From Streptomyces sp. Ru71 (GTDB lineage: Bacteria; Actinomycetota; Actinomycetes; Streptomycetales; Streptomycetaceae), in NCBI RefSeq assembly GCF_002920535.1, contig NZ_PQSS01000005.1, positions 1 to 64,000 on the forward strand: a stretch of 64,000 bases of DNA, read 5' to 3'. Every line of letters begins with the position of its first letter. Position 1 is the first letter of the stretch. Under the pieces are notes generated by a model that did not search any database, had not been told where the DNA came from, and was given only the letters and a program-made list of their open reading frames with translations. The translations under genes and the position numbers were made by a program. Below are positions 1 to 64,000 of this stretch, piece by piece.

Positions 1-1134
1 GCCGCGTCAGCGCCGGCCTCGGCCTCGGCCGAGCGCGCGACATCCGCGTCGCCCGAGCGCACGACGTCCGCCTCTGCCGACCGCGCACCGTCCTGGCTGG
101 CCGAGCCCTCCGAAGCGCTACGCGCCCGACGCGGACGCGCGGCTGCCCCGCCGGAGGTCTCCGTCGCCTCAGTCCCCGCCGAATCCGGCGCCCCCGCGGC
201 GACCTGGCTCGCCGAGCCCTCCGAAGCACGTGCGTGCCCGACGCGGACGCGCAGCCGCCGCACCGGTGGCCTCCGCCGCCTCGGTCCCCGCCGAATCCGG
301 CGCCCCCGCGGCGACCTGGCTGGCCGAGCCCTCCGAAGCACTACGCGCCCGACGCGGACGCGCAGCCGCCGCGCCGGTGGCCTCCGGCGCCTCGGCTCCC
401 GCCGAATCCGGCGCCCCCGTGGCCGCCTGGCTGGCCGAGCCCTCGCCTGCGGTGCGCATCCGGCGTGCCGGACGCTCCCCCGGCGCAGCCGCGGCGCCCG
501 CCGCGCGACCGGTGCCTGCCGCGCGGCCCGCTCCCCGTGCCGGGCGAGCCGGGGCAGGGGGGAGCTGGCCCTTGAGCGGGCCCCACTCGTTGGGGTCGGG
601 GACGCCCGGTGGAAGCATCTGGCGGCGCTTGGGGCCGCCGTGGTCGGACTCGCCCGGTTCCTTCGCGCCGGGCCAGGCCTTGGCGACCCGCGCCGCGAGG
701 ACGAAGTCCTTGCGCAGCGGGTGGCCCTCGAAGGTGTCGGGGAGAAGGAGGTGGTCGAGGCCGGGGTGGTCCTCGAAGCCGACACCGAACATTTCGTGCG
801 TCTCGCGCTCGTGCCAGGCCGCGCCCGCGTAGACCGAGACGGCCGACGGCAGCACAGGTGCCTCGTGCGGGACGGTCGTGCGCAGCAGCAGCCGCCGCAC
901 CGGGCCCAGCGCGGCGACGTGCGCGGCGACGCGGAAGCCGACGCCCGGTTCGTCGACGGCGCTCAGCCAGTCGAAGTAGGTGCAGCCCAGCCGGTCGCGG
1001 GCCGTGGTGAGCGCGGCGATCCAGGACGCCGGGGGGACGTCGACGGTGAGGACGTCGTAGGACTCCTCGGCCGTGGCGTCCGTACCGAAGAGGTCCTCGG
1101 CGCCGGCGGGCAGCCAGCCGACCGTGCCGCTCAT
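1..1134 (-). CDS. nuoC2: NADH-quinone oxidoreductase subunit C, second locus, with repetitive tail; 3' partial and frameshifted
   Basis: This is a peripheral-arm subunit of a second complex I locus. Its ATG overlaps the nuoB2 stop (ATGA). The first ~190 residues are a normal NuoC core with the family signature [19 protein letters not shown] and a PLRKDF stretch. After about position 560 the frame enters an Ala/Ser/Arg-rich extension made of 37-residue repeats. The frame stops at TGA 169-171, but only because one repeat unit (221-332) is 112 nt long while its neighbours are 111 nt. Removing one base near 229-231 keeps the same repeat peptide open to the window edge (I translated this by hand). 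The usual family length is about 200-260 residues, so the tail is exceptional. The break may be a true mutation, a sequencing or assembly slip in a repeat, or phase variation. The true 3' end lies outside the window. Confidence 0.85.
110..443 (-). repeat. 37-codon tandem repeats in the nuoC2 tail
   Basis: Three adjacent units lie at 110-220 (111 nt), 221-332 (112 nt) and 333-443 (111 nt), with degenerate partial copies on both sides (about 90-109 and 444-475). Each encodes a peptide containing EGSASQ, GAPDSAG and AAARPRRAR segments. The extra base in the middle unit, around 229-231, shifts the reading frame. Units are highly similar at nucleotide level, which points to recent slippage or recombination. 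Confidence 0.9.
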
Positions 1135-1748
1135 CGGTCCTCCCCGGACACCGGACCCGGCGTGGCCGGCGTGGCCGGCGGCTGCACCAGGCCGCTCTGC
1201 AGGGCCGCCGGCGAGGGCTGCGAGGCACCGTGGCCGTACCGCTCCCCCAGCGACTCCCGGGCGATCTTCTCCTGCAGCTTGAGGATGCCCTGGAGCAGCG
1301 CCTCGGGGCGCGGCGGGCAGCCGGGGACGTACACGTCCACCGGGATGATCTGGTCGACGCCCTTGGTGACGGAGTAGGAGTCCCAGTAGGGGCCGCCGCA
1401 GTTGGAGCAGGCGCCGAAGGAGATGACGTACTTCGGCTCGGGCATCTGCTCGTACAGGCGCTTCACGGCCGGCGCCATCTTGTCCGTCACCGTGCCCGAG
1501 ACCACCATCAGGTCGGCCTGGCGGGGGCCCGGCGCGAAGGGGATGACGCCGAGGCGGATGAAGTCGTGGCGGGACATCGACGCGGCGATGAACTCGATCG
1601 CGCAACAGGCCAGGCCGAAGTTGAAGACCCACAGCGAGTAGCGGCGGCCCCAGTTCAGGACCACCTTCATCGGCTCGGGGGCCAGGCGGGCGAGCGCGCC
1701 CAGCCGCTTGGGCTCGGGAAGCGACACCGGAGCGGGGTTCACGTCCAT
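1131..1748 (-). CDS. nuoB2: NADH-quinone oxidoreductase subunit B, second locus
   Basis: This subunit carries the terminal [4Fe-4S] cluster N2 that passes electrons to menaquinone. The protein has 205 residues. All four N2 ligands are visible: Cys48-Cys49 (FGLACCAIE), Cys114 (FGACSNCGG) and Cys144 (PGCPPRP). The ATG at 1748 overlaps the nuoA2 3' end by 10 nt, and the stop overlaps the nuoC2 start. Compared with nuoB of the main operon it has an extended N-terminus and a Pro/Ala-rich C-terminal tail (residues ~171-205). It is clearly a paralogue of the copy at 57083-57637, not a duplicate of it. Confidence 0.95.
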
Positions 1749-2134
1749 GCCAGGACGCCCTTCTTGTACGCGTACAGCAGGCCCACGGCGAGGAAGCCGA
1801 GGAAGATGAACATCTCCACGAGCGTCGTCGCGCCGTAGCCGGGGGCGGCGAAGACCGTCGCCCACGGGAAGAGGAAGATCGAGTCGACGGCGAAGATGAC
1901 GTAGAGGAACGCGTAGACGTAGTAGCGGACCTGGGTGTGCGCCCAGCCCTCGCCGACGGGGTCCACGCCGCACTCGTAGGTCAGGAGTTTCTCGGGGGTG
2001 GGCACGACGGGCCGCAGCAGCCGTCCGGCCCCGAAGGCGACGGCCACGAAGAGCACGCCGACGACGGCGAGCAGTCCCACGACCGAATAGGAATGGAAGT
2101 AGTCCGCCGCGACGACGACGGTCGAATCCCGCAC
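1739..2134 (-). CDS. nuoA2: NADH-quinone oxidoreductase subunit A, second locus
   Basis: This is a small membrane subunit of complex I with 131 residues and three hydrophobic segments (about 12-35, 70-90 and 98-122). The conserved loop TYECGVDP sits between the first two. I chose the GTG at 2134 because GAGGAG lies about 6 nt upstream; an earlier in-frame ATG would add a polar, unconserved leader. It is the first gene of the second nuo locus and is transcribed divergently from the sensor kinase at 2380. nuoB2 and nuoC2 follow with overlaps, so the three are one operon. Confidence 0.92.
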
Positions 2135-2303
2135 GTCCGTCTCCTCGCTCCCTGGCTTCGCGTTTGTCGGCTCTCGACGACCGTCGACAGTGTTCGACGA
2201 TCTGTACGCACGGGAGTCTAGGCCCTGATAAAGAAGCGGTAAGCAGCCCGTCACGCCTTGAGACGCGACACCGGGGACGGCGGGAGGCGCCCATCGCGGA
2301 CAG

Positions 2304-2321
2304 GGTGGGGTTTTCCCCACC
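2304..2321. promoter_or_regulatory. Candidate operator upstream of the first kinase gene
   Basis: This is a perfect palindrome with 7-bp arms, GGTGGGG-TTTT-CCCCACC, 58 nt before the kinase ATG. A related but imperfect motif with a four-A centre lies at 3572-3595, just before the second kinase gene. The shared motif suggests a common regulator, plausibly the response regulator encoded downstream. That link is inference. Confidence 0.45.
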
Positions 2322-2379
2322 GCGGCGACGGCGGGCGACCTCATGGCGCGGGGGCGCGACGCGCGGCACGCTAACCCAT

Positions 2380-3579
2380 ATGACCGCAACCGACCCCGCC
2401 CGCCGGCCGGCCGACGACGACCGTCCGCCACCGGCCCGCCTGGCCTACGACGCGCACACCTGGAAGGAGATCGCCCATCTGCTGGCGAACTTCCCGCTGG
2501 CGCTGATCGGCTTCCTCTACGTCATGACCGTGCTGCTGGTGAGCGGCACACTGACGATCACCGTGATCGGCTTCCCGCTGCTGTCGCTGGCGCTGATGGG
2601 CGCTCGGCTGCTGGGGCGGTTCGAGCGGGCGCGGGCGCGGGCGCTGCTGGGGGTGCGGGTGGAGGAGCCGAGCCGGCTGCCGCTGCACCGCGCGGACGGC
2701 TTCTTCGGCCGCATGTGGATGGTGCTGAAGGACTCGGTGGCCTGGCGGACGGCGCTGTACGACTTCGTCCGGCTGCCGTGGGGCATCCTCACCTTCACGG
2801 TGACGCTGACCTCGCTGTTCGTGCTGTGGCCGGTGCTGCCGTTCCTGGCGCGCGGGATGACCAACGTGGACCGGGCGCTGGTGCGCGGTCTGCTGTCGCC
2901 GTCGGACGAGCTGGAGCGCCGTATCGCGGAGCTGGAGTCGGACCGCGGGGTGGTCGTGGACACGGCGGCGGCCGATCTGCGGCGCATCGAGCGCGATCTG
3001 CACGACGGGGCGCAGGCCCGCCTGGTGAACCTGGCGATGGGGCTCGGCCTGGCGAAGGAGAAGCTGCTGGAGGGCCAGGCCGACGAACACGTGGCCGCGA
3101 TGGTCGAGGAGGCGCACGGCGAGGTGAAGCTGGCGCTGCAGGAGCTGCGGGACCTGGCCCGCGGCATCCATCCGGCGGTGCTGACCGACCGGGGCCTGGA
3201 CGCGGCGCTGTCGTCGGTGGCGTCCCGGTGCACGGTGCCGGTGAAGGTGACCGCCGAGCTGGCCTCGCGGCCGGCCGCCGCGATCGAGGGCATCGCCTAC
3301 TTCACGGTGTCCGAGCTGCTGCAGAACATCAGCAAGCACAGCGGGGCGAAGTCGGCGACGGTGGACGTGTGGCGTTCCGACGACCGGCTGCTGATCCAGG
3401 TGCGGGACGACGGCCGGGGTGGTGCGTCGCTGGATCGCGGGACCGGGATGCGGGGGCTGGCGGAGCGGCTGGACGCCGTGGACGGCCTGTTCGTCGTCGA
3501 CTCGCCGCAGGGCGGGCCTACGACGATCACGGCGGAGCTGCCCTGGCGGGACCGGTCGGAGGACGCCCACCGGGGGTAG
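2380..3579 (+). CDS. Sensor histidine kinase with N-terminal membrane Sensor domain
   Basis: This is a membrane two-component kinase of 399 residues. The N-terminal half (about 25-160) has four hydrophobic segments typical of the Sensor domain found in actinobacterial NarL-partner kinases. A HisKA_3 dimerisation box follows, with the phospho-acceptor His208 in [11 protein letters not shown], and then an HATPase_c domain ([13 protein letters not shown]-box, DDGRGG and GTGMRGL). ATG 2380 is chosen because membrane homology begins soon after it. It probably phosphorylates the regulator at 5458. Its catalytic core is nearly identical at DNA level to the next gene. Confidence 0.9.
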
Positions 3580-3595
3580 GGAAAACCCCCCGCCC
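3572..3595. promoter_or_regulatory. Candidate operator before the second kinase gene
   Basis: An imperfect inverted repeat centred on AAAA (3582-3585) has GGTAGGG on its left and CCCCCC on its right. It overlaps the stop codon of the first kinase. It resembles the palindrome at 2304-2321 and may let the second kinase gene be expressed from its own regulated promoter. Confidence 0.35.
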
Positions 3596-3704
3596 AAGAC
3601 GCCGACGGCCTCCATGGTCCGCCGACCTGCGGCGCAGCAGGCTGGACGTACGACACAAGGCGTGCAGCCGGACGACCGCGAACGAGCAGAAACGGACGAC
3701 ACCG

Positions 3705-5048
3705 ATGGCCATGGAGTACGGACAGCCTTACCGGCCGGGGTACGACGACGGCACCCGCCGGCACCGGGTGCCGGCGGCGCTGCGGGCACCGCTGGAGGCG
3801 CGCAGCTGGCGCGAGTTCGGGTACGTGCTGCTGGGCCTGCCGATCGGCATCGCGCTGTTCGTCTTCGCGGTGACGATGGTCTCCCTCGGGGTGGGCCTGC
3901 TGGTGACGTTCCTCGGGGTCCCGGTGCTGGCGGCGGCGCTGGCCGGCTGCCGGGGCTTCGGCGCGCTGGAGCGGGCGCGGGCGCGGGGGATGCTCGGTCT
4001 TGAGGTGGCCGACCCGGAGCCGCTGCGGGTGCGCCGGAACAGCCTGATGGGCTGGATCGGCGCCGTCCTGAAGAGCGGCACGTCGTGGCGGCACCTGCTG
4101 TACGCGGTGCTGCAGTTCCCGTGGGCGGTGTTCTCCTTCAGCGTGGCCGTCGCGTTCTGGGTGTACGGCTGGGCGATGCTGACGTACCCGCTGTGGTTCT
4201 GGGTGTTCCCGATGTACGCGGGGCAGGGCGGCATCCAGCTCTACGGCGACGACCACCACCGGATCTATCTCGACAACCCGTTCGAGATCACCGTGACGGT
4301 GCTGGTGGGAGCGTTGTTCACGATGGCCTCGCCGTGGATCGTGCGGGCGCTGACGACGGTGGACCGGCTGCTGGTGCACGGGCTGCTCGGGCCGTCGCGG
4401 CTGGGCGCGCGGGTGGTGGAGCTGGAGTCGGACCGCGGGGTGGTCGTGGACACGGCGGCGGCGGACCTGCGGCGCATCGAGCGCGATCTGCACGACGGGG
4501 CGCAGGCCCGGCTGGCGAGCCTGGCGATGGACCTGGGGCTGGCCAGGGAGAAGCTGCGCGAGGACCCGCAGGCGGCGGCGCGGATGGTGGACGAGGCGCA
4601 CGGCGAGGTGAAGACGGCGCTCAAGGAGCTGCGGGACCTGGCCCGTGGCATCCATCCGGCGGTGCTGACCGACCGGGGTCTGGACGCGGCGCTGTCCTCG
4701 GTGGCCTCCCGGTGCACGGTGCCGGTGCGGGTGGAGGTGGACCTGCCGGCCCGGCCGGCCCCGGCCATCGAGGGCATCGCGTACTTCACGGTCTGCGAGC
4801 TGCTGCAGAACATCGGCAAGCACAGCGGGGCGAAGTCGGCCACGGTGGACGTGTGGCGGGCGGAGGACCGGCTGCTGCTGCAGGTCATGGACGACGGCGT
4901 CGGCGGCGCGCACACCGGGCAGGGCTCGGGCCTCGCCGGCCTGGCCGAGCGGATCGGCGCGGTCGACGGCATCCTCGTCGTCGACTCCCCGCCCGGCGGC
5001 CCGACCCGCGTCACGGCGGAACTCCCGTGGCGCGACACACTGGCCTGA
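3705..5048 (+). CDS. Sensor histidine kinase, tandem paralogue
   Basis: This second membrane kinase has 447 residues and sits 125 nt after the first. The Sensor-type membrane region (about 35-240) is longer and diverged, with an extra extracytoplasmic loop of roughly 35 residues that includes an aromatic cluster. The cytoplasmic core is nearly the same as in the first gene: His263 in [11 protein letters not shown], the N-box ELLQNIGKHSGA, and DDGVGG and GSGLAGL glycine motifs. ATG 3705 is used; an ATG two codons later is equally possible. Different sensing domains with one conserved core and one downstream regulator imply two inputs feeding one output. Confidence 0.9.
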   Translation: MAMEYGQPYRPGYDDGTRRHRVPAALRAPLEARSWREFGYVLLGLPIGIALFVFAVTMVSLGVGLLVTFLGVPVLAAALAGCRGFGALERARARGMLGLEVADPEPLRVRRNSLMGWIGAVLKSGTSWRHLLYAVLQFPWAVFSFSVAVAFWVYGWAMLTYPLWFWVFPMYAGQGGIQLYGDDHHRIYLDNPFEITVTVLVGALFTMASPWIVRALTTVDRLLVHGLLGPSRLGARVVELESDRGVVVDTAAADLRRIERDLHDGAQARLASLAMDLGLAREKLREDPQAAARMVDEAHGEVKTALKELRDLARGIHPAVLTDRGLDAALSSVASRCTVPVRVEVDLPARPAPAIEGIAYFTVCELLQNIGKHSGAKSATVDVWRAEDRLLLQVMDDGVGGAHTGQGSGLAGLAERIGAVDGILVVDSPPGGPTRVTAELPWRDTLA

Positions 5049-5086
5049 CCGGCCGACGGTGATCGGGGCCACGCCGGCCGACCTCC

Positions 5087-5340
5087 CCCACCGTGCCGGC
5101 CGGGCCCCGGCAGCCCCCGCCGTACCGGCCCGGCCCCCAGGGGCCTCCCCACCGTGCAGGCCCCTGGCCTCCCCCACCGTGCCGACCCCCGGCCTTCCCC
5201 ACCGTGCCGGCCGGGCCCCCGGCCGCCCCGCCGTGCCCAGCCGGCCCCCGGCCTCCGCCGCCGTGCCGGCCCGGCCCCCGGCCGGACCCACGCGTCAGCC
5301 CCACCGTGTCCGCCCCCGGCCCCCTCCCACCGCGTCACCC
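5087..5340. repeat. Degenerate tandem repeat between kinase and regulator genes
   Basis: The 409-nt gap between the second kinase and its regulator holds no credible gene. It is strongly C-rich on this strand and contains about nine degenerate copies of CCCCACCGTGCCGGCC (for example near 5087, 5147, 5171, 5195 and 5257), spaced 24-31 nt apart. Its low complexity makes it open in several frames, none with protein character. Confidence 0.7.
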
Positions 5341-5457
5341 CCACCCCGGCCGAAACCCGACACCCCCACCCCCTCGCCGCCCCTCCGCAGCCGCGTTCCG
5401 GTTCCGTTGATGGAATGCTGGACCTGTTGACACGCGGCACGCGGGGGGACGAGGGAC

Positions 5458-6129
5458 GTGGAGGACAGGGTGCGGGTGGTCATCGCCGAGGACTCGGTGC
5501 TGCTGCGGGAGGGGCTGACCCGGCTGCTCACCGACCGAGGGCACGACGTCGTGGCCGGGGTGGGGGACGCCGAGGCCCTCGTGAAGACGATCGCCGAACT
5601 GGACGCGGAGGGCGCCCTGCCCGACGTCGTCGTCGCCGACGTACGGATGCCGCCCACCCACACCGACGAGGGCGTACGGGCGGCGGTACAGCTGCGCCGT
5701 ACCCACCCGGGGCTCGGCGTACTCGTGCTGTCGCAGTACGTGGAGGAGCGGTACGCCACCGAGCTGCTGGCCGGTTCCAGTCGCGGGGTCGGCTATCTGC
5801 TGAAGGACCGCGTGGCCGAGGTCCGCGAGTTCGTGGACGCGGTGGTGCGGGTCGCCGAGGGCGGTACGGCCCTCGACCCCGAGGTCGTCGCCCAGTTGCT
5901 GGGCCGCTCCCGCAAGCAGGACGTCCTCGCCGGGCTCACCCCGCGCGAGCGTGAGGTGCTCGGGCTGATGGCCGAGGGCCGTACGAATTCGGCCATCGCC
6001 AAGCAGCTCGTCGTCAGCGACGGCGCGGTCGAGAAGCACGTCAGCAACATCTTCCTCAAGCTCGGCCTGTCCCCGAGCGAGGGCGACCACCGCCGGGTGC
6101 TCGCCGTGCTGACGTATCTGAACTCCTGA
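5458..6129 (+). CDS. LuxR/NarL-family response regulator
   Basis: This is a DNA-binding response regulator of 223 residues. The receiver domain (5-125) has the acidic pocket Glu11-Asp12, phospho-acceptor Asp61 (VVADVRMP) and the conserved Lys in YLLKDR. A LuxR-type helix-turn-helix follows (about 155-215: LTPREREVLGLMAEG, then AIAKQLVVSDGAVEKHVSNI). The GTG start at 5458 has a weak GAGGGAC upstream. It is the only regulator beside the two kinases, so it is their likely shared partner. Targets may include the palindromes at 2304 and 3572 (inference). Confidence 0.92.
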   Translation: MEDRVRVVIAEDSVLLREGLTRLLTDRGHDVVAGVGDAEALVKTIAELDAEGALPDVVVADVRMPPTHTDEGVRAAVQLRRTHPGLGVLVLSQYVEERYATELLAGSSRGVGYLLKDRVAEVREFVDAVVRVAEGGTALDPEVVAQLLGRSRKQDVLAGLTPREREVLGLMAEGRTNSAIAKQLVVSDGAVEKHVSNIFLKLGLSPSEGDHRRVLAVLTYLNS

Positions 6130-6321
6130 CCGGTCCCGCCGGGACAGTGCCGTGCGTGGGGGAACCCGAACCGGTGACGAGCGAGGCCGCGGCTGCTGTC
6201 CGGCGGGTGACCACCATGCGAAAGGTCAAGGGAAGGCGCCCCTCACGGACGTAGGGTTGATTTTGGGAGGACCCGCGGGAGGGCCGCTCCCCGACAGCCG
6301 CCTCTAGGGAGGTCCAGTTCA

Positions 6322-8242
6322 GTGACCAGTCAGGTCAGCAGCCCAGCGGAGCAGGCCGACACCACCGTCGTAGGAGAGCAGCGCAGACCGGCCGGGGGCA
6401 AGGATGTGCGCCGGCTGGACCGGGTGATCATCAGGTTCGCGGGGGACTCCGGTGACGGTATGCAGCTCACCGGGGACCGTTTCACCTCGGAGACGGCGTC
6501 GTTCGGCAACGACTTGTCCACGCTGCCCAACTTCCCGGCCGAGATCCGCGCGCCCGCCGGCACCCTGCCGGGCGTGTCGTCCTTCCAGCTGCACTTCGCC
6601 GACCACGACATCCTCACCCCCGGCGACGCGCCCAACGTGCTCGTGGCCATGAACCCCGCCGCGCTGAAGGCCAACATCGGCGACATGCCGCGCGGCGCGG
6701 AGATCATCGCCAACACCGACGAGTTCACCAAGCGGGCCATGCAGAAGGTCGGCTACGACTCCAACCCGCTCGAAGACGGCTCGCTGGACGGCTACAGCCT
6801 GCACCCGGTGCCGCTGACCACGCTGACCGTGGAGGCGCTGAAGGACTTCGACCTGACCCGCAAGGAGGCCGAGCGCAGCAAGAACATGTTCGCGCTGGGT
6901 CTGCTGTCGTGGATGTACCACCGGCCGACCGAGGGCACGGAGAAGTTCCTCAAGGCGAAGTTCGCCAAGAAGCCGGAGATCGCCGAGGCCAACCTCACGG
7001 CGTTCCGCGCGGGCTGGAACTTCGGGGAGACGACGGAGGACTTCGCGGTCTCCTACGAGGTGGCGCCGGCGGCGAAGGCGTTCCCGCCCGGCGTGTACCG
7101 CAACATCTCCGGGAACCTGGCCCTGGCCTACGGCCTGGTCACCGCCTCCCGCCAGGCCGATCTCCCGCTCTACCTCGGCTCGTACCCGATCACGCCGGCC
7201 AGTGACATCCTGCACGAGCTGAGCAAGCACAAGAACTTCGGCGTGCGCACCTTCCAGGCCGAGGACGAGATCGCCGGCATCGGCGCGGCGCTCGGTGCGG
7301 CCTTCGGCGGCTCGCTCGCGGTGACGACGACCAGTGGCCCGGGCGTGGCGCTGAAGTCGGAGACGATCGGGCTCGCGGTCTCCCTGGAGCTGCCCCTGCT
7401 GATCGTCGACATCCAGCGCGGCGGCCCATCGACCGGTCTGCCGACCAAGACCGAGCAGGCCGACCTGCTGCAGGCGATGTACGGCCGCAACGGTGAGGCC
7501 CCGGTCCCGGTGGTCGCGCCGAAGACGCCCGGGGACTGCTTCGACGCGGCGCTGGAGGCGGCGCGGATCGCGCTGACCTACCGCACCCCGGTGTTCCTGC
7601 TCTCCGACGGCTACCTGGCCAACGGCTCCGAGCCCTGGCGCATCCCCGAGGTGGACGACCTGCCCGATCTGCGGGTGCAGTTCGCGCAGGGCCCGAACCA
7701 CACCCTCGACGACGGCAGCGAGGTGTTCTGGCCCTACAAGCGCGACCCGCAGACGCTGGCCCGCCCCTGGGCGATCCCGGGCACGCCCGGCCTGGAGCAC
7801 CGCATCGGCGGCATCGAGAAGCAGGACGGCACGGGCAACATCTCCTACGACCCGGCCAACCACGACCTCATGGTCCGCACCCGCCAGGCCAAGGTCGACG
7901 GCATCGACGTCCCGGACGTGGAGGTCGACGACCCGCAGCAGGCCCGCACCCTGGTGCTGGGCTGGGGTTCGACGTACGGGCCGATCACCGCGGCGGTGCG
8001 GCGGCTGCGCAGGGCCGGTGAGGCGATCGCGCAGGCCCACCTGCGCCACCTCAACCCGTTCCCCCGCAACCTCGGCGAGGTCCTCAAGGCTTACGACAAG
8101 GTCGTGATCCCCGAGATGAACCTCGGCCAGCTCGCCACCCTGATCCGGGCGAAGTACCTGGTCGACGCCCGCTCCCACACCCAGGTCAACGGCATGCCGT
8201 TCAAGGCGGAGAAGCTCGCCGCGGCTCTGAAGGAGGCCATCC

Positions 8243-8250
<8 letters not shown>
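6322..8250 (+). CDS. korA: 2-oxoacid:ferredoxin oxidoreductase, fused gamma/alpha subunit
   Basis: This is the large subunit of 2-oxoglutarate:ferredoxin oxidoreductase, which oxidatively decarboxylates a 2-oxoacid to acyl-CoA and reduces ferredoxin. The protein has 642 residues, the length of the two-subunit type in which the gamma domain (about 30-210, RFAGDSGDGMQLTGDRF) is fused to the alpha domain (from about 265, LYLGSYPITPASDIL). The GTG at 6322 is preceded by AGGGAGGT. It overlaps korB by 8 nt. The substrate is 2-oxoglutarate by family assignment only; pyruvate cannot be excluded from sequence. Confidence 0.93.
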
Positions 8251-9301
<1,051 letters not shown>

Positions 9302-9320
9302 CGACCGTCGCGCACGCGCA

Positions 9321-9728
9321 TCAGGCCCGGGACGACGACGCGTCCCGGGCCTCGTCGTATGCCGTGCGGGCACGCTCCACGTCGGACATCCGCCGCTCGG
9401 TCCACTGCGTCAGCGCCTTCACCTGCTCGGCGGCCTCCCGGCCCAGCCCGGTCAGGGAGTAGTCGACGCGGGGCGGGATCACCGGCTTGGCGTCGCGGTG
9501 GACCAGGCCGTCGCGCTCCAGCGTCTGCAGGGTCTGGGTGAGCATCTTCTCGCTCACCTCCCGGCCGACACGGCCGATCTCGCGGCGCAGCTCGCTGAAC
9601 CGGTAGGAGCGCTCCAGCAGCGCGATCAGGACGAGCACGCCCCAGCGGCTGGTGACGTGCTCCAGGACGAGCCGGTACGGGCACAGCGCCTCGGCGTCGG
9701 ACGCACTCGCCTTGCTGCTTACTGCCAT
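9321..9728 (-). CDS. HxlR-family winged-helix regulator
   Basis: This small MarR-like DNA-binding protein (135 residues) has the HxlR core: SRWGVLVLIALLERSYRFSE, then EKMLTQTLQTLERDGLV and a wing ending in RVDYSLTGLG. Cys16 lies at the N-terminal site used for thiol redox sensing in relatives such as YodB, HypR and QorR. It is divergent from a QOR2-type quinone reductase gene with a palindrome between them, the same arrangement as ytfH/ytfG in Escherichia coli. It most likely represses qorB and itself and responds to quinones or electrophiles (inference). Confidence 0.88.
   Translation of the reverse strand: MAVSSKASASDAEALCPYRLVLEHVTSRWGVLVLIALLERSYRFSELRREIGRVGREVSEKMLTQTLQTLERDGLVHRDAKPVIPPRVDYSLTGLGREAAEQVKALTQWTERRMSDVERARTAYDEARDASSSRA
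9324..9351. terminator. Bidirectional hairpin between korB and hxlR
   Basis: A 10-bp perfect stem GGCCCGGGAC / GTCCCGGGCC encloses an 8-nt loop. It lies at the convergent ends of korB and the hxlR-family gene, inside the last codons of the latter. No T-tract is present on either side, as is common in high-GC actinomycetes. Confidence 0.6.
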
Positions 9729-9731
9729 GCC

Positions 9732-9756
9732 AGTACCTTACTTCAAAGTGGGTACT
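9732..9756. promoter_or_regulatory. Likely HxlR-type operator
   Basis: Outer arms AGTACC and GGTACT flank an inner imperfect palindrome ACTTCAAAGT. The element starts 4 nt upstream of the regulator start codon and 73 nt upstream of qorB, where a repressor would block both promoters. Confidence 0.6.
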
Positions 9757-9828
9757 TTCCAATAGTTAGCGCCATCCCTAGGGTGAGTGGTGAGACAGAG
9801 GGACCCACCCCTGAGGAGTACGCAGATC

Positions 9829-10683
9829 ATGAGCATCGTCGTCACCGGAGCCACCGGAAAGCTCGGCCGCCACGTCGTGGAGCAGCTGCTGCAGAAGGTG
9901 GCGGCCGACCAGGTCACCGCCGTCGTCCGCAGCCCGGAGAAGGCCGCCGACCTGGCCGAGCGCGGAGTGCGCCTCGCGGTCGCCGACTACAACGCCCCCG
10001 AGACCTTCGACGGCCTGTTCGCGGCCGGCGACAAGGTGCTGCTGATCTCGGGCAACGAGTTCGACAAGGGCCGGGTGCGGCAGCACCAGGTCGTCATCGA
10101 CGCCGCGAAGGCCGCCGGGGTGGCCCTGCTCGCCTACACCAGCGCCCCGGGCAGCCTCACGGCCGCGCTCGCCGACGACCACCGGGCCACCGAGGAGGCG
10201 CTGCTCGCCTCCGGGCTGCCGTACGTCCTGCTGCGCAACGGCTGGTACCACGAGAACTACACCGAGAACCTCGCCCCGGTGCTGGAGCACCACGCCGTCG
10301 TCGCGGCGGCCGGTGAGGGCCGGGTGTCCTCCGCCTCCCGCGCCGACTACGCGGCCGCCGCGGTCGCCGTCCTGACCGGCGAGGGGCACGAGAACCGCAC
10401 GTACGAACTCGGCGGCGACACGGCGTGGAGCTTCGCGGAGTACGCCGCCGAGCTGAGCCGCGCCACCGGTGAGGAGATCGTCTACAACGCGGTCAGCCCG
10501 GAGGCGCTCACCGGCATCCTGACCGGCGCCGGGCTGCCCGAGCCGCTCGCCGCGATCTTCGCCGGCGTGGACGTCTCGATCGAGAAGGGCGAGCTGGAGG
10601 TCACCTCCGGCGACCTGTCCCGCCTGGCCGGCCGCCCGACGACCCCGCTGGCCGAGGCGATCGCCGCCGCGCTGAAGGGCTGA
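9829..10683 (+). CDS. qorB: NAD(P)H:quinone oxidoreductase 2-like, NmrA fold
   Basis: This is a 284-residue atypical short-chain dehydrogenase that binds NAD(P)H through VTGATGKLGRHV at its N-terminus. Along its length it closely resembles E. coli QOR2 (YtfG): YTS, LLRNGWYHENYTENL, SRADYAAAA and YELGGDTAW blocks. QOR2 reduces quinones with NADPH. ATG 9829 is chosen because GAGGAG sits 10 nt upstream; a GTG start further up would add 14 unconserved residues. The divergent HxlR regulator supports a quinone-stress role. Confidence 0.88.
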   Translation: MSIVVTGATGKLGRHVVEQLLQKVAADQVTAVVRSPEKAADLAERGVRLAVADYNAPETFDGLFAAGDKVLLISGNEFDKGRVRQHQVVIDAAKAAGVALLAYTSAPGSLTAALADDHRATEEALLASGLPYVLLRNGWYHENYTENLAPVLEHHAVVAAAGEGRVSSASRADYAAAAVAVLTGEGHENRTYELGGDTAWSFAEYAAELSRATGEEIVYNAVSPEALTGILTGAGLPEPLAAIFAGVDVSIEKGELEVTSGDLSRLAGRPTTPLAEAIAAALKG

Positions 10684-10695
10684 GCGTTTCACCCG

Positions 10696-10741
10696 CCCCG
10701 GCTGTCATGACCGTATGGCGATACGGGCATGACAGCCGGGG
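10696..10741. terminator. Long near-perfect hairpin after qorB
   Basis: Arms of 21 nt are complementary except for one A/G mismatch. They consist of CCCCGGCTGTCATG and CCGTAT on the left and their complements on the right, with a GGCG tetraloop at 10717-10720. It starts 12 nt after the qorB stop and probably ends that transcript. It is also close enough to rarD to act as a leader element. Confidence 0.6.
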
Positions 10742-10792
10742 TCGCTCGGCGCTACCTTCGTGGACGCATGTCCACACACGAAGGAGGGACCC

Positions 10793-11773
10793 GTGGGCGG
10801 GACGTCGAAGGGTGAGCAGCGCATAGGTCTGCTGAACGGCTTCGCGGCGTACGGGATGTGGGGCCTGTTCCCGCTCTTCTTCCCGCTGCTGGAGCCCGCC
10901 GGCGCCGGCGAGGTGCTCGCCCACCGGATGATGTGGTCCTTCGTCGTGGTCGCCGCGGTCCTGATCGTCGTACGGCGGTGGAAGTGGGCCGGCGAGCTGC
11001 TGCGGCAGCCGCGCAGGCTCGGGCTGGTCGCGGTCGCCGCGGCCGTCATCAGCATCAACTGGGGCGTCTACATCTGGGCCGTGAACAGCGGCCACGTCGT
11101 CGAGGCCTCGCTCGGCTACTTCATCAACCCGCTCGTCACCATCGCGATGGGCGTGCTGCTGCTCAAGGAACGGCTGCGGCCCGTGCAGTGGGCCGCCGTC
11201 GGGGTCGGCGTGGCCGCCGTCCTCGTCCTGACCATCGGCTACGGCCGGCCGCCGTGGATCTCCCTGATCCTCGCCTTCTCCTTCGCCACCTACGGGCTGA
11301 TGAAGAAGAAGGTGAACCTCGGCGGCGTGGAGTCGCTGGCCGCCGAGACCGCGATCCAGTTCCTGCCCGCGCTCGGCTATCTGCTGTGGCTGACCGCGCA
11401 CGGCGACTCGACGTTCACCACCGAGGGCCCCGGCCACACCGCCCTGCTCGCCTCGACCGGCGTGGTCACCGCGCTCCCCCTGGTCTGCTTCGGCGCGGCC
11501 GCGATCCGGGTGCCGCTGTCCACCCTGGGGCTGCTGCAGTACCTGGCGCCGGTGTTCCAGTTCCTGTGCGGGGTCCTGTACTTCCACGAGGCCATGCCGC
11601 CCGAGCGCTGGGCCGGCTTCGCCCTCGTGTGGCTGGCCCTGATCCTCCTCACCGCCGACAGCCTGCGCACGGCCCGCCGAGCCTCCCGCCTGCGCACCGC
11701 ACTCAGGGAAGCGACACCGGCCACCGAGACCGCGCCCACGGAGACACCGACGGCCCCTCGGGTGGAGGCCTAG
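10793..11773 (+). CDS. rarD: RarD/EamA-family transporter
   Basis: This is a cytoplasmic-membrane transporter of the drug/metabolite superfamily with 326 residues and about ten hydrophobic helices in two EamA repeats. The RarD signature is visible near the N-terminus (GFAAYGMWGLFPLFF, then LAHRMMWS) and in INWGVYIWAVNSGHVVEASLG. The GTG at 10793 follows AAGGAGG at 10781-10787, which fixes the start. The substrate is unknown; the name comes from chloramphenicol sensitivity in other bacteria. It appears monocistronic. Confidence 0.85.
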   Translation: MGGTSKGEQRIGLLNGFAAYGMWGLFPLFFPLLEPAGAGEVLAHRMMWSFVVVAAVLIVVRRWKWAGELLRQPRRLGLVAVAAAVISINWGVYIWAVNSGHVVEASLGYFINPLVTIAMGVLLLKERLRPVQWAAVGVGVAAVLVLTIGYGRPPWISLILAFSFATYGLMKKKVNLGGVESLAAETAIQFLPALGYLLWLTAHGDSTFTTEGPGHTALLASTGVVTALPLVCFGAAAIRVPLSTLGLLQYLAPVFQFLCGVLYFHEAMPPERWAGFALVWLALILLTADSLRTARRASRLRTALREATPATETAPTETPTAPRVEA

Positions 11774-12150
11774 CCGCGACCAAGGCCCCGGCGGGTGTGC
11801 TGGACCTTCCGAACTCCCCCTCGGCTTCGTGGAATTGCTCTCACGAGAGCACCACAGGACGCTATCGTTTCGATGAACGCAATGTGCAGACACATCGCCG
11901 TATGGGGCCGGGAATAGTCCTGGAGGCCGTCGTCGAGCAGCTCCTCGGCGTGGCCAACGCTGGCGGGGGTGGCGCTTCCGGAGAAGCCTGATCGCCCGCC
12001 GAGCGCTGACCGCCGCGGTTTGCTGGACGTGGCGTGGCGCGTGGTGAAGAGGCACCCCACGCCCTGCTCCGGCGGCACGCCCGGCAGGAAGGGTCCGGCG
12101 ATGGCGCCGGAAGCGGCCCGTGTGTGTCTCCATGCGGAGTTGGTCGCCCC
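11774..12150. other. Intergenic region before the DUF3800 gene
   Basis: 377 nt without a convincing gene. The part at about 11820-11900 is less GC-rich than its surroundings and could hold a promoter or the decayed end of an older gene; short open frames on both strands show no family resemblance. It marks the left edge of the two-gene accessory module that follows. Confidence 0.4.
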
Positions 12151-12843
12151 ATGACCATCACAGCCGCCGCGGCGCCGCTGCGGCTTTACTTCGTCGACGA
12201 TTCCGGCGACGGCAGAGCCATCGTGTCATTCGCCGCGCTCGGCCTGGATCTCCCCCAAACCAGTGGCGCCCTCGCCCACTGGCTCGCCTTCCGCGCCGAA
12301 CTTGCCGCGGACGCCCGCCTGTTGATCCCGGCGACGGCCGCCCTGCACTCCCATGAACTGGCCGGTGGCCGCGGCCGGCACATTCACCACTCCCGCAGCA
12401 CGGACCGCGACCTGCACCGGCGGCACGCCCGAGAGGTGATCCTGCGCGGCTTGCGCGCCGTGTCCGGCTTCCCCGGTGTCCGGGTGCGCGCGGTGTACCG
12501 CGAGACCGATGACTACGCCCGCGACCGACCGGACCTCTATGCCGCCCTGCTGGCACAGATCAGCGAGGAACTCGCCACGACCGGACACCACGGAGTCGTC
12601 ATCGTGGACGGTGACGGCACCGAGACCGCGCTGCGTCACGCTCACCGCCGCCTGCCCGACCCGGGGCGCCGCGTCGTCGGAGATCCGGTCTTTCTCGCCG
12701 CCCGCACGAGCCAACTGCTCCAGGCGGCCGACATGGTGGCTTACGCCGCCTTCCAGACTGTCGCGAAGCGGGAGAACCGGCGCTTCATGTGGGACTGGTT
12801 CGGCTCCGTACTGCCCGGTGCCGACGGGCCGCGCGCCCTGTGA
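12151..12843 (+). CDS. DUF3800 domain protein, putative metal-dependent nuclease fold
   Basis: 230 residues. The N-terminal strand reads LRLYFVDDSG (Asp16-Asp17-Ser-Gly), the hallmark of DUF3800. A second acidic site follows at VIVDGDGTE (Asp153, Asp155), and a C-terminal one at LLQAADMVAYA (Asp194). This order fits the RNase H-like arrangement of the family, suggesting metal-dependent nucleic-acid cleavage, but no activity is established here. ATG 12151 begins right before the conserved strand and lacks a strong ribosome-binding site. It is followed after 164 nt by a large unknown gene on the same strand; the two appear to be one accessory module. Confidence 0.8.
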   Translation: MTITAAAAPLRLYFVDDSGDGRAIVSFAALGLDLPQTSGALAHWLAFRAELAADARLLIPATAALHSHELAGGRGRHIHHSRSTDRDLHRRHAREVILRGLRAVSGFPGVRVRAVYRETDDYARDRPDLYAALLAQISEELATTGHHGVVIVDGDGTETALRHAHRRLPDPGRRVVGDPVFLAARTSQLLQAADMVAYAAFQTVAKRENRRFMWDWFGSVLPGADGPRAL

Positions 12844-12898
12844 GACGCCGATGCCCGAGCCGCCCGGGCAGACGGTGAATCCCCTCTGTGAAGGGACT

Positions 12899-12960
12899 GG
12901 GCCCCGGCCGTACGACCAGGGCCCAGCCGGGCCGGACCTGGGCCCGACACCTCGGGCCAG
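12899..12960. promoter_or_regulatory. Two inverted repeats between the DUF3800 gene and the large unknown gene
   Basis: A 26-bp imperfect palindrome at 12899-12924 has GGGCCC ends and a CGTACG centre. It is followed at 12938-12960 by a hairpin pairing CTGGGCCCGA with CGGGCCAG through one bulge. They lie in the 164-nt gap and could be a terminator, an attenuator or operators for the downstream gene. Confidence 0.4.
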
Positions 12961-13007
12961 GACCGCGTTTTCAGTCTTCCATACCAACCACCGATCCCGG
13001 AGGGTCC

Positions 13008-15311
13008 ATGTCGAAGCCCGCCAGCCGCCCCGTCACGGTGCCCTGGGGCAAGGAGTCGATCGTCGTCTCCGACTTTCCGCGCGTCCTGCCCGACGCCTCC
13101 GACGTCGACGACCGCAACAAACTGGTGCGCGCCGGTGCCGCCCACCCGCTGACCGGACTCACCGAGGACGCCTGGCACGCGGTGGCGCGCGCCGGCACCG
13201 TCCCCTCCCTCATCACGCAGCAGTTGCGCCTGCCCCAGCAGGACGGCTCCAGCCTGCTGCTGGAGGAGCACGTGGACGGGGCGACGCTGCGCTCGGTCCA
13301 CGCGCGCGTGTGGTTGAGTGAGCTCTTCCCCGGTATCCAGCCGCGCACCAGCCAGGAGCAGCTGGACGTGGACGACCCGAAGGTGATCGGCGAGGCCGAG
13401 GGGGAGAAGCCGCTCGCGCTGCTGCGCTACCGCTACCGCGACCGGCAGCATCTGTTCGATCACGTCCGGCAGACACTGTGCGCGACGCTGTACCGCAACT
13501 CCTACGCCGAGTCGATTCTGGCCCGCCGGGTGACCAGGGCCTTGATCGTTCATCCTGTGGTGTTCGAGTTCGAGGACGGTGAAGAGTCCGTCACCGCACT
13601 GGTCGCCCGGGACGGCATCACTCGACTCGCCAGCGCCTGGAAGGTCCTGGCCGGACACGGCACCACGCCCGACGACGTCGCCAAGATCGCCGCGGGTGCC
13701 CTGCTCACCCCGCGCGAGCAGTCCCCCAACGAGCCCCGCAAGCCGTTCACTCAGCGCCTCGCGCTCGGCCGTGAGCAGTACCGCAGCCAGCTGCACGCCG
13801 AGTTCTCGGACGCGGTCGCGGCCGCTGGTGCCGCCGGGGAGGTGCCGGACCGCACCGTTCGCATCGCGCAGACCTACGTGGTGCCCGCGCACATCGCGGT
13901 CGGCATCGAGGCCCACGAACTCAGCACGCTGCGGATCTCCGACGTGTTCGACGACGCGCTGCGCTCGATCCTGGCCTCGGTGCACGTGGAGTTCAAACCG
14001 TGGGACGAGTCCGCCCAGAACGTGGAGGTGGCCACCCGCGCGCTGAAGCTCGTCGTGCAGACGCGAGCGGCCGAGTGGGGCATGGAGAAACTGCTCCAAG
14101 GCGTGCACGCGCTGGCCACGGGCCGGCTGGCGGAGACCGCCGTGCCGGACGTCTTCAACGACACACGGATTCCCGGGACGCCCCTGTGGCGGGCGGTGTA
14201 TCTGGTATACGCGCTGACGCGTCCTCCGCTGCACGACGAGCTGAAGGCCCGCGCGAAGGACATCAAGAACGACCGCCGGATGTCGACGAAGGGGTATGCC
14301 GGTCTTCTCGGCCCCATCATCGACCTGGCGTGGCGCTCCCAGAAGGGTTCCGCGCTGGCCCAGGCCCGCAACGCCTGGGCCAACGGCGGAGTGCTGTGCA
14401 CGGACGTCCTGACCAAGGAGTGGGACCCCGTGCCGACCGACGACTTCACCGGCCTGGTGGAGCCGGCGCTGAAGGGCGACACGAACGCCCGCTGCACCCT
14501 GGCCGTCGCGGGTGGCATCGCTCTCATCGCCGACAAACTCCTCACCCGTAACGTCGGCTCCGCGGTCTCGCCGACCCGCCAAGCGGGCAAGGTGCCGTTC
14601 CGGGCCGACGTCTCGGTGGTGATCGGCGGGCTGGCCAAGGAGGGCAACGCCCACGGACTGTGGCTGCTCGCGCACGCGGCCCAGCGGTTCCGGGCGCTGA
14701 CCATGCCGGGCAACACCAGCGCGCGGCCCCGGCTCGGGCAGGCGGGCAGCTCACCGCCCTACGAGCATGTCGCCATCGATCTTTCCGCGGCGGACCGCGT
14801 GGCCCGGGATGGGTCCGCCGAGCGCGCGCTGACCACGTGGGACGTCGTGTACGCGTCCGATGAGAACCGTGCCGAGGACCAGATCCGCAAAGCGCTGAGG
14901 CTGTACGCGCCGGCCACCGGGTCCGGCACGCAGCCCGCCGGGACGCAGGGCACACCCGGCGCCGGTGGTACTTCGGTGGTTTCACCCGGTCAGAGCAGCA
15001 GCCGGGGGCAGGGAGCCCAGCCGGTCGCACCGACGCTGCGGATCGAGGACGTGCGGCGGGAGCTGGCCAAGCTGCTGGAGGAAGCCAAGGAGTCGCTGAC
15101 GGTGCTCGACACCCTCGGGCAGGGCCGGACGTACCCGCCGCTGCTCGGGGCCGCCGAGGAGTGGACCGAGCTGCGCGAGACAGCGATCGAGATCTTCAAG
15201 TTCATCGACGACCACGGCCCGTCCCAGGCGGACGCGGACAGCGACGGGGAGGAAGAGGAAGAGGTGCCGGCGGAGAGCGAGCCGGACGAGGAGGCGCCGG
15301 CCGCGGAGTGA
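13008..15311 (+). CDS. Large protein of unknown function (767 aa), module partner of the DUF3800 protein
   Basis: I do not recognise this protein. It is soluble, with no signal peptide or membrane helix. The first ~200 residues include a mixed alpha/beta region ending in VFEFEDGEESVTALVARDGITRLASAW. A long helical middle follows, then a Gly/Ser/Gln-rich linker near 650-670, a predicted coiled coil (RIEDVRRELAKLLEEAKESL, from about residue 680) and a very acidic C-terminus (EEEEEVPAESEPDEEAPAAE). ATG 13008 has GGAGGG upstream. Acidic tails and coiled coils suggest assembly with a partner or nucleic-acid mimicry, but this is speculation. Confidence 0.75.
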   Translation: MSKPASRPVTVPWGKESIVVSDFPRVLPDASDVDDRNKLVRAGAAHPLTGLTEDAWHAVARAGTVPSLITQQLRLPQQDGSSLLLEEHVDGATLRSVHARVWLSELFPGIQPRTSQEQLDVDDPKVIGEAEGEKPLALLRYRYRDRQHLFDHVRQTLCATLYRNSYAESILARRVTRALIVHPVVFEFEDGEESVTALVARDGITRLASAWKVLAGHGTTPDDVAKIAAGALLTPREQSPNEPRKPFTQRLALGREQYRSQLHAEFSDAVAAAGAAGEVPDRTVRIAQTYVVPAHIAVGIEAHELSTLRISDVFDDALRSILASVHVEFKPWDESAQNVEVATRALKLVVQTRAAEWGMEKLLQGVHALATGRLAETAVPDVFNDTRIPGTPLWRAVYLVYALTRPPLHDELKARAKDIKNDRRMSTKGYAGLLGPIIDLAWRSQKGSALAQARNAWANGGVLCTDVLTKEWDPVPTDDFTGLVEPALKGDTNARCTLAVAGGIALIADKLLTRNVGSAVSPTRQAGKVPFRADVSVVIGGLAKEGNAHGLWLLAHAAQRFRALTMPGNTSARPRLGQAGSSPPYEHVAIDLSAADRVARDGSAERALTTWDVVYASDENRAEDQIRKALRLYAPATGSGTQPAGTQGTPGAGGTSVVSPGQSSSRGQGAQPVAPTLRIEDVRRELAKLLEEAKESLTVLDTLGQGRTYPPLLGAAEEWTELRETAIEIFKFIDDHGPSQADADSDGEEEEEVPAESEPDEEAPAAE

Positions 15312-15371
15312 GACCGGCCGAGTGCGGGTTTCTTCGTATGGTGCCGGGACCGGGGCGGTATCACTGGTTGC

Positions 15372-15839
15372 ATGACCACGACGACACCGGCCCCGGTGCA
15401 CTTCAAGATCGTCATCGACGCCGCAGATCCGCACGCGCAGGCCGACTTCTGGGCCGCCGCCCTGCACTACGAGGTGGAGGACAACGCCGCGCTCATCGAG
15501 CAGCTGCTCGCGGCCGGCGCGCTGCCGGGTGCGGCCACGGTCGAGTTCCACGGCCGTCCGGCCTTCCGCGACCTGGTCGCCGTTCGGCATCCCGACGACC
15601 CCTATGACCCGCGCAGCGGCACCGGGCTGGGGCGGCGGCTGCTGTTCCAGCGGGTGCCGGAGCCGAAGACGGTGAAGAACCGGCTCCATCTCGACCTGCA
15701 CCCCGGGGACGGGCGGCGCGCGGGTGAGGTGGAGCGACTGACGGGGCTCGGGGCGAGTGTGCTGCGGGAGGTGAAGGAGCCCAGCGGGCAGTGGGTGGTG
15801 ATGGCCGACCCGGAGGGAAACGAGTTCTGCGTGCACTGA
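15372..15839 (+). CDS. VOC (glyoxalase-like) domain protein
   Basis: 155 residues forming two glyoxalase-type beta-alpha-beta-beta-beta modules: HFKIVIDAADPHAQADFWAAAL at the start and RLHLDLHPGDGRRAGEVERL in the second half, ending in VMADPEGNEFCVH, the usual VOC terminus. This subgroup (glyoxalase_6-like) has mostly unknown substrates. Metal ligands are likely among the His and Glu residues on those strands. It lies 60 nt after the unknown gene but probably is an ordinary backbone gene. Confidence 0.82.
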   Translation: MTTTTPAPVHFKIVIDAADPHAQADFWAAALHYEVEDNAALIEQLLAAGALPGAATVEFHGRPAFRDLVAVRHPDDPYDPRSGTGLGRRLLFQRVPEPKTVKNRLHLDLHPGDGRRAGEVERLTGLGASVLREVKEPSGQWVVMADPEGNEFCVH

Positions 15840-16922
<1,083 letters not shown>

Positions 16923-16947
16923 CGCGGATGTGAGTTCCGGCTGCGCG

Positions 16948-18210
16948 TCAGTCGCCGTCGGCGGCGGCCCGGGCGGTGAGGCGGTCCATGCGGGCACGGG
17001 CCGACCGCAACTTCTCGGCGTCGTCGGCGGCGGGGCCGTCCTCGGCGGCGAGCTCGGTCCATACGGCGATCAGCTCGCCGCCCAGCCGCAACCCCTGCCG
17101 CGGGTCGCGCACCGCCCGCCACGCGGTGGCCGCGCTCTGCACGTTCCCGTAGGCCGCCTCCGCGTCCTGCCGCCGGCGGTGGATCAGGGCCAGGTCGAGG
17201 GAGATACGGAAGGCGTGCTCCGACTCACCGGCCAAGTAGGCGATGTAGGCGGTCAGTTCGCGCATCCTGAGCACCTCGGGGTGCTCCCGCCCCAGCGTCG
17301 CCTCGCCCTCGGCCACGATCCGCTCGGCCAGCTCCGCCGCCACGTCCGTCCGCCCCTCCCGCACGGCCTCGTTGACCCGCGCGACCTGCCCGGCGGGCAG
17401 CGCCGAGCCGACGCCGCCCTCGGCGAGCGGCACGTCCTCCAGCACGGCCTCGGCGACCGCGTCGAACCCCCGCGCGGGCGTCGGCCTGGCCTCGGCGGCG
17501 GCTTCGGCGAGGGCGGCGTAGGAGTCGCGGGTGGGGCTGGGAGCAGGGACGGGTGTCGGGGTGGGGGCGGCGGCCCGGGGCGGGGTGGGGGCCGGAACGG
17601 GTTGGGGGGCGGGTGCCGGAACGGGTAGCGGGGCGGGTGCCGGAGCGGATTCCGGGGTGGGTGCGGGTGCCGGGGCGGCGGTGAGCGGTCGCGGGTGATC
17701 CGTGACCTCGGATATCGGGGCCGTCGGCTGGGCGGGAGGTGGGGGCATCTCGGGCGGTGGGCCGAAGACGCCCAGGGGTGCGGTGACCGTGCCGGGGGCG
17801 GGCGCGTCCTGCCGGGGCTCGGGCACCGCCCGCAGCGTGACCGTCCGGGGCGTGTCCCGCCGTACCGGGTCCGACGTGAGGTGGCTGGAGCCGTCCGGGT
17901 CCACCCGCAGCGGGACGACGTAACCGATCCGCTCGTCGTGGATCGTGGCGTGCACGGCGCGGCCGCCGGCGCGGGCCAGACGATGCAGGTGGGCCAGGAC
18001 GGCGTCCTGCGCCTCCTCGCCGGGCGCCACCGCGACCGGCACCCCGGCGATCCACACACCGGCGGACATCACCGCCGCGCCCCCGTCGCCCGCGTCCGAG
18101 CCGGCCGCCCTGACGTGGACCTCCAGCGGCTCGGCCGGCCACGCCGGCGGCACCGCCGGGCCCGCGGCCGGCTTCGCTTCCCGCTTCTGCGCTCGGCTGA
18201 GTCGAGTCAT
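16948..18210 (-). CDS. TPR-type protein with proline-rich linker
   Basis: About 420 residues, no signal peptide. The N-terminal region (20-140) is a mixed alpha/beta segment of unknown type. A long Pro/Ala spacer (about 165-235) follows. The C-terminal ~170 residues contain helical tetratricopeptide-like repeats: ERIVAEGEATLGREHPEVLRM and RISLDLALIHRRRQDAEAAYG resemble the kinesin-light-chain type. Two starts are possible: ATG 18210 (SRAQKREAK, used here, AAGGAAG upstream) and ATG 18279 (GGGAGG only 3 nt upstream, adding 23 residues). Such proteins usually act as scaffolds; the function is unknown. Confidence 0.72.
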   Translation of the reverse strand: MTRLSRAQKREAKPAAGPAVPPAWPAEPLEVHVRAAGSDAGDGGAAVMSAGVWIAGVPVAVAPGEEAQDAVLAHLHRLARAGGRAVHATIHDERIGYVVPLRVDPDGSSHLTSDPVRRDTPRTVTLRAVPEPRQDAPAPGTVTAPLGVFGPPPEMPPPPAQPTAPISEVTDHPRPLTAAPAPAPTPESAPAPAPLPVPAPAPQPVPAPTPPRAAAPTPTPVPAPSPTRDSYAALAEAAAEARPTPARGFDAVAEAVLEDVPLAEGGVGSALPAGQVARVNEAVREGRTDVAAELAERIVAEGEATLGREHPEVLRMRELTAYIAYLAGESEHAFRISLDLALIHRRRQDAEAAYGNVQSAATAWRAVRDPRQGLRLGGELIAVWTELAAEDGPAADDAEKLRSARARMDRLTARAAADGD

Positions 18211-18413
18211 CGCTTCCTTCACTCCCGATGCGTCACTCGGACTCGTCGGCGAGCCGGCGGACGGCACATGCGTTTCCATGGTCCTCCCGGCGATGAAGCC
18301 GTTCGAACACGTACTGCCGAGTCTCGCCGCTCCCTCCCCCCGCGCGCGTCACCACCCCGTCACAGCCTCGTCCCGACTTCCCGCCCCGCCACGCGCGGCC
18401 CCGCGGGATTAAA

Positions 18414-18427
18414 TGCACGCGCATGCA
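18414..18427. promoter_or_regulatory. Palindrome upstream of the NAD(P)H oxidoreductase
   Basis: TGCACGCGCATGCA is a 14-bp palindrome with one mismatched pair, 46 nt upstream of the start codon at 18474. Motifs of this shape are typical operators of MarR or HxlR family regulators; no such regulator is adjacent. Confidence 0.4.
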
Positions 18428-18473
18428 ATGTTGACGCTCATGGCCGCCGTACACCGAGTATCAAGGGGATGCC

Positions 18474-19058
18474 ATGACCCGCCGTTTCCTGTTCGTCCTG
18501 GGCAGCAGCCGCGACGACGGCAACACCGAACTGCTCGCCCGCAAGGCCGCCGAGCAGCTCCCCGCGGACGTCGAGCAGGAGTGGATCAGCCTGGCCGAGC
18601 ACCCGCTGCCCGACTTCGCCGACCTGCGGCACGACAGCGACCACGTCCGGCCCACCGAGGGCAACACCGCACTGCTGCTGGACGCCACGCTCGCCGCGAC
18701 GGACCTGGTGATCGCCTCGCCGCTGTACTGGTACTCGGTCTCCGCCCACACCAAGCGCTACCTGGACCACTGGTCGGGCTGGCTGCGCACCCCGGGCCTG
18801 GACTTCAAGGCGCGGATGGCCGGCCGCACCCTGTGGGGCGTGACCGCCCTCGCGCACCGCGAGGAGGAGGTCGCCGACCCGCTCGTCGGCACGCTCAACA
18901 ACTCCGCCGCCTACCTGGGCATGCGCTTCGGCGGCGTCCTGCTGGGCAACGGCAGCCGGCCGGGCGACGTACTGAACGACCACGCGGCGCTGGTCCGCGC
19001 CAAGACGTTCTTCGACCGTACGGCACCGCTCGCCCGCTTCCCCTACGAGCGCCCGTGA
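18474..19058 (+). CDS. NAD(P)H-dependent FMN oxidoreductase, flavodoxin-like
   Basis: A 194-residue member of the NADPH-dependent FMN reductase/WrbA-like superfamily. The flavin phosphate loop is LGSSRDDGNTELL near the N-terminus, and SPLYWYSVSAHTKRYLDHWSG (about 80-100) is the typical second flavin-binding block. It is probably a soluble quinone or nitro reductase. ATG 18474 starts two residues before the first beta strand. The stop codon lies inside the first copy of a 20-bp tandem repeat. Confidence 0.83.
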   Translation: MTRRFLFVLGSSRDDGNTELLARKAAEQLPADVEQEWISLAEHPLPDFADLRHDSDHVRPTEGNTALLLDATLAATDLVIASPLYWYSVSAHTKRYLDHWSGWLRTPGLDFKARMAGRTLWGVTALAHREEEVADPLVGTLNNSAAYLGMRFGGVLLGNGSRPGDVLNDHAALVRAKTFFDRTAPLARFPYERP

Positions 19059-19124
19059 ACCCCTGCGAGCGCCCGTGAACCCCTGCGAGCGCCCGGTGAA
19101 CCGCTGCGGGCGCCCGTGAACCGC
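19044..19124. repeat. 20-bp tandem repeat spanning a stop codon
   Basis: Four copies of TGCGAGCGCCCGTGAACCCC-like units start at 19044, 19064, 19084 and 19105 (20, 20, 21 and 20 nt). The first copy contains the last codons and the TGA of the oxidoreductase gene, so the stop region itself has been duplicated. The array ends exactly at the stop codon of the convergent ABC permease. Confidence 0.85.
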
Positions 19125-20005
19125 TAGACGGTGATGTCCTTCGCCGTGAACCGGGCCCAGGCCGCCGAGCCGAACACCGCCGCGTACAGGCCCTGCAGGC
19201 CGAGGTTGCGCACCAGGTCGTCCCAGTAGACCGGCTCGCGCATCAGGTCGGCGAAGGACAGCCAGTAGTGGGAGAAGAGATACGGCTGTATCGCGTGCAG
19301 CTGGGGGAACTGGTCCAGGATCTGCACGGTGATCAGCAGGCCCACGGTCGTCGCCATCGCCGCGATGCCGCTGTTGGTGAGCGTGGAGACGAACAGGCCG
19401 AGCGCCGCCACACCGATCAGGGACGCGGCGACGACCAGCGCGATCAGCAGCGCGCGGACCAGACCCTCCGCGAAGCTGATCCGGGTGCCGGAGATGGTCG
19501 TCAGGTCACCGAGCGGAAAGAGCAGGGCGCCCACCAGCAGCGCCGAGACGGCGACGACCAGGGTCGCGATCACGCAGAACGCCATCGTCGTCGTGTACTT
19601 GGCGAGCAGCAGCCGGGTGCGGCCGGCCGGCGCGACGAGGAGGTAGCGCAGGGTGCCCGCGCCGGCCTCGCCGGCGACCGCGTCACCCGCGATCACCCCG
19701 ACCGCCATCGGCAGGAAGAACGGCAGGGTCGCCGCCAGCGCGGTGAAGACGAGGAACAGGCCGTTGTTGGTGACCTGCGAGATGAACGCCGGCCCCTCAC
19801 CGCCCCGGGGCCCGGCCGACGAGCCGTCCCCCGTCTCGATCTTCACGGCGATCCCGACCAGGACCGGAACCGCGGCCAGCACGCCCAGCAGCGCGAGCGT
19901 GCGCCAGCGCCGCAGGGTGACCAGCAGTTCGCTGCGGAACAGCCCGAGCGTCCACAACGGACGCACCGTCCCCGGGGACTTGACCACCGTGTCAGCCTGC
20001 GACAT
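19124..20005 (-). CDS. ABC-2 type transporter permease
   Basis: A membrane permease of 293 residues with six hydrophobic segments (first at about 36-55, last at about 265-285). The large loop after helix 1 (GDGSSAGPRGGEGPAF) is extracytoplasmic. It belongs to the ABC-2 export group, and GDAVAGEAGAGTLRYLLVAP is the typical cytoplasmic coupling region. The start overlaps the ATPase gene by 14 nt, so both are made together. With the LolA-like gene upstream it may move lipid or lipoprotein-type substrates (inference). Confidence 0.86.
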   Translation of the reverse strand: MSQADTVVKSPGTVRPLWTLGLFRSELLVTLRRWRTLALLGVLAAVPVLVGIAVKIETGDGSSAGPRGGEGPAFISQVTNNGLFLVFTALAATLPFFLPMAVGVIAGDAVAGEAGAGTLRYLLVAPAGRTRLLLAKYTTTMAFCVIATLVVAVSALLVGALLFPLGDLTTISGTRISFAEGLVRALLIALVVAASLIGVAALGLFVSTLTNSGIAAMATTVGLLITVQILDQFPQLHAIQPYLFSHYWLSFADLMREPVYWDDLVRNLGLQGLYAAVFGSAAWARFTAKDITV

Positions 20006-20966
20006 CGAAACCCTCCCCGGTCAGCGCCACGAACGCCTCCTCCAGCGAGGCCCGTTCCACCCCGAACCCGCGCACCCGCACCCCGGCCGTCACCAACGCG
20101 GCATTGACCTCGGCCAGTTCACGCTCCGGGGGCTCGCCCGTCACCCGGTCCTCGGCCACCACGACGTCCCCGACGCCCTGTTCCTTCAGCACCCGGGCCG
20201 CGTCGGAGGTGTCCGGCGTGGTCACCACCAGCCGTCCGCGGGCCCGCGCCGCCAGGTCGGCGACTTCGCCCTGGACGAGGAGCCGCCCGCGTGCCATCAC
20301 CGCGGCGTGTGTGCACACCTGCTCGATCTCGTCGAGGAGATGGGAGGAGAGGAAGACGGTCGTGCCGTCCGAGGCGAGCTCCCGGACCAGCGCGCGGATC
20401 TCGCGCATGCCCTGCGGGTCGAGCCCGTTGGTCGGCTCGTCCAGGACGAGCAGGCGGCGGGGCTGGAGCAGGGCGGCGGCGAGCCCGAGCCGCTGCTTCA
20501 TACCGAGCGAGTACGCCTTCGCCTTCTTGCCGGCCGCCGCCGTGAGCCCCACGCGCTCCAGCGCCGCCGCGACGCGGGTGCGCCGGGTGCGCGGGTCGGC
20601 GGTCGGGTCGGCGGCGTCGTAACGCAGCAGGTTGTCCCGGCCGGACAGGAAGCCGTACAGCGCGGGGCCCTCGATCAGCGCGCCGACCTGGGGGAGCACC
20701 GAGCGCACGGACCGGGGCATCGGCTGCCCCAGCACCCGCGCGGCGCCGGACGTCGGCTCGATGAGGCCCATCAGCATGCGGATCGTGGTGGTCTTGCCCG
20801 ATCCGTTGGGACCGAGGAAGCCGAAGACGCTGCCCGCCGGGACGGCCAGGTCCAGCCCGTCGACGGCGAGTTGCCCGCCGCGGTAGCGCTTGGTGAGGGC
20901 GCGGGTGTGGATGACGTACTCGTCCTCCGGCACCTGCTCGCCCCGTGCGGCGGGCGCGTCGTCCAT
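19992..20966 (-). CDS. ABC transporter ATP-binding protein
   Basis: 324 residues. Walker A GPNGSGKTTT (about 50-60), the signature YSLGMKQRLGLA, Walker B LLVLDEPTNGLD and the H-loop SSHLL are all present, followed by a C-terminal ~80-residue extension as in DrrA/CcmA-type exporters. It energises the permease encoded immediately downstream. The gap to the LolA-like gene upstream is only 43 nt, making a three-gene operon. Confidence 0.92.
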   Translation of the reverse strand: MDDAPAARGEQVPEDEYVIHTRALTKRYRGGQLAVDGLDLAVPAGSVFGFLGPNGSGKTTTIRMLMGLIEPTSGAARVLGQPMPRSVRSVLPQVGALIEGPALYGFLSGRDNLLRYDAADPTADPRTRRTRVAAALERVGLTAAAGKKAKAYSLGMKQRLGLAAALLQPRRLLVLDEPTNGLDPQGMREIRALVRELASDGTTVFLSSHLLDEIEQVCTHAAVMARGRLLVQGEVADLAARARGRLVVTTPDTSDAARVLKEQGVGDVVVAEDRVTGEPPERELAEVNAALVTAGVRVRGFGVERASLEEAFVALTGEGFDVAG

Positions 20967-21009
20967 CGGCTCCCCGATCGTTTCCGTGGGTCGGCGGTGT
21001 CCCGCCGGC

Positions 21010-22254
21010 TTACCTGCCCGCGTCGGCGGCCTTGACGAGGGCGTCCTTGGTGACCGCGCCGACGTAGACCTTGCCGTCGTCGGTGATCAGGGCGTTGACC
21101 AGGCGGGTGGAGAACACCGTGCCCTTGCCGAACTTGCCGGAAACCTTGTCGCCGAGCGAGTCCAGGAAGCCGCCGAGGTCACCGCCGACCTCACTGCCGG
21201 AGGGCACGCCGCCCCGGGCGCCGGTGTCGAAGGTGGCGATCGCGTTCCAGCCCTCGCCGAGCACCTTGGGTCCGTCGCCCTTGGCCGCGTCGCCGCCCGG
21301 GACGGGCAGCATGTGCTCCGGGAGGCCCTTGGCAGGCCCGTCGCCCTTGGCGTGCTCCCGGTCGCCGCCCTCGGTGACCTTGGCGCCCTTCGGCGGGGTG
21401 AAGTCGAAGGTGGAGGCGGCCGGCTTGGCGAAGCTGACCTGGGTGAAGCCCGCGTCGACGACGGCGGCGCCGCCGCTCTTCGGGGTCAGGGTGAACTTCA
21501 GCGGCACACCGGTCTTGGCGTCCACGGCGATGCTGATCGCACCGACGGTGGTGCCGGACTGCTTGGGCTTGATCAGCAGCTTGTAGGCGTCGCGGCCGGC
21601 GACGTGGACGCTGCCGTCCACGGTGACCGAGGTGGTCGAGTCGACGGCCTTCAGGGCCTGTTCGGCGAAGTCCTTGGGCGTGCCGGAGAAGTCGTCCGCA
21701 CCCCGCTCGTCCTGGCGGCCCTGCTCGTCCGAGGTGGCGTGGTACACCTCGTTGGACTTGCTGTCGTAGCCCCAGACGTCCTTGCCGTTGTGGATGAGGC
21801 TGTACTCGGCGGCGTCCTCCAGCACCGAGATCTTCTGCCGCTCCGGTCCGTCGGCGGCCACGCGCAACGTGTGCCGGCCGGTGGCGAGTTCGGCGACCTT
21901 GGCCGAGGGGTCGGCGGACGACCCGTCACCGGACGCGCCCGCACCGCCGCCGAACCCGCCCGCGAGGCCGCCGAAGTCGGGCAGGCCGAGGTCGGTGTTG
22001 ATCCGCACGGTGCCGGACAGCTGCTGCGTGTCCGACGCCGCGATCTTCTCGATGAGCTGCTGCGCGCTGATCTCGGGCAGATCGGGGTCGCCGGAGTCGG
22101 CGAGCGCGGGGACGATCCCGATCGTCGCGGCGGCCAGCCCCACGACGGTCGCGGGGACGGCATAGCGCGCGGCTGCCCTGCGCCGCCCCCCGCGCGCCGC
22201 GCCGGGCTCCTCGGCCGCGGCCGTCGCCCTGTCGTCGGTTCCATACGGTGCCAT
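21010..22254 (-). CDS. LolA-like, membrane-anchored carrier protein
   Basis: 414 residues. An N-terminal membrane anchor or signal (about 30-50, AVPATVVGLAAATIGIVPALA) precedes a large extracytoplasmic domain of the LolA/LppX-like fold: QLIEKIAASDTQQLSGTVRI, LRVAADGPERQKISVLED and YKLLIKPKQSGTTVGAISIA. Low-complexity Gly/Ser and Lys/Gly stretches interrupt it. ATG 22254 has GGAGG about 10 nt upstream. LolA-fold proteins bind acyl chains. In Gram-positive cells their cargo is unclear; adjacency to an ABC exporter suggests a relay across the cell envelope (inference). Confidence 0.8.
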   Translation of the reverse strand: MAPYGTDDRATAAAEEPGAARGGRRRAAARYAVPATVVGLAAATIGIVPALADSGDPDLPEISAQQLIEKIAASDTQQLSGTVRINTDLGLPDFGGLAGGFGGGAGASGDGSSADPSAKVAELATGRHTLRVAADGPERQKISVLEDAAEYSLIHNGKDVWGYDSKSNEVYHATSDEQGRQDERGADDFSGTPKDFAEQALKAVDSTTSVTVDGSVHVAGRDAYKLLIKPKQSGTTVGAISIAVDAKTGVPLKFTLTPKSGGAAVVDAGFTQVSFAKPAASTFDFTPPKGAKVTEGGDREHAKGDGPAKGLPEHMLPVPGGDAAKGDGPKVLGEGWNAIATFDTGARGGVPSGSEVGGDLGGFLDSLGDKVSGKFGKGTVFSTRLVNALITDDGKVYVGAVTKDALVKAADAGR

Positions 22255-22471
22255 GTGTGCGCTACCTCCGTCGTCGGCGGCGGCTGTCCGTCCCATGACC
22301 CGCGGCGTGCGCTCCCGGCGGGCCCCACCCCAAGCCGCCATTCTCACCCGAATCGGTGAGGAGTGGTGTCTTCCGTGCTTCCCATCAGACCAAATCGGCC
22401 AGGGGGACCGCGTCACCCCGCGGACGCAACTCCATGTACTGCTGGGGTATGACGTGGCGGAGGGTCAGGCC

Positions 22472-22487
22472 CCCCTACCCGTAGGGG
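22472..22487. promoter_or_regulatory. Palindrome upstream of the LolA-like operon
   Basis: CCCCTAC-CC-GTAGGGG, with 7-bp perfect arms, lies about 220 nt upstream of the LolA-like start in a 414-nt gene-free stretch (22255-22668). It could be an operator or a small hairpin. Nothing else recognisable lies in this gap except the 15-bp repeats at its right end. Confidence 0.35.
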
Positions 22488-22590
22488 ATGTGGAGGGCCG
22501 GGGCATACCGGAGAGTGAGGGGCGCGGGGGATACCTGAGAGGGAGCGCGCGGGTGGGAGCGCGTTCAGGAGGGGCGCGCGGGGCACGGCG

Positions 22591-22650
22591 CGCGTGGCAG
22601 GGGCCCGCGTGGCAAGGGCGCGCGTGGGAGGGGCCCGCGTGGCAGGGGCC
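22591..22650. repeat. 15-bp tandem repeat beyond the polyprenyl synthase gene
   Basis: Four units of CGCGTGGCAGGGGCC type (22591, 22606, 22621, 22636) differ at few positions, with degenerate flanks on both sides. They sit just past the 3' end of the polyprenyl synthase gene (stop at 22669), read on its own strand. Confidence 0.85.
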
Positions 22651-22668
22651 TGGGAGGCAGGCGGCTCC

Positions 22669-23679
22669 TCAGCCGGCCCGGTGCACCACCGCGTCGCACA
22701 GTTCGAGCAGCGCGGCCTTCGCGTCGCACTCCGGCAGCGGTGCCAGCGCGGCCCGCGCCTCCTCGGCGTACCGCACGGTGTCCCGCCGCGCCTGCTCCAG
22801 CGCGGGGTGCGCGCGCAGCGCGGTGAGCGCCTCGGTGTGCCGCGCGTCGTCGCTCAGGTCGGAGTCCAGCAGCTCGCACAGCGCGCGGTCCTCGGGCAGC
22901 CCGAGCCGCTCGGCCCGCTCACGCAGCCGCAGCACGGGCAGCGTCGCGATGCCCTCGCGCAGGTCCGTCCCCGGCGTCTTGCCCGACTCGTGCGAGTCGG
23001 ACGCGATGTCGAGCACGTCGTCGGCCAGCTGGAAGGCGACGCCGAGGCGCTCCCCGTACTGCGTCAGCACGTCGACGACCGTCTCGTCGGCGCCGGACAT
23101 CATCGCCCCGAACCGGCACGACACGGCCACCAGCGACCCCGTCTTGCCGCCGAGCACCTCAAGGTAGTGGTCGACCGGGTCCCGCCCGTCCTGCGGGCCG
23201 GCGGTCTCCAGGATCTGCCCGGTGACCAGCCGCTCGAACGCCAGTGCCTGTACGCGTACCGCCTCGGGCCCGAGGTCGGCGAGGATCTGCGAGGCCCGGG
23301 CGAAGAGGAAGTCCCCGGTCAGTACGGCGACCGAGTTGCCCCACCGGGTGTTCGCGCTGGCCACGCCGCGCCGCACGGCGGCCTCGTCCATGACGTCGTC
23401 GTGGTACAGCGTCGCGAGGTGGGTCAGCTCCACCACGACGGCCGACGGGACGACACCCGGGGCGTAGGGGTCACCGAACTGCGCCGCGAGCATCACGAGC
23501 AGCGGCCTGAACCGCTTCCCGCCCGCCCGCACCAGGTGCTGGGCGGCCTCCGTGATGAAGGGAACCTCGCTCTTGGTGGCTTCGAGCAACCCTTCCTCGA
23601 CAGCCGCCAATCCGGCCTGGACATCGGCTTCGAGAGCCTGGTCCCGCACGCTAAGCCCGAACGGCCCGACGACGGTCAC
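22669..23679 (-). CDS. Long-chain polyprenyl diphosphate synthase
   Basis: This all-trans prenyltransferase of 336 residues joins isopentenyl units to make the long side chain of menaquinone. Landmarks are GGKRFRP (53-59), the first aspartate motif DDVMD (94-98) and the second DDVLD (near 220). The GTG start at 23679 has GGAGA about 9 nt upstream. Length and motifs match hexa- to nonaprenyl synthases; the exact chain length cannot be read here. It sits some 35 kb from menG and the menaquinone-reductase-like gene but in the same respiratory neighbourhood. Confidence 0.92.
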   Translation of the reverse strand: MTVVGPFGLSVRDQALEADVQAGLAAVEEGLLEATKSEVPFITEAAQHLVRAGGKRFRPLLVMLAAQFGDPYAPGVVPSAVVVELTHLATLYHDDVMDEAAVRRGVASANTRWGNSVAVLTGDFLFARASQILADLGPEAVRVQALAFERLVTGQILETAGPQDGRDPVDHYLEVLGGKTGSLVAVSCRFGAMMSGADETVVDVLTQYGERLGVAFQLADDVLDIASDSHESGKTPGTDLREGIATLPVLRLRERAERLGLPEDRALCELLDSDLSDDARHTEALTALRAHPALEQARRDTVRYAEEARAALAPLPECDAKAALLELCDAVVHRAG

Positions 23680-24229
23680 GAGGGGTCTCCTGTCTGCTGG
23701 TGCCGGTTGGCGATTACACGGTTTGTCGATAGGTCGCTGACATCACTCAAGTCAGCGTATCCGGTCACGTTTCGATCACCGATAGCGCCCACGGTTACAG
23801 GCCCGGCGGTATCGGATCACGCCCGATATGTTTACTGATCAAATCTGATCAACCGAAAAGTACCGATATGGACCACGCTCACACCCTGAAGACCACCACC
23901 TCACCCTCTGCGAACCACCGGCCCCCGCCTTGCCACAACACGACCCGACTGCCCGTTTTGCCGTAATTAATCAGCCGATTCGCCTTAGTCACCTTGGTTC
24001 CAATTGTGTGGCAGCTGTGACGCCAGTGAATTGGGTCACGCGCCCCGCCCGCCGGCCACCACCCGTCCCGCACCCCGTTTCCCCTTGCGGGCACAGGCCG
24101 GTTGGGCCTTGGCGACCGCAAAGGATCAAGCGGTCCAAACGGCCTCGACCAAGGTCAACTGGGGTGATAGGTGAATTCGGTACTTGTTCCCGGCATGCGC
24201 TCTCGCATAACTTCCCGGCCTGTCGGGCG
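23680..24229. other. Divergent promoter region
   Basis: This stretch separates the minus-strand polyprenyl synthase from the plus-strand transglycosylase and is noticeably less GC-rich than the genes. It has an inverted repeat CGCTGAC-N9-GTCAGCG at 23735-23757, likely near the polyprenyl synthase promoter, and a direct repeat of CTGATCAA at 23835 and 23845. No coding region was found. Confidence 0.5.
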
Positions 24230-24430
24230 GACGCCGAATCCTGCCGCCGTCCGGCATCACCCATCGGACCAACTCATCCGTGTACGGCAGGAGCGGGGGA
24301 CCCAGGTAAGTCGCCGAACCGGGCGTCGTCAGCCGACGACACCCCGGGCCGGCTCGGGGTGAAGCCGTGCCGCCTTCGCGGCCGGCCGGGCATCTCCAGC
24401 CCGAACCCGACAGCTCACCTCGCAGGCGTG
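24230..24430 (+). promoter_or_regulatory. c-di-AMP (ydaO/yuaA) riboswitch
   Basis: The leader of the transglycosylase gene holds the conserved blocks of the ydaO class in order: ACGCCGAATCCTGCCGCC at the 5' end, GGGGGACCCAGGTAAG, CTCGGGGTGAAGCCG, a GGCCGGGCATCTCC segment, and the 3' block CCCGAACCCGACAGCTCACC ending in CGCAGGCG. ACGCC (24231-24235) can pair with GGCGT (24425-24429) to close the element. In actinomycetes this class senses c-di-AMP and turns off cell-wall hydrolase genes. The start codon is 16 nt beyond. Confidence 0.9.
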
Positions 24431-24446
24431 GGAGAGGAACTTCGTC

Positions 24447-24950
24447 ATGCCTGCTGCCGGTCAGCACCGCCGCACCCGCACGTCCCGCATCGTCCGCACC
24501 CTCGCCGTCGCCGGCACCGGTGCCGCCGCCCTCGCGCTCCCGCTCTTCGGCGCGACCAGCGCCTCCGCGGCCACCCCGGCCACCACCGCCACCTCGGCGA
24601 CCGTGATCACCGCCGCGAACTCGGTCTACCCGAACAACCTCGACGGCTGGATCCGCCAGTCGCTGGACATCATGGCCCAGCGCGGCATCCCCGGGACCTA
24701 CGACGGCATCTACCGCAACGTGATCCGGGAGTCCTCCGGCAACCCCGCCGCCATCAACCTGTGGGACTCCAACGCGGTCGCCGGCACCCCGTCCAAGGGC
24801 CTGCTGCAGGTCATCGACCCGACGTTCCTCGCCTACCACGTGCCGGGCACCTCCATGGACCCCTACGACCCGATCGCCAACATCACCGCGGCCTGCAACT
24901 ACGCGGCCGCCCGCTACGGCTCGATCGACAACGTGTTCGGCGCGTACTGA
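24447..24950 (+). CDS. Secreted lytic transglycosylase, SLT domain
   Basis: A 167-residue exported cell-wall enzyme. The twin-Arg-like signal peptide (about 1-41, RRTRTSRIVRTLAVAGTG, ending ATSASAA) precedes one SLT domain: IYRNVIRESSGNPAAINLWD with catalytic Glu in RESSG, then SKGLLQVIDPTF and a C-terminal NYAAARYGSI. It should cleave the glycan strands of peptidoglycan. GGAGAGG lies 9 nt before ATG 24447. Control by the upstream c-di-AMP riboswitch fits known Streptomyces resuscitation and wall-remodelling genes. Confidence 0.92.
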   Translation: MPAAGQHRRTRTSRIVRTLAVAGTGAAALALPLFGATSASAATPATTATSATVITAANSVYPNNLDGWIRQSLDIMAQRGIPGTYDGIYRNVIRESSGNPAAINLWDSNAVAGTPSKGLLQVIDPTFLAYHVPGTSMDPYDPIANITAACNYAAARYGSIDNVFGAY

Positions 24951-24977
24951 GTCACCCACCCCGTCACACCGGGTGAG

Positions 24978-24995
24978 CCCCTGCCTCATCAGGGG
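24978..24995. terminator. Short hairpin between convergent genes
   Basis: CCCCTG-CCTCAT-CAGGGG has a 6-bp perfect stem. It overlaps the stop codon of the HAD gene and follows the transglycosylase by 27 nt, so it may end both transcripts. It is weak on its own. Confidence 0.35.
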
Positions 24996-25795
24996 AAGAG
25001 ACGTTCGAGGACGACGGCGATGCCGTCGTCCTCGTTCGACAAGGTGACCTCGTCGGCGACGGCCTTCAGCTCGGGATGGGCGTTGGCCATGGCCACTCCG
25101 CGGGCGGCCCAGGCGAACATCGGGATGTCGTTCGGCATGTCCCCGAAGGCCAGGGCCCGCTCGGGGCCCAGTCCGAGGTGTTCGGCGGCCAGCGCCAGCC
25201 CGGTCGCCTTGGTGATCCCGCACGGCTGGAGCTCCACGGTCCCCGGCCCCGACATGGTCACCGTCGCCAGCGAGCCGACCACCGCGCGCGCCGTCGCCGC
25301 CAACTCGTCGTCGGACAGGTCGGGATGGCGCAGCAGCACCTTGCTGATCGGCTCCTCCCACAGGTCGTCGCGCCGCCCGACCCGCACCGCCGGCAGGGTC
25401 GGGTGCGGCATCCGGTAGCCGGGCTCGATCAGCGTCAGCCCGTCCACCCCGTCCTGGTCGACCGCGGCGTACACCTGCCCCACCTCGGCCTCGATCTTGC
25501 CGAGCGCGGTCTCGGCCAGCTCCCGGTCGAGCGTCACCGACCACAGCAGGCGGTCCGCGCGGGCGTCGTACACCTGCGCGCCCTGCCCGCACACCGCGAG
25601 CCCCGTGGAGCCCAGGTCCTCCAGCAGCGGCCGCACCCGGGGCGCCGGGCGGCCGGTCACCACCAGGTGGCGCGCGCCGGCATCGGCCACCCGGGCGAGC
25701 GCGGCCAGGGACCGGTCGGAGAGCGTGTCGTCGCCGCGCAGCAGCGTTCCGTCCAGGTCAGTGGCGATGAGGGCATATGCGAGGGGTGCGGCCAT
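24989..25795 (-). CDS. HAD-superfamily phosphatase, Cof type
   Basis: A cytosolic HAD hydrolase of 268 residues. Motif I is DLDGTLL (nucleophile Asp13, acid/base Asp15), motif II lies in VVTGRP, motif III has the Lys in GITKATGL, and motif IV is GDMPNDIPM. The C2B cap in the middle marks the Cof/sugar-phosphatase subgroup. The substrate is probably a small phosphorylated sugar or cofactor; not determinable here. Confidence 0.9.
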   Translation of the reverse strand: MAAPLAYALIATDLDGTLLRGDDTLSDRSLAALARVADAGARHLVVTGRPAPRVRPLLEDLGSTGLAVCGQGAQVYDARADRLLWSVTLDRELAETALGKIEAEVGQVYAAVDQDGVDGLTLIEPGYRMPHPTLPAVRVGRRDDLWEEPISKVLLRHPDLSDDELAATARAVVGSLATVTMSGPGTVELQPCGITKATGLALAAEHLGLGPERALAFGDMPNDIPMFAWAARGVAMANAHPELKAVADEVTLSNEDDGIAVVLERLFP

Positions 25796-25917
25796 GATCA
25801 GAGAATACGGACCCCACAGGTCACCCGTTCACCACCGGTTTCCCCCTCCCCCGGCCCACGCGGGCCCGCGGCACCGTGGGAGGCTGTTGCCTCACTGACC
25901 GTGGGGAGGCGCACCCA

Positions 25918-26526
25918 GTGACGACCGGACCGGACCGTTTCCAGCAGCATCTGAGGCAGGCCGCCGCAGGCGTCCTCGAACGCTTCCCCACCGCGGACGT
26001 CCCCGAGATCTACGCCCTCTCCTTCCGTATCTGGCGCGTGGACTACGACAACCGCCACCCCTACGTGGCCATCGGCTACAACACCGAGTCCCAGTACGAG
26101 CGCGAGCGGCGCCCCGAGGACCCCGGCGAGGCCCGCTGGAACTACGCCTGCTGGCTCCTCGACGGCTTCGAGACCCTCGGCAACGTCCCCGAGGACCCGG
26201 CCGGCGCCCCGCTGTTCACCGCGCGCGCCCGGCAGCTGGGGCTCTGGTTCGACGGCGACCCCGACGACCCCGCCGTGCCCGAGGCCGTGCGCGAGGAGCG
26301 GGACGCCCAGGGCGACCTGCTGCGCCAGTACTTCGCCGACTCCTGCCTCGACCTCGCCCGCCATCTGCACGCGAGCGGCCTGATCGAGAAGGTCCTCGGC
26401 CGCCCGCTGCCGGTGGTCGTCTTCGACATGGACTGCCCCGGCTGGGAGGTGGAGGCCACCGAGGCCGCCAACCCGCCGGAACTGATCACCGGCTTCCTGG
26501 CCTGGCAGCACGCGCAGGAGGCGTAG
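25918..26526 (+). CDS. Conserved hypothetical protein
   Basis: 202 residues, soluble, acidic, with no motif I recognise with certainty. Aromatic- and acid-rich segments (SFRIWRVDYDNRHPYVAIGY, WNYACWLLDGFETLG) and a helical C-terminus suggest a compact globular fold; the layout recalls small DUF4303-like proteins, but I cannot confirm this. GTG 25918 is preferred because GGGAGG lies 9 nt upstream; an ATG 42 nt earlier would add a Cys-rich unconserved leader. Confidence 0.7.
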   Translation: MTTGPDRFQQHLRQAAAGVLERFPTADVPEIYALSFRIWRVDYDNRHPYVAIGYNTESQYERERRPEDPGEARWNYACWLLDGFETLGNVPEDPAGAPLFTARARQLGLWFDGDPDDPAVPEAVREERDAQGDLLRQYFADSCLDLARHLHASGLIEKVLGRPLPVVVFDMDCPGWEVEATEAANPPELITGFLAWQHAQEA

Positions 26527-26545
26527 CCCTCCGGGCCGGGGGCGA

Positions 26546-26560
26546 GGGGCGCCGCGCCCC
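26546..26560. terminator. GC hairpin between convergent genes
   Basis: GGGGCGC-C-GCGCCCC lies in the 49-nt gap between the hypothetical gene and the flavoprotein gene. In practice a 5-bp stem with a 5-nt loop. A bidirectional terminator is likely from position alone. Confidence 0.4.
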
Positions 26561-26575
26561 GCGCGCGGAGCCCTG

Positions 26576-27778
26576 TCAGCCGTGTGCCGCCTGCAGGTGC
26601 CGGGCCAGCCGCGGGGAGGCGAACTCCGTGCCGCACACGAACCGCATCACCGGGCCGTAGGAGGCGGCGGCCGGCAGGCCCGTGAAGTACAGGCCGGGGA
26701 CCGACGACACATACCCGGCGCCGAGCCTCGGGGCGCCGCGGCTGACGGCGAGCGCGGTACGCAGTTCGTGGCCGAGGAAGTCCATGGCCGCGATGTTCAC
26801 CCGGTAGCCGGTCGCCGCGATCACATGGTCGGCGGTGAGCCGCTCGGTGCGTCCGGCGTGGGTGCGGACGGTGAGGGCGGTGCCCTCGCCCGTCGCCTCC
26901 GCCCGCACGATCCGTGCCACCTCGCTGACCCGCACCTTCCCCGCGAACCGCTCGCGCAGCCACCAGGCCCCGAGCGGACCGAGGACCCGGCGGACCAGGT
27001 GGTGGCGTATCCCGGCGGGCAGATAGCGGTAGGGGTGCGGGTAGTAGCTGAGCGCCCACAGCGACCAGGCCCGGCCGAACGGCGACCGGGGCCGCAGCCG
27101 GGGCTGGTCCCACGGCGGCGCCCCGAAGGCGACCCGGCCCCGGCCACGGGCGACCACCCGGACCCGGGCACCGGCCTCGGCGGCGAGCACCGCGGTCTCC
27201 AGCGCCGACTGTCCCGCGCCGACGACGATCAGCTCGCGGCCGGCGAAGCGGGTGAGGTCGTGGTGCTGGGAGCTGTGCGAGACCGGGGCCGTGGCGGCGG
27301 GTCCGTCCGGCGCGGCCGCGGCCAGCTCGCGGGGCAGGTGGGACAGGCCGGACAGACCGGTCGCCACGACCACGGCCCGCGCGGTGAACTGCTCCCCGGA
27401 GTCCAGCTTCAGCTCGAATCCGCCGCCGGTGCGCCGGTCCACGGAGACCACCCGCACCCGCTCCAGCTCGGGCACCAGCTGCTGCTGGAACCACTCGCCG
27501 TAGGCGATGAACGTCTCGACGGGAACGATGTCCTCGTCGGTGACCAGGCGCCGGATGCCGGCCTCGGTGCAGTAGTCGGCGAGGGTGTGCCCGCGCTGCG
27601 GGCAGTCGATGTCGGAGGCCGCGGGGGTCGATTTCAGGAGCATCCCGGCGGGCATGTGGTCGCGCCAGCTGACCATGGGATCACCGAAGACGCGGACCGG
27701 GACGGCGCGCGCCCGCAGATGGGCGGCGGTGGACAGGCCGAACGGGCCCGCCCCGATGACGGCAACCGGTTGGTTCAC
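26576..27778 (-). CDS. FAD/NAD(P)-binding oxidoreductase, flavin-monooxygenase-like
   Basis: 400 residues with two Rossmann folds: VAVIGAGPFGLSTAAHL at the N-terminus for FAD and ELIVVGAGQSALETAVL near 185-200 for NADPH, plus the ATGYRVN motif. This is the layout of class B flavin monooxygenases and ornithine/lysine N-hydroxylase relatives. GTG 27778 is chosen because GGGGAGGG sits 6 nt upstream. It follows the ATP-grasp gene by 57 nt on the same strand, so the two probably share a transcript and a small-molecule pathway (inference). Confidence 0.85.
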   Translation of the reverse strand: MNQPVAVIGAGPFGLSTAAHLRARAVPVRVFGDPMVSWRDHMPAGMLLKSTPAASDIDCPQRGHTLADYCTEAGIRRLVTDEDIVPVETFIAYGEWFQQQLVPELERVRVVSVDRRTGGGFELKLDSGEQFTARAVVVATGLSGLSHLPRELAAAAPDGPAATAPVSHSSQHHDLTRFAGRELIVVGAGQSALETAVLAAEAGARVRVVARGRGRVAFGAPPWDQPRLRPRSPFGRAWSLWALSYYPHPYRYLPAGIRHHLVRRVLGPLGAWWLRERFAGKVRVSEVARIVRAEATGEGTALTVRTHAGRTERLTADHVIAATGYRVNIAAMDFLGHELRTALAVSRGAPRLGAGYVSSVPGLYFTGLPAAASYGPVMRFVCGTEFASPRLARHLQAAHG

Positions 27779-27835
27779 GAAGTCCCTCCCCAGGACGTCA
27801 CACTTCGTCACTTCGTGTTCCGGCCGGGACGGGTG

Positions 27836-29113
27836 CTACGGCTGCAGGCGTCCGCCCGGTCCGGTGCTGCCGCGGCGGTGCGTCCGCCACAGCTGATACA
27901 GGTGCTTCACGCCGGGTCGCGCGAAGCGCGCCAGCATCGTGAGGAACGGCAGCGGGTCGTCACCCGCGAACCAGGCCAGCTCCGTGCCGCTCGCCCGGGC
28001 CGGCGCGTGCGGCGTCGTATAGCCGCTGCGGCGGTAGGCGAGCAGGGCGGGCAGGTCGATGTTCTCCACGATGTAGCGGTGACCGGCGCGCTGTTCCCCC
28101 TCCGGAACGGTGCGCCCGGTCAGATCCAGGTGCATGGCGCGGACCACGTCCACTCCCGCCTCGTTCTCGAAGAGCCGGAACTGGGCGCCCATGCGCGGGT
28201 TGAAGTCGAGGAGTTTGTACAGTCCGTCGCGCCGGTCGAAGCGCAGATCGAGGTCGATGATCCCGGTGAAGCCGATCTGTTTGATGAAACGTGCGGCGAG
28301 GTCGGCGAGTTCCGGGTTGTCGACGACGTAGGCGTGCGCCGTCATTCCGGCGTGCGGCGGCCAGGAGCGGACCTTAACGCCGGTGAACATCGCCAGCGGC
28401 GTGGAGTCCGCCCCGAAGCAGGCGTGCACGATCCAGTCCTCTGCCTGCTCCCGCGGCAGGTACTCCTGCAGGATCACCCCGGGCCGCTCGCCCCAGTCCC
28501 GGGCGAGGGCCAGCAGCACGTCGCGGGTGGCGATGCGGGTGGTGCCGTTGACCGCCGGCCGCGCGCGGCGCAGGAACGCCTCCCGGTTCTTGGCCACCAC
28601 CGGGAAGCGGGCCCTCTCGGCGAACGCCACGATGTCGTCGTACGACCGCGGGAACGCGGCCGCCGGGCTGGGGATGCCGTGCTCGGCGCACAGCTCGTGC
28701 AGCCCCTGCTTGCTGGCCAGCCGGCGCGGCAGGTCCGGGGCGACGCGCGGGAAGAGGAACGGCCCGGCCAGCTGCTCCTGGTGCTCGGCGATCAGCACCG
28801 CGGCCTCCTCGTCGGTGGGGATGAGCACGGCCGGCCGGCCGATCCGGCGCCCGATCCGCAGCAGCCCCTCCACCAGGCGCCCCGGCTCCTCCGTACCCGT
28901 CGTCCGCCACACGAACGCCCGCCGGAGATAGCGCGAGGCGGCGGCCGGCGTGCAGCGGTCCTCGGTGATCGCGTACATGGGCACGCCGAGGCGCCCCAGA
29001 CTGCGGATCGCCCCTACACCGCCGTGATGCAGCGGATAGTCACCGAACTTCACGATCAGGCCCGGCACCCCACGGTCGGCCTCGAACGGCACGCTTCCGG
29101 CACTCCTGGCCAC
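27836..29113 (-). CDS. ATP-grasp carboxylate-amine ligase
   Basis: About 425 residues, ATP-grasp fold. The ATP-binding Lys lies in FPVVAKNREAFLRR, the acidic triad region in VILQEYLPREQAEDW, and the metal-binding strand is KLLDFNPRMGAQFRLFEN. The N-terminal domain (FGDYPLHHGGVGAIRSLGRL) is the pre-ATP-grasp fold seen in carboxylate-amine ligases such as D-aspartate ligase. Two GTG starts 12 nt apart (29113 and 29125) are both possible. It should join a carboxylate to an amine using ATP; neither substrate can be named. It is the first gene of a pair with the flavoprotein. Confidence 0.85.
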   Translation of the reverse strand: MARSAGSVPFEADRGVPGLIVKFGDYPLHHGGVGAIRSLGRLGVPMYAITEDRCTPAAASRYLRRAFVWRTTGTEEPGRLVEGLLRIGRRIGRPAVLIPTDEEAAVLIAEHQEQLAGPFLFPRVAPDLPRRLASKQGLHELCAEHGIPSPAAAFPRSYDDIVAFAERARFPVVAKNREAFLRRARPAVNGTTRIATRDVLLALARDWGERPGVILQEYLPREQAEDWIVHACFGADSTPLAMFTGVKVRSWPPHAGMTAHAYVVDNPELADLAARFIKQIGFTGIIDLDLRFDRRDGLYKLLDFNPRMGAQFRLFENEAGVDVVRAMHLDLTGRTVPEGEQRAGHRYIVENIDLPALLAYRRSGYTTPHAPARASGTELAWFAGDDPLPFLTMLARFARPGVKHLYQLWRTHRRGSTGPGGRLQP

Positions 29114-29336
29114 GGGTCCCCCCACGTGTCCCCCCGACGGAACGGATGGCTCCGCCCGTGTTTCCCCGCAAAGGACGCTAAGCCGGAATTGCCACCTCCG
29201 ACAAGACCAAAAGGGACATTGCAAACTCTTTAGACACTGCCCAAGACAGGTGCCTCCGCCGTAACGTGTGCCGCGACCACCTGACCGCACGGCCCTGGCG
29301 CCGTGTCCCACGTGCACGAAAGCGAGGCTGCACCGC

Positions 29337-30551
29337 ATGCCCCCCTTCGACGTCCCCGAAGGCGACCCCTTCGGTGCGCACAATCTTCCGTACGGCGTCT
29401 TCTCGCCGGCCGGTTCTCCGGCCGAGCGGCGGGTCGGCGTCCGGCTCGGCGACCACGTGCTCGACGCCGGCGCGGCGGCCATGGCGCTCGGTTCCCCCTA
29501 CGCCGCCCTGCTCGCCCAGCCCTCGCTGAACCCGCTCCTCGCCGCCGGCCGCACCACCTGGTCCGACGTACGGCGCGCACTGACGGCGTGGGTGACGGTG
29601 CCCTCGCACCGCGAGGCCGTGGAGCCGTTCTTCCACCCCCTGTCCTCGGTGACCCTGCATCTGCCCTTCGAGGTCGCCGACTACGTCGACTTCTACGCGT
29701 CCGAGAACCACGCCCGCAACGTCGGCCAGATCTTCCGCCCCGACGCCGCCGACTCCCTCACCCCCAACTGGAAGCACCTGCCCATCGGCTACCACGGCCG
29801 CTCCGGCACCGTGGTGGTCTCCGGCACCGACATCCGGCGCCCCTCGGGCCAGCGCAAGGCCCCGACGGACGCGGCACCCGTCTTCGGCCCCTCCGTCCGC
29901 CTCGACATCGAGGCCGAGGTCGGCTTCGTCGTCGGCGCCCCCTCCGCCCTCGGCGAGCCGGTCGCCCTCGGCGACTTCCGCGACCACGTCTTCGGGCTGT
30001 GCCTGCTCAACGACTGGTCGGCCCGCGACATCCAGGCCTGGGAGTACGTCCCCCTCGGCCCCTTCCTCGGCAAGTCCTTCGCCACCTCGGTGTCGGCGTG
30101 GATCACCCCGCTGGAGGCCCTGGAGGAGGCCCGGGTGGCACCCCCGGAGCGCACCCACCCGCTGCTGCCCTACCTCGACGACTCCACCGACGAGCCCGGC
30201 GGCTACGACCTGCGCATCTCCGTCGCCATCAACGGCCATGTCGTCTCCGAGCCCCCCTTCTCCACCATGTACTGGACGGCCGCCCAGCAGCTGGCGCACA
30301 TGACGGTCAACGGCGCCTCGCTGCGCACCGGCGACCTCTACGGCTCCGGCACGGTCAGCGGCCCCGAGCCCGCGCAGCGCGGCTCCCTGCTGGAGCTGAC
30401 CTGGAACGGCCGCGACCCTCTCGAACTCCCCGAAGGCAAGCGGACCTTCCTTCAGGACGGCGACGTGGTGACCCTGTCCGCCTGGGCTCCCGGCCCGGAC
30501 GGCGCCCGGGTGGGCCTGGGCGAGGTGACGGGCCGCATCGTCACGGACTGA
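29337..30551 (+). CDS. fahA: Fumarylacetoacetase
   Basis: This enzyme performs the last step of tyrosine and homogentisate degradation, splitting fumarylacetoacetate into fumarate and acetoacetate. It has 404 residues, close to the family norm. Catalytic and metal-binding motifs are DYVDFYASENHARNVG (general base His, metal Asp), PIGYHGRSGTVVVSG, and the metal-binding set DIEAEVGFVVG and LLNDWSARDIQAWEYVPLGP. ATG 29337 is followed at once by PPFDVPEGDPFG, the typical N-terminus. It is divergent from the ATP-grasp gene across a 223-nt promoter region. Confidence 0.93.
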   Translation: MPPFDVPEGDPFGAHNLPYGVFSPAGSPAERRVGVRLGDHVLDAGAAAMALGSPYAALLAQPSLNPLLAAGRTTWSDVRRALTAWVTVPSHREAVEPFFHPLSSVTLHLPFEVADYVDFYASENHARNVGQIFRPDAADSLTPNWKHLPIGYHGRSGTVVVSGTDIRRPSGQRKAPTDAAPVFGPSVRLDIEAEVGFVVGAPSALGEPVALGDFRDHVFGLCLLNDWSARDIQAWEYVPLGPFLGKSFATSVSAWITPLEALEEARVAPPERTHPLLPYLDDSTDEPGGYDLRISVAINGHVVSEPPFSTMYWTAAQQLAHMTVNGASLRTGDLYGSGTVSGPEPAQRGSLLELTWNGRDPLELPEGKRTFLQDGDVVTLSAWAPGPDGARVGLGEVTGRIVTD

Positions 30552-30679
30552 CACCCCGGACCCGGGGCCGGCGTCACGGGCCGACACCCCCGGCCCCGGG
30601 CCGTCGTCACGGGCCGACACCCCCGACCCCGGGCCGTCGTCACGGCCTGACACCCCCGACCCCGGGCCGTCGTCACGGG
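30548..30679. repeat. 33-bp tandem repeat starting at the fahA stop codon
   Basis: Four units of exactly 33 nt start at 30548, 30581, 30614 and 30647. Each begins C(T/C)GACACCCC and ends GCGTCACGG or TCGTCACGG. The first unit contains the TGA of fahA. A fifth partial copy begins at 30680. Confidence 0.9.
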
Positions 30680-30804
30680 CTGACGTGTCACCGCTGGGGC
30701 CGTCATACTGGCGGCGGACGCGCTCACCGAGCCGCCGAGCGACCGCGTCCGCCGCCCGCACGACCACCCCTGCCCCCGTCCGACCAGGATCCGGAGCCCG
30801 TGGC

Positions 30805-31743
30805 ATGACCGTCTGCCTGCTCCTGCTGAGTGTCGTCGCCCTCACGGCCGCCGTACCGGTCCCGCGCGCGCTGACCCGGGCCGCCTGGCCCGAGCGGGAG
30901 CCGGTCGTCGCCCTGTGGGTGTGGCAGTGCCTCGTCGCGACCGTCCTGCTGTGCTGCCTGGCCGCCCTGGCGCTCAGCACCGCCGCCGTCTTCCACACCG
31001 TGCGCACCCAGCTGTTCGCGCCCGCGCCTCCGGGTGTGACCGAGGCGTACGACCTGGCGTCGGCGCCGGCCTGGGCGGTGGCGCTCACCCTGCTGCTGGC
31101 CTGCGGTGCCGCCTGGACCACCGCGATGCTCGCCCGTGAGCTGGTGGAGGCCCGGAAGCGCCGCGGCCTGGCCCGGGCCCATCTGCGCGAACGCGCCCCC
31201 GAGCTGCCGGCCGGGCTGGGCCCGGCGCGCGGCCCGCTGCTCGTGCTGGAGGACGAGTACCCCGACGCCTGGTGGATGCCCGGCCATCCGCCCCAGCTGG
31301 TCGTCACCACCGGCGCCCTGCACCGCCTCACCTCCCACCAGCTCGACGCCGTCCTCACCCACGAGCGCGACCACGCCCGCGCCCACCACGACTGGCTGCT
31401 GCACCTGTCCACCGCACTGGCCACCGGTTTCCCCCGCGTTCCGCTCTTCGCCCACTTCTGCGACCAGACCCACCGCCTGGTCGAACTGGCCGCCGACGAC
31501 ACCGCCTCCCGCCGCTGCGGCCACCTGACCACCGCCCTGGCCCTGATCGAGCTGAACCAGCACCGCGGCGTGCTCTCCTGCGCCTCCAGCCACCGCCTGC
31601 TGGGCGAGCGGGTCGACCGCCTGCTCCAGCCCCCGCCCCGGCTGGACCGCCGCCGCCGGGCCCTGACGACGACCGTGGCCGCGCTGGTCCCCCTGCTGCC
31701 GCTGCTGATCGCCTTCGCCCCCGGGCTGACAGCGCTGACCTGA
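30805..31743 (+). CDS. M56-family membrane metallopeptidase
   Basis: 312 residues with four membrane helices (about 1-20, 35-60, 85-105 and 285-305). The zinc motif is HERDH in VLTHERDHARAHHDW, a legal HExxH, with a distal Glu in LVELAADD. This is the BlaR1/HtpX-like gluzincin architecture without a penicillin-binding sensor domain. Such genes usually sit beside a BlaI-type repressor; none is adjacent here, so it looks like an orphan. ATG 30805 begins the first membrane helix. Confidence 0.87.
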   Translation: MTVCLLLLSVVALTAAVPVPRALTRAAWPEREPVVALWVWQCLVATVLLCCLAALALSTAAVFHTVRTQLFAPAPPGVTEAYDLASAPAWAVALTLLLACGAAWTTAMLARELVEARKRRGLARAHLRERAPELPAGLGPARGPLLVLEDEYPDAWWMPGHPPQLVVTTGALHRLTSHQLDAVLTHERDHARAHHDWLLHLSTALATGFPRVPLFAHFCDQTHRLVELAADDTASRRCGHLTTALALIELNQHRGVLSCASSHRLLGERVDRLLQPPPRLDRRRRALTTTVAALVPLLPLLIAFAPGLTALT

Positions 31744-31755
31744 CGCACACCGGGC

Positions 31756-31857
31756 GTCCAGTCCAGGGCACCGACCGTCCGCACCGAGCGGCCAGGCCAG
31801 GGCACCGGCCGTCCGCACCGAGCCGCCCGGCCAGGACGTCGGGCGCCCGCACCGAAC
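31756..31857. repeat. 34-bp degenerate tandem repeat after the M56 gene
   Basis: Three consecutive 34-nt units (31756, 31790, 31824) contain CAGGGCACCGRCCGTCCGCACC in the first two and a diverged copy in the third. The array begins 13 nt after the stop codon. Confidence 0.75.
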
Positions 31858-31938
31858 CCGCTCAAGGAGTGGCAGATCTTTCCCGCTGCCACTCGAAGCC
31901 CCAGGTCAGATCCACATCCGACGGGTCGTCAAGTGGCG

Positions 31939-31960
31939 CAACACTTCGGCAACACTCCGT
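31939..31960 (+). promoter_or_regulatory. 11-bp direct repeat upstream of the GntR gene
   Basis: CAACACTTCGG and CAACACTCCGT are adjacent, one helical turn apart, and end 16 nt before the first possible start codon. They may be activator or repressor sites controlling the regulator and the transport/redox operon behind it. Confidence 0.4.
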
Positions 31961-31976
31961 TTCCTACCTCGTCGGT

Positions 31977-32777
31977 ATGGTTCCAGCCATGCCAGCCACC
32001 GACCGCATCCGGGACCACGCCGGGCAGGGCGCGACCACCGTCGCCGCCCACCGCGCACGGCGCCGGCTGCGCGCCGACCGGGCCCGGCAGCTCGCCGATC
32101 TGCTCCGCCGCCAGCTCCTCACCGGCGGCTTCGAGACCGGCACGCTCCCCCATGAATCCGTCCTCGCCACCGACTACCGCACCTCCCGCAACACCGTCCG
32201 GCAGGCTCTCGACCTCCTGCGCTCCGAGGGCCTCGTCGACCGCCTGCCCGGCGTCGGCACGGTCGTCGTCGCCCGTAAGTACCCCCATGGGCTCGACCGT
32301 CTGATGGGCCTGGCCGAAACCCTGCACGAACACGGCCGGGTCACCAACGAGGTCCGCACCATGGGCCCCGTCCCCGCGCCGGGACCCGTTGCCGACCGGC
32401 TGCACGTCCCGCCCGGAGCCGACGTCCTCTACATCGAGCGGCTGCGCCGCCTGAACGGACTGCCGCTCTCGCTCGACCTGACCTACATCCCGCTCGACAT
32501 CGGCACCGCCCTGCTCGGCGCCGATCTGGAGAACACCGACGTCTTCCGTCTCCTGGAGGCCATCACCGGCCTGCGTCTCGGCCATGCCGAGATCACCCTG
32601 GAGGCGGTGAACGCGGACGCCCACTCCGCCGCCGTACTGGAGGCGCCGCGCTCAGCGGCCGTCCTGATGCTGGAGCGTCTCACGCACCTGTGTGACGGGC
32701 GCCCGGTGGACCTGGAGTTCATCCGCTTCCGCGGCGACCGCATCTCCATGAGCGGACTGCTGCACCGCTCCGTCTGA
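31977..32777 (+). CDS. GntR-family regulator with UTRA ligand domain
   Basis: About 266 residues. An N-terminal winged helix (RARQLADLLRRQLLTGGFETG, then VLATDYRTSRNTVRQALDLL and GLVDRLPGVGTVV) is followed by a UTRA-type effector domain (about 110-260) containing LYIERLRRLNGLPLSLDLTY and VDLEFIRFRGDR. UTRA regulators of the HutC subgroup sense a small molecule, often the transported substrate. ATG 31977 or 31989 could start it; neither has a clear ribosome site, so the message may be leaderless. It is followed on the same strand by the ferredoxin and ABC genes, its likely targets. Confidence 0.88.
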   Translation: MVPAMPATDRIRDHAGQGATTVAAHRARRRLRADRARQLADLLRRQLLTGGFETGTLPHESVLATDYRTSRNTVRQALDLLRSEGLVDRLPGVGTVVVARKYPHGLDRLMGLAETLHEHGRVTNEVRTMGPVPAPGPVADRLHVPPGADVLYIERLRRLNGLPLSLDLTYIPLDIGTALLGADLENTDVFRLLEAITGLRLGHAEITLEAVNADAHSAAVLEAPRSAAVLMLERLTHLCDGRPVDLEFIRFRGDRISMSGLLHRSV

Positions 32778-32931
32778 CACCTTCCCGTACCCATCCCGCC
32801 CCCTTCCGGTCCGCTCCGGTCCCGCCGGCCCTTCACCTCTTCATCGTTCGGCAGGGCCCGATCGGTTCACGGCCGCGGCGACTTCTCCCGCGGACATCCC
32901 TGCGGACTTTTCCGGATCTCTGGAGACAGCC

Positions 32932-33159
32932 ATGCCCTTGGTGCCCCAGCGGGCCGACGTGCCCGTGACCATCGACGAGTCCAAGTGCATCGACGGCTGC
33001 ACGCTCTGCGTGGACATGTGCCCGCTGGACTCCCTCGCCATCGACACCTCCAGCGGCAAGGCGTACATGCACGTCGACGAGTGCTGGTACTGCGGCCCGT
33101 GCGCGGCCCGCTGTCCCACCGGAGCCGTCACGGTCAACATGCCCTATCTGCTCCGGTGA
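32932..33159 (+). CDS. Dicluster [4Fe-4S] ferredoxin, AprB-like
   Basis: 75 residues with eight cysteines in two cluster motifs: KCIDGCTLCVDMCP (20-33) and ECWYCGPCAARCPTG. The spacing CxxxCxxCxxxCP in the first motif and the ECWYCGPC block resemble the ferredoxin-like subunit of adenylylsulfate-reductase type enzymes (AprB), but it lacks the longer AprB tail. It is the probable electron partner of the flavoprotein at 36176. GGAG lies 6 nt before ATG 32932. The next gene follows after 14 nt. Confidence 0.9.
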   Translation: MPLVPQRADVPVTIDESKCIDGCTLCVDMCPLDSLAIDTSSGKAYMHVDECWYCGPCAARCPTGAVTVNMPYLLR

Positions 33160-33173
33160 GAGGTCCCCACCCC

Positions 33174-34517
33174 ATGAAGCCCCAAGCCCTTGCTGTCGCC
33201 GTCGTGCTCCTCGCGTCCGTGACCGCCTGCGGCGGCAACGCCGCGGCGGGCGGTGACGGCGCCACGGTCACCGTCACCGTCGGCTACCAGTCCCGGACCA
33301 TCAACACCGTCACCGCCGGCACCCTGCTGCGCTCCCTCGGCTCGTTCGAGAAGCAGCTGAACGCCCTGCACGACGGCCACAGCTACAAGGTCGTCTGGCA
33401 GGACTACGCCACCGGCGCCCCCATCACCGCCCAGATGACCGCCGGCAAGATCGACATCGGTTCGATGGGCGACTTCCCGCTGCTCATCAACGCCGCCCGC
33501 GGCAAGCAGCTGAACCGCCCCACCCACCTGGTCTCCGTCACCGGCTACAACCTCCGCGGCGGACTCAACACCATCGTCACCGCGCCCGACTCCCCGCTCG
33601 CCTCCCTGACCGACCTCAAGGGCAAGAAGGTGTCCACCTCCGTCGGCTCCGCCGCCGACGGCACGCTCGTCCGGGCCCTGCAACGCGCCGGCATCGACCC
33701 CGACAAGGGCATCGAGAAGCTCAACCAGCAGCCCGCCGTCGGCGCCTCCGCCCTGACCGCGGGGAGCGCCGACGCGCTGTCGCAGTTCGTCGCCTGGCCC
33801 GGCCTGCTCGCCTACCAGGGCAAGGCGAAGGCGCTGTACGACGGCGCCCAGCTGAACCTGCCCACCTTCCACGGCGTCACCGCACGCGAGGACTTCGCGA
33901 AGAAGCACCCGGCCGTGCTGGAGGCCTTCCTCAAGGCCCAGACCGAAGCCACCGACTACCTCGGCGCCCACCCCGTGACCGCCGCCGAGAAGGTCGCCGA
34001 CGCCACCGGGCTGCCCGCCGAGGTCGTCTACCTCTACAACGGCGCCCACGGCATCGCCACCTTCGACCCGGCCGTCAAGCCTCAGCTCGTCGCCGCGCTC
34101 AAGCAGGACGTGGCGATCCTGAAGGCGGCGAAACTGACCGGCGACATCGACGTGGACGCCTTCGTCGACGACCACTACGTCAAGCAGGCCCTCGGCGCCG
34201 ACTACACCCGGCGACTGACCGCCACCCCCGCCCCGGCCGCCGCCGAGGTCTGGCCCAAGGGCGCGGACAAGACGCTTCAGCTGCCCTCCCCCGCGGCCCT
34301 GCTGAGCCATGTGAAACGGCACCGCGACACCGTCCGCGCCGCCTACGTCGCCGACGCCACCACCGGCACCCCGTGGTTCGCCGACAAGGCGGTGTGGGTG
34401 GCCGACGGCACCAAGCTGCTGCCGTTCGTCGCCCCGGCGACCGCCCGGGCCTACGTCGACGGGCACGGCGGCGCGCGGGTCGTCACGTACGCCGAAGCAC
34501 TGGAGCGGGCCTCATGA
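33174..34517 (+). CDS. ABC substrate-binding lipoprotein fused to a NosL-like domain
   Basis: 447 residues. The signal peptide ends in a lipobox (SVTACGG, Cys18), so the protein is membrane-tethered. Residues ~35-350 are an SsuA/TauA/NMT1-type binding domain (VTVTVGYQS, TAGKIDIGSMGDFPLL, LKGKKVSTSVGSAADGTL). From about 355 there is an extra segment: AAYVADATTGTPWFADKAVW, LLPFVAPATARAYVDGHGG and VVTYAEALERA. This strongly resembles the second half of NosL, the copper-binding accessory protein of nitrous oxide reductase, but lacks the NosL CxxCGM copper site. Usual SsuA relatives are about 320 residues. The 3' end overlaps the permease start (ATGA). Confidence 0.85.
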   Translation: MKPQALAVAVVLLASVTACGGNAAAGGDGATVTVTVGYQSRTINTVTAGTLLRSLGSFEKQLNALHDGHSYKVVWQDYATGAPITAQMTAGKIDIGSMGDFPLLINAARGKQLNRPTHLVSVTGYNLRGGLNTIVTAPDSPLASLTDLKGKKVSTSVGSAADGTLVRALQRAGIDPDKGIEKLNQQPAVGASALTAGSADALSQFVAWPGLLAYQGKAKALYDGAQLNLPTFHGVTAREDFAKKHPAVLEAFLKAQTEATDYLGAHPVTAAEKVADATGLPAEVVYLYNGAHGIATFDPAVKPQLVAALKQDVAILKAAKLTGDIDVDAFVDDHYVKQALGADYTRRLTATPAPAAAEVWPKGADKTLQLPSPAALLSHVKRHRDTVRAAYVADATTGTPWFADKAVWVADGTKLLPFVAPATARAYVDGHGGARVVTYAEALERAS

Positions 34518-35386
34518 CCCGGTACGCGCTGCGCGTCCTGTCGCTGGCCGCCGCTCTCGGCGTGTGGCAGCTGCTGACCAGCCTGGACGTCGACCTGTGG
34601 CTGCGCTTCTCGCAGTTCCCCACGGTCACCGACGTCGTCCGCACCTTCGCCGAGCGGGTGAGCGGCCCCGACTACTGGACGGACCTCACCGACAGCCTGA
34701 CCCGTATCGCCTCCGGCTTCCTCCTCGCGGCCGTCCTGGGCGTCGCCACCGGCGTGCTCGTGGCCCGCTCGCGGCTCGCCGAGGACCTGCTCGGCCCACT
34801 GCTGGAAGTGGTCCGTCCCATCCCCGCCATCGCCCTCGTCCCCGTCGCGATCCTGCTCTTCCCGTCCAACGAACAAGGCATCGTCTTCATCACCTGCACC
34901 GCCGCCTTCTTCCCCGTCCTGGTCTCCACCCGGCACGCGGTGCGCGCCCTCACCCCGGTCTGGGAGGAGGCGGTGCGCACCATGGGCGGCGGGCGGTGGC
35001 GCGTCCTCGGCTCGGTCGTCCTGCCGGGCGCGCTGCCCGGCATCTTCGGCGGACTGTCGGTCGGCATCGGCGTGTCCTGGATCTGCGTGATCTCCGCCGA
35101 GATGATCTCCGGCCAGTACGGCGTGGGCTATCGCACCTGGCAGGACTACACCGTCGTCGACTACCCGGGCGTGTTCGTCGGCATGGTCACCATCGGCGTG
35201 CTCGGCTGGATCACCTCCACCGCCGTGGAACTCCTCGGCCGCCGCCTCACTCACTGGCTGCCCCGCACCTCCCAGGTCCCCGCGGTACGCGTCCGTCCGG
35301 CCTCGCCGAAGGTGCCGAGAGGCGCCGTCGTGGCCACGGCGTCCCCGTCGCGAAGCGAGGAGGCACGCGATGAGCACCTCGTCTGA
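34514..35386 (+). CDS. ABC permease, sulfonate/nitrate/taurine type
   Basis: 290 residues with six membrane helices. The EAA loop is visible as EEAVRTMGGGRWRVLGSVVLPGALPGIFGG (about 155-185). This is the SsuC/TauC/NrtB subgroup of the BPD inner-membrane components. It couples to the lipoprotein before it and the ATPase after it, overlapping the first by 4 nt and the second by 17 nt. The C-terminus has a polar tail beyond the last helix. Confidence 0.92.
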   Translation: MTRYALRVLSLAAALGVWQLLTSLDVDLWLRFSQFPTVTDVVRTFAERVSGPDYWTDLTDSLTRIASGFLLAAVLGVATGVLVARSRLAEDLLGPLLEVVRPIPAIALVPVAILLFPSNEQGIVFITCTAAFFPVLVSTRHAVRALTPVWEEAVRTMGGGRWRVLGSVVLPGALPGIFGGLSVGIGVSWICVISAEMISGQYGVGYRTWQDYTVVDYPGVFVGMVTIGVLGWITSTAVELLGRRLTHWLPRTSQVPAVRVRPASPKVPRGAVVATASPSRSEEARDEHLV

Positions 35387-36164
35387 AACCCGCACCGCCA
35401 CCCGGCCCACGCCCCGTCCGGCCCAGGCCGCGCGCGGCACCCGGCTCACCCTGCGCGGCGTCACCCTCGGCCGCCCGGACGCACCCGCCATCGCCGGCGT
35501 CGACCTGGACATCGCGCCCGGCGAGATCCTCACCGTCGTCGGCCCCTCCGGCTGCGGCAAGTCGACCCTGCTGCGCACTCTCGCGGGGCTGCTGCCCCCG
35601 CTGGCCGGAACGGTGGAGCAGGACGGCCGGCCACTGACCGGACCGGCGGCCGAGCGTGCCCTGGTCTTCCAGGAGGACGCGCTGCTGCCCTGGCGCACGC
35701 TGCGGGCCAACGTGGAACTCCCCCTCGCCATCTCCGGCGTCCCGCGCCGCGCCCGCCGGGTGGAGGCCGAGGAATGGCTCACCCGCGTCCATCTCGCCGA
35801 GCAGGCCGGGCAGTTGCCCCACCGTGTCTCGGGCGGGCAGCGCCAGCGTGCCCAGCTGGCCCGCGCCCTGGCCGGCCGCCCCCGTGCCGTGCTGATGGAC
35901 GAGCCGTTCGGCGCGCTGGACGCGCAGACCCGCGCCGGTATGCAGGACCTGCTGGTGGAGGTGTTGCACGGCACGGGCGCCACCGTCGTCTTCGTCACCC
36001 ACGACGTCGACGAGGCCCTCTTCCTCGGCGACCGCGTGGCGCTGCTCGGCTCCGGCGAGCTCACCGCCGTGACCGATGTGCCCCGTCCCCGCGACCGTGC
36101 GGCGCACGACGACCCCGCGCGCACGGCGCTGCGCCGCGACATCCTCACCTCGCTCGGTAGTTGA
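35370..36164 (+). CDS. ABC ATP-binding protein, SsuB/TauB type
   Basis: 264 residues. Walker A GPSGCGKSTLL, Q-loop LVFQEDALLPWRTLRANVELPL, signature VSGGQRQRAQLARAL, Walker B AVLMDEPFGALD and H-loop FVTHDVDEAL are all intact. The QEDALLPW block is characteristic of nitrate/sulfonate/taurine importers. It powers uptake of the substrate bound by the lipoprotein. The next gene starts 11 nt beyond the stop. Confidence 0.95.
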   Translation: MSTSSETRTATRPTPRPAQAARGTRLTLRGVTLGRPDAPAIAGVDLDIAPGEILTVVGPSGCGKSTLLRTLAGLLPPLAGTVEQDGRPLTGPAAERALVFQEDALLPWRTLRANVELPLAISGVPRRARRVEAEEWLTRVHLAEQAGQLPHRVSGGQRQRAQLARALAGRPRAVLMDEPFGALDAQTRAGMQDLLVEVLHGTGATVVFVTHDVDEALFLGDRVALLGSGELTAVTDVPRPRDRAAHDDPARTALRRDILTSLGS

Positions 36165-36175
36165 AAGGCACCCCG

Positions 36176-38974
36176 GTGACTGACGTGAACACCACTGCGG
36201 ACACTCCCCTGGCGATCCCCGCCCTCGGTGACGCCGAGGAGCTGACCTGCGACGTCCTCGTCATCGGCGGCGGCACCGCCGGGACGATGGCCGCGCTGAC
36301 CGCCGCCGAGCACGGCGCGAACGTCCTGCTGCTGGAGAAGGCCCACGTCCGTCACTCGGGCGCGCTCGCCATGGGCATGGACGGCGTCAACAACGCGGTC
36401 GTCCCCGGCCGGGCCGAACCCGACGACTACGTCGCCGAGATCACCCGCGCCAACGACGGCATCGTCGACCAGTCCACCGTCCGCCAGACCGCGACGCGCG
36501 GCTTCTCGATGGTGCAGCGGCTGGAGTCCTACGGCGTGAAGTTCGAGAAGGACGAGCACGGCGAGTACGCGGTCCGCCAGGTCCACCGCTCCGGCTCCTA
36601 TGTGCTGCCGATGCCGGAGGGCAAGGACGTCAAGAAGGTCCTCTACCGGCAGCTGCGCCGCCGGGAGATGCGGGAGCGGATCCGCATCGAGAACCGGGTG
36701 ATGCCGGTGCGGGTGCTGACCGCGCAGGGCCGGGCGGTGGGCGCGGTCGGCTTCAACACCCGCACCGGCGCGTTCGTCACCGTCCGCGCGGGCGCGGTGA
36801 TCCTCGCCACCGGCGCCTGCGGCCGCCTCGGCCTGCCCGCCTCCGGCTACCTGTACGGCACCTACGAGAACCCCACCAACGCCGGCGACGGCTACGCCAT
36901 GGCCTACCACGCCGGTGCCGAGCTCACCGGTATCGAGTGCTTCCAGATCAACCCGCTGATCAAGGACTACAACGGTCCCGCCTGCGCCTATGTCGCCAAC
37001 CCGTTCGGCGGCTACCAGGTCAACCGGCACGGTGAGCGCTTCGTCGACTCCGACTACTGGTCGGGGCAGATGATGGCCGAGTTCGCGGCCGAGGTCGCCT
37101 CCGACCGGGGCCCCGTCTACCTCAAGCTCAGCCACCTCCCGGAGGAGTCGGTCACGGCGCTGGAGTCGATCCTGCACTCCACCGAGCGCCCCACCCGCGG
37201 CACCTTCCACGCCGGACGCGGCCACGACTACCGCACCCACGACATCGAGATGCACATCTCCGAGATCGGCCTGTGCGGCGGCCACTCCGCCTCCGGCGTC
37301 CGCGTGGACGACCACGCCCGTACGACCGTGCCCCGCCTGTACGCGGCCGGCGACCTGGCCTGCGTGCCGCACAACTACATGATCGGCGCGTTCGTCTTCG
37401 GCGACCTGGCCGGCGCGGACGCCGCCCAGTACACCGCCTACGAGGGCGAGCTGCCCGAGGAGCAGCTGCGCGAGGCGCACGAGCTGATCTACCGCCCGCT
37501 GCGCAACCCGGCCGGCCCCCCGCAGCAGCAGGTCGAGTACAAGCTGCGCCGCTTCGTGAACGACTATGTCGCCCCGCCGAAGTCGGGCGCCCGGCTCTCC
37601 CTTGCGCTGGAGGCGTTCGAGCGGATGCGCGCCGACATCGCCGCGATGGGCGCGCGTACCGCGCATGAGCTGATGCGCTGCGCGGAGGTCACCTTCATCC
37701 GCGACTGCGCGGAGATGGCCGCGCGTGCCTCCCTGGCCCGCACGGAGTCCCGCTGGGGCCTCTACCACGAGCGCCTCGACCATCCGGCGCGCGACGACGC
37801 CTCCTGGTTCCACCATCTCGATCTGCACAAGTCCCCCTCTGGTGCGATGGAGTTCACGGCCCGCCCCGTGGCTCCCTATCTGGTCCCCGTGGAGGGGTAC
37901 GTGCCCGTCGGCGGCCCCTCCCGCTCCCTCGGCGAGGTCCACGCACAGGACGTGGCGACGGCCGGGTCGCGGGACGCGGCACCCCTGGCGGTCCGGCCCG
38001 CCGGCGACGACTCCGAGCGGCGCCCCGCTCCCCGGACGGCTCCCCCGGCCCAGCCCGACGCCGGACAGGACGCGGAGCGCCTCCTGCAGCTCGTCGCCCT
38101 CGCCGAGGAACAGCCCGAACTGGACGCGCTGCGCCCCTACTTGGCCGACCCGTCAGCCGCCGTCCGGCGCGAGGCGGTGGCCGTCCTGACCGAGACGCTG
38201 CCCGCCGGCACCGGGCCCGCCCTGGCCGCCGCACTGCGCGACCCCGCCGCCGAGGTGCGGTCCGCCGCCGCTGCCTCCCTCCGTGAGCTCGTCGAGACCC
38301 TTCCGCCCGAACCCGCCCTGCGCGACGGCCTCGCCGCCGCCCTGACCGAGCCGGACGCCGTGGTCCGCGCCGCCGCGCTCGACGTACTGCGCGCCCTGCG
38401 CCTGGGGGACGCCGCACTGTTCGCCGGGTCCCTGACCGACGCCGACATCACCGTCCGCATCGCGGCCGTACGGGCCCTGGTCTCCGTCGACGCCGCCGAC
38501 GAACTGGCCCGCGCCGCCACCGCCGACCCCTCCCGCGAGGTCCGGGTGACGCTCGCCAAGGCGCTGGCCACGGTGGCGGCGACCACCCGCGCGAACGCCG
38601 CGGAGCCCGGCACCCTGCACCAGGCCCTCGGCGGCCTCACCGAGGACCCCGACGCGCTGGTGCGCGGGGCGGCCTACGAGGCGCTGGGCACCGCCGGCTG
38701 CCCGGCCCCCCTGGCCGCACGGGCCGTCGCCGCCCTGACCGACCCGGCCTGGCAGGTACGCGCCGGTGCCGCGACCGCCCTGTCGGCCGTGGCCGCCGAC
38801 CTGGCCGTGCCCGCGCTCGCCAAGGCCGTCGCCGACCCGAACGCCGACGTACGCAAGGCCGCGGTCCTCGCCCTCACCCGGCACGGCGACGCCGAGGGAG
38901 CCCGGGCGGCGCTCGCCACGGCCACCGCGGACACGGACGCGGACGTCAGGGCGTACGCGGCACGGGGGCTGTGA
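36176..38974 (+). CDS. AprA-like FAD flavoprotein fused to HEAT repeats
   Basis: 932 residues. Residues ~20-590 belong to the fumarate reductase/succinate dehydrogenase flavoprotein superfamily: CDVLVIGGGTAGTMAALTAA for FAD, HSGALAMGMDGVNNAV, and RLYAAGDLACVPHNYMIGAF near the second FAD site. VHRSGSYVLPMPEG and FQINPLIKDYNGPACAYV resemble adenylylsulfate reductase alpha (AprA) more than Sdh or Frd. A Pro/Ala linker (~590-635) leads to about nine HEAT repeats (~640-932) with the recurring DPxxxVRxxAxxAL pattern. GTG 36176 has AAAGG 8 nt upstream. With the ferredoxin and importer it likely performs redox chemistry on an imported, perhaps sulfur-containing, compound (inference). Confidence 0.85.
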   Translation: MTDVNTTADTPLAIPALGDAEELTCDVLVIGGGTAGTMAALTAAEHGANVLLLEKAHVRHSGALAMGMDGVNNAVVPGRAEPDDYVAEITRANDGIVDQSTVRQTATRGFSMVQRLESYGVKFEKDEHGEYAVRQVHRSGSYVLPMPEGKDVKKVLYRQLRRREMRERIRIENRVMPVRVLTAQGRAVGAVGFNTRTGAFVTVRAGAVILATGACGRLGLPASGYLYGTYENPTNAGDGYAMAYHAGAELTGIECFQINPLIKDYNGPACAYVANPFGGYQVNRHGERFVDSDYWSGQMMAEFAAEVASDRGPVYLKLSHLPEESVTALESILHSTERPTRGTFHAGRGHDYRTHDIEMHISEIGLCGGHSASGVRVDDHARTTVPRLYAAGDLACVPHNYMIGAFVFGDLAGADAAQYTAYEGELPEEQLREAHELIYRPLRNPAGPPQQQVEYKLRRFVNDYVAPPKSGARLSLALEAFERMRADIAAMGARTAHELMRCAEVTFIRDCAEMAARASLARTESRWGLYHERLDHPARDDASWFHHLDLHKSPSGAMEFTARPVAPYLVPVEGYVPVGGPSRSLGEVHAQDVATAGSRDAAPLAVRPAGDDSERRPAPRTAPPAQPDAGQDAERLLQLVALAEEQPELDALRPYLADPSAAVRREAVAVLTETLPAGTGPALAAALRDPAAEVRSAAAASLRELVETLPPEPALRDGLAAALTEPDAVVRAAALDVLRALRLGDAALFAGSLTDADITVRIAAVRALVSVDAADELARAATADPSREVRVTLAKALATVAATTRANAAEPGTLHQALGGLTEDPDALVRGAAYEALGTAGCPAPLAARAVAALTDPAWQVRAGAATALSAVAADLAVPALAKAVADPNADVRKAAVLALTRHGDAEGARAALATATADTDADVRAYAARGL

Positions 38975-38989
38975 CGAGCGGGGCTTCAA

Positions 38990-39030
38990 GGTGTGCGGCG
39001 GACGCCGTCCGAGAGCGACCGCCGCACACC
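38990..39030. terminator. Bidirectional terminator between the flavoprotein and recQ
   Basis: A perfect 12-bp stem GGTGTGCGGCGG / CCGCCGCACACC with a 17-nt loop sits in the 63-nt gap between two convergent genes. It is strong in GC terms and lacks T-tracts. Confidence 0.75.
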
Positions 39031-39037
39031 GCGCGCC

Positions 39038-41053
<2,016 letters not shown>

Positions 41054-41305
41054 TGTCCCGTCCCCCGTGCGTCGTCCCTCGACCACTGCCTCCACGATAG
41101 GGGCCCGCGCCGACAGCGCCGGAGTTATCCACAGGCGAGCGGTGTGATCATCGGACCTCGTCGTCGGCCTCGCGTGCCGTCGTCGTACCTCAGTCCAATG
41201 GCCCGTCCGACGTGGCGAGCCCCTGACGTGCGGGACATGCTGCTCGGGCGGGACCGGGGGGATCCCGCACCCACCCTGTCCCGCTGCCGTCGAGGAGTTC
41301 TCCGC

Positions 41306-41842
41306 ATGCGCCCCCGTCTCGCCAAGGCCGTCCTCGCCCTGACCGCGTCCCTCTGCCTGCCCCTGACCGCCGCGCCCGCCCACGCCGACGCCGCCGATCC
41401 CGGCCCGGCCCTGCAGGGGCGGCTCGCCCGCACCTACGCGGCGACCGCGAAGTACAGCTACCTGCCGAACGCGCTCGCCGACGGCTACGAGGCGCACATG
41501 TGCCTGGCCCGCGACCAGGGCGGCATGGGCTACCACTACTTCAACGAGTCCCTCTTCGGCTCGCTGGACCCGGAGAAGCCGGCCGGTCTGCTCTACGAGG
41601 ACGACGGCAACGGCGGACGCCGGCTGGTCGGGGTGGAGTGGGTCGTCCCGACCGCCGACGCCACGGGCGGGCGGCCGCAGATCTTCGGGCAGGACTTCCA
41701 GGGGCCGATGGCCGGGCACTACCCCGGCATGCCGCGCCACTACGACCTGCACGCCTGGCTGTACAAGCCGAACCGCAACGGCCTGTTCGCCCAGTGGAAC
41801 CCCGACGTGACCTGCCCGGCCTCCGACATGCCGCACGCCTGA
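41306..41842 (+). CDS. Secreted protein of unknown function
   Basis: 178 residues. Clear signal peptide (1-30, [19 protein letters not shown]). The mature part contains [40 protein letters not shown], a W-V-V-P strand and [20 protein letters not shown]. This pattern recurs in small exported proteins of many soil bacteria, but I know no function. Conserved Met, Cys, Tyr and His residues could bind a metal or heme; this is speculation. GAGGAG lies 9 nt before ATG 41306. Confidence 0.78.
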
Positions 41843-41870
41843 CGCACGCCCTGCCCCCGGTCGGGCACGC

Positions 41871-41908
41871 GTGGGCCCCGGTTCCTCGGGGAAGGAACCG
41901 GGGCCCAC
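41871..41908. terminator. Strong bidirectional terminator at the end of the nuo operon
   Basis: A perfect 15-bp stem, GTGGGCCCCGGTTCC with its complement, closes an 8-nt loop (41886-41893). It lies between the secreted-protein gene and nuoN, which converge, and should end both transcripts. Confidence 0.85.
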
Positions 41909-41929
41909 GGCCGTAGGAGAGCGAACGGC

Positions 41930-43579
41930 TCAGCGCACGAAGACACCCGCCTGGCTCGCCAGGTCCAGGAAGTACTGCGGCGCCACACCGAGCACCAGCG
42001 TGACCGCGACACCCACGCCGATCGCCGTCATCGTCAGCGGCGACGGCACGGCGACCGTCGGCCCCTCCGGACGCGGCTCGCTGAAGAACATCAGCACGAT
42101 CACCCGGATGTAGAAGAACGCCGCGACGGCCGACGAGATCACACCGATCACGACCAGCGGGGCCGCGCCGCCCTCGGCGGCCGCCTTGAACACGGCGAAC
42201 TTCCCGGCGAAGCCGGAGGTGAGCGGGATGCCCGCGAAGGCCAGCAGGAACACCGCGAACACCGCCGCCACCAGCGGCGAGCGCCGGCCGAGCCCCGCCC
42301 ACTTGGACAGGTGCGTGGCCTCGCCGCCCGCGTCGCGCACCAGCGTCACCACGGCGAACGCGCCGATGGTCACGAACGAGTACGCGGCCAGGTAGAACAG
42401 CACCGACGAGACGCCGTCCGGCGTGGTGGCGATGACACCCGCGAGGATGAATCCCGCGTGCACGATCGACGAGTACGCCAGCAGCCGCTTGATGTCGGTC
42501 TGGGTGATCGCGACGATCGCACCGCCCAGCATGGTGACGATCGCGACGCCCCACATGACCGGCCGCCAGTCCCAGCGCATGCCCGGCAGGACGACGTACA
42601 GGATGCGCAGCAGGGCGCCGAAGGCCGCCACCTTGGTCGCCGCGGCCATGAAGCCGGTCACCGGCGTCGGGGCGCCCTGGTAGACGTCCGGCGTCCACAT
42701 GTGGAAGGGCACCGCGCCGACCTTGAACAGCAGGCCCATCACGATCATCGCGGTGCCGAGCAGCAGCAGCGCGTCGTTGCCCATGGTGTTGGCCAGGGCC
42801 GGGTCGACGTTGCTGATCGTGCCGTCGACGACCTGGGCGATCGTGCCGTAGGACACCGAGCCGGCGTAGCCGTACAGCAGGGCGATGCCGAACAGGGTGA
42901 ACGCGGAGGCGAACGCGCCGAGCAGGAAGTACTTCACCGCGGCCTCCTGCGACATCAGCCGCTTGCGGCGGGCCAGTGCGCACAGCAGGTACAGCGGGAG
43001 CGAGAACACTTCCAGCGCGATGAACAGGGTCAGCAGGTCGTTGGCCGAGGGGAAGACCAGCATGCCGGCGACCGCGAACAGCAGCAGCGGGAAGACCTCG
43101 GTGGTGGTGAAGCCGGCCTTCACGGCCGCCTTCTCGCTGTCGCCGCCCGGTACGGCCGCGGCCTGCGCGGCGAAGGAGTCCACCGGCCGGCCGTGCGCCG
43201 CGGGGTCCAGACGCCGCTCGGCGAAGGTGAACAGGCCGACCAGGGCCGCCAGCAGGATCGTCCCCTGCAGGAACAGCGCCGGGCCGTCGACGGCGATCGC
43301 ACCCATGGCGGCGATGCGCGCCTTGGTGGTGCCGTAGCCGTCCGCGGCGAGCGCGACGACCGCGGCGAAGGCGGCCGCCAGCGCCACGACGGAGACGAAC
43401 AGGTGTGCGTAGTAGCGGGTTCTGCGCGGGACGAACGCCTCGATGAGGACTCCGACGATCGCGGCGCCGATGACGATCAGGGTGGGCGACAATTGCCCGT
43501 ATTCGATCTTCGGCGCGTCGATCTTCGCGATCGGGTCGGCCGCGGTTGTCCACAGGCTGTGGACGGCTGCTGTGCTCAC
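41930..43579 (-). CDS. nuoN: NADH-quinone oxidoreductase subunit N
   Basis: A proton-pumping, antiporter-like membrane subunit of complex I, 549 residues and about 14 helices. Key ionisable sites of the family are seen in SYGTIAQ-adjacent helices, FKVGAVPFHMWTPDVYQGAP (Lys of the channel) and TQTDIKRLLAYSSIVHAGF. It is the last gene of the operon. The GTG at 43579 overlaps the nuoM stop by 4 nt. It is somewhat longer than E. coli NuoN because of loop insertions around residues 110-150. Confidence 0.95.
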   Translation of the reverse strand: MSTAAVHSLWTTAADPIAKIDAPKIEYGQLSPTLIVIGAAIVGVLIEAFVPRRTRYYAHLFVSVVALAAAFAAVVALAADGYGTTKARIAAMGAIAVDGPALFLQGTILLAALVGLFTFAERRLDPAAHGRPVDSFAAQAAAVPGGDSEKAAVKAGFTTTEVFPLLLFAVAGMLVFPSANDLLTLFIALEVFSLPLYLLCALARRKRLMSQEAAVKYFLLGAFASAFTLFGIALLYGYAGSVSYGTIAQVVDGTISNVDPALANTMGNDALLLLGTAMIVMGLLFKVGAVPFHMWTPDVYQGAPTPVTGFMAAATKVAAFGALLRILYVVLPGMRWDWRPVMWGVAIVTMLGGAIVAITQTDIKRLLAYSSIVHAGFILAGVIATTPDGVSSVLFYLAAYSFVTIGAFAVVTLVRDAGGEATHLSKWAGLGRRSPLVAAVFAVFLLAFAGIPLTSGFAGKFAVFKAAAEGGAAPLVVIGVISSAVAAFFYIRVIVLMFFSEPRPEGPTVAVPSPLTMTAIGVGVAVTLVLGVAPQYFLDLASQAGVFVR

Positions 43580-45147
43580 TTGGCCGCCTCCACCTCGGGC
43601 CGGGGGTCCTTCTTGTGTACGTCCGACAGGGTCTGCTTGACCGCCGGGTTGACGATGTCCGTGACGGGCTTCGGGTAGACGCCCAGGAAGATCAGCAGGA
43701 CGACCAGCGGGGCGACGACCACCAGCTCGCGCACCCGCAGGTCGGGCATCGCCGAGACCTCCGGCTTCACCGGGCCGGTCATCGTGCGCTGGTACAGCAC
43801 CAACGTGTAGAGCGCGGCGAGGACGATGCCGAAGGTGGCGATGATGCCGATGGCCGGATAGCGGGAGAACGCGCCGACCAGGACGAGGAACTCGCTGACG
43901 AACGGCGCGAGTCCGGGCAGCGACAGGGTCGCCAGACCGCCGATCAGGAACGTGCCGGCGAGCACCGGGGCCACCTTCTGCACACCGCCGTAGTCGGCGA
44001 TGAGCCGCGAGCCGCGCCGGGAGATCAGGAAGCCCGCGACCAGCATCAGCGCGGCCGTCGAGATCCCGTGGTTGACCATGTACAGCGTCGCGCCGGACTG
44101 ACCCTGGCTGGTCATCGCGAAGATGCCCAGGATGATGAACCCGAAGTGCGAGATCGACGCGTACGCCACCAGGCGCTTGATGTCCCGCTGGCCGACCGCC
44201 AGCAGCGCGCCGTAGATGATGCTGATCAGCGCCAGGACGAGGATGACCGGCGTCGCCCACTTCGACGCCTCCGGGAAGAGCTGGAGGCAGAAGCGCAGCA
44301 TCGCGAAGGTGCCGACCTTGTCGACGACCGCCGTGATGAGGACGGCCACCGGGGCGGTGGACTCCTGCATGGCGTTGGGCAGCCAGGTGTGCAGCGGCCA
44401 CAGCGGCGCCTTCACCGCGAAGGCGAAGAAGAAGCCGAGGAACAGCCAGCGTTCGGTGCTGGTCGCCATGTCCAGCGAGCCGCCCGCGCGGGCCTGCGCG
44501 ATCTCGGTGAGGGAGAAGCTCCCGGCGACCACGTACAGGCCGATCACCGCGGCCAGCATGATCAGACCGCCGACCAGGTTGTAGAGCAGGAACTTCACCG
44601 CCGCGTACGACCGCTGGGTGGCGGCCGTCTCCTCGCCGTGCTCGTGGGCACGGTCCCCGAAGCCGCCGATGAGGAAGTACATCGGGATGAGCATGGCTTC
44701 GAAGAAGATGTAGAAGAGGAAGACGTCGGTGGCCTCGAAGGAGAGGATCACCATCGCCTCGACGGCCAGGATCAGCGCGAAGAAGCCCTGGGTGGGCCGC
44801 CAGCGCCGGCTGCCGGTCTCCAGCGGGTCGGCGTCGTGCCAGCCCGCCAGGAGGATGAACGGGATCAGCAGCGCGGTCAGCGCGATCAGCGCCACCGCGA
44901 TGCCGTCCACGCCCAGTTCGTAGCGCACCCCGAATTCCTTGATCCAGGCGTGCGACTCGGTGAGCTGGTAGCGGTCGCCGTCGGGGTCGAAGCGGACCAG
45001 GACGGTGGCGGCCAGGGCGAGCGTGGCGAGCGAGAACAGCAGCGCCAGCCACTTGGCGGCGGTGCGCCGCGCGGCCGGGACGGCGGCCGTGGCGATGGCC
45101 CCGATGGCCGGGAGCGCCGCCGTCGCTGTCAGCAGAGGAAAGGACAT
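43576..45147 (-). CDS. nuoM: NADH-quinone oxidoreductase subunit M
   Basis: A proton-pumping membrane subunit, 523 residues, about 14 helices. Family motifs: MVILSFEATDVFLFYIFFEA with the essential Glu, FAFAVKAPLWPLHTWLPNAM with the channel Lys, TAVVDKVGTFAMLRF, and GQRDIKRLVAYASISHFGFI. ATG 45147 is 5 nt after the nuoL stop, with AGAGGAAAGG upstream as ribosome site. It lies in the distal half of the membrane arm in known structures. Confidence 0.96.
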   Translation of the reverse strand: MSFPLLTATAALPAIGAIATAAVPAARRTAAKWLALLFSLATLALAATVLVRFDPDGDRYQLTESHAWIKEFGVRYELGVDGIAVALIALTALLIPFILLAGWHDADPLETGSRRWRPTQGFFALILAVEAMVILSFEATDVFLFYIFFEAMLIPMYFLIGGFGDRAHEHGEETAATQRSYAAVKFLLYNLVGGLIMLAAVIGLYVVAGSFSLTEIAQARAGGSLDMATSTERWLFLGFFFAFAVKAPLWPLHTWLPNAMQESTAPVAVLITAVVDKVGTFAMLRFCLQLFPEASKWATPVILVLALISIIYGALLAVGQRDIKRLVAYASISHFGFIILGIFAMTSQGQSGATLYMVNHGISTAALMLVAGFLISRRGSRLIADYGGVQKVAPVLAGTFLIGGLATLSLPGLAPFVSEFLVLVGAFSRYPAIGIIATFGIVLAALYTLVLYQRTMTGPVKPEVSAMPDLRVRELVVVAPLVVLLIFLGVYPKPVTDIVNPAVKQTLSDVHKKDPRPEVEAAK

Positions 45148-45152
45148 CGGTA

Positions 45153-47117
45153 TCAGACCGCCCTCATCAGCAGGGTCGCGGCAATGAGGAGTGCCGCACC
45201 GCCGAACATCGAGACCGCGTACGACCGCGCGAAGCCGTTCTGCACTCGCCGCAACCGTCCGGACAGGCCGCCGACCGAGGCCGCCGTGCCGTTGACGACA
45301 CCGTCGACCAGGGTGTGGTCGACGTAGACCAGGGAGCGCGTCAGGTGCTCGCCGCCGCGGACCAGGACGACGTGGTTGAAGTCGTCCTGCAGCAGGTCGC
45401 GGCGGGCGGCCCGGGTGAGCAGCGAGCCGCGCGGGGCGACCGCCGGGACGGGCTTGCGGCCGTACTGCGCCCAGGCGATGGCCACGCCGATGACGAGGCA
45501 CACCATGGTGGCGCCGGTGACCGTCGCCGCGCTGAGCGGCGAGTCGCCCTCGCTGTGCCCGGTGACCGGCTCCAGCCAGTTCAGGAAGCGGTCGCCGATG
45601 CTGAAGAACGCGCCGCCGAAGACCGAACCGACGGCCAGCACGATCATCGGGATCGTCATGACCTTCGGCGACTCGTGCGGGTGCGGCGCGCTGTACTCGC
45701 CGCGGGTCTCGGCGGCCGGCTCCACACTGGGCTCGGCCGGGGACGGCGTCGGCGCGTTGCGCCAGCGCTCCTCGCCGAAGAACGTCATCAGCATCACGCG
45801 CGTCATGTAGAAGGCGGTGATGGCCGCGCCCAGCAGGGCCGCGCCGCCGAGGATCCAGCCCTCGGTGCCGCCCTTGGCGAACGCCGCCTCGATGATCTTG
45901 TCCTTGGAGAAGAAGCCGGACAGGCCCGGGAAGCCGATGATGGCGAGGTAGCCGAGGCCGAAGGTGATGAACGTGATCGGCATGTACTTGCGCAGGCCGC
46001 CGTAGCGGCGCATGTCGACCTCGTCGTTCATGCCGTGCATGACCGAACCGGCGCCGAGGAAGAGGCCGGCCTTGAAGAAGCCGTGCGTCACCAGGTGCAT
46101 GATCGCGAAGACGTAGCCGATGGGGCCGAGACCCGCGGCCAGCACCATGTAGCCGATCTGCGACATGGTCGAGCCGGCCAGCGCCTTCTTGATGTCGTCC
46201 TTGGCGCAACCGACGATCGCACCGAACAGGAGCGTGACCGCGCCGACCACCGTGACGACCAGCTGCGCGTCGGGCGCCGCGTTGAAGATCGCGGCGGAGC
46301 GGACGATGAGGTAGACACCCGCGGTCACCATCGTCGCGGCGTGGATCAGGGCCGAGACCGGGGTCGGGCCCTCCATGGCGTCCCCGAGCCAGGACTGCAG
46401 CGGCACCTGGGCGGACTTGCCGCAGGCCGCGAGCAGCAGCATCAGGGCGATCGCGGTGAGCTTGCCCTCGCTCGCGTCACCGGCCAGGCCGGGCTCCTCG
46501 TGGGTGCCGAGCAGCGGGCCGAAGGCGAAGGTGCCGAAGGTGGTGAACATCAGCATGATGGCGATGGACAGGCCCATGTCGCCGACGCGGTTGACCAGGA
46601 AGGCCTTCTTCGCCGCGGTGGCCGCGCTGGGCTTGTGCTGCCAGAAGCCGATGAGCAGGTAGGAGGCGAGACCGACGCCCTCCCAGCCGACGTACAGCAG
46701 CAGGTAGTTGTCGGCGAGGACGAGCAGCAGCATCGCCGCGAGGAACAAGTTGAGGTAGCCGAAGAAGCGGCGGCGGCGCTCGTCGTGCTCCATGTACCCG
46801 ACCGAGTACAGGTGGATCAGCGAGCCGACACCGGTGATCAGCAGGACGAACGTCATCGACAGCTGGTCCAGGCGGAAGGCGACGTCCGCCTGGAAGCCCT
46901 CGACCGGGATCCAGCTGAACAGGTGCTGGGTCAGCGTGCGGTCCGCTGCGTCCTTGCCCAGCAGGTCGGAGAAGAGGACGAGGCCGAACACGAAGGACAG
47001 GGCGGACAGGGCCACGCCGATCCAGTGGCCGACGCGGTCCAGGCGCCGGCCACCGACCAGGAGGACGGCCGCTCCGAGCAGGGGCGCCGCGATGAGCAGC
47101 GCGATCAGGTTCTCCAC
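45153..47117 (-). CDS. nuoL: NADH-quinone oxidoreductase subunit L
   Basis: This is the distal proton-pumping subunit with the long lateral helix (654 residues, about 16 helices). Landmarks are [59 protein letters not shown] (read in two parts; channel Lys and His) and [21 protein letters not shown]. The C-terminal region (from ~530) forms the amphipathic arm and final anchor. The GTG at 47117 follows nuoK by 15 nt. A cytoplasmic Pro/Glu-rich loop lies around 460-485. Confidence 0.96.
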
Positions 47118-47132
47118 GATTCTTCCGACCCC

Positions 47133-47432
47133 TTACAGCTTCATCAGGCTGGCGTCGTCGACCGAGGCCGAGTGGCGGGTACGGAACAGCGACACGATGA
47201 TCGCGAGCCCGACCACGACCTCCGCTGCGGCGACGACCATCGTGAAGAACGCGATGATCTGGCCGTCGAGGTTGCCGTGCATCCGGGAGAAGGCGACGAA
47301 CGCGAGGTTGCAGGCGTTCAGCATCAGCTCGATGCACATGAAGACCACGATGGCGTTGCGCCGGATCAGTACGCCGGTGGCGCCGATCGTGAACAACAGG
47401 GCCGCCAGGTACAGGTAGTTGACCGGGTTCAC
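47133..47432 (-). CDS. nuoK: NADH-quinone oxidoreductase subunit K
   Basis: A 99-residue membrane subunit with three helices, the usual length. The two conserved acidic residues are in [18 protein letters not shown] (helix 2) and in [16 protein letters not shown] (helix 3). They belong to the central charged axis that links quinone chemistry to pumping. GTG 47432 overlaps nuoJ by 4 nt. Confidence 0.96.
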
Positions 47433-48271
47433 TTCGACGCCTCCTCGGTCCGCTTGAAGGCCGCCGGCTCGATCGCGCCCCGCTCCAGACGCTCCGCCGC
47501 GCGCTGCTCCAGCGCCTTGAGGTCGTTGAGGGCCTCGGCGGACACGTCACGGATCTGGCCGCGCTCGCGCAGCGTCTTGCTGACGGTGAGCTCGGACGGG
47601 GTGCCGTCGGGCAGCAGGCCCGCGATGTCCACGGCGTTGTGCCGGGCGTACACACCGGGCGCCGGCAGCGGCGGGATGTACGTGCCCTCGCGCACCCGCT
47701 GTTCGGCCAGCTCGCGCTGGGTCCGGGCGCGCTCGGTGCGCTCGCGGTGGGTGAGCACCATGGCGCCGACGGCGGCCGTGATCAGCAGGGCGCCGGTGAT
47801 CTCGAAGGCGAACACGTACTTGGTGAAGATGAGGGACGCGAGCCCCTCCACGTTGCCGTTCGCGTTCGCCTGGCCGGTGCCGTTGAACTCCTTCAGGGAG
47901 GCGTTGCCGATCCCGGCGAACAGCAGGATGCCGAAGCCGAGTCCGCACACCAGGGCCAGCCAGCGCTGGCCCTTGATGGTCTCCTTCAGGGAGTCCGCCG
48001 CGGTGACGCCGACGAGCATCACCACGAACAGGAACAGCATCATGATCGCGCCGGTGTAGACGACGATCTGCACGATGCCGAGGAAGTAGGCGCCGTTGGC
48101 GAGGTAGAACACCGCCAGGACGATCATGGTCCCGGCGAGGCAGAGGGCGCTGTGCACGGCCTTCTTCATGAAGACGGTGCACAGGGCGCCGATCACCGCG
48201 ATCGTGCCGAGGACCCAGAACTGGAAGGCCTCTCCGGTGGAGGTGGAGTAGGCGGCGAGTTGCGCGGTCAT
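47429..48271 (-). CDS. nuoJ: NADH-quinone oxidoreductase subunit J, with long C-terminal tail
   Basis: 280 residues, five membrane helices in the first ~185 residues. [16 protein letters not shown] contains the pi-bulge region of helix 3 that is conserved in NuoJ. Beyond the last helix there is a charged cytoplasmic tail of about 90 residues ([20 protein letters not shown], then [15 protein letters not shown]), much longer than in E. coli NuoJ (184 residues). ATG 48271 overlaps nuoI by 4 nt. The tail is helical and might contact peripheral subunits (inference). Confidence 0.94.
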
Positions 48272-48909
48272 CGGCCGATCACCTTCTCCGACGCCGGTTC
48301 CTCCTCGCCGAAGGTGGACGCGGCCTCCTGCGGGACCTCGCCCTTGGAGACGGCGACCTGCCGGACCGTGCCGGGGGCGGCCTCGGTGACCAGGCCCCGG
48401 TAGTAGTCCTGCTCGTCCATCCCCGGGTAGATCGCGTGCGGGGTGTCGACCATGCCCTCTTCGAGGCCGGCGAGCAGCTGTTCCTTGGTGTAGATGAGGT
48501 TCGCGCGGCTGGAGTCGGCCAGCTCGAACTCGTTGGTCATCGTCAGCGCGCGCGTGGGGCACGCCTCGATGCACAGCCCGCACAGGATGCAGCGGGCGTA
48601 GTTGATCTGGTAGACGCGGCCGTACCGCTCGCCCGGCGAGTAGCGCTCCTCGTCGGTGTTGTCGGCGCCCTCCACGTAGATGGCGTCGGCGGGGCAGGCC
48701 CAGGCGCACAGCTCGCAGCCGACGCACTTCTCCAGGCCGTCCGGATGGCGGTTGAGCTGGTGCCGTCCGTGGAACCGCGGAGCCGTGGTCTTCTTCTGCT
48801 CCGGGTACTGCTCGGTCAGCCGCTTCTTGAACATGGCCTTGAAGGTCACGCCGAAGCCGGCCACCGGGTTGAGGAAACCGGGCTTGGTCTCCTTGGGCTC
48901 CTCAGCCAT
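48268..48909 (-). CDS. nuoI: NADH-quinone oxidoreductase subunit I
   Basis: A 213-residue peripheral subunit carrying clusters N6a and N6b. Two ferredoxin motifs are complete: [16 protein letters not shown] (about 62-77) and [16 protein letters not shown] (about 105-120). It passes electrons to NuoB. The C-terminal ~60 residues are acidic and longer than in E. coli. ATG 48909 overlaps nuoH by 8 nt. Confidence 0.95.
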
Positions 48910-50266
48910 CGGACGCCTCCTTTCCATCCAGAGATCCGTCACTGTGAGTATCGGGCCCACCACTGACAATCAGCTCACGCTCGCGGCGTGAACGGCGCCG
49001 GGGCACCGGCGGCAGCTCCTGCCCGGGCAGCGGCGGCACGGGGAATCCACCGGCCATCGGGTCGAAGCCGGCGGGCTGCTCGGCGACCCGCTCCTCCTTC
49101 TTCGTCTTCTCGCGGAACATGTCGACGACGAAGGACAACAGCAGCAGGGCCAGGACACCGCCGCCGACGTAGAGGGCGATGTCGGCGAAGTCGTAGTTCT
49201 CGTTGCGCAGTGCCCGCACGGTCGCGACCAGCATCAGCCACACCACCGACACCGGGATGAGGACCTTCCAGCCGAGCTTCATCAGCTGGTCGTAGCGGAC
49301 GCGGGGCAGCGTGCCGCGCAGCCAGATGAAGAAGAACAGCAGCAGCTGCACCTTGACCACGAACCACAGCAGCGGCCACCAGCCGTGGTTGGCGCCCTCC
49401 CAGAAGGTGCTGATGGGCCAGGGTGCACGCCAGCCGCCGAGGAAGAGGGTGGTCGACACCGCCGACACCGTCACCATGTTCACGTACTCGGCGAGCATGA
49501 ACATCGCGAACTTGATCGAGGAGTACTCGGTGTTGAAGCCGCCGACCAGGTCGCCCTCGGACTCCGGCATGTCGAAGGGGGCGCGGTTGGTCTCGCCGAC
49601 CATGGTGACGATGTAGAGGATGAAGGAGACCGGCAGCAGCAGGATGTACCAGCGGTCGTGCTGCTGCTCCACGATCGTCGACGTCGACATCGACCCGGAG
49701 TACAGGAACACCGAGGCGAACGCGGCGCCCATGGCGATCTCGTAGGAGATCATCTGCGCGCAGGAGCGCAGTCCGCCGAGCAGCGGGTACGTCGAACCGG
49801 AGCTCCAGCCCGCCAGCACGATGCCGTAGATGCCGACCGAGGCGACCGCGAGGATGTAGAGCATCGCGATCGGCAGGTCGGTGAGCTGCATCGTGGTGCG
49901 CTGGCCGAAGATCGAGATCTCGTTGCCGGCCGGGCCGAAGGGGATCACCGCGATCGCCATGAACGCCGGGATGGCGGCGACGATCGGCGCGAGGACGTAG
50001 ACCACCTTGTCCGCGCGCTTGACGACGACGTCCTCCTTCAGCATCAGCTTGATGCCGTCGGCGAGGGACTGGAGCATGCCCCAGGGTCCGTGCCGGTTCG
50101 GGCCGATGCGCAGCTGCATCCAGGCGACGACCTTGCGCTCCCAGACGATGGAGAACAGCACGGTCACCATCAGGAAGGCGAAGCAGAAGACCGCCTTGAT
50201 GACGACCAGCCACCACGGGTCGTGGCCGAACATGGAGAGGTCTTCAGCGGCGAGGTACGGGCTCAT
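48902..50266 (-). CDS. nuoH: NADH-quinone oxidoreductase subunit H
   Basis: A membrane subunit of 454 residues with about eight helices, forming the quinone-entry chamber with NuoB and NuoD. Signature stretches: [20 protein letters not shown] near residue 45, [42 protein letters not shown] (acidic quinone-site loop, read in parts) and [20 protein letters not shown]. The C-terminus has an extra ~70-residue polar tail beyond the bacterial norm. ATG 50266 overlaps nuoG by 4 nt. Confidence 0.95.
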
Positions 50267-52767
50267 CCCTCCACCTCCTTCGGGGCGTCGGCGACGGCGG
50301 TCGCCGGACCGATGCGGACGAGGGAGCCGGGCAGCGCCCCGGTGTCGGAGGCGACACCGCCGCCGACGGAGTTCAGCGGGAGCCAGACGACGCGGTCGGG
50401 CATCTCGGTGATCTGCAGGGGGAGTTCGACGACGCCGGCCGGGCCGGTCACGGCGAGCAGGTCGCCGTCCTTGACGCCGGACTCGGCGGCCGTCGCGGCC
50501 GACACGCGCGCGTGGGCCGCGTGCCGGGTCCCGGCGAGCGCCTCGTCGCCCTCCTGCAGCACGCCCTGGTCGAGCAGCAGCCGGTGTCCGGCGAGCACCG
50601 CCTCACCGGCCGCGGGCCGGGGCAGCTGGCCCGCGCTCTCCACCGGGTCGGTGGCGCGCGGCCCGTCCCAGGGGCCGAGCCGGTCGATCTCCGCGCGCGT
50701 GGTGCGCAGGTCCGGCAGGCCCAGGTGGACGTCCATGGCGTCGGCGAGCATCTGCAGCACGCGCGCGTCGGCGGGCGGCAGCGGGCGGGTCATCTGGTCG
50801 GGCTTGAGCGCCGCCTCGAAGAAGCGCACCCGGCCCTCCCAGTTCAGGAAGGTGCCCGCCTTCTCGGCGACCGCCGCGACCGGCAGGACGACGTCGGCGT
50901 GCTCGGTGACCTCGCCGGGCCGCAGCTCCAGCGACACCACGAAGCCGACCTCGTCGAGCGCGGCACGCGCGCGTGCCGGGTCGGGCAGGTCGGCGACCTC
51001 CACGCCGGCGACGAGCAGCGCCTGGAGTTCGCCGCTCGCGGCGGCCTCCACGATCTGCCCGGTGTCGCGGCCGAAGCGGTGCGGGAGTTCGGCGACGCCC
51101 CAGACGGCGGCGACCTCCTCACGCGCGCGCGGGTCGGTGGCCGGACGGCCGCCCGGCAGCAGCGACGGCAGCGCACCGGCCTCGATCGCACCGCGCTCCC
51201 CGGCCCGGCGCGGGATCCACACCAGGCCGGCGCCGGTCGCGGAGGCGATCCGCACGGCGGCGGTGAGACCGCCGGCCACCGCGGCCAGCCGCTCGCCGAC
51301 GACGATCACCGCGCCCTCGGTGCGCAGCGCCTCGGCCGCCGCCGCGCCGTCCTCCTCCAGGCCGACGCCGCTGGCGAGGGCGTCCAGCCATTCGGTCTCG
51401 GTGCCGGGAGCGGCCGGCAGCAGCGTGCCGCCCGCCTTCGTCAGACCGCGGGTGGCGTGCGTGGCGAGCGCGAACACCTTCTGCCCGTGCTTGCGCCAGG
51501 CCTTGCGCAGGCGGAGGAAGACGCCGGGCGCCTCCTCCTCCGACTCGAAGCCGACCAGCAGGACCGCCGGCGCCTTCTCCAGCGCGGTGTAGGTGACGCC
51601 CGTGCCGTCGAGGTCACGGCCTCGGCCGGCCACGCGCGCGGCCAGGAAGTCGGCCTCCTCGCTGCTGTGCACGCGCGCGCGGAAGTCGATGTCGTTGGTG
51701 TCGAGCGCCACGCGCGCGAACTTGCTGTACGCGTAGGCGTCCTCGACGGTGAGCCGGCCGCCGGTGAGCACTCCGGTGCGGCCGCGCGAGGCGAGCAGGC
51801 CCTGTGCGGCGATCCGCAGCGCCTCCGGCCAGGACGCCGGCTCCAGCTCACCCTCAGCGTTGCGCACCAGCGGCGTGGTGAGACGGTCCTTCTGCTGGGC
51901 GTAGCGGAAGGCGAAGCGCCCCTTGTCGCAGATCCACTCCTCGTTGACCTCGGGGTCGAAGCCGGCCAGGCGCCGCATGACCTTGCCGCGCCGGTGGTCG
52001 GTGCGCGTGGCGCAGCCGCCCGAGCAGTGCTCGCACACCGACGGCGAGGAGACCAGGTCGAAGGGTCGGGAGCGGAACCGGTAGGCCGCCGAGGTGAGCG
52101 CGCCGACCGGGCAGATCTGGATGGTGTTGCCGGAGAAGTACGACTCGAACGGGTCGCCCTCGCCGGTGCCGACCTGCTGCAGGGCGCCCCGCTCGATCAG
52201 CTCGATCATCGGGTCGCCGGCGATCTGGTTGGAGAAGCGGGTGCAGCGCGCGCACAGCACGCACCGTTCGCGGTCCAGCAGCACCTGCGTGGAGATCGGG
52301 ACCGGCTTCTCGTAGGTGCGCTTCCTGCCCTCGAAGCGGGACTCGGCCTGGCCGTGCGACATGGCCTGGTTCTGCAGCGGGCACTCGCCGCCCTTGTCGC
52401 AGACCGGGCAGTCCAGCGGGTGGTTGATGAGCAGCAGCTCCATCACACCCTTCTGCGCCTTCTCCGCGACGGGCGAGCTGAGCTGCGTCTTCACGACCAT
52501 GCCGTCGGTGCAGGTGATCGTGCAGGACGCCATCGGCTTGCGCTGGCCCTCGACCTCGACGATGCACTGCCGGCAGGCGCCGGCCGGGTCGAGCAGGGGG
52601 TGGTCGCAGAACCGGGGGATCTCGATGCCGAGCTGTTCGGCGGCCCGGATGACCAGGGTGCCCTTGGGCACGCTGATCTCGACGCCGTCGATGGTCAGCG
52701 TCACCAGGTCCTCCGGCGGGAGTGCCGCCTCTCCCCCGCCCTTGGCGGCGTCGGTGGTCACGGTCAT
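50263..52767 (-). CDS. nuoG: NADH-quinone oxidoreductase subunit G
   Basis: The large iron-sulfur subunit, 834 residues. N-terminal [2Fe-2S] N1b ligands lie in [20 protein letters not shown] and MASC; the His/Cys cluster N5 is in [17 protein letters not shown], and N4 in [11 protein letters not shown]. The N7 motif CEHCSGGC plus a distant Cys in WICDKGRF is complete, as in E. coli and Thermus but unlike many complexes I. A molybdopterin-oxidoreductase-like domain without cofactor follows. ATG 52767 overlaps nuoF by 4 nt. Confidence 0.95.
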
Positions 52768-54110
52768 GCGTTCACCTCCGTGCGGTCGGCCCAGGCCGTC
52801 GACTTGGCCGGGTCGAAGGGGCAGCCGCGGCCCGTGATGTGCTGCTCGTACTCCTCGCGGAAGTACTTCAGCGAGGAGAAGATCGGCGAGGCGGCACCGT
52901 CGCCGAGAGCGCAGAAGGACTTGCCGTTGATGTTGTCGGCGATGTCGGCGAGCTTGTCGAGGTCGCTCATCGTGCCCTTGCCGGCCTCGATGTCCCGCAG
53001 CAACTGCACCAGCCAGTAGGTGCCTTCACGGCAGGGCGTGCACTTGCCGCAGGACTCGTGGGCGTAGAACTCCGTCCAGCGGGTCACGGCGCGCACGACG
53101 CAGGTGGTCTCGTCGAAGCACTGCAGGGCCTTGGTGCCGAGCATGGAGCCCGCGGCGCCCACGCCCTCGTAGTCGAGGGGCACGTCGAGGTGCTCGTCGG
53201 TGAACATCGGGGTCGAGGAGCCGCCCGGCGTCCAGAACTTCAGCCGGTGCCCGGGGCGCATGCCGCCGCTCATGTCGAGCAGCTGGCGCAGGGTGATCCC
53301 GAGCGGCGCCTCGTACTGGCCGGGGCTCGCGACATGGCCGGAGAGGGAGTAGAGCGTGAAGCCCGGGGACTTCTCGCTGCCCATCGACCGGAACCAGTCC
53401 TTGCCCCGGTTCAGGATCGCGGGAACCGACGCGATCGACTCGACGTTGTTCACAACAGTCGGGCAGGCGTACAGGCCGGCCACAGCGGGGAAGGGGGGAC
53501 GGAGCCGCGGTTGACCCCGGCGGCCTTCGAGCGAGTCGAGCAGCGCGGTCTCCTCACCGCAGATGTACGCCCCCGCACCGGCGTGCACGGTGAGGTTCAG
53601 ATCGAGTCCGCTGCCCAGGATGTTCTCGCCGAGGAAGCCCGCCGCGTAGGCCTCGCGCACGGCCTCGTGCAGCCGCCGCAGAACGGGGACGACTTCACCA
53701 CGCAGATAGATGAAGGCATGCGACGACCTGATGGCGTAGCACGCGATCACAATGCCCTCGATGAGGCTGTGCGGGTTCGCGAAGAGGAGCGGGATGTCCT
53801 TGCACGTCCCGGGCTCCGACTCGTCGGCGTTGACAACCAGATAGTGCGGCTTTCCATCGCCCTGCGGGATGAACTGCCACTTCATGCCCGTCGGGAATCC
53901 CGCGCCGCCGCGCCCGCGCAGACCGGAGTCCTTGACGTACGCGATCACGTCGTCCGGTGACATGGCGAGCGCCTTGCGGAGTCCCTCGTACCCCTCGTGC
54001 CGCCGGTAGACGTCCAGGGACCAGGACCGGTCCTCGTCCCAGAAGGCCGACAGCACGGGTGCGAGCAGCTTCTCCGGGCTGTTCTCCTTCAGTTCGGGTG
54101 CCAAGGTCAT
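52764..54110 (-). CDS. nuoF: NADH-quinone oxidoreductase subunit F
   Basis: The NADH-oxidising subunit, binding FMN and cluster N3, about 448 residues. FMN/NADH loop [48 protein letters not shown], and the cluster ligands [13 protein letters not shown] plus Cys in SFCALGDGA. The ATG at 54110 shares a base with the nuoE stop (TGATG); a GTG one codon earlier (54113) is also possible. GGAGGGGGA at the nuoE end is the ribosome site. Confidence 0.96.
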
Positions 54111-54976
54111 CACTCCCCCTCCTCGGCAGTAGGACCGGCCGGGTGGGCCGGGTCGCTGGCCGACGTGTCCTGCGGCGCGTCATGGGAGCTGAGGTGCTCG
54201 GCCGGCGAGGGCTCGTGCACCCTGTCCTGCGGCTCCTCATGAGGACCTCCGCGCGGATGGACCACGCGCGCGGGTGCGGCCTCCCCCTTGGCCAGGCGGA
54301 GGCCCACCAGCGACGCCGGTCCCGCGCTGCCGCCCGCCTCGACGGCCCCCGGCCGCTCGTCGGGGAAGCCGGCCAGGATCCGCGCGGTCTCCTTGAAGGT
54401 GCACAGCGGCGCACCGCGCGTGGGCGTGACCGGGCGTCCCGCGCGCAGGTCGTCCACGAGACGGCGGGCGCTGTCGGGGGTCTGGTTGTCGAAGAACTCC
54501 CAGTTGACCATCACGACGGGTGCGAAGTCGCAGGCCGCGTTGCACTCGATGTGCTCCAGGGTGACCTTGCCGTCGTCGGTGGTCTCGCCGTTGCCGACGC
54601 CGAGGTGCTCCTGGAGCTCGGCGAAGATCGCGTCGCCGCCCATCACCGCGCACAGCGTGTTGGTGCACACACCGACCTGGTAGTCGCCGCTCTTCCTGCG
54701 CCGGTACATGGTGTAGAAGGTGGCGACCGCGGTGACCTCGGCCGTGGTCAGGCCGAGCATGTCCGCGCAGAACTGCATCCCGGTGCGCGTGACGTGGCCC
54801 TCCTCCGACTGCACCAGGTGCAGCAGGGGGAGGAGCGCCGAGCGGGAGTCGGGATAGCGGGCGATGATCTCGCGCGCGTCCGTCTCCAGCCGGGCCCGGA
54901 CCTCGTCCGGGTAGTCGGGCGCGGGCAGCTCGGGCATGCCCAGGCTGACGCCCCGCTCCGAAGAAGAGGTGGTCAC
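54110..54976 (-). CDS. nuoE: NADH-quinone oxidoreductase subunit E, with extended tail
   Basis: A [2Fe-2S] (N1a) subunit of 288 residues. The thioredoxin-like core has the ligand set CTNTLC (about 105-110) and CNAAC (about 145-150) and begins after an N-terminal helical bundle. E. coli NuoE is about 166 residues; here roughly 90 extra C-terminal residues form a low-complexity acidic, His/Pro-rich tail ([20 protein letters not shown]). GTG 54976 overlaps the nuoD stop by 4 nt. The tail may be disordered; its function is unknown. Confidence 0.93.
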
Positions 54977-56313
54977 CGGTCGACGCCTCCCATCACGGGG
55001 TCGATGGACGCGACGGCGACGATGACGTCGGCGACCTGGCCGCCCTCGCACATCGCCGCCATGGCCTGCAGGTTGGTGAAGGACGGGTCACGGAAGTGGA
55101 CCCGGTAGGGGCGGGTGCCGCCGTCGGAGACGGCGTGCACACCGAGTTCGCCCTTGGGTGACTCGACCGCCGCGTACGCCTGTCCCGGCGGGACGCGGAA
55201 GCCCTCCGTGACCAGCTTGAAGTGGTGGATCAGGGCCTCCATGGAGGAGCCCATGATCTTCTTGATGTGGTCCAGGGAGTTGCCCAGTCCGTCCGGTCCC
55301 AGGGCGAGCTGGGCGGGCCAGGCGATCTTCTTGTCGGCGACCATGACCGGGCCGGGCTGGAGCCGGTCCAGGCACTGCTCGACGATCCTGAGCGACTGGC
55401 GCATCTCCTCCAGCCGGATCAGGAAACGGCCGTAGGCGTCGCAGGAGTCGGCGGTCGGGACCTCGAAGTCGTAGGTCTCGTAGTCGCAGTACGGCTGGGT
55501 CTTGCGCAGGTCGTGCGGCAGGCCGGTGGCGCGCAGGATGGGCCCCGTCGCGCCGAGGGCCATGCAGCCGGCCAGGTCGAGGTAGCCGATGTCCTGCATA
55601 CGGGCCTTGAAGATGGGGTTCCCGGTGGCGAGCTTGTCGTACTCCGGGAGGTTCTTGTTCATCTTCTTCACGAACTCGCGGATCTGGTCCACCGCGCCGG
55701 GCGGCAGGTCCTGGGCGAGTCCGCCGGGGCGGATGTAGGCGTGGTTCATGCGCAGGCCGGTGATGAGCTCGTAGAGGTCGAGGATCATCTCGCGGTCGCG
55801 GAACCCGTAGATCATGATCGTGGTCGCGCCGAGCTCCATGCCGCCGGTGGCGATGCACACCAGGTGGGAGGAGAGCCGGTTCAGCTCCATCAGGAGCACC
55901 CGGATGATCTTGGCCCGTTCGCTGATCTGGTCCTCGATGCCGAGGAGCTTCTCCACGGCGAGGCAGTACGCGGTCTCGTTGAAGAAGGACGTCAGGTAGT
56001 CCATGCGCGTCACGAACGTGGTGCCCTGCGTCCAGGTCCGGTATTCGAGGTTCTTCTCGATGCCGGTGTGGAGGTAGCCGATGCCGCAGCGGGCCTCGGT
56101 GACCGTCTCGCCCTCGATCTCCAGGATCAGCCGCAGCACGCCGTGGGTGGAGGGGTGCTGGGGACCCATGTTGACGACGATGCGCTCGTCGTCGGCCCTG
56201 GCGGCGGACTGGACGACCTCGTCCCAGTCGCCGCCGGTGACCGTGTAGACGGTGCCCTCGGTGGTCTCGCGGGCCGAGGCCGCCGACGCGGCGTGTGACT
56301 GCGTGTTGCTCAC
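54973..56313 (-). CDS. nuoD: NADH-quinone oxidoreductase subunit D
   Basis: The 49-kDa-type subunit at the quinone site, 446 residues. [20 protein letters not shown] carries the quinone-contacting His, and [18 protein letters not shown] and [12 protein letters not shown] (C-terminal) are diagnostic; a quinone-contacting Tyr is expected near NLEYR. GTG 56313 overlaps nuoC by 4 nt. It is a separate gene from nuoC, unlike the NuoCD fusion of E. coli. Confidence 0.96.
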
Positions 56314-57086
56314 GAGTACGACCTCCGCTGGTCCGGAGCCGGGATCTGGGCGCCCTTGTACTCGACGGGGATGCCGCCGAGGGGGTAGTCCTTGCGCTGC
56401 GGGTGGCCCTGCCAGTCGTCCGGCATCATGATCCGGGTCAGGGCCGGGTGACCGTCGAAGACGATCCCGAAGAAGTCGTAGGTCTCGCGCTCGTGCCAGT
56501 CGTTCGTCGGATAGACGGAGACCAGCGACGGGATGCGCGGGTCGGCGTCGGGGGCGCTGACTTCGAGGCGGATCAGCCGGTTGTGGGTGATCGAGCGCAG
56601 GTGGTAGACGGCGTGCAGCTCGCGCCCCTTGTCGCCCGGGTAGTGCACGCCGCTGACGCCGGTGCACAGCTCGAAGCGCAGGGCCGGGTCGTCGCGCAGG
56701 GTCTGCGCCACGCGCAGCAGGTGCTCGCGCTCGATGTGGAAGGTGAGCTCGCCGCGGTCGACGACCGTCTTCTCGATGGCGTTCTCCGCGAGGAGTCCCT
56801 GTTCCTCCAGCGCGCCTTCGAGTTCGTCGGCCACCTCGTCGAACCAGCCGCCGTAGGGCCTGCTCGCCGGTCCCGGGAGGCGGACCGAGCGGACCAGGCC
56901 GCCGTAGCCGGAGGTGTCGCCGCCGTTGTTCGCGCCGAACATGCCGCGCTGGACGCGGATCTCCTCGCCGCCCTGGCCGCGCTGGCCGGGGAGGTTGGAG
57001 GCGCTGAGGTCCTTCTCCGGGTTGACCCCGTTCGCGCCGTTGGACCCGTTCGCACCGTTGGCCGAGGTGCCGTTCGCGTCGCTCAC
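56310..57086 (-). CDS. nuoC: NADH-quinone oxidoreductase subunit C
   Basis: The 30-kDa-type peripheral subunit, 258 residues. The signature [20 protein letters not shown], with [16 protein letters not shown] after it, is present near residue 200. The N-terminal ~80 residues are extra: a Ser/Asn/Gly/Ala-rich low-complexity stretch ([16 protein letters not shown]) followed by a Gly-rich linker. GTG 57086 overlaps the nuoB stop by 4 nt. Compare nuoC2 at the left edge, whose extension is C-terminal instead. Confidence 0.95.
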
Positions 57087-57637
57087 CGCAGCAGCCCCTT
57101 CATCTCGATCGTGGGCAGGGCCTTGAGCGCCGCTTCCTCAGCCTCCCGGGCCGCCTCCTCGGCGTTCACGCCGAGCTTGGAGGTCTGGATCTTCTGGTGG
57201 AGCTTGAGGATCGCGTCCATCAGCATCTCGGGCCGCGGCGGGCAGCCGGGCAGATAGATGTCGACGGGGACGATGTGGTCGACGCCCTGGACGATCGCGT
57301 AGTTGTTGAACATGCCGCCCGAGGAGGCGCACACGCCCATGGAGATCACCCACTTGGGGTTCGGCATCTGGTCGTAGACCTGCCTGAGCACCGGCGCCAT
57401 CTTCTGGCTGACCCGGCCGGCGACGATCATCAGGTCGGCCTGGCGCGGCGAGCCGCGGAAGACCTCCATGCCGAAGCGGGCCAGGTCGTAGCGGCCGGCG
57501 CCGGTGGTCATCATCTCGATGGCGCAGCAGGCGAGGCCGAAGGTCGCGGGGAAGACGGACGCCTTGCGCACCCAGCCCGCGGCCTGTTCGACGGTGGTCA
57601 GCAGGAAGCCGCTCGGAAGCTTTTCTTCGAGTCCCAT
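57083..57637 (-). CDS. nuoB: NADH-quinone oxidoreductase subunit B
   Basis: The N2-cluster subunit, 184 residues. The four ligands are Cys37-Cys38 (GLACCAIE), Cys103 (MGVCASSGG) and Cys132 (PGCPPRP). ATG 57637 is 13 nt after nuoA. The C-terminus is acidic and Ala/Glu-rich, unlike the Pro-rich tail of NuoB2. Confidence 0.96.
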
Positions 57638-57650
57638 GTCTTTAGGCCCC

Positions 57651-58010
57651 TCAGTCCCATTCCAGGCCGCCGCGCCGCCAGACATAGGCGTAGGCGACGA
57701 AGACGGTGAGCACGAAGAGCAGCATCTCCACGAGCCCGAAGATCCCCAGGGCGTCGAAGGTGACGGCCCAGGGGTAGAGGAAGACGATCTCGATGTCGAA
57801 GACGATGAAGAGCATCGCCGTCAGGTAGTACTTGATGGGGAAGCGCCCGCCGCCGGCCGGCGTGGGGGTCGGCTCGATACCGCACTCGTAGGCTTCGAGT
57901 TTGGCGCGGTTGTACCGCTTCGGACCGATCAGCGTGGCCATGACCACGGAGAAGATCGCAAAGCCTGCCCCGAGGGCTCCCAGTACGAGGATGGGCGCAT
58001 ACGCGTTCAC
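57651..58010 (-). CDS. nuoA: NADH-quinone oxidoreductase subunit A
   Basis: The first gene of the complete nuoA-N operon, 119 residues, three membrane helices. The conserved loop [10 protein letters not shown] lies after helix 1. GTG 58010 has GAGGAGCG directly upstream. Transcription probably starts from the region around 58143 under a Rex-type operator. Confidence 0.95.
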
Positions 58011-58118
58011 CGCTCCTCGCTCCTCTCAGTCGGCACTGACTGCTGGCGGTTGCGGTCGGTCTCACAGCCGCCCCATCAGCCCCATGAACCCCGCCTGCCC
58101 CGGCGAAGATCGGGAACA

Positions 58119-58134
58119 TGTGAAGCAGGTCACA
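58119..58134. promoter_or_regulatory. Rex-type operator upstream of nuoA
   Basis: TGTGAAGCAGGTCACA on the plus strand (TGTGACCTGCTTCACA toward nuoA) has perfect TGTGA/TCACA arms and fits the consensus of the NADH-sensing repressor Rex as I recall it (TGTGAAC-N-TTCACA type). It sits 109 nt before the nuoA start and just after a possible -10 box, where binding would repress the operon at low NADH. Confidence 0.8.
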
Positions 58135-58421
58135 AGCCCAACCGCGTGCATCTTATGCCCGCCGGTCTGTGATCTGCGACACGGGGTATTGCACAACCTT
58201 TGTGATCTCCACCACCTGACGAAGGATCATGAAGTCGTATGAGCGGTGATCTTCACACAGGAAGCGTCCGAGTGATCACCAGAGGTGACATTTTCGCTCG
58301 TCAGAGCAGCTCAGAGGGGTCGCCTCAATATCAAGCCGATCCGGCGGCAGGCAAATTCGCCCTGGACGTGATCTCTTGCTAGAGGCCGCGTTCACACATC
58401 AGGGGGACGCGCGGCACGGCC

Positions 58422-58444
58422 GTGGACGCGTGCACGCGTTCACG
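58422..58444. promoter_or_regulatory. Second Rex-like palindrome
   Basis: A 22-bp near-palindrome with the perfect 14-bp core ACGCGTGCACGCGT and GTG/CAC ends. The overlapping 16-mer at 58429-58444 (CGTGCACGCGTTCACG) matches the Rex site TGTGAACGCGTTCACA at 13 of 16 positions. It could serve either divergent promoter. Confidence 0.4.
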
Positions 58445-58765
58445 AAGTCCCCGCCGTCGTGATCCGGCCGTGATCAACTCCCGGGGACGCGGGCGGTGCG
58501 GTGACCGTTCCGTGACCTCCGCCACATCGATGAGAGGCCCATGAGAACCGGGCTTGGCCAACCAGCCCAACCAGTGGTAGGCGGAGGGCAATTCGGGCGT
58601 AATGACGAAAGTACGTGATCAAAGCCGTGTTGAGCTGCGCCCGCAATGTCCGTTACGGCGTCAATAAAGAACGACACGCCCGGGATTCACGGGCTTGGTT
58701 GAGCAACTGTGGCGCAGGACACGTTTCTTGAAGGTATGAAGGAGCCCCTGATACCGGTTGTTTCC

Positions 58766-59587
58766 ATGTCCCACACCGCTCACATACGCAGCCACCGGAA
58801 GCCCCGCCGCAGCGCGTCGAAAATCGCGATGCGGGCCGGAGTTGCCGGTGGCGTCCTCAGCACCCTGGCAGTGGCCGGCGCGTCGGCCTCGTCGGCGAAC
58901 GCCGCCGAGCCGGTGACGCAGACGCTCGAACTGCCCACCCTGACGGCGGACATATCCGCCCAGGTCGCCCAGTCCGCGGAGGCCACGCAGCTGGCGGCCG
59001 CGAACTACGAGCTGCGTGCCGAGCGTGACGCGGCTGCCGCGAAGGCCGCGAAGCAGGCCGAAAAGGACCTCGCCGAGGCCAAGAAGAAGGCGGCGGAGGC
59101 CAAGAAGAAGGCCGAGGAGGCCGCGCGCAAGAAGGCCGCCGAGCGTGCCGAGCGCGCTTCCCGCAGCTCCGAGCGGACCACGCTGTCCGCCTCCGTGAGC
59201 GCCGACGTCTCCACCAGCTCGTCCTCCGCGACCGGTTCGGCCGCCGCGGTCGTCGACTTCGTCAAGGCGCAGGTCGGCAAGGCCTACGTCTCCGGCGCCA
59301 CCGGCCCGTCCGCCTACGACTGCTCGGGCCTGGTGCAGACGGCCTTCAAGCAGGTCGGCATCGACCTCCCGCGCGTCTCGCAGGACCAGTCCACCGCGGG
59401 CACCCAGGTCTCGCTGAGCAACCTTCAGCCCGGCGACATCCTCTACTGGGGCAGCGCGGGCAGCGCGTACCACGTGGCCGTGTACGTCGGCGGCGGCATG
59501 TTCGTCGGCGCGCAGAACCCGTCCTCGGGCGTCGTCGAGCGGGACCTGTCCTACGACCCGCCGAGCGGAGCGGTGCGCGTCCTCTGA
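58766..59587 (+). CDS. NLP/P60-family cell-wall endopeptidase
   Basis: An exported hydrolase cleaving peptidoglycan stem peptides, about 273 residues from ATG 58766. Signal region (about 15-48) with RSHRKPRR and an AGASASSANAA end; a long Lys/Ala/Glu coiled coil (~75-140); then the NlpC/P60 domain (165-273) with catalytic Cys in YDCSGLVQTAF, His in YHVAVYVGGG and a polar third residue in AQNPSSG. Starts at GTG 58709 or ATG 58736 would lengthen the leader; none has a good ribosome site. Confidence 0.88.
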   Translation: MSHTAHIRSHRKPRRSASKIAMRAGVAGGVLSTLAVAGASASSANAAEPVTQTLELPTLTADISAQVAQSAEATQLAAANYELRAERDAAAAKAAKQAEKDLAEAKKKAAEAKKKAEEAARKKAAERAERASRSSERTTLSASVSADVSTSSSSATGSAAAVVDFVKAQVGKAYVSGATGPSAYDCSGLVQTAFKQVGIDLPRVSQDQSTAGTQVSLSNLQPGDILYWGSAGSAYHVAVYVGGGMFVGAQNPSSGVVERDLSYDPPSGAVRVL

Positions 59588-59646
59588 CACACGCACACAT
59601 CATGGGCGTTCGCCTGACACAGGCGCACGTACAGCCGTAAAAGGGG

Positions 59647-59682
59647 CGAAGGGTCGCAGCCGGTCGAGGCAGCGACCCTTCG
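59647..59682 (+). terminator. Terminator after the NLP/P60 gene
   Basis: A perfect 11-bp stem CGAAGGGTCGC / GCGACCCTTCG with a 14-nt loop starts 60 nt past the stop codon. It has no T-tract on this strand. Confidence 0.7.
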
Positions 59683-59688
59683 GCGTAC

Positions 59689-59784
59689 GCACCGGGCGCC
59701 CTCGCCGCGCGCACCGGGGGCCCTGTGCCACGCACGCCGGGCGCCCTCGCCGCGCACACCGGGCAGGCCCCCTCGGCGTACACA
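59689..59784. repeat. Degenerate 22-24-bp tandem repeat
   Basis: Four imperfect copies of a unit like GCACCGGGCGCCCTCGCCGCGC lie between the two terminators of the convergent NLP/P60 and geranylgeranyl reductase genes. Confidence 0.65.
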
Positions 59785-59785
59785 C

Positions 59786-59820
59786 ACGGAAAAGCCGGCG
59801 CCCCCGCTGGGAGCGCCGGC
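59786..59820 (-). terminator. Intrinsic terminator of the geranylgeranyl-reductase gene
   Basis: Read on the minus strand, GCCGGCGC and GCGCCGGC form an 8-bp perfect stem (59820-59794) followed at once by TTTTCC. This is the clearest classical terminator in the window. Confidence 0.8.
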
Positions 59821-59841
59821 CGTGGGTGGCCGCCCGGAGGG

Positions 59842-61134
59842 CTATGCCTTCGGGGCCACCTTGCTCAGGCCGTTGATGATGCGGTCCATCGCGTCGCCGC
59901 CCGTCGGGTCGGTGAGGTTGGCGAGCAGCTTGAGGGTGAACTTCATCAGCATCGGGTGGGTCAGGCCGCGCTGCGTGGCGATCTGCATGACCTTCGGGTT
60001 GCCGATGAGCTTCACGAAGGCGCGGCCGAGCGTGTAGTAGCCGCCGTAGGTGTCCTTCAGGATGCGCGGGTAGCGCTGCAGGGCGAGTTCGCGCTGCCCG
60101 GGCGTGGCCCGCGCGTGCGCCTGGACGATGACGTCGGCGGCGAGCTGGCCGGACTCCATGGCGTAGGCGATGCCCTCGCCGTTGAAGGGGTTCACCAGGC
60201 CGCCGGCGTCGCCGACCAGCAGCAGGCCCTTGGTGTAGTGCGGCTGGCGGTTGAAGGCCATGGGGAGGGCGGCGCCGCGGATCGGGCCGGTCATGTTGTC
60301 CGGGGTGTAGCCCCAGTCCTCCGGCATGGAGGCGCACCAGGCCTTGAGCACCTCGCGCCAGTCCAGCTCCTTGAAGGAGTCGGAGGTGTTGAGCACGCCG
60401 AGGCCGACGTTGGAGGTGCCGTCGCCCATGCCGAAGATCCAGCCGTAGCCGGGCAGCAGGCGGTCCTGGGGGCCGCGGCGGTCCCACAGCTCCAGCCAGG
60501 ACTCCAGGTAGTCGTCGTCGTGGCGGGGGCTTTCGAAGTACGTCCGCACGGCCACGCCCATCGGGCGGTCCTCGCGACGGTGCAGGCCCATCGCCAGGGA
60601 CAGCCGGGTGGAGTTGCCGTCGGCGGCGACGACGAGCGGCGCGTGGAAGGTGACCTCGCGCTTCTCCTCGCCGAGCTTGGCGGTGACGCCGGTGATGCGG
60701 CCGGTGCGGTCGTCGACGATCGGGCCGGAGACGTTGCAGCGCTCGAAGAGCCGCGCGCCCGCCTTCTGCGCCTGGCGGGCCAGCTGCTCGTCGAAGTCGT
60801 CACGCTTGCGGACCAGGCCGTAGTTCGGGAAGGAGGCGAGATCCGGCCAGTCCAGCTGCAGCCGCACCCCGCCGCCGATGATCCGCAGGCCCTTGTTGCG
60901 CAGCCAGCCGGCCTCCTCGGAGATGTCGATGCCCATCGCCACGAGCTGCTTGACGGCGCGCGGGGTGAGGCCGTCGCCGCACACCTTCTCGCGCGGGAAC
61001 GCGGTCTTCTCCAGCAGCAGCACGTCGAGCCCGGCGCGGGCGAGGTGGTAGGCGGTCGTGGAGCCGGCCGGGCCCGCGCCCACGACGATCACATCTGCGG
61101 TGTTCTCGGAGAGGGGCTCGGTCACGACACTCAC
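59842..61134 (-). CDS. Geranylgeranyl reductase family flavoprotein, likely menaquinone side-chain reductase
   Basis: 430 residues. An FAD-binding Rossmann motif DVIVVGAGPAGSTTAYHLAR at the start, FPREKVCGDGLTPRAVKQL (family signature), VVAADGNSTRLSLAMGL and GDAGGLVNPFNGEGIAYAME for FAD. The family reduces isoprenoid double bonds. Streptomyces menaquinones are partly saturated, and mycobacterial MenJ is a relative sitting by menG and a prenyl synthase, so reduction of the menaquinone tail is the best guess. GTG 61134 has GGGGAGA 7 nt upstream. Confidence 0.85.
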   Translation of the reverse strand: MSVVTEPLSENTADVIVVGAGPAGSTTAYHLARAGLDVLLLEKTAFPREKVCGDGLTPRAVKQLVAMGIDISEEAGWLRNKGLRIIGGGVRLQLDWPDLASFPNYGLVRKRDDFDEQLARQAQKAGARLFERCNVSGPIVDDRTGRITGVTAKLGEEKREVTFHAPLVVAADGNSTRLSLAMGLHRREDRPMGVAVRTYFESPRHDDDYLESWLELWDRRGPQDRLLPGYGWIFGMGDGTSNVGLGVLNTSDSFKELDWREVLKAWCASMPEDWGYTPDNMTGPIRGAALPMAFNRQPHYTKGLLLVGDAGGLVNPFNGEGIAYAMESGQLAADVIVQAHARATPGQRELALQRYPRILKDTYGGYYTLGRAFVKLIGNPKVMQIATQRGLTHPMLMKFTLKLLANLTDPTGGDAMDRIINGLSKVAPKA

Positions 61135-61231
61135 AGCGGGATCTCCCCAAGTTCGAAATCTGTGTGCCGACCGGCACTGGACATGGGCAGTCTATTCAGC
61201 AGAATTGATCAACCGGCTGAAGGGCTGCCCC

Positions 61232-61735
61232 GTGAACCGAACTCTGCCCGTGGTACGGCTGCGCGTCCCCACCGACGAGGACGCGGTGGCCTGGCACCGG
61301 ATCTTCGCCCACCCGGACGTCATGGAGTTCCAGGGCGGTCCCGCCGAGCTGTCCGTCTACGAGGAGCTCACCGCCCGGCAGCGCAGACACGACGCCGAGC
61401 GCGGCTTCTGCCTGTGGACCATGGTCGACGAGCAGGACCGGGTCGTCGGCTTCACCGGCGCCCAGCCGTGGCCGTACGCGTGGGGACCGGCCGGCGAGAT
61501 CGAGATCGGCTGGCGGCTCGGCCGCGAGCACTGGGGCAAGGGGTACGTCACCGCGGCGGCGCTGATGACGCTGGAACGGGTGCGTGCGGCGGGCGTGGGC
61601 AGCGTCGTCGCCATGGTCGACGCCCGCAACGCCCGCTCGATCGCGGTCACGCAGCGGCTGGGGATGCGGCTCGCGGAGACGTTCGTGTCGCCGGAGCGGA
61701 AGCGGCAGGGCCACTGCTACCGCCTGGAGCTGTAA
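61232..61735 (+). CDS. GNAT-family N-acetyltransferase
   Basis: 167 residues, RimJ/RimL-like. Acetyl-CoA pocket: EIGWRLGREHWGKGYVTAAA (motif A), and NARSIAVTQRLGMRLAETF as motif B. GTG 61232 has AAGGG 7 nt upstream. The acceptor may be a small amine or a protein N-terminus. Divergent from the geranylgeranyl reductase gene across a 97-nt promoter region. Confidence 0.88.
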   Translation: MNRTLPVVRLRVPTDEDAVAWHRIFAHPDVMEFQGGPAELSVYEELTARQRRHDAERGFCLWTMVDEQDRVVGFTGAQPWPYAWGPAGEIEIGWRLGREHWGKGYVTAAALMTLERVRAAGVGSVVAMVDARNARSIAVTQRLGMRLAETFVSPERKRQGHCYRLEL

Positions 61736-61828
61736 CCCTGAGTAATAGTTCGCTACGGAACGCGACTTGACGCTTCCGGTCGGCACCCCCGGGCGGTTAC
61801 CCTTCCAGTACCGCTGGGGGTGACATCC

Positions 61829-62173
61829 GTGCCGATAACACCCAGAACACCCGAAGTCCGTGTGCCCAGGCTCGTCGGTCTGATGGCCGTTGACGCGCGC
61901 GAGAGAGCCACCGCGCACGGAGTCCTGCTCGCCGCGCCCGACCGGCCCGACTTCCGCCGCACGGTGGTCGACCACGTCGTACGGCAGTACCCGCCGCCCG
62001 GCGTCGAGGTGCCGCGCGGGGCCGTGGTCACCGTGTGGTTCGACTTCGGCGAGGGCGAGGGAGGCGGCGGTGCGGGCGTGCACGAGCCGCGCCTGCCGCA
62101 TACGCCGCGCGGCGGGTTGCAGCGGGAGCTGGACGAACCGGGCGATCCGTACGCGGTGATCGGCAGCGGCTGA
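61829..62173 (+). CDS. Small PASTA-domain protein
   Basis: 114 residues, soluble, no signal peptide or membrane helix. One PASTA repeat: VRVPRLVGLMAVDARERATAHGV, then YPPPGVEVPRGAVVTVWF. PASTA domains normally sit outside the cell on serine/threonine kinases or PBPs; a free intracellular one is odd. GTG 61829 has GGGGGTGA upstream; GTG 61820 is an alternative. Confidence 0.8.
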   Translation: MPITPRTPEVRVPRLVGLMAVDARERATAHGVLLAAPDRPDFRRTVVDHVVRQYPPPGVEVPRGAVVTVWFDFGEGEGGGGAGVHEPRLPHTPRGGLQRELDEPGDPYAVIGSG

Positions 62174-62207
62174 GCAGGCCGGCCTCCCCGGGCGTGGCGA
62201 TACCGGC

Positions 62208-62223
62208 CCCGCGAAGACGCGGG
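62208..62223. terminator. Hairpin between convergent PASTA and menG genes
   Basis: CCCGCG-AAGA-CGCGGG, a 6-bp perfect stem with a stable GNRA-like tetraloop, ends 6 nt before the menG stop. Confidence 0.5.
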
Positions 62224-62228
62224 TGCCC

Positions 62229-62924
62229 TCAGCTCTCCTTGAACCCCCGGTGCAGCGCCACCACGCCACCCGTCAGGTTGCGCCAGGCCACCTTGGTCCA
62301 GCCGGCCTTGCGCAGCCGTTCGGCGAGGGCGGGCTGGTCCGGCCAGGCGCGGATGGACTCGGCGAGGTAGACGTACGCGTCCGGGTTGGAGGACACCGCC
62401 CGGGCCACCGGCGGTAGGGCGCGCATCAGGTACTCGGTGTAGACGGTCCGGAACGGCGCCCACGTCGGGTGCGAGAACTCGCAGATGACCACCCGGCCGC
62501 CCGGGCGTGTCACCCGGTACATCTCGCGCAGGGCCGCGTCGAAGTCCTGCACGTTGCGCAGCCCGAAGGAGATCGTCACCGCGTCGAAGGTGTCGTCCTT
62601 GAACGGCAGCCTCGTCGCGTCGCCGGCGGTGAAGGGCAGCCAGGTGTGCTTGCGCTTGCCCACCTGCAGCATGCCGAGCGAGAAGTCGCAGGGCACGACG
62701 TAGGCACCGCTCTGCGCGAAGGGCAGCGAGGAGGTCGCCGTACCGGCGGCCAGGTCGAGCACCTTCTGCGCGGGCCGGGCGTCGACGGCCTTGGCCACCT
62801 CCTTGCGCCAGCGGCGGTCCTGCCCCAGGGACAGCACGTCGTTGGTCAGGTCGTACCGTTCCGCCACGTTGTCGAACATCGAGGCGACTTCGTGCGGCTG
62901 CTTGTCCAGGGATGCGCGGGTCAC
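62229..62924 (-). CDS. menG: Demethylmenaquinone methyltransferase
   Basis: An SAM-dependent enzyme (UbiE/MenG family) doing the last step of menaquinone synthesis, 231 residues. [16 protein letters not shown] is motif [22 protein letters not shown] and [12 protein letters not shown] are family signatures, and the N-terminus has [28 protein letters not shown] 62924 overlaps the stop of the acyltransferase gene (GTGA), so translation is coupled. Confidence 0.95.
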
Positions 62925-64000
62925 GCGCCCATTGTTGCAGTACGCCCTCCCGGCAGGAGCCGCGGCTTCTTGCGCGCGGCGACGTCCTCCACCCACCCGC
63001 ACAGCAGCACGAACGCGCCGATCAGCAGCCAGCCGACGCCGAACAGGAACCACTGGCTGCCCAGCGGCAGATGGGCGGCGAAGGCCGGCACGTCCCACAG
63101 CCGGTCGGTCAGCGGCACCGCGAGGATCAGGGCGATCTCGTGCCAGAGGTAGAGCGTCACCGCGCGGGCGTTGAAGACGGTGACCAGCCGGTCCAGCCGG
63201 GGCAGGCGGGCGAGCCCGGCGAAGTCGGTCCGCAGGCGTTCCTTGGCCCACATCAGCAGCGCCACGAACCCGGCCGACCAGAAAGCCTGCGCGAGCGGGT
63301 TCTCGTCCAGGTCGTAGGTGCCGAACTCGGCGCGGTGGGCGAAGGCGTACCAGCCGCCGAACGCGAGCGCGGCGAGCGAGAACACGACGACCGGAGCGGG
63401 CCGCGTCCGCGCGAGCACCCCGTCGCGGTGCGCGAAGCCGAGCAGCCAGCAGAACAGGTAGGTCGCCAGGTCCCACAGGGCGCTGCCGAGCCGGCCGTCC
63501 GGCGGCTGCCGGACGTACTGGAAGACGACGACCGGGAGGAGCGAGACAAGCAGCACCGGCACCGGAGCGAGCCGGAAGACCCGCAGCAGCAGCGGGGACA
63601 GCAGCACGAACCACAGATAGGTGCGCAGATACCAGAGGATCTCCCAGGCCTGCTCGCCCCACGCGCTGCCCGGCGCGTCGCCGAGCGGCACGATCCAGTA
63701 GACGGCCTGCCATCCCGGCATCCAGCCGTGCACCAGCATGGCGAGGACGACGAAGACACCCCAGAACCAGAACGGCGGCAGGAGGCGGCGCAGCCGGCCG
63801 CGCACCACCGCGAGCGCCGGCCGCTCCAGCGACCTCGCCATCAGGGTCCCGGCCAGGCCGAACATGACCCCCATCGAGGGGAAGACGTATCCGGCCCAGG
63901 CCCAGCCGAAGGTGTGGTAGGTGACGACTCGGACCAGGGCCACGGCCCGGAGCGTGTCGAAATAACGGTCCCGGCCGGACGCGGGGGCGGCCCGCACGGC
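62921..64000 (-). CDS. Membrane acyltransferase (acyltransferase_3 family), 5' end may be incomplete
   Basis: At least 358 residues with about ten membrane helices. The N-terminal [20 protein letters not shown] is the classic acyltransferase_3 start with its active-site His, and [16 protein letters not shown] is the conserved C-terminal block. It probably O-acylates a lipid or glycan at the membrane. A GTG at 63997 could start it, but the frame is open to the edge. The stop overlaps menG by 4 nt. Confidence 0.85.

What the first reader, a model, noticed from the sequence alone, without database searches (positions are those of the whole stretch)
12151..15311. DUF3800 protein paired with an unrecognised 767-residue protein
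The two genes lie between backbone-like genes (rarD and a VOC protein) and look like an inserted module. The first has the acidic residues expected of a metal-dependent nuclease-like fold. The second has a coiled coil and a strongly acidic tail. An effector-plus-partner pair in an accessory spot resembles defence or mobile-element cargo. No defence role is shown by sequence alone.
Basis: inference. Interest (0 to 1): 0.6.

Follow-up and report, generated by a model that had tools for sequence, protein, structure and literature searches.

The report
Two-RNA, DUF3800 and ParB-like operon
In a Streptomyces genome, a small movable gene cluster holds two previously uncatalogued structured RNAs interleaved with a predicted nuclease and a large protein with a predicted nucleotide-binding fold, which looks like an RNA-protein machine, possibly for defence, whose function nobody has tested.

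Summary
The two genes are real, at the stated coordinates, and form an accessory insertion. The 767-residue protein is found in 12 of 199 genus genomes. In relatives, rarD and the VOC gene often abut. DUF3800 lies directly upstream of the large protein in 20 of 34 loci.

R1 (12892-12981) lies between the genes. R2 (11884-12060) lies before DUF3800. Both show compensatory base changes beyond shuffles. Neither matches Rfam. R1 also follows stand-alone DUF3800 genes. R2-like RNA appears weakly before homologues of the large protein that lack DUF3800. So DUF3800+R1 seems nested inside an R2+large-protein unit. R1 is absent from the four loci whose DUF3800 lost catalytic residues.

The large protein's N-terminal domain models well (pTM 0.85). 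Every entry listed in its structural second look is ParB/Srx, at low Z.

Best reading: a four-part ribonucleoprotein module, probably immune, in which DUF3800 works with R1 and a GmrS-like ParB/Srx protein works with R2. The parts are shown by computation. The mechanism and the defence role are inferred.

The parts
11863..11868 (+). possible -10 box (TATCGT) just before RNA R2
   Evidence: by eye in the alignment of five loci; no promoter scan was run, weak
11884..12060 (+). R2: multi-branched structured RNA upstream of DUF3800
   Evidence: A7, 10 loci; 90.6% of cells paired (shuffled 84.1, 0/500), 16 pairs with two-sided change (9.3, 0/500), covariation 0.343 against 0.222 and at most 0.131 when slid; model R2 139.8 bits here, by construction
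12151..12843 (+). DUF3800 protein (P0001, 230 aa), predicted RNase H-fold nuclease
   Evidence: PF12686 E 3.1e-7; conserved VDDSG, VDGDG, QAAD; fold from PMC10910872 and PMC12669027, not modelled here
12892..12981 (+). R1: two-hairpin structured RNA with invariant A-A mismatch and conserved 3' tail, between the genes
   Evidence: A3, 14 loci; 84.2% of cells paired (78.2, 0/500), 14 pairs with two-sided change (6.8, 0/500), covariation 0.229 against 0.111 and at most 0.103 when slid; column-shuffle z -16.8; 82 bits, by construction
13008..15311 (+). P0002, 767 aa: ParB/Srx-like N-terminal domain, long helical middle, C-terminal helices, acidic tail
   Evidence: family alignment
13029..13907 (+). 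modelled N-terminal region of P0002 (residues 8-300)
   Evidence: pLDDT 84.5, pTM 0.85; all 11 listed entries ParB/Srx, Z 3.3-3.9
13611..13625 (+). DGITR motif (residues 202-206), proposed nucleotide-site motif DGxxR
   Evidence: G203 and R206 invariant in 14 members; hhalign places it on ParB GERR and on DUF262 DGQQR

Best explanation
This is a four-part operon, in order: RNA R2, DUF3800 protein, RNA R1, ParB/Srx-like protein P0002. DUF3800 and R1 form one unit: the RNase H-fold protein binds, and probably matures or cleaves, the RNA encoded right behind its stop codon. R2 and P0002 form a second unit that also exists without DUF3800. P0002 probably binds a nucleotide through its DGxxR domain and acts as sensor and scaffold, as GmrS does for GmrD. 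R2 and R1 hold the complex together or keep it inactive until an invader is sensed, when the DUF3800 nuclease is released or aimed. Shown by computation: the parts, their order, the conserved RNA folds, the linkage, the accessory distribution, and the loss of DUF3800 catalytic residues only in loci without R1. Inferred: RNA binding, nucleotide binding, nuclease activation, and immunity as the purpose.
For: RNA folds with compensatory change: R1, R2. Linkage: 20 of 34 loci. R1 tracks DUF3800: it occurs behind DUF3800 in L045, a genome with no P0002 hit, and model R1 finds it behind 5 of 8 plasmid DUF3800 genes fetched (23.6-35.7 bits); related motifs were seen by eye behind the other 3. Catalytic loss: 4 of the 7 DUF3800+P0002 loci without R1 lack the first acidic motif (L033, L036, L066, L068), against 0 of 13 with R1. 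R2 tracks P0002: weak full-length hits lie in place and on the right strand before P0002 homologues without DUF3800 (L041 16.4 bits, L074 15.3). Other P0002 clades without DUF3800 have upstream RNAs that fold better than column shuffles (L043/L073 z -3.8, L044/L072/L076 z -3.2, and L041/L074 z -4.0, 0 of 100 each). ParB/Srx. Mobility: plasmids, insertion between rarD and VOC.
Against: No defence library match, no phage or viral relatives, and I did not survey the rest of the window for defence genes. R2 is found in 10 of the 20 DUF3800+P0002 loci, R1 in 13, both in 8, so neither RNA is obligatory. Strong hits of both models are the training sequences themselves. ParB/Srx Z values are low (3.3-3.9), and Foldseek alone found nothing at E 0.001. 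The catalytic-loss loci look related to each other, so they are not four independent events. Neither RNA has been shown to be transcribed.
Confidence: 0.42

Rival explanations
1. R1 and R2 are cis-acting leaders: R2 controls DUF3800 and R1 controls P0002 by attenuation or by DUF3800 cutting its own operon RNA. The two proteins need not form an RNA-protein machine.
For: Each RNA sits shortly before a start codon: R2 ends 90 nt before DUF3800, R1 ends 26 nt before P0002. Conserved CCUGG/CCAGG and AGUC pieces could pair in more than one way (by eye).
Against: R1-like RNAs also follow DUF3800 genes whose next annotated gene is on the other strand (L164, L165, L170), where there is no gene right behind them to control.
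Confidence: 0.27
2. DUF3800+R1 is a selfish or addiction cassette, like a type III toxin-antitoxin pair, that landed between R2 and P0002; the two units are functionally unrelated.
For: Stand-alone DUF3800+RNA on plasmids (29 plasmid records match P0001; RNA). Some P0002 loci lack DUF3800 (14 of 34).
Against: Type III antitoxin RNAs are tandem repeats (recalled); none here. Linkage in 20 of 34 loci with constant order across divergent loci argues for joint selection.
Confidence: 0.18
3. An accessory regulatory or stress-response module with no role against mobile elements.
For: No defence match; other cargo read at the rarD-VOC spot looks ordinary (MFS transporter, regulator, monooxygenase, by sequence).
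Against: Sparse distribution, plasmid carriage of relatives and a nuclease partner fit defence better.
Confidence: 0.13

Closest known systems
DUF3800-associated non-coding RNAs (Rfam families such as DUF3800-I RF02969 and DUF3800-IX RF02968, named in PMC11701678; association stated in PMC10910872; original motif paper recalled, not held)
   Same: structured RNA beside a DUF3800 gene
   Different: No Rfam family matches R1 even in a short-stretch search; here a second RNA and a ParB/Srx-like protein are added
DUF3800 accessory proteins of Cas12a2 (V-A2) and VI-F CRISPR loci (PMC10910872, PMC12669027; passages read)
   Same: RNase H-fold DUF3800 beside an RNA-guided immune system
   Different: the two-gene unit contains no Cas protein, and no TPR domain was matched
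GmrSD type IV restriction (PMC4619093; passages read)
   Same: ParB/Srx domain with a DGxxR motif, a long helical part and a separate nuclease
   Different: P0002 does not match DUF262 in Pfam; the nuclease is DUF3800, not HNH; RNAs are present
ParB, Noc, PadC and sulfiredoxin
   Same: the entries listed in the structural second look of the P0002 N-terminal domain
   Different: large insertions, no Pfam ParB match, partner genes differ
Type III toxin-antitoxin (recalled)
   Same: small RNA next to a nuclease gene
   Different: no tandem repeats, RNA behind and not before the nuclease gene

Membership tests
DUF3800 (PF12686) | profile match over the curated cut-off | tested here: met
   31.6 bits against 21
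DUF3800 (PF12686) | acidic residues of the RNase H-like site | tested here: met
   VDDSG, VDGDG, QAAD in P0001; which residues are catalytic is inferred
DUF3800-associated RNAs | structured RNA beside a DUF3800 gene | tested here: met
   R1
DUF3800-associated RNAs | match to one of the Rfam DUF3800 families | tested here: not met
   no such match; so R1 is not filed in any of them
ParB/Srx fold | fold | tested here: inconclusive
   all 11 listed entries ParB/Srx but Z 3.3-3.9; Foldseek none at E 0.001; hhalign P 0.022
ParB/Srx fold | GxxR nucleotide motif | tested here: met
   DGITR; G203 and R206 invariant in 14 members
GmrSD (DUF262) | DUF262 profile match | tested here: not met
   no PF03235 match for P0002 at E 1 nor for any of 14 members at E 0.1; hhalign P 0.074
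GmrSD (DUF262) | NTP hydrolysis and modified-DNA cleavage | not testable with these tools
   needs biochemistry
Type III toxin-antitoxin | tandem-repeat RNA before the toxin gene | tested here: not met
   no RNA-repeat array in 11700-15500, only four arrays of 6-11 base units
known anti-phage system | PADLOC model match | tested here: not met

The most novel reading that the evidence does not exclude
A new class of two-RNA ribonucleoprotein immune system: a ParB/Srx nucleotide switch loaded with a large multi-branched RNA (R2), to which interchangeable nuclease cassettes, each with its own RNA (here DUF3800+R1), are added.
Probability: 0.25. Interest if true: 0.92.

Novelty: new variant of a known kind. 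Interest (0 to 1): 0.7.

Why it matters
DUF3800 proteins sit beside structured RNAs and in CRISPR loci, yet what they do with RNA is open. Here the DUF3800 RNA, a protein partner and a second RNA are on one compact operon in a culturable genus. A natural series of loci exists: active DUF3800 with R1, degenerate DUF3800 without R1, R1 without P0002, and P0002 with other RNAs. That makes the question of what DUF3800 does with its RNA directly testable. It also adds an unnamed protein family and at least two uncatalogued RNA structures.

Tried and rejected
Known defence system: rejected, no PADLOC match (in one search two partner genes of other loci had weak matches, E 0.00094 and 0.015). Phage origin: no match for either protein in phage records or viral contigs. 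Type III TA: no RNA-repeat array. R1 as an Rfam member: no match. Recent compositional island: GC 0.69-0.73 across the two genes, like the flanks. Whole-length P0002 model: pTM 0.42, no useful match in PDB or viral structures. First ParB comparisons used partly misoriented loci and were discarded; redone. Simple folding z-scores of 220 nt before each P0002 homologue were mixed, many near zero and some positive; start positions were guessed, so this neither supports nor excludes upstream RNAs. The weaker hits (about 29-38 bits) of the R1 genus search look like GC-rich hairpins and were not counted. R2 was not found above noise in L044, L072, L070 or L033 with filters off.

Controls: hhalign P0002-N against ParB P 0.022 and against DUF262 P 0.074; positive control ParB against DUF262 P 0.0067; negative controls 0.44 and 0.70.

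Dropped rows: the G042 fragment with stops was not counted as a P0002 locus; G035 and G240 (L043, L073), where the homologue is split in two overlapping frames, count once each. The broken L036 DUF3800 was left out of the DUF3800 alignment. Loci L207 and L208 were fetched but not read further.
Full report
THE OBSERVATION. DUF3800 matches PF12686 at E 3.1e-7. The large protein, P0002, has no significant match in four profile libraries or in PDB sequences. The flanks are a rarD-like transporter (10760-11773) and a VOC-like protein (15372-15839).

ACCESSORY STATUS. P0002 relatives occur in 12 of 199 genus genomes (9 of them at 48% identity or more over most of the protein), 12 of 197 in the order, 5 of 296 in the class, and 3 of 396 in the phylum with a family profile. 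These samples overlap. P0001 relatives occur in 12 of 199; in 6 of these 12 the DUF3800 gene lies directly before a P0002 relative. I compared rarD and VOC positions in the 24 same-genus relatives. In 15 of them both genes lie on one contig and strand within 10 kb. The gap is 83-283 bp in 7 and 734-5322 bp in 8, against 3601 bp here. In the three larger gaps that I read, the cargo looks ordinary by sequence. Two other Streptomyces loci, L026 and L030, carry the pair with the same flanking genes.

LINKAGE. 27 are close relatives and 7 are distant. DUF3800 is directly upstream in 20 of 34, all among the 27 close ones. Among the other 14, five (L034, L035, L037, L042, L069) have a small conserved protein upstream, in some with a second protein of about 226-294 aa. 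One plasmid locus (L077) has a weak GIY-YIG match in the overlapping downstream gene (E 0.0088, below the Pfam cut-off). Partners thus vary around P0002, as expected of a core protein with interchangeable effectors; that last step is inference.

RNA R1. The gap between the two genes holds a conserved element, 12892-12981. Fourteen loci align (A3). It has a first hairpin of up to 13 pairs, then a second hairpin with an invariant A-A mismatch flanked by near-invariant pairs, then a conserved tail around AGUCU. The named structure has 84.2% of cells paired (shuffled 78.2, sd 1.1), 14 pairs with changes on both sides (6.8, sd 1.6) and a covariation score of 0.229 (0.111). No shuffle of 500 reached these three. 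Slid versions score 0.029-0.103. The measure 'further pair types' did not exceed the shuffles (369 of 500). Column shuffles give z -16.8, 0 of 200. Model R1 finds its own 14 sequences at 44.8-91.3 bits, and nothing else above 26 bits in 39 sources. In 150 genus genomes it has three matches above 70 bits, all of them training loci with DUF3800 and P0002; the rest are below 38 bits. Independent hits lie right behind stand-alone DUF3800 genes on plasmids: 5 of 8 records fetched, 23.6-35.7 bits. The remaining 3, among them a Bacillus plasmid, show a related short stem by eye. Other DUF3800 subfamilies in the genus (L242-L244) carry a different structured RNA behind the stop codon (z -8.7, 0 of 100). 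So R1 belongs to DUF3800. No Rfam family matches R1.

CATALYTIC RESIDUES AND R1. Of the 20 DUF3800+P0002 loci, 13 have R1 and 7 do not (L027, L032, L033, L036, L040, L066, L068). In the 13 with R1 the first acidic motif is intact. In 4 of the 7 without R1 it is lost (L033, L066, L068; L036 by the sequence, where the gene is also broken into two frames). L066 and L068 have also lost the other acidic motifs; L033 keeps them. By hand arithmetic a random draw puts all four losses among the seven with probability 35/4845, about 0.007, but these four loci look related, so the true weight is lower. The pattern suggests that the active site and R1 depend on each other.

RNA R2. The region before DUF3800 is also conserved. 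Ten loci align over 11884-12060 (A7). The consensus is a multi-branched structure of 43 pairs: 90.6% of cells paired (84.1, sd 1.0), 16 pairs with two-sided change (9.3, sd 1.9), covariation 0.343 (0.222); 0 of 500 shuffles reach these, and slid versions score at most 0.131. A five-sequence test gave z -6.7, 0 of 100. The structure came from this same alignment, so the percentage paired leans towards it. Model R2 finds its ten training loci at 108-155 bits; the next match in 45 sources is 20.4 bits. Two weak full-length matches, 16.4 bits in L041 and 15.3 in L074, lie just before P0002 homologues that have no DUF3800, on the right strand; a few other matches of similar score lie elsewhere. The L041 match is the best in its own stretch with filters off (E 9.5e-5 for 401 bases), and its aligned hairpins agree, though the closing stem does not. 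L041 and L074 share an upstream region that folds better than shuffles (z -4.0). This suggests, but does not prove, that R2 belongs with P0002. R2 was not found in L044, L072, L070 or L033. R2 occurs in 10 of the 20 DUF3800+P0002 loci, R1 in 13, both in 8. No Rfam match overlaps R2.

OTHER P0002 CLADES. L043/L073 and L044/L072/L076 also have upstream regions that fold better than column shuffles (z -3.8 and -3.2, 0 of 100 each). These rest on two and three sequences. Plain folding energies before all homologues gave mixed results.

WHAT P0002 IS. The region of residues 8-300 models at pLDDT 84.5 and pTM 0.85 from 11 sequences. The second look lists 11 entries, all of the ParB/Srx fold: ParB with CDP, Noc, PadC and sulfiredoxins, Z 3.3-3.9. 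Such Z values alone are weak, and Foldseek's own list has nothing at E 0.001. The unanimity, together with the profile alignment that sets P0002's QPR, SI and DGITR on ParB's QPR, SI and GERR (P 0.022) and DGITR on DGQQR of DUF262 (P 0.074), makes ParB/Srx likely. Negative controls gave 0.44 and 0.70, and the known relatives ParB and DUF262 gave 0.0067. GmrS, the ParB/Srx subunit of a type IV restriction enzyme, carries DGQQR and works with a nuclease partner (PMC4619093, passages). P0002 is not a DUF262 member by profile. The rest of P0002 has no assigned fold.

MECHANISM. The best reading is a ribonucleoprotein module: DUF3800 with R1 as nuclease cassette, P0002 with R2 as nucleotide-dependent core. 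The order R2 - DUF3800 - R1 - P0002 is what nesting of one RNA-protein unit inside another would leave. DUF3800 is an RNase H-fold nuclease family found in Cas12a2 and VI-F loci, proposed to act in interference or in crRNA biogenesis or degradation (PMC10910872, PMC12669027, passages). Immunity is a plausible purpose, not a shown one.

LITERATURE. Searches for DUF3800 listed no paper in the held library that, from its title and abstract start, describes this pair, these RNAs or P0002; I read passages of five papers. The paper that first listed DUF3800 RNAs is recalled and not held; the association is cited through PMC10910872. Unheld papers may describe parts of this.

Noticed in passing
L242-L244, directly behind the DUF3800 stop codon: A different, branched structured RNA follows another DUF3800 subfamily of the genus (z -8.7).
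   Followed up: partly
L036 7470-10531 (G009): DUF3800 is split over two frames, the second running without a stop into the P0002 reading frame (1012 aa open frame).
   Followed up: partly
L043 8177-10422 and L073 7214-9678: P0002 homologues are split into two overlapping frames in both loci; natural two-gene version or frameshift, undecided.
   Followed up: no
L042 6600-6935, L034, L035, L037, L069; also upstream of DUF3800 in L040: A small conserved protein of about 112 aa (MDFTIIKHAV...) sits before P0002 homologues; no Pfam match. A similar reading is visible in the DNA before L040.
   Followed up: partly
L077 11943-12359, L072 3116-3601: The gene overlapping the end of distant P0002 homologues resembles GIY-YIG nucleases (L077 E 0.0088, under the cut-off; L072 by eye only).
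   Followed up: partly
L041 10268-10341, L074 9981-10069; L042 and L074 integrase-like ORFs: tRNA genes shortly behind P0002 homologues and integrase-like ORFs nearby (by eye) point to tRNA-site islands.
   Followed up: no
rarD-VOC interval in G009, G019, G005 (L204-L206): The same interval holds other insertions in relatives, so it is a variable spot.
   Followed up: yes
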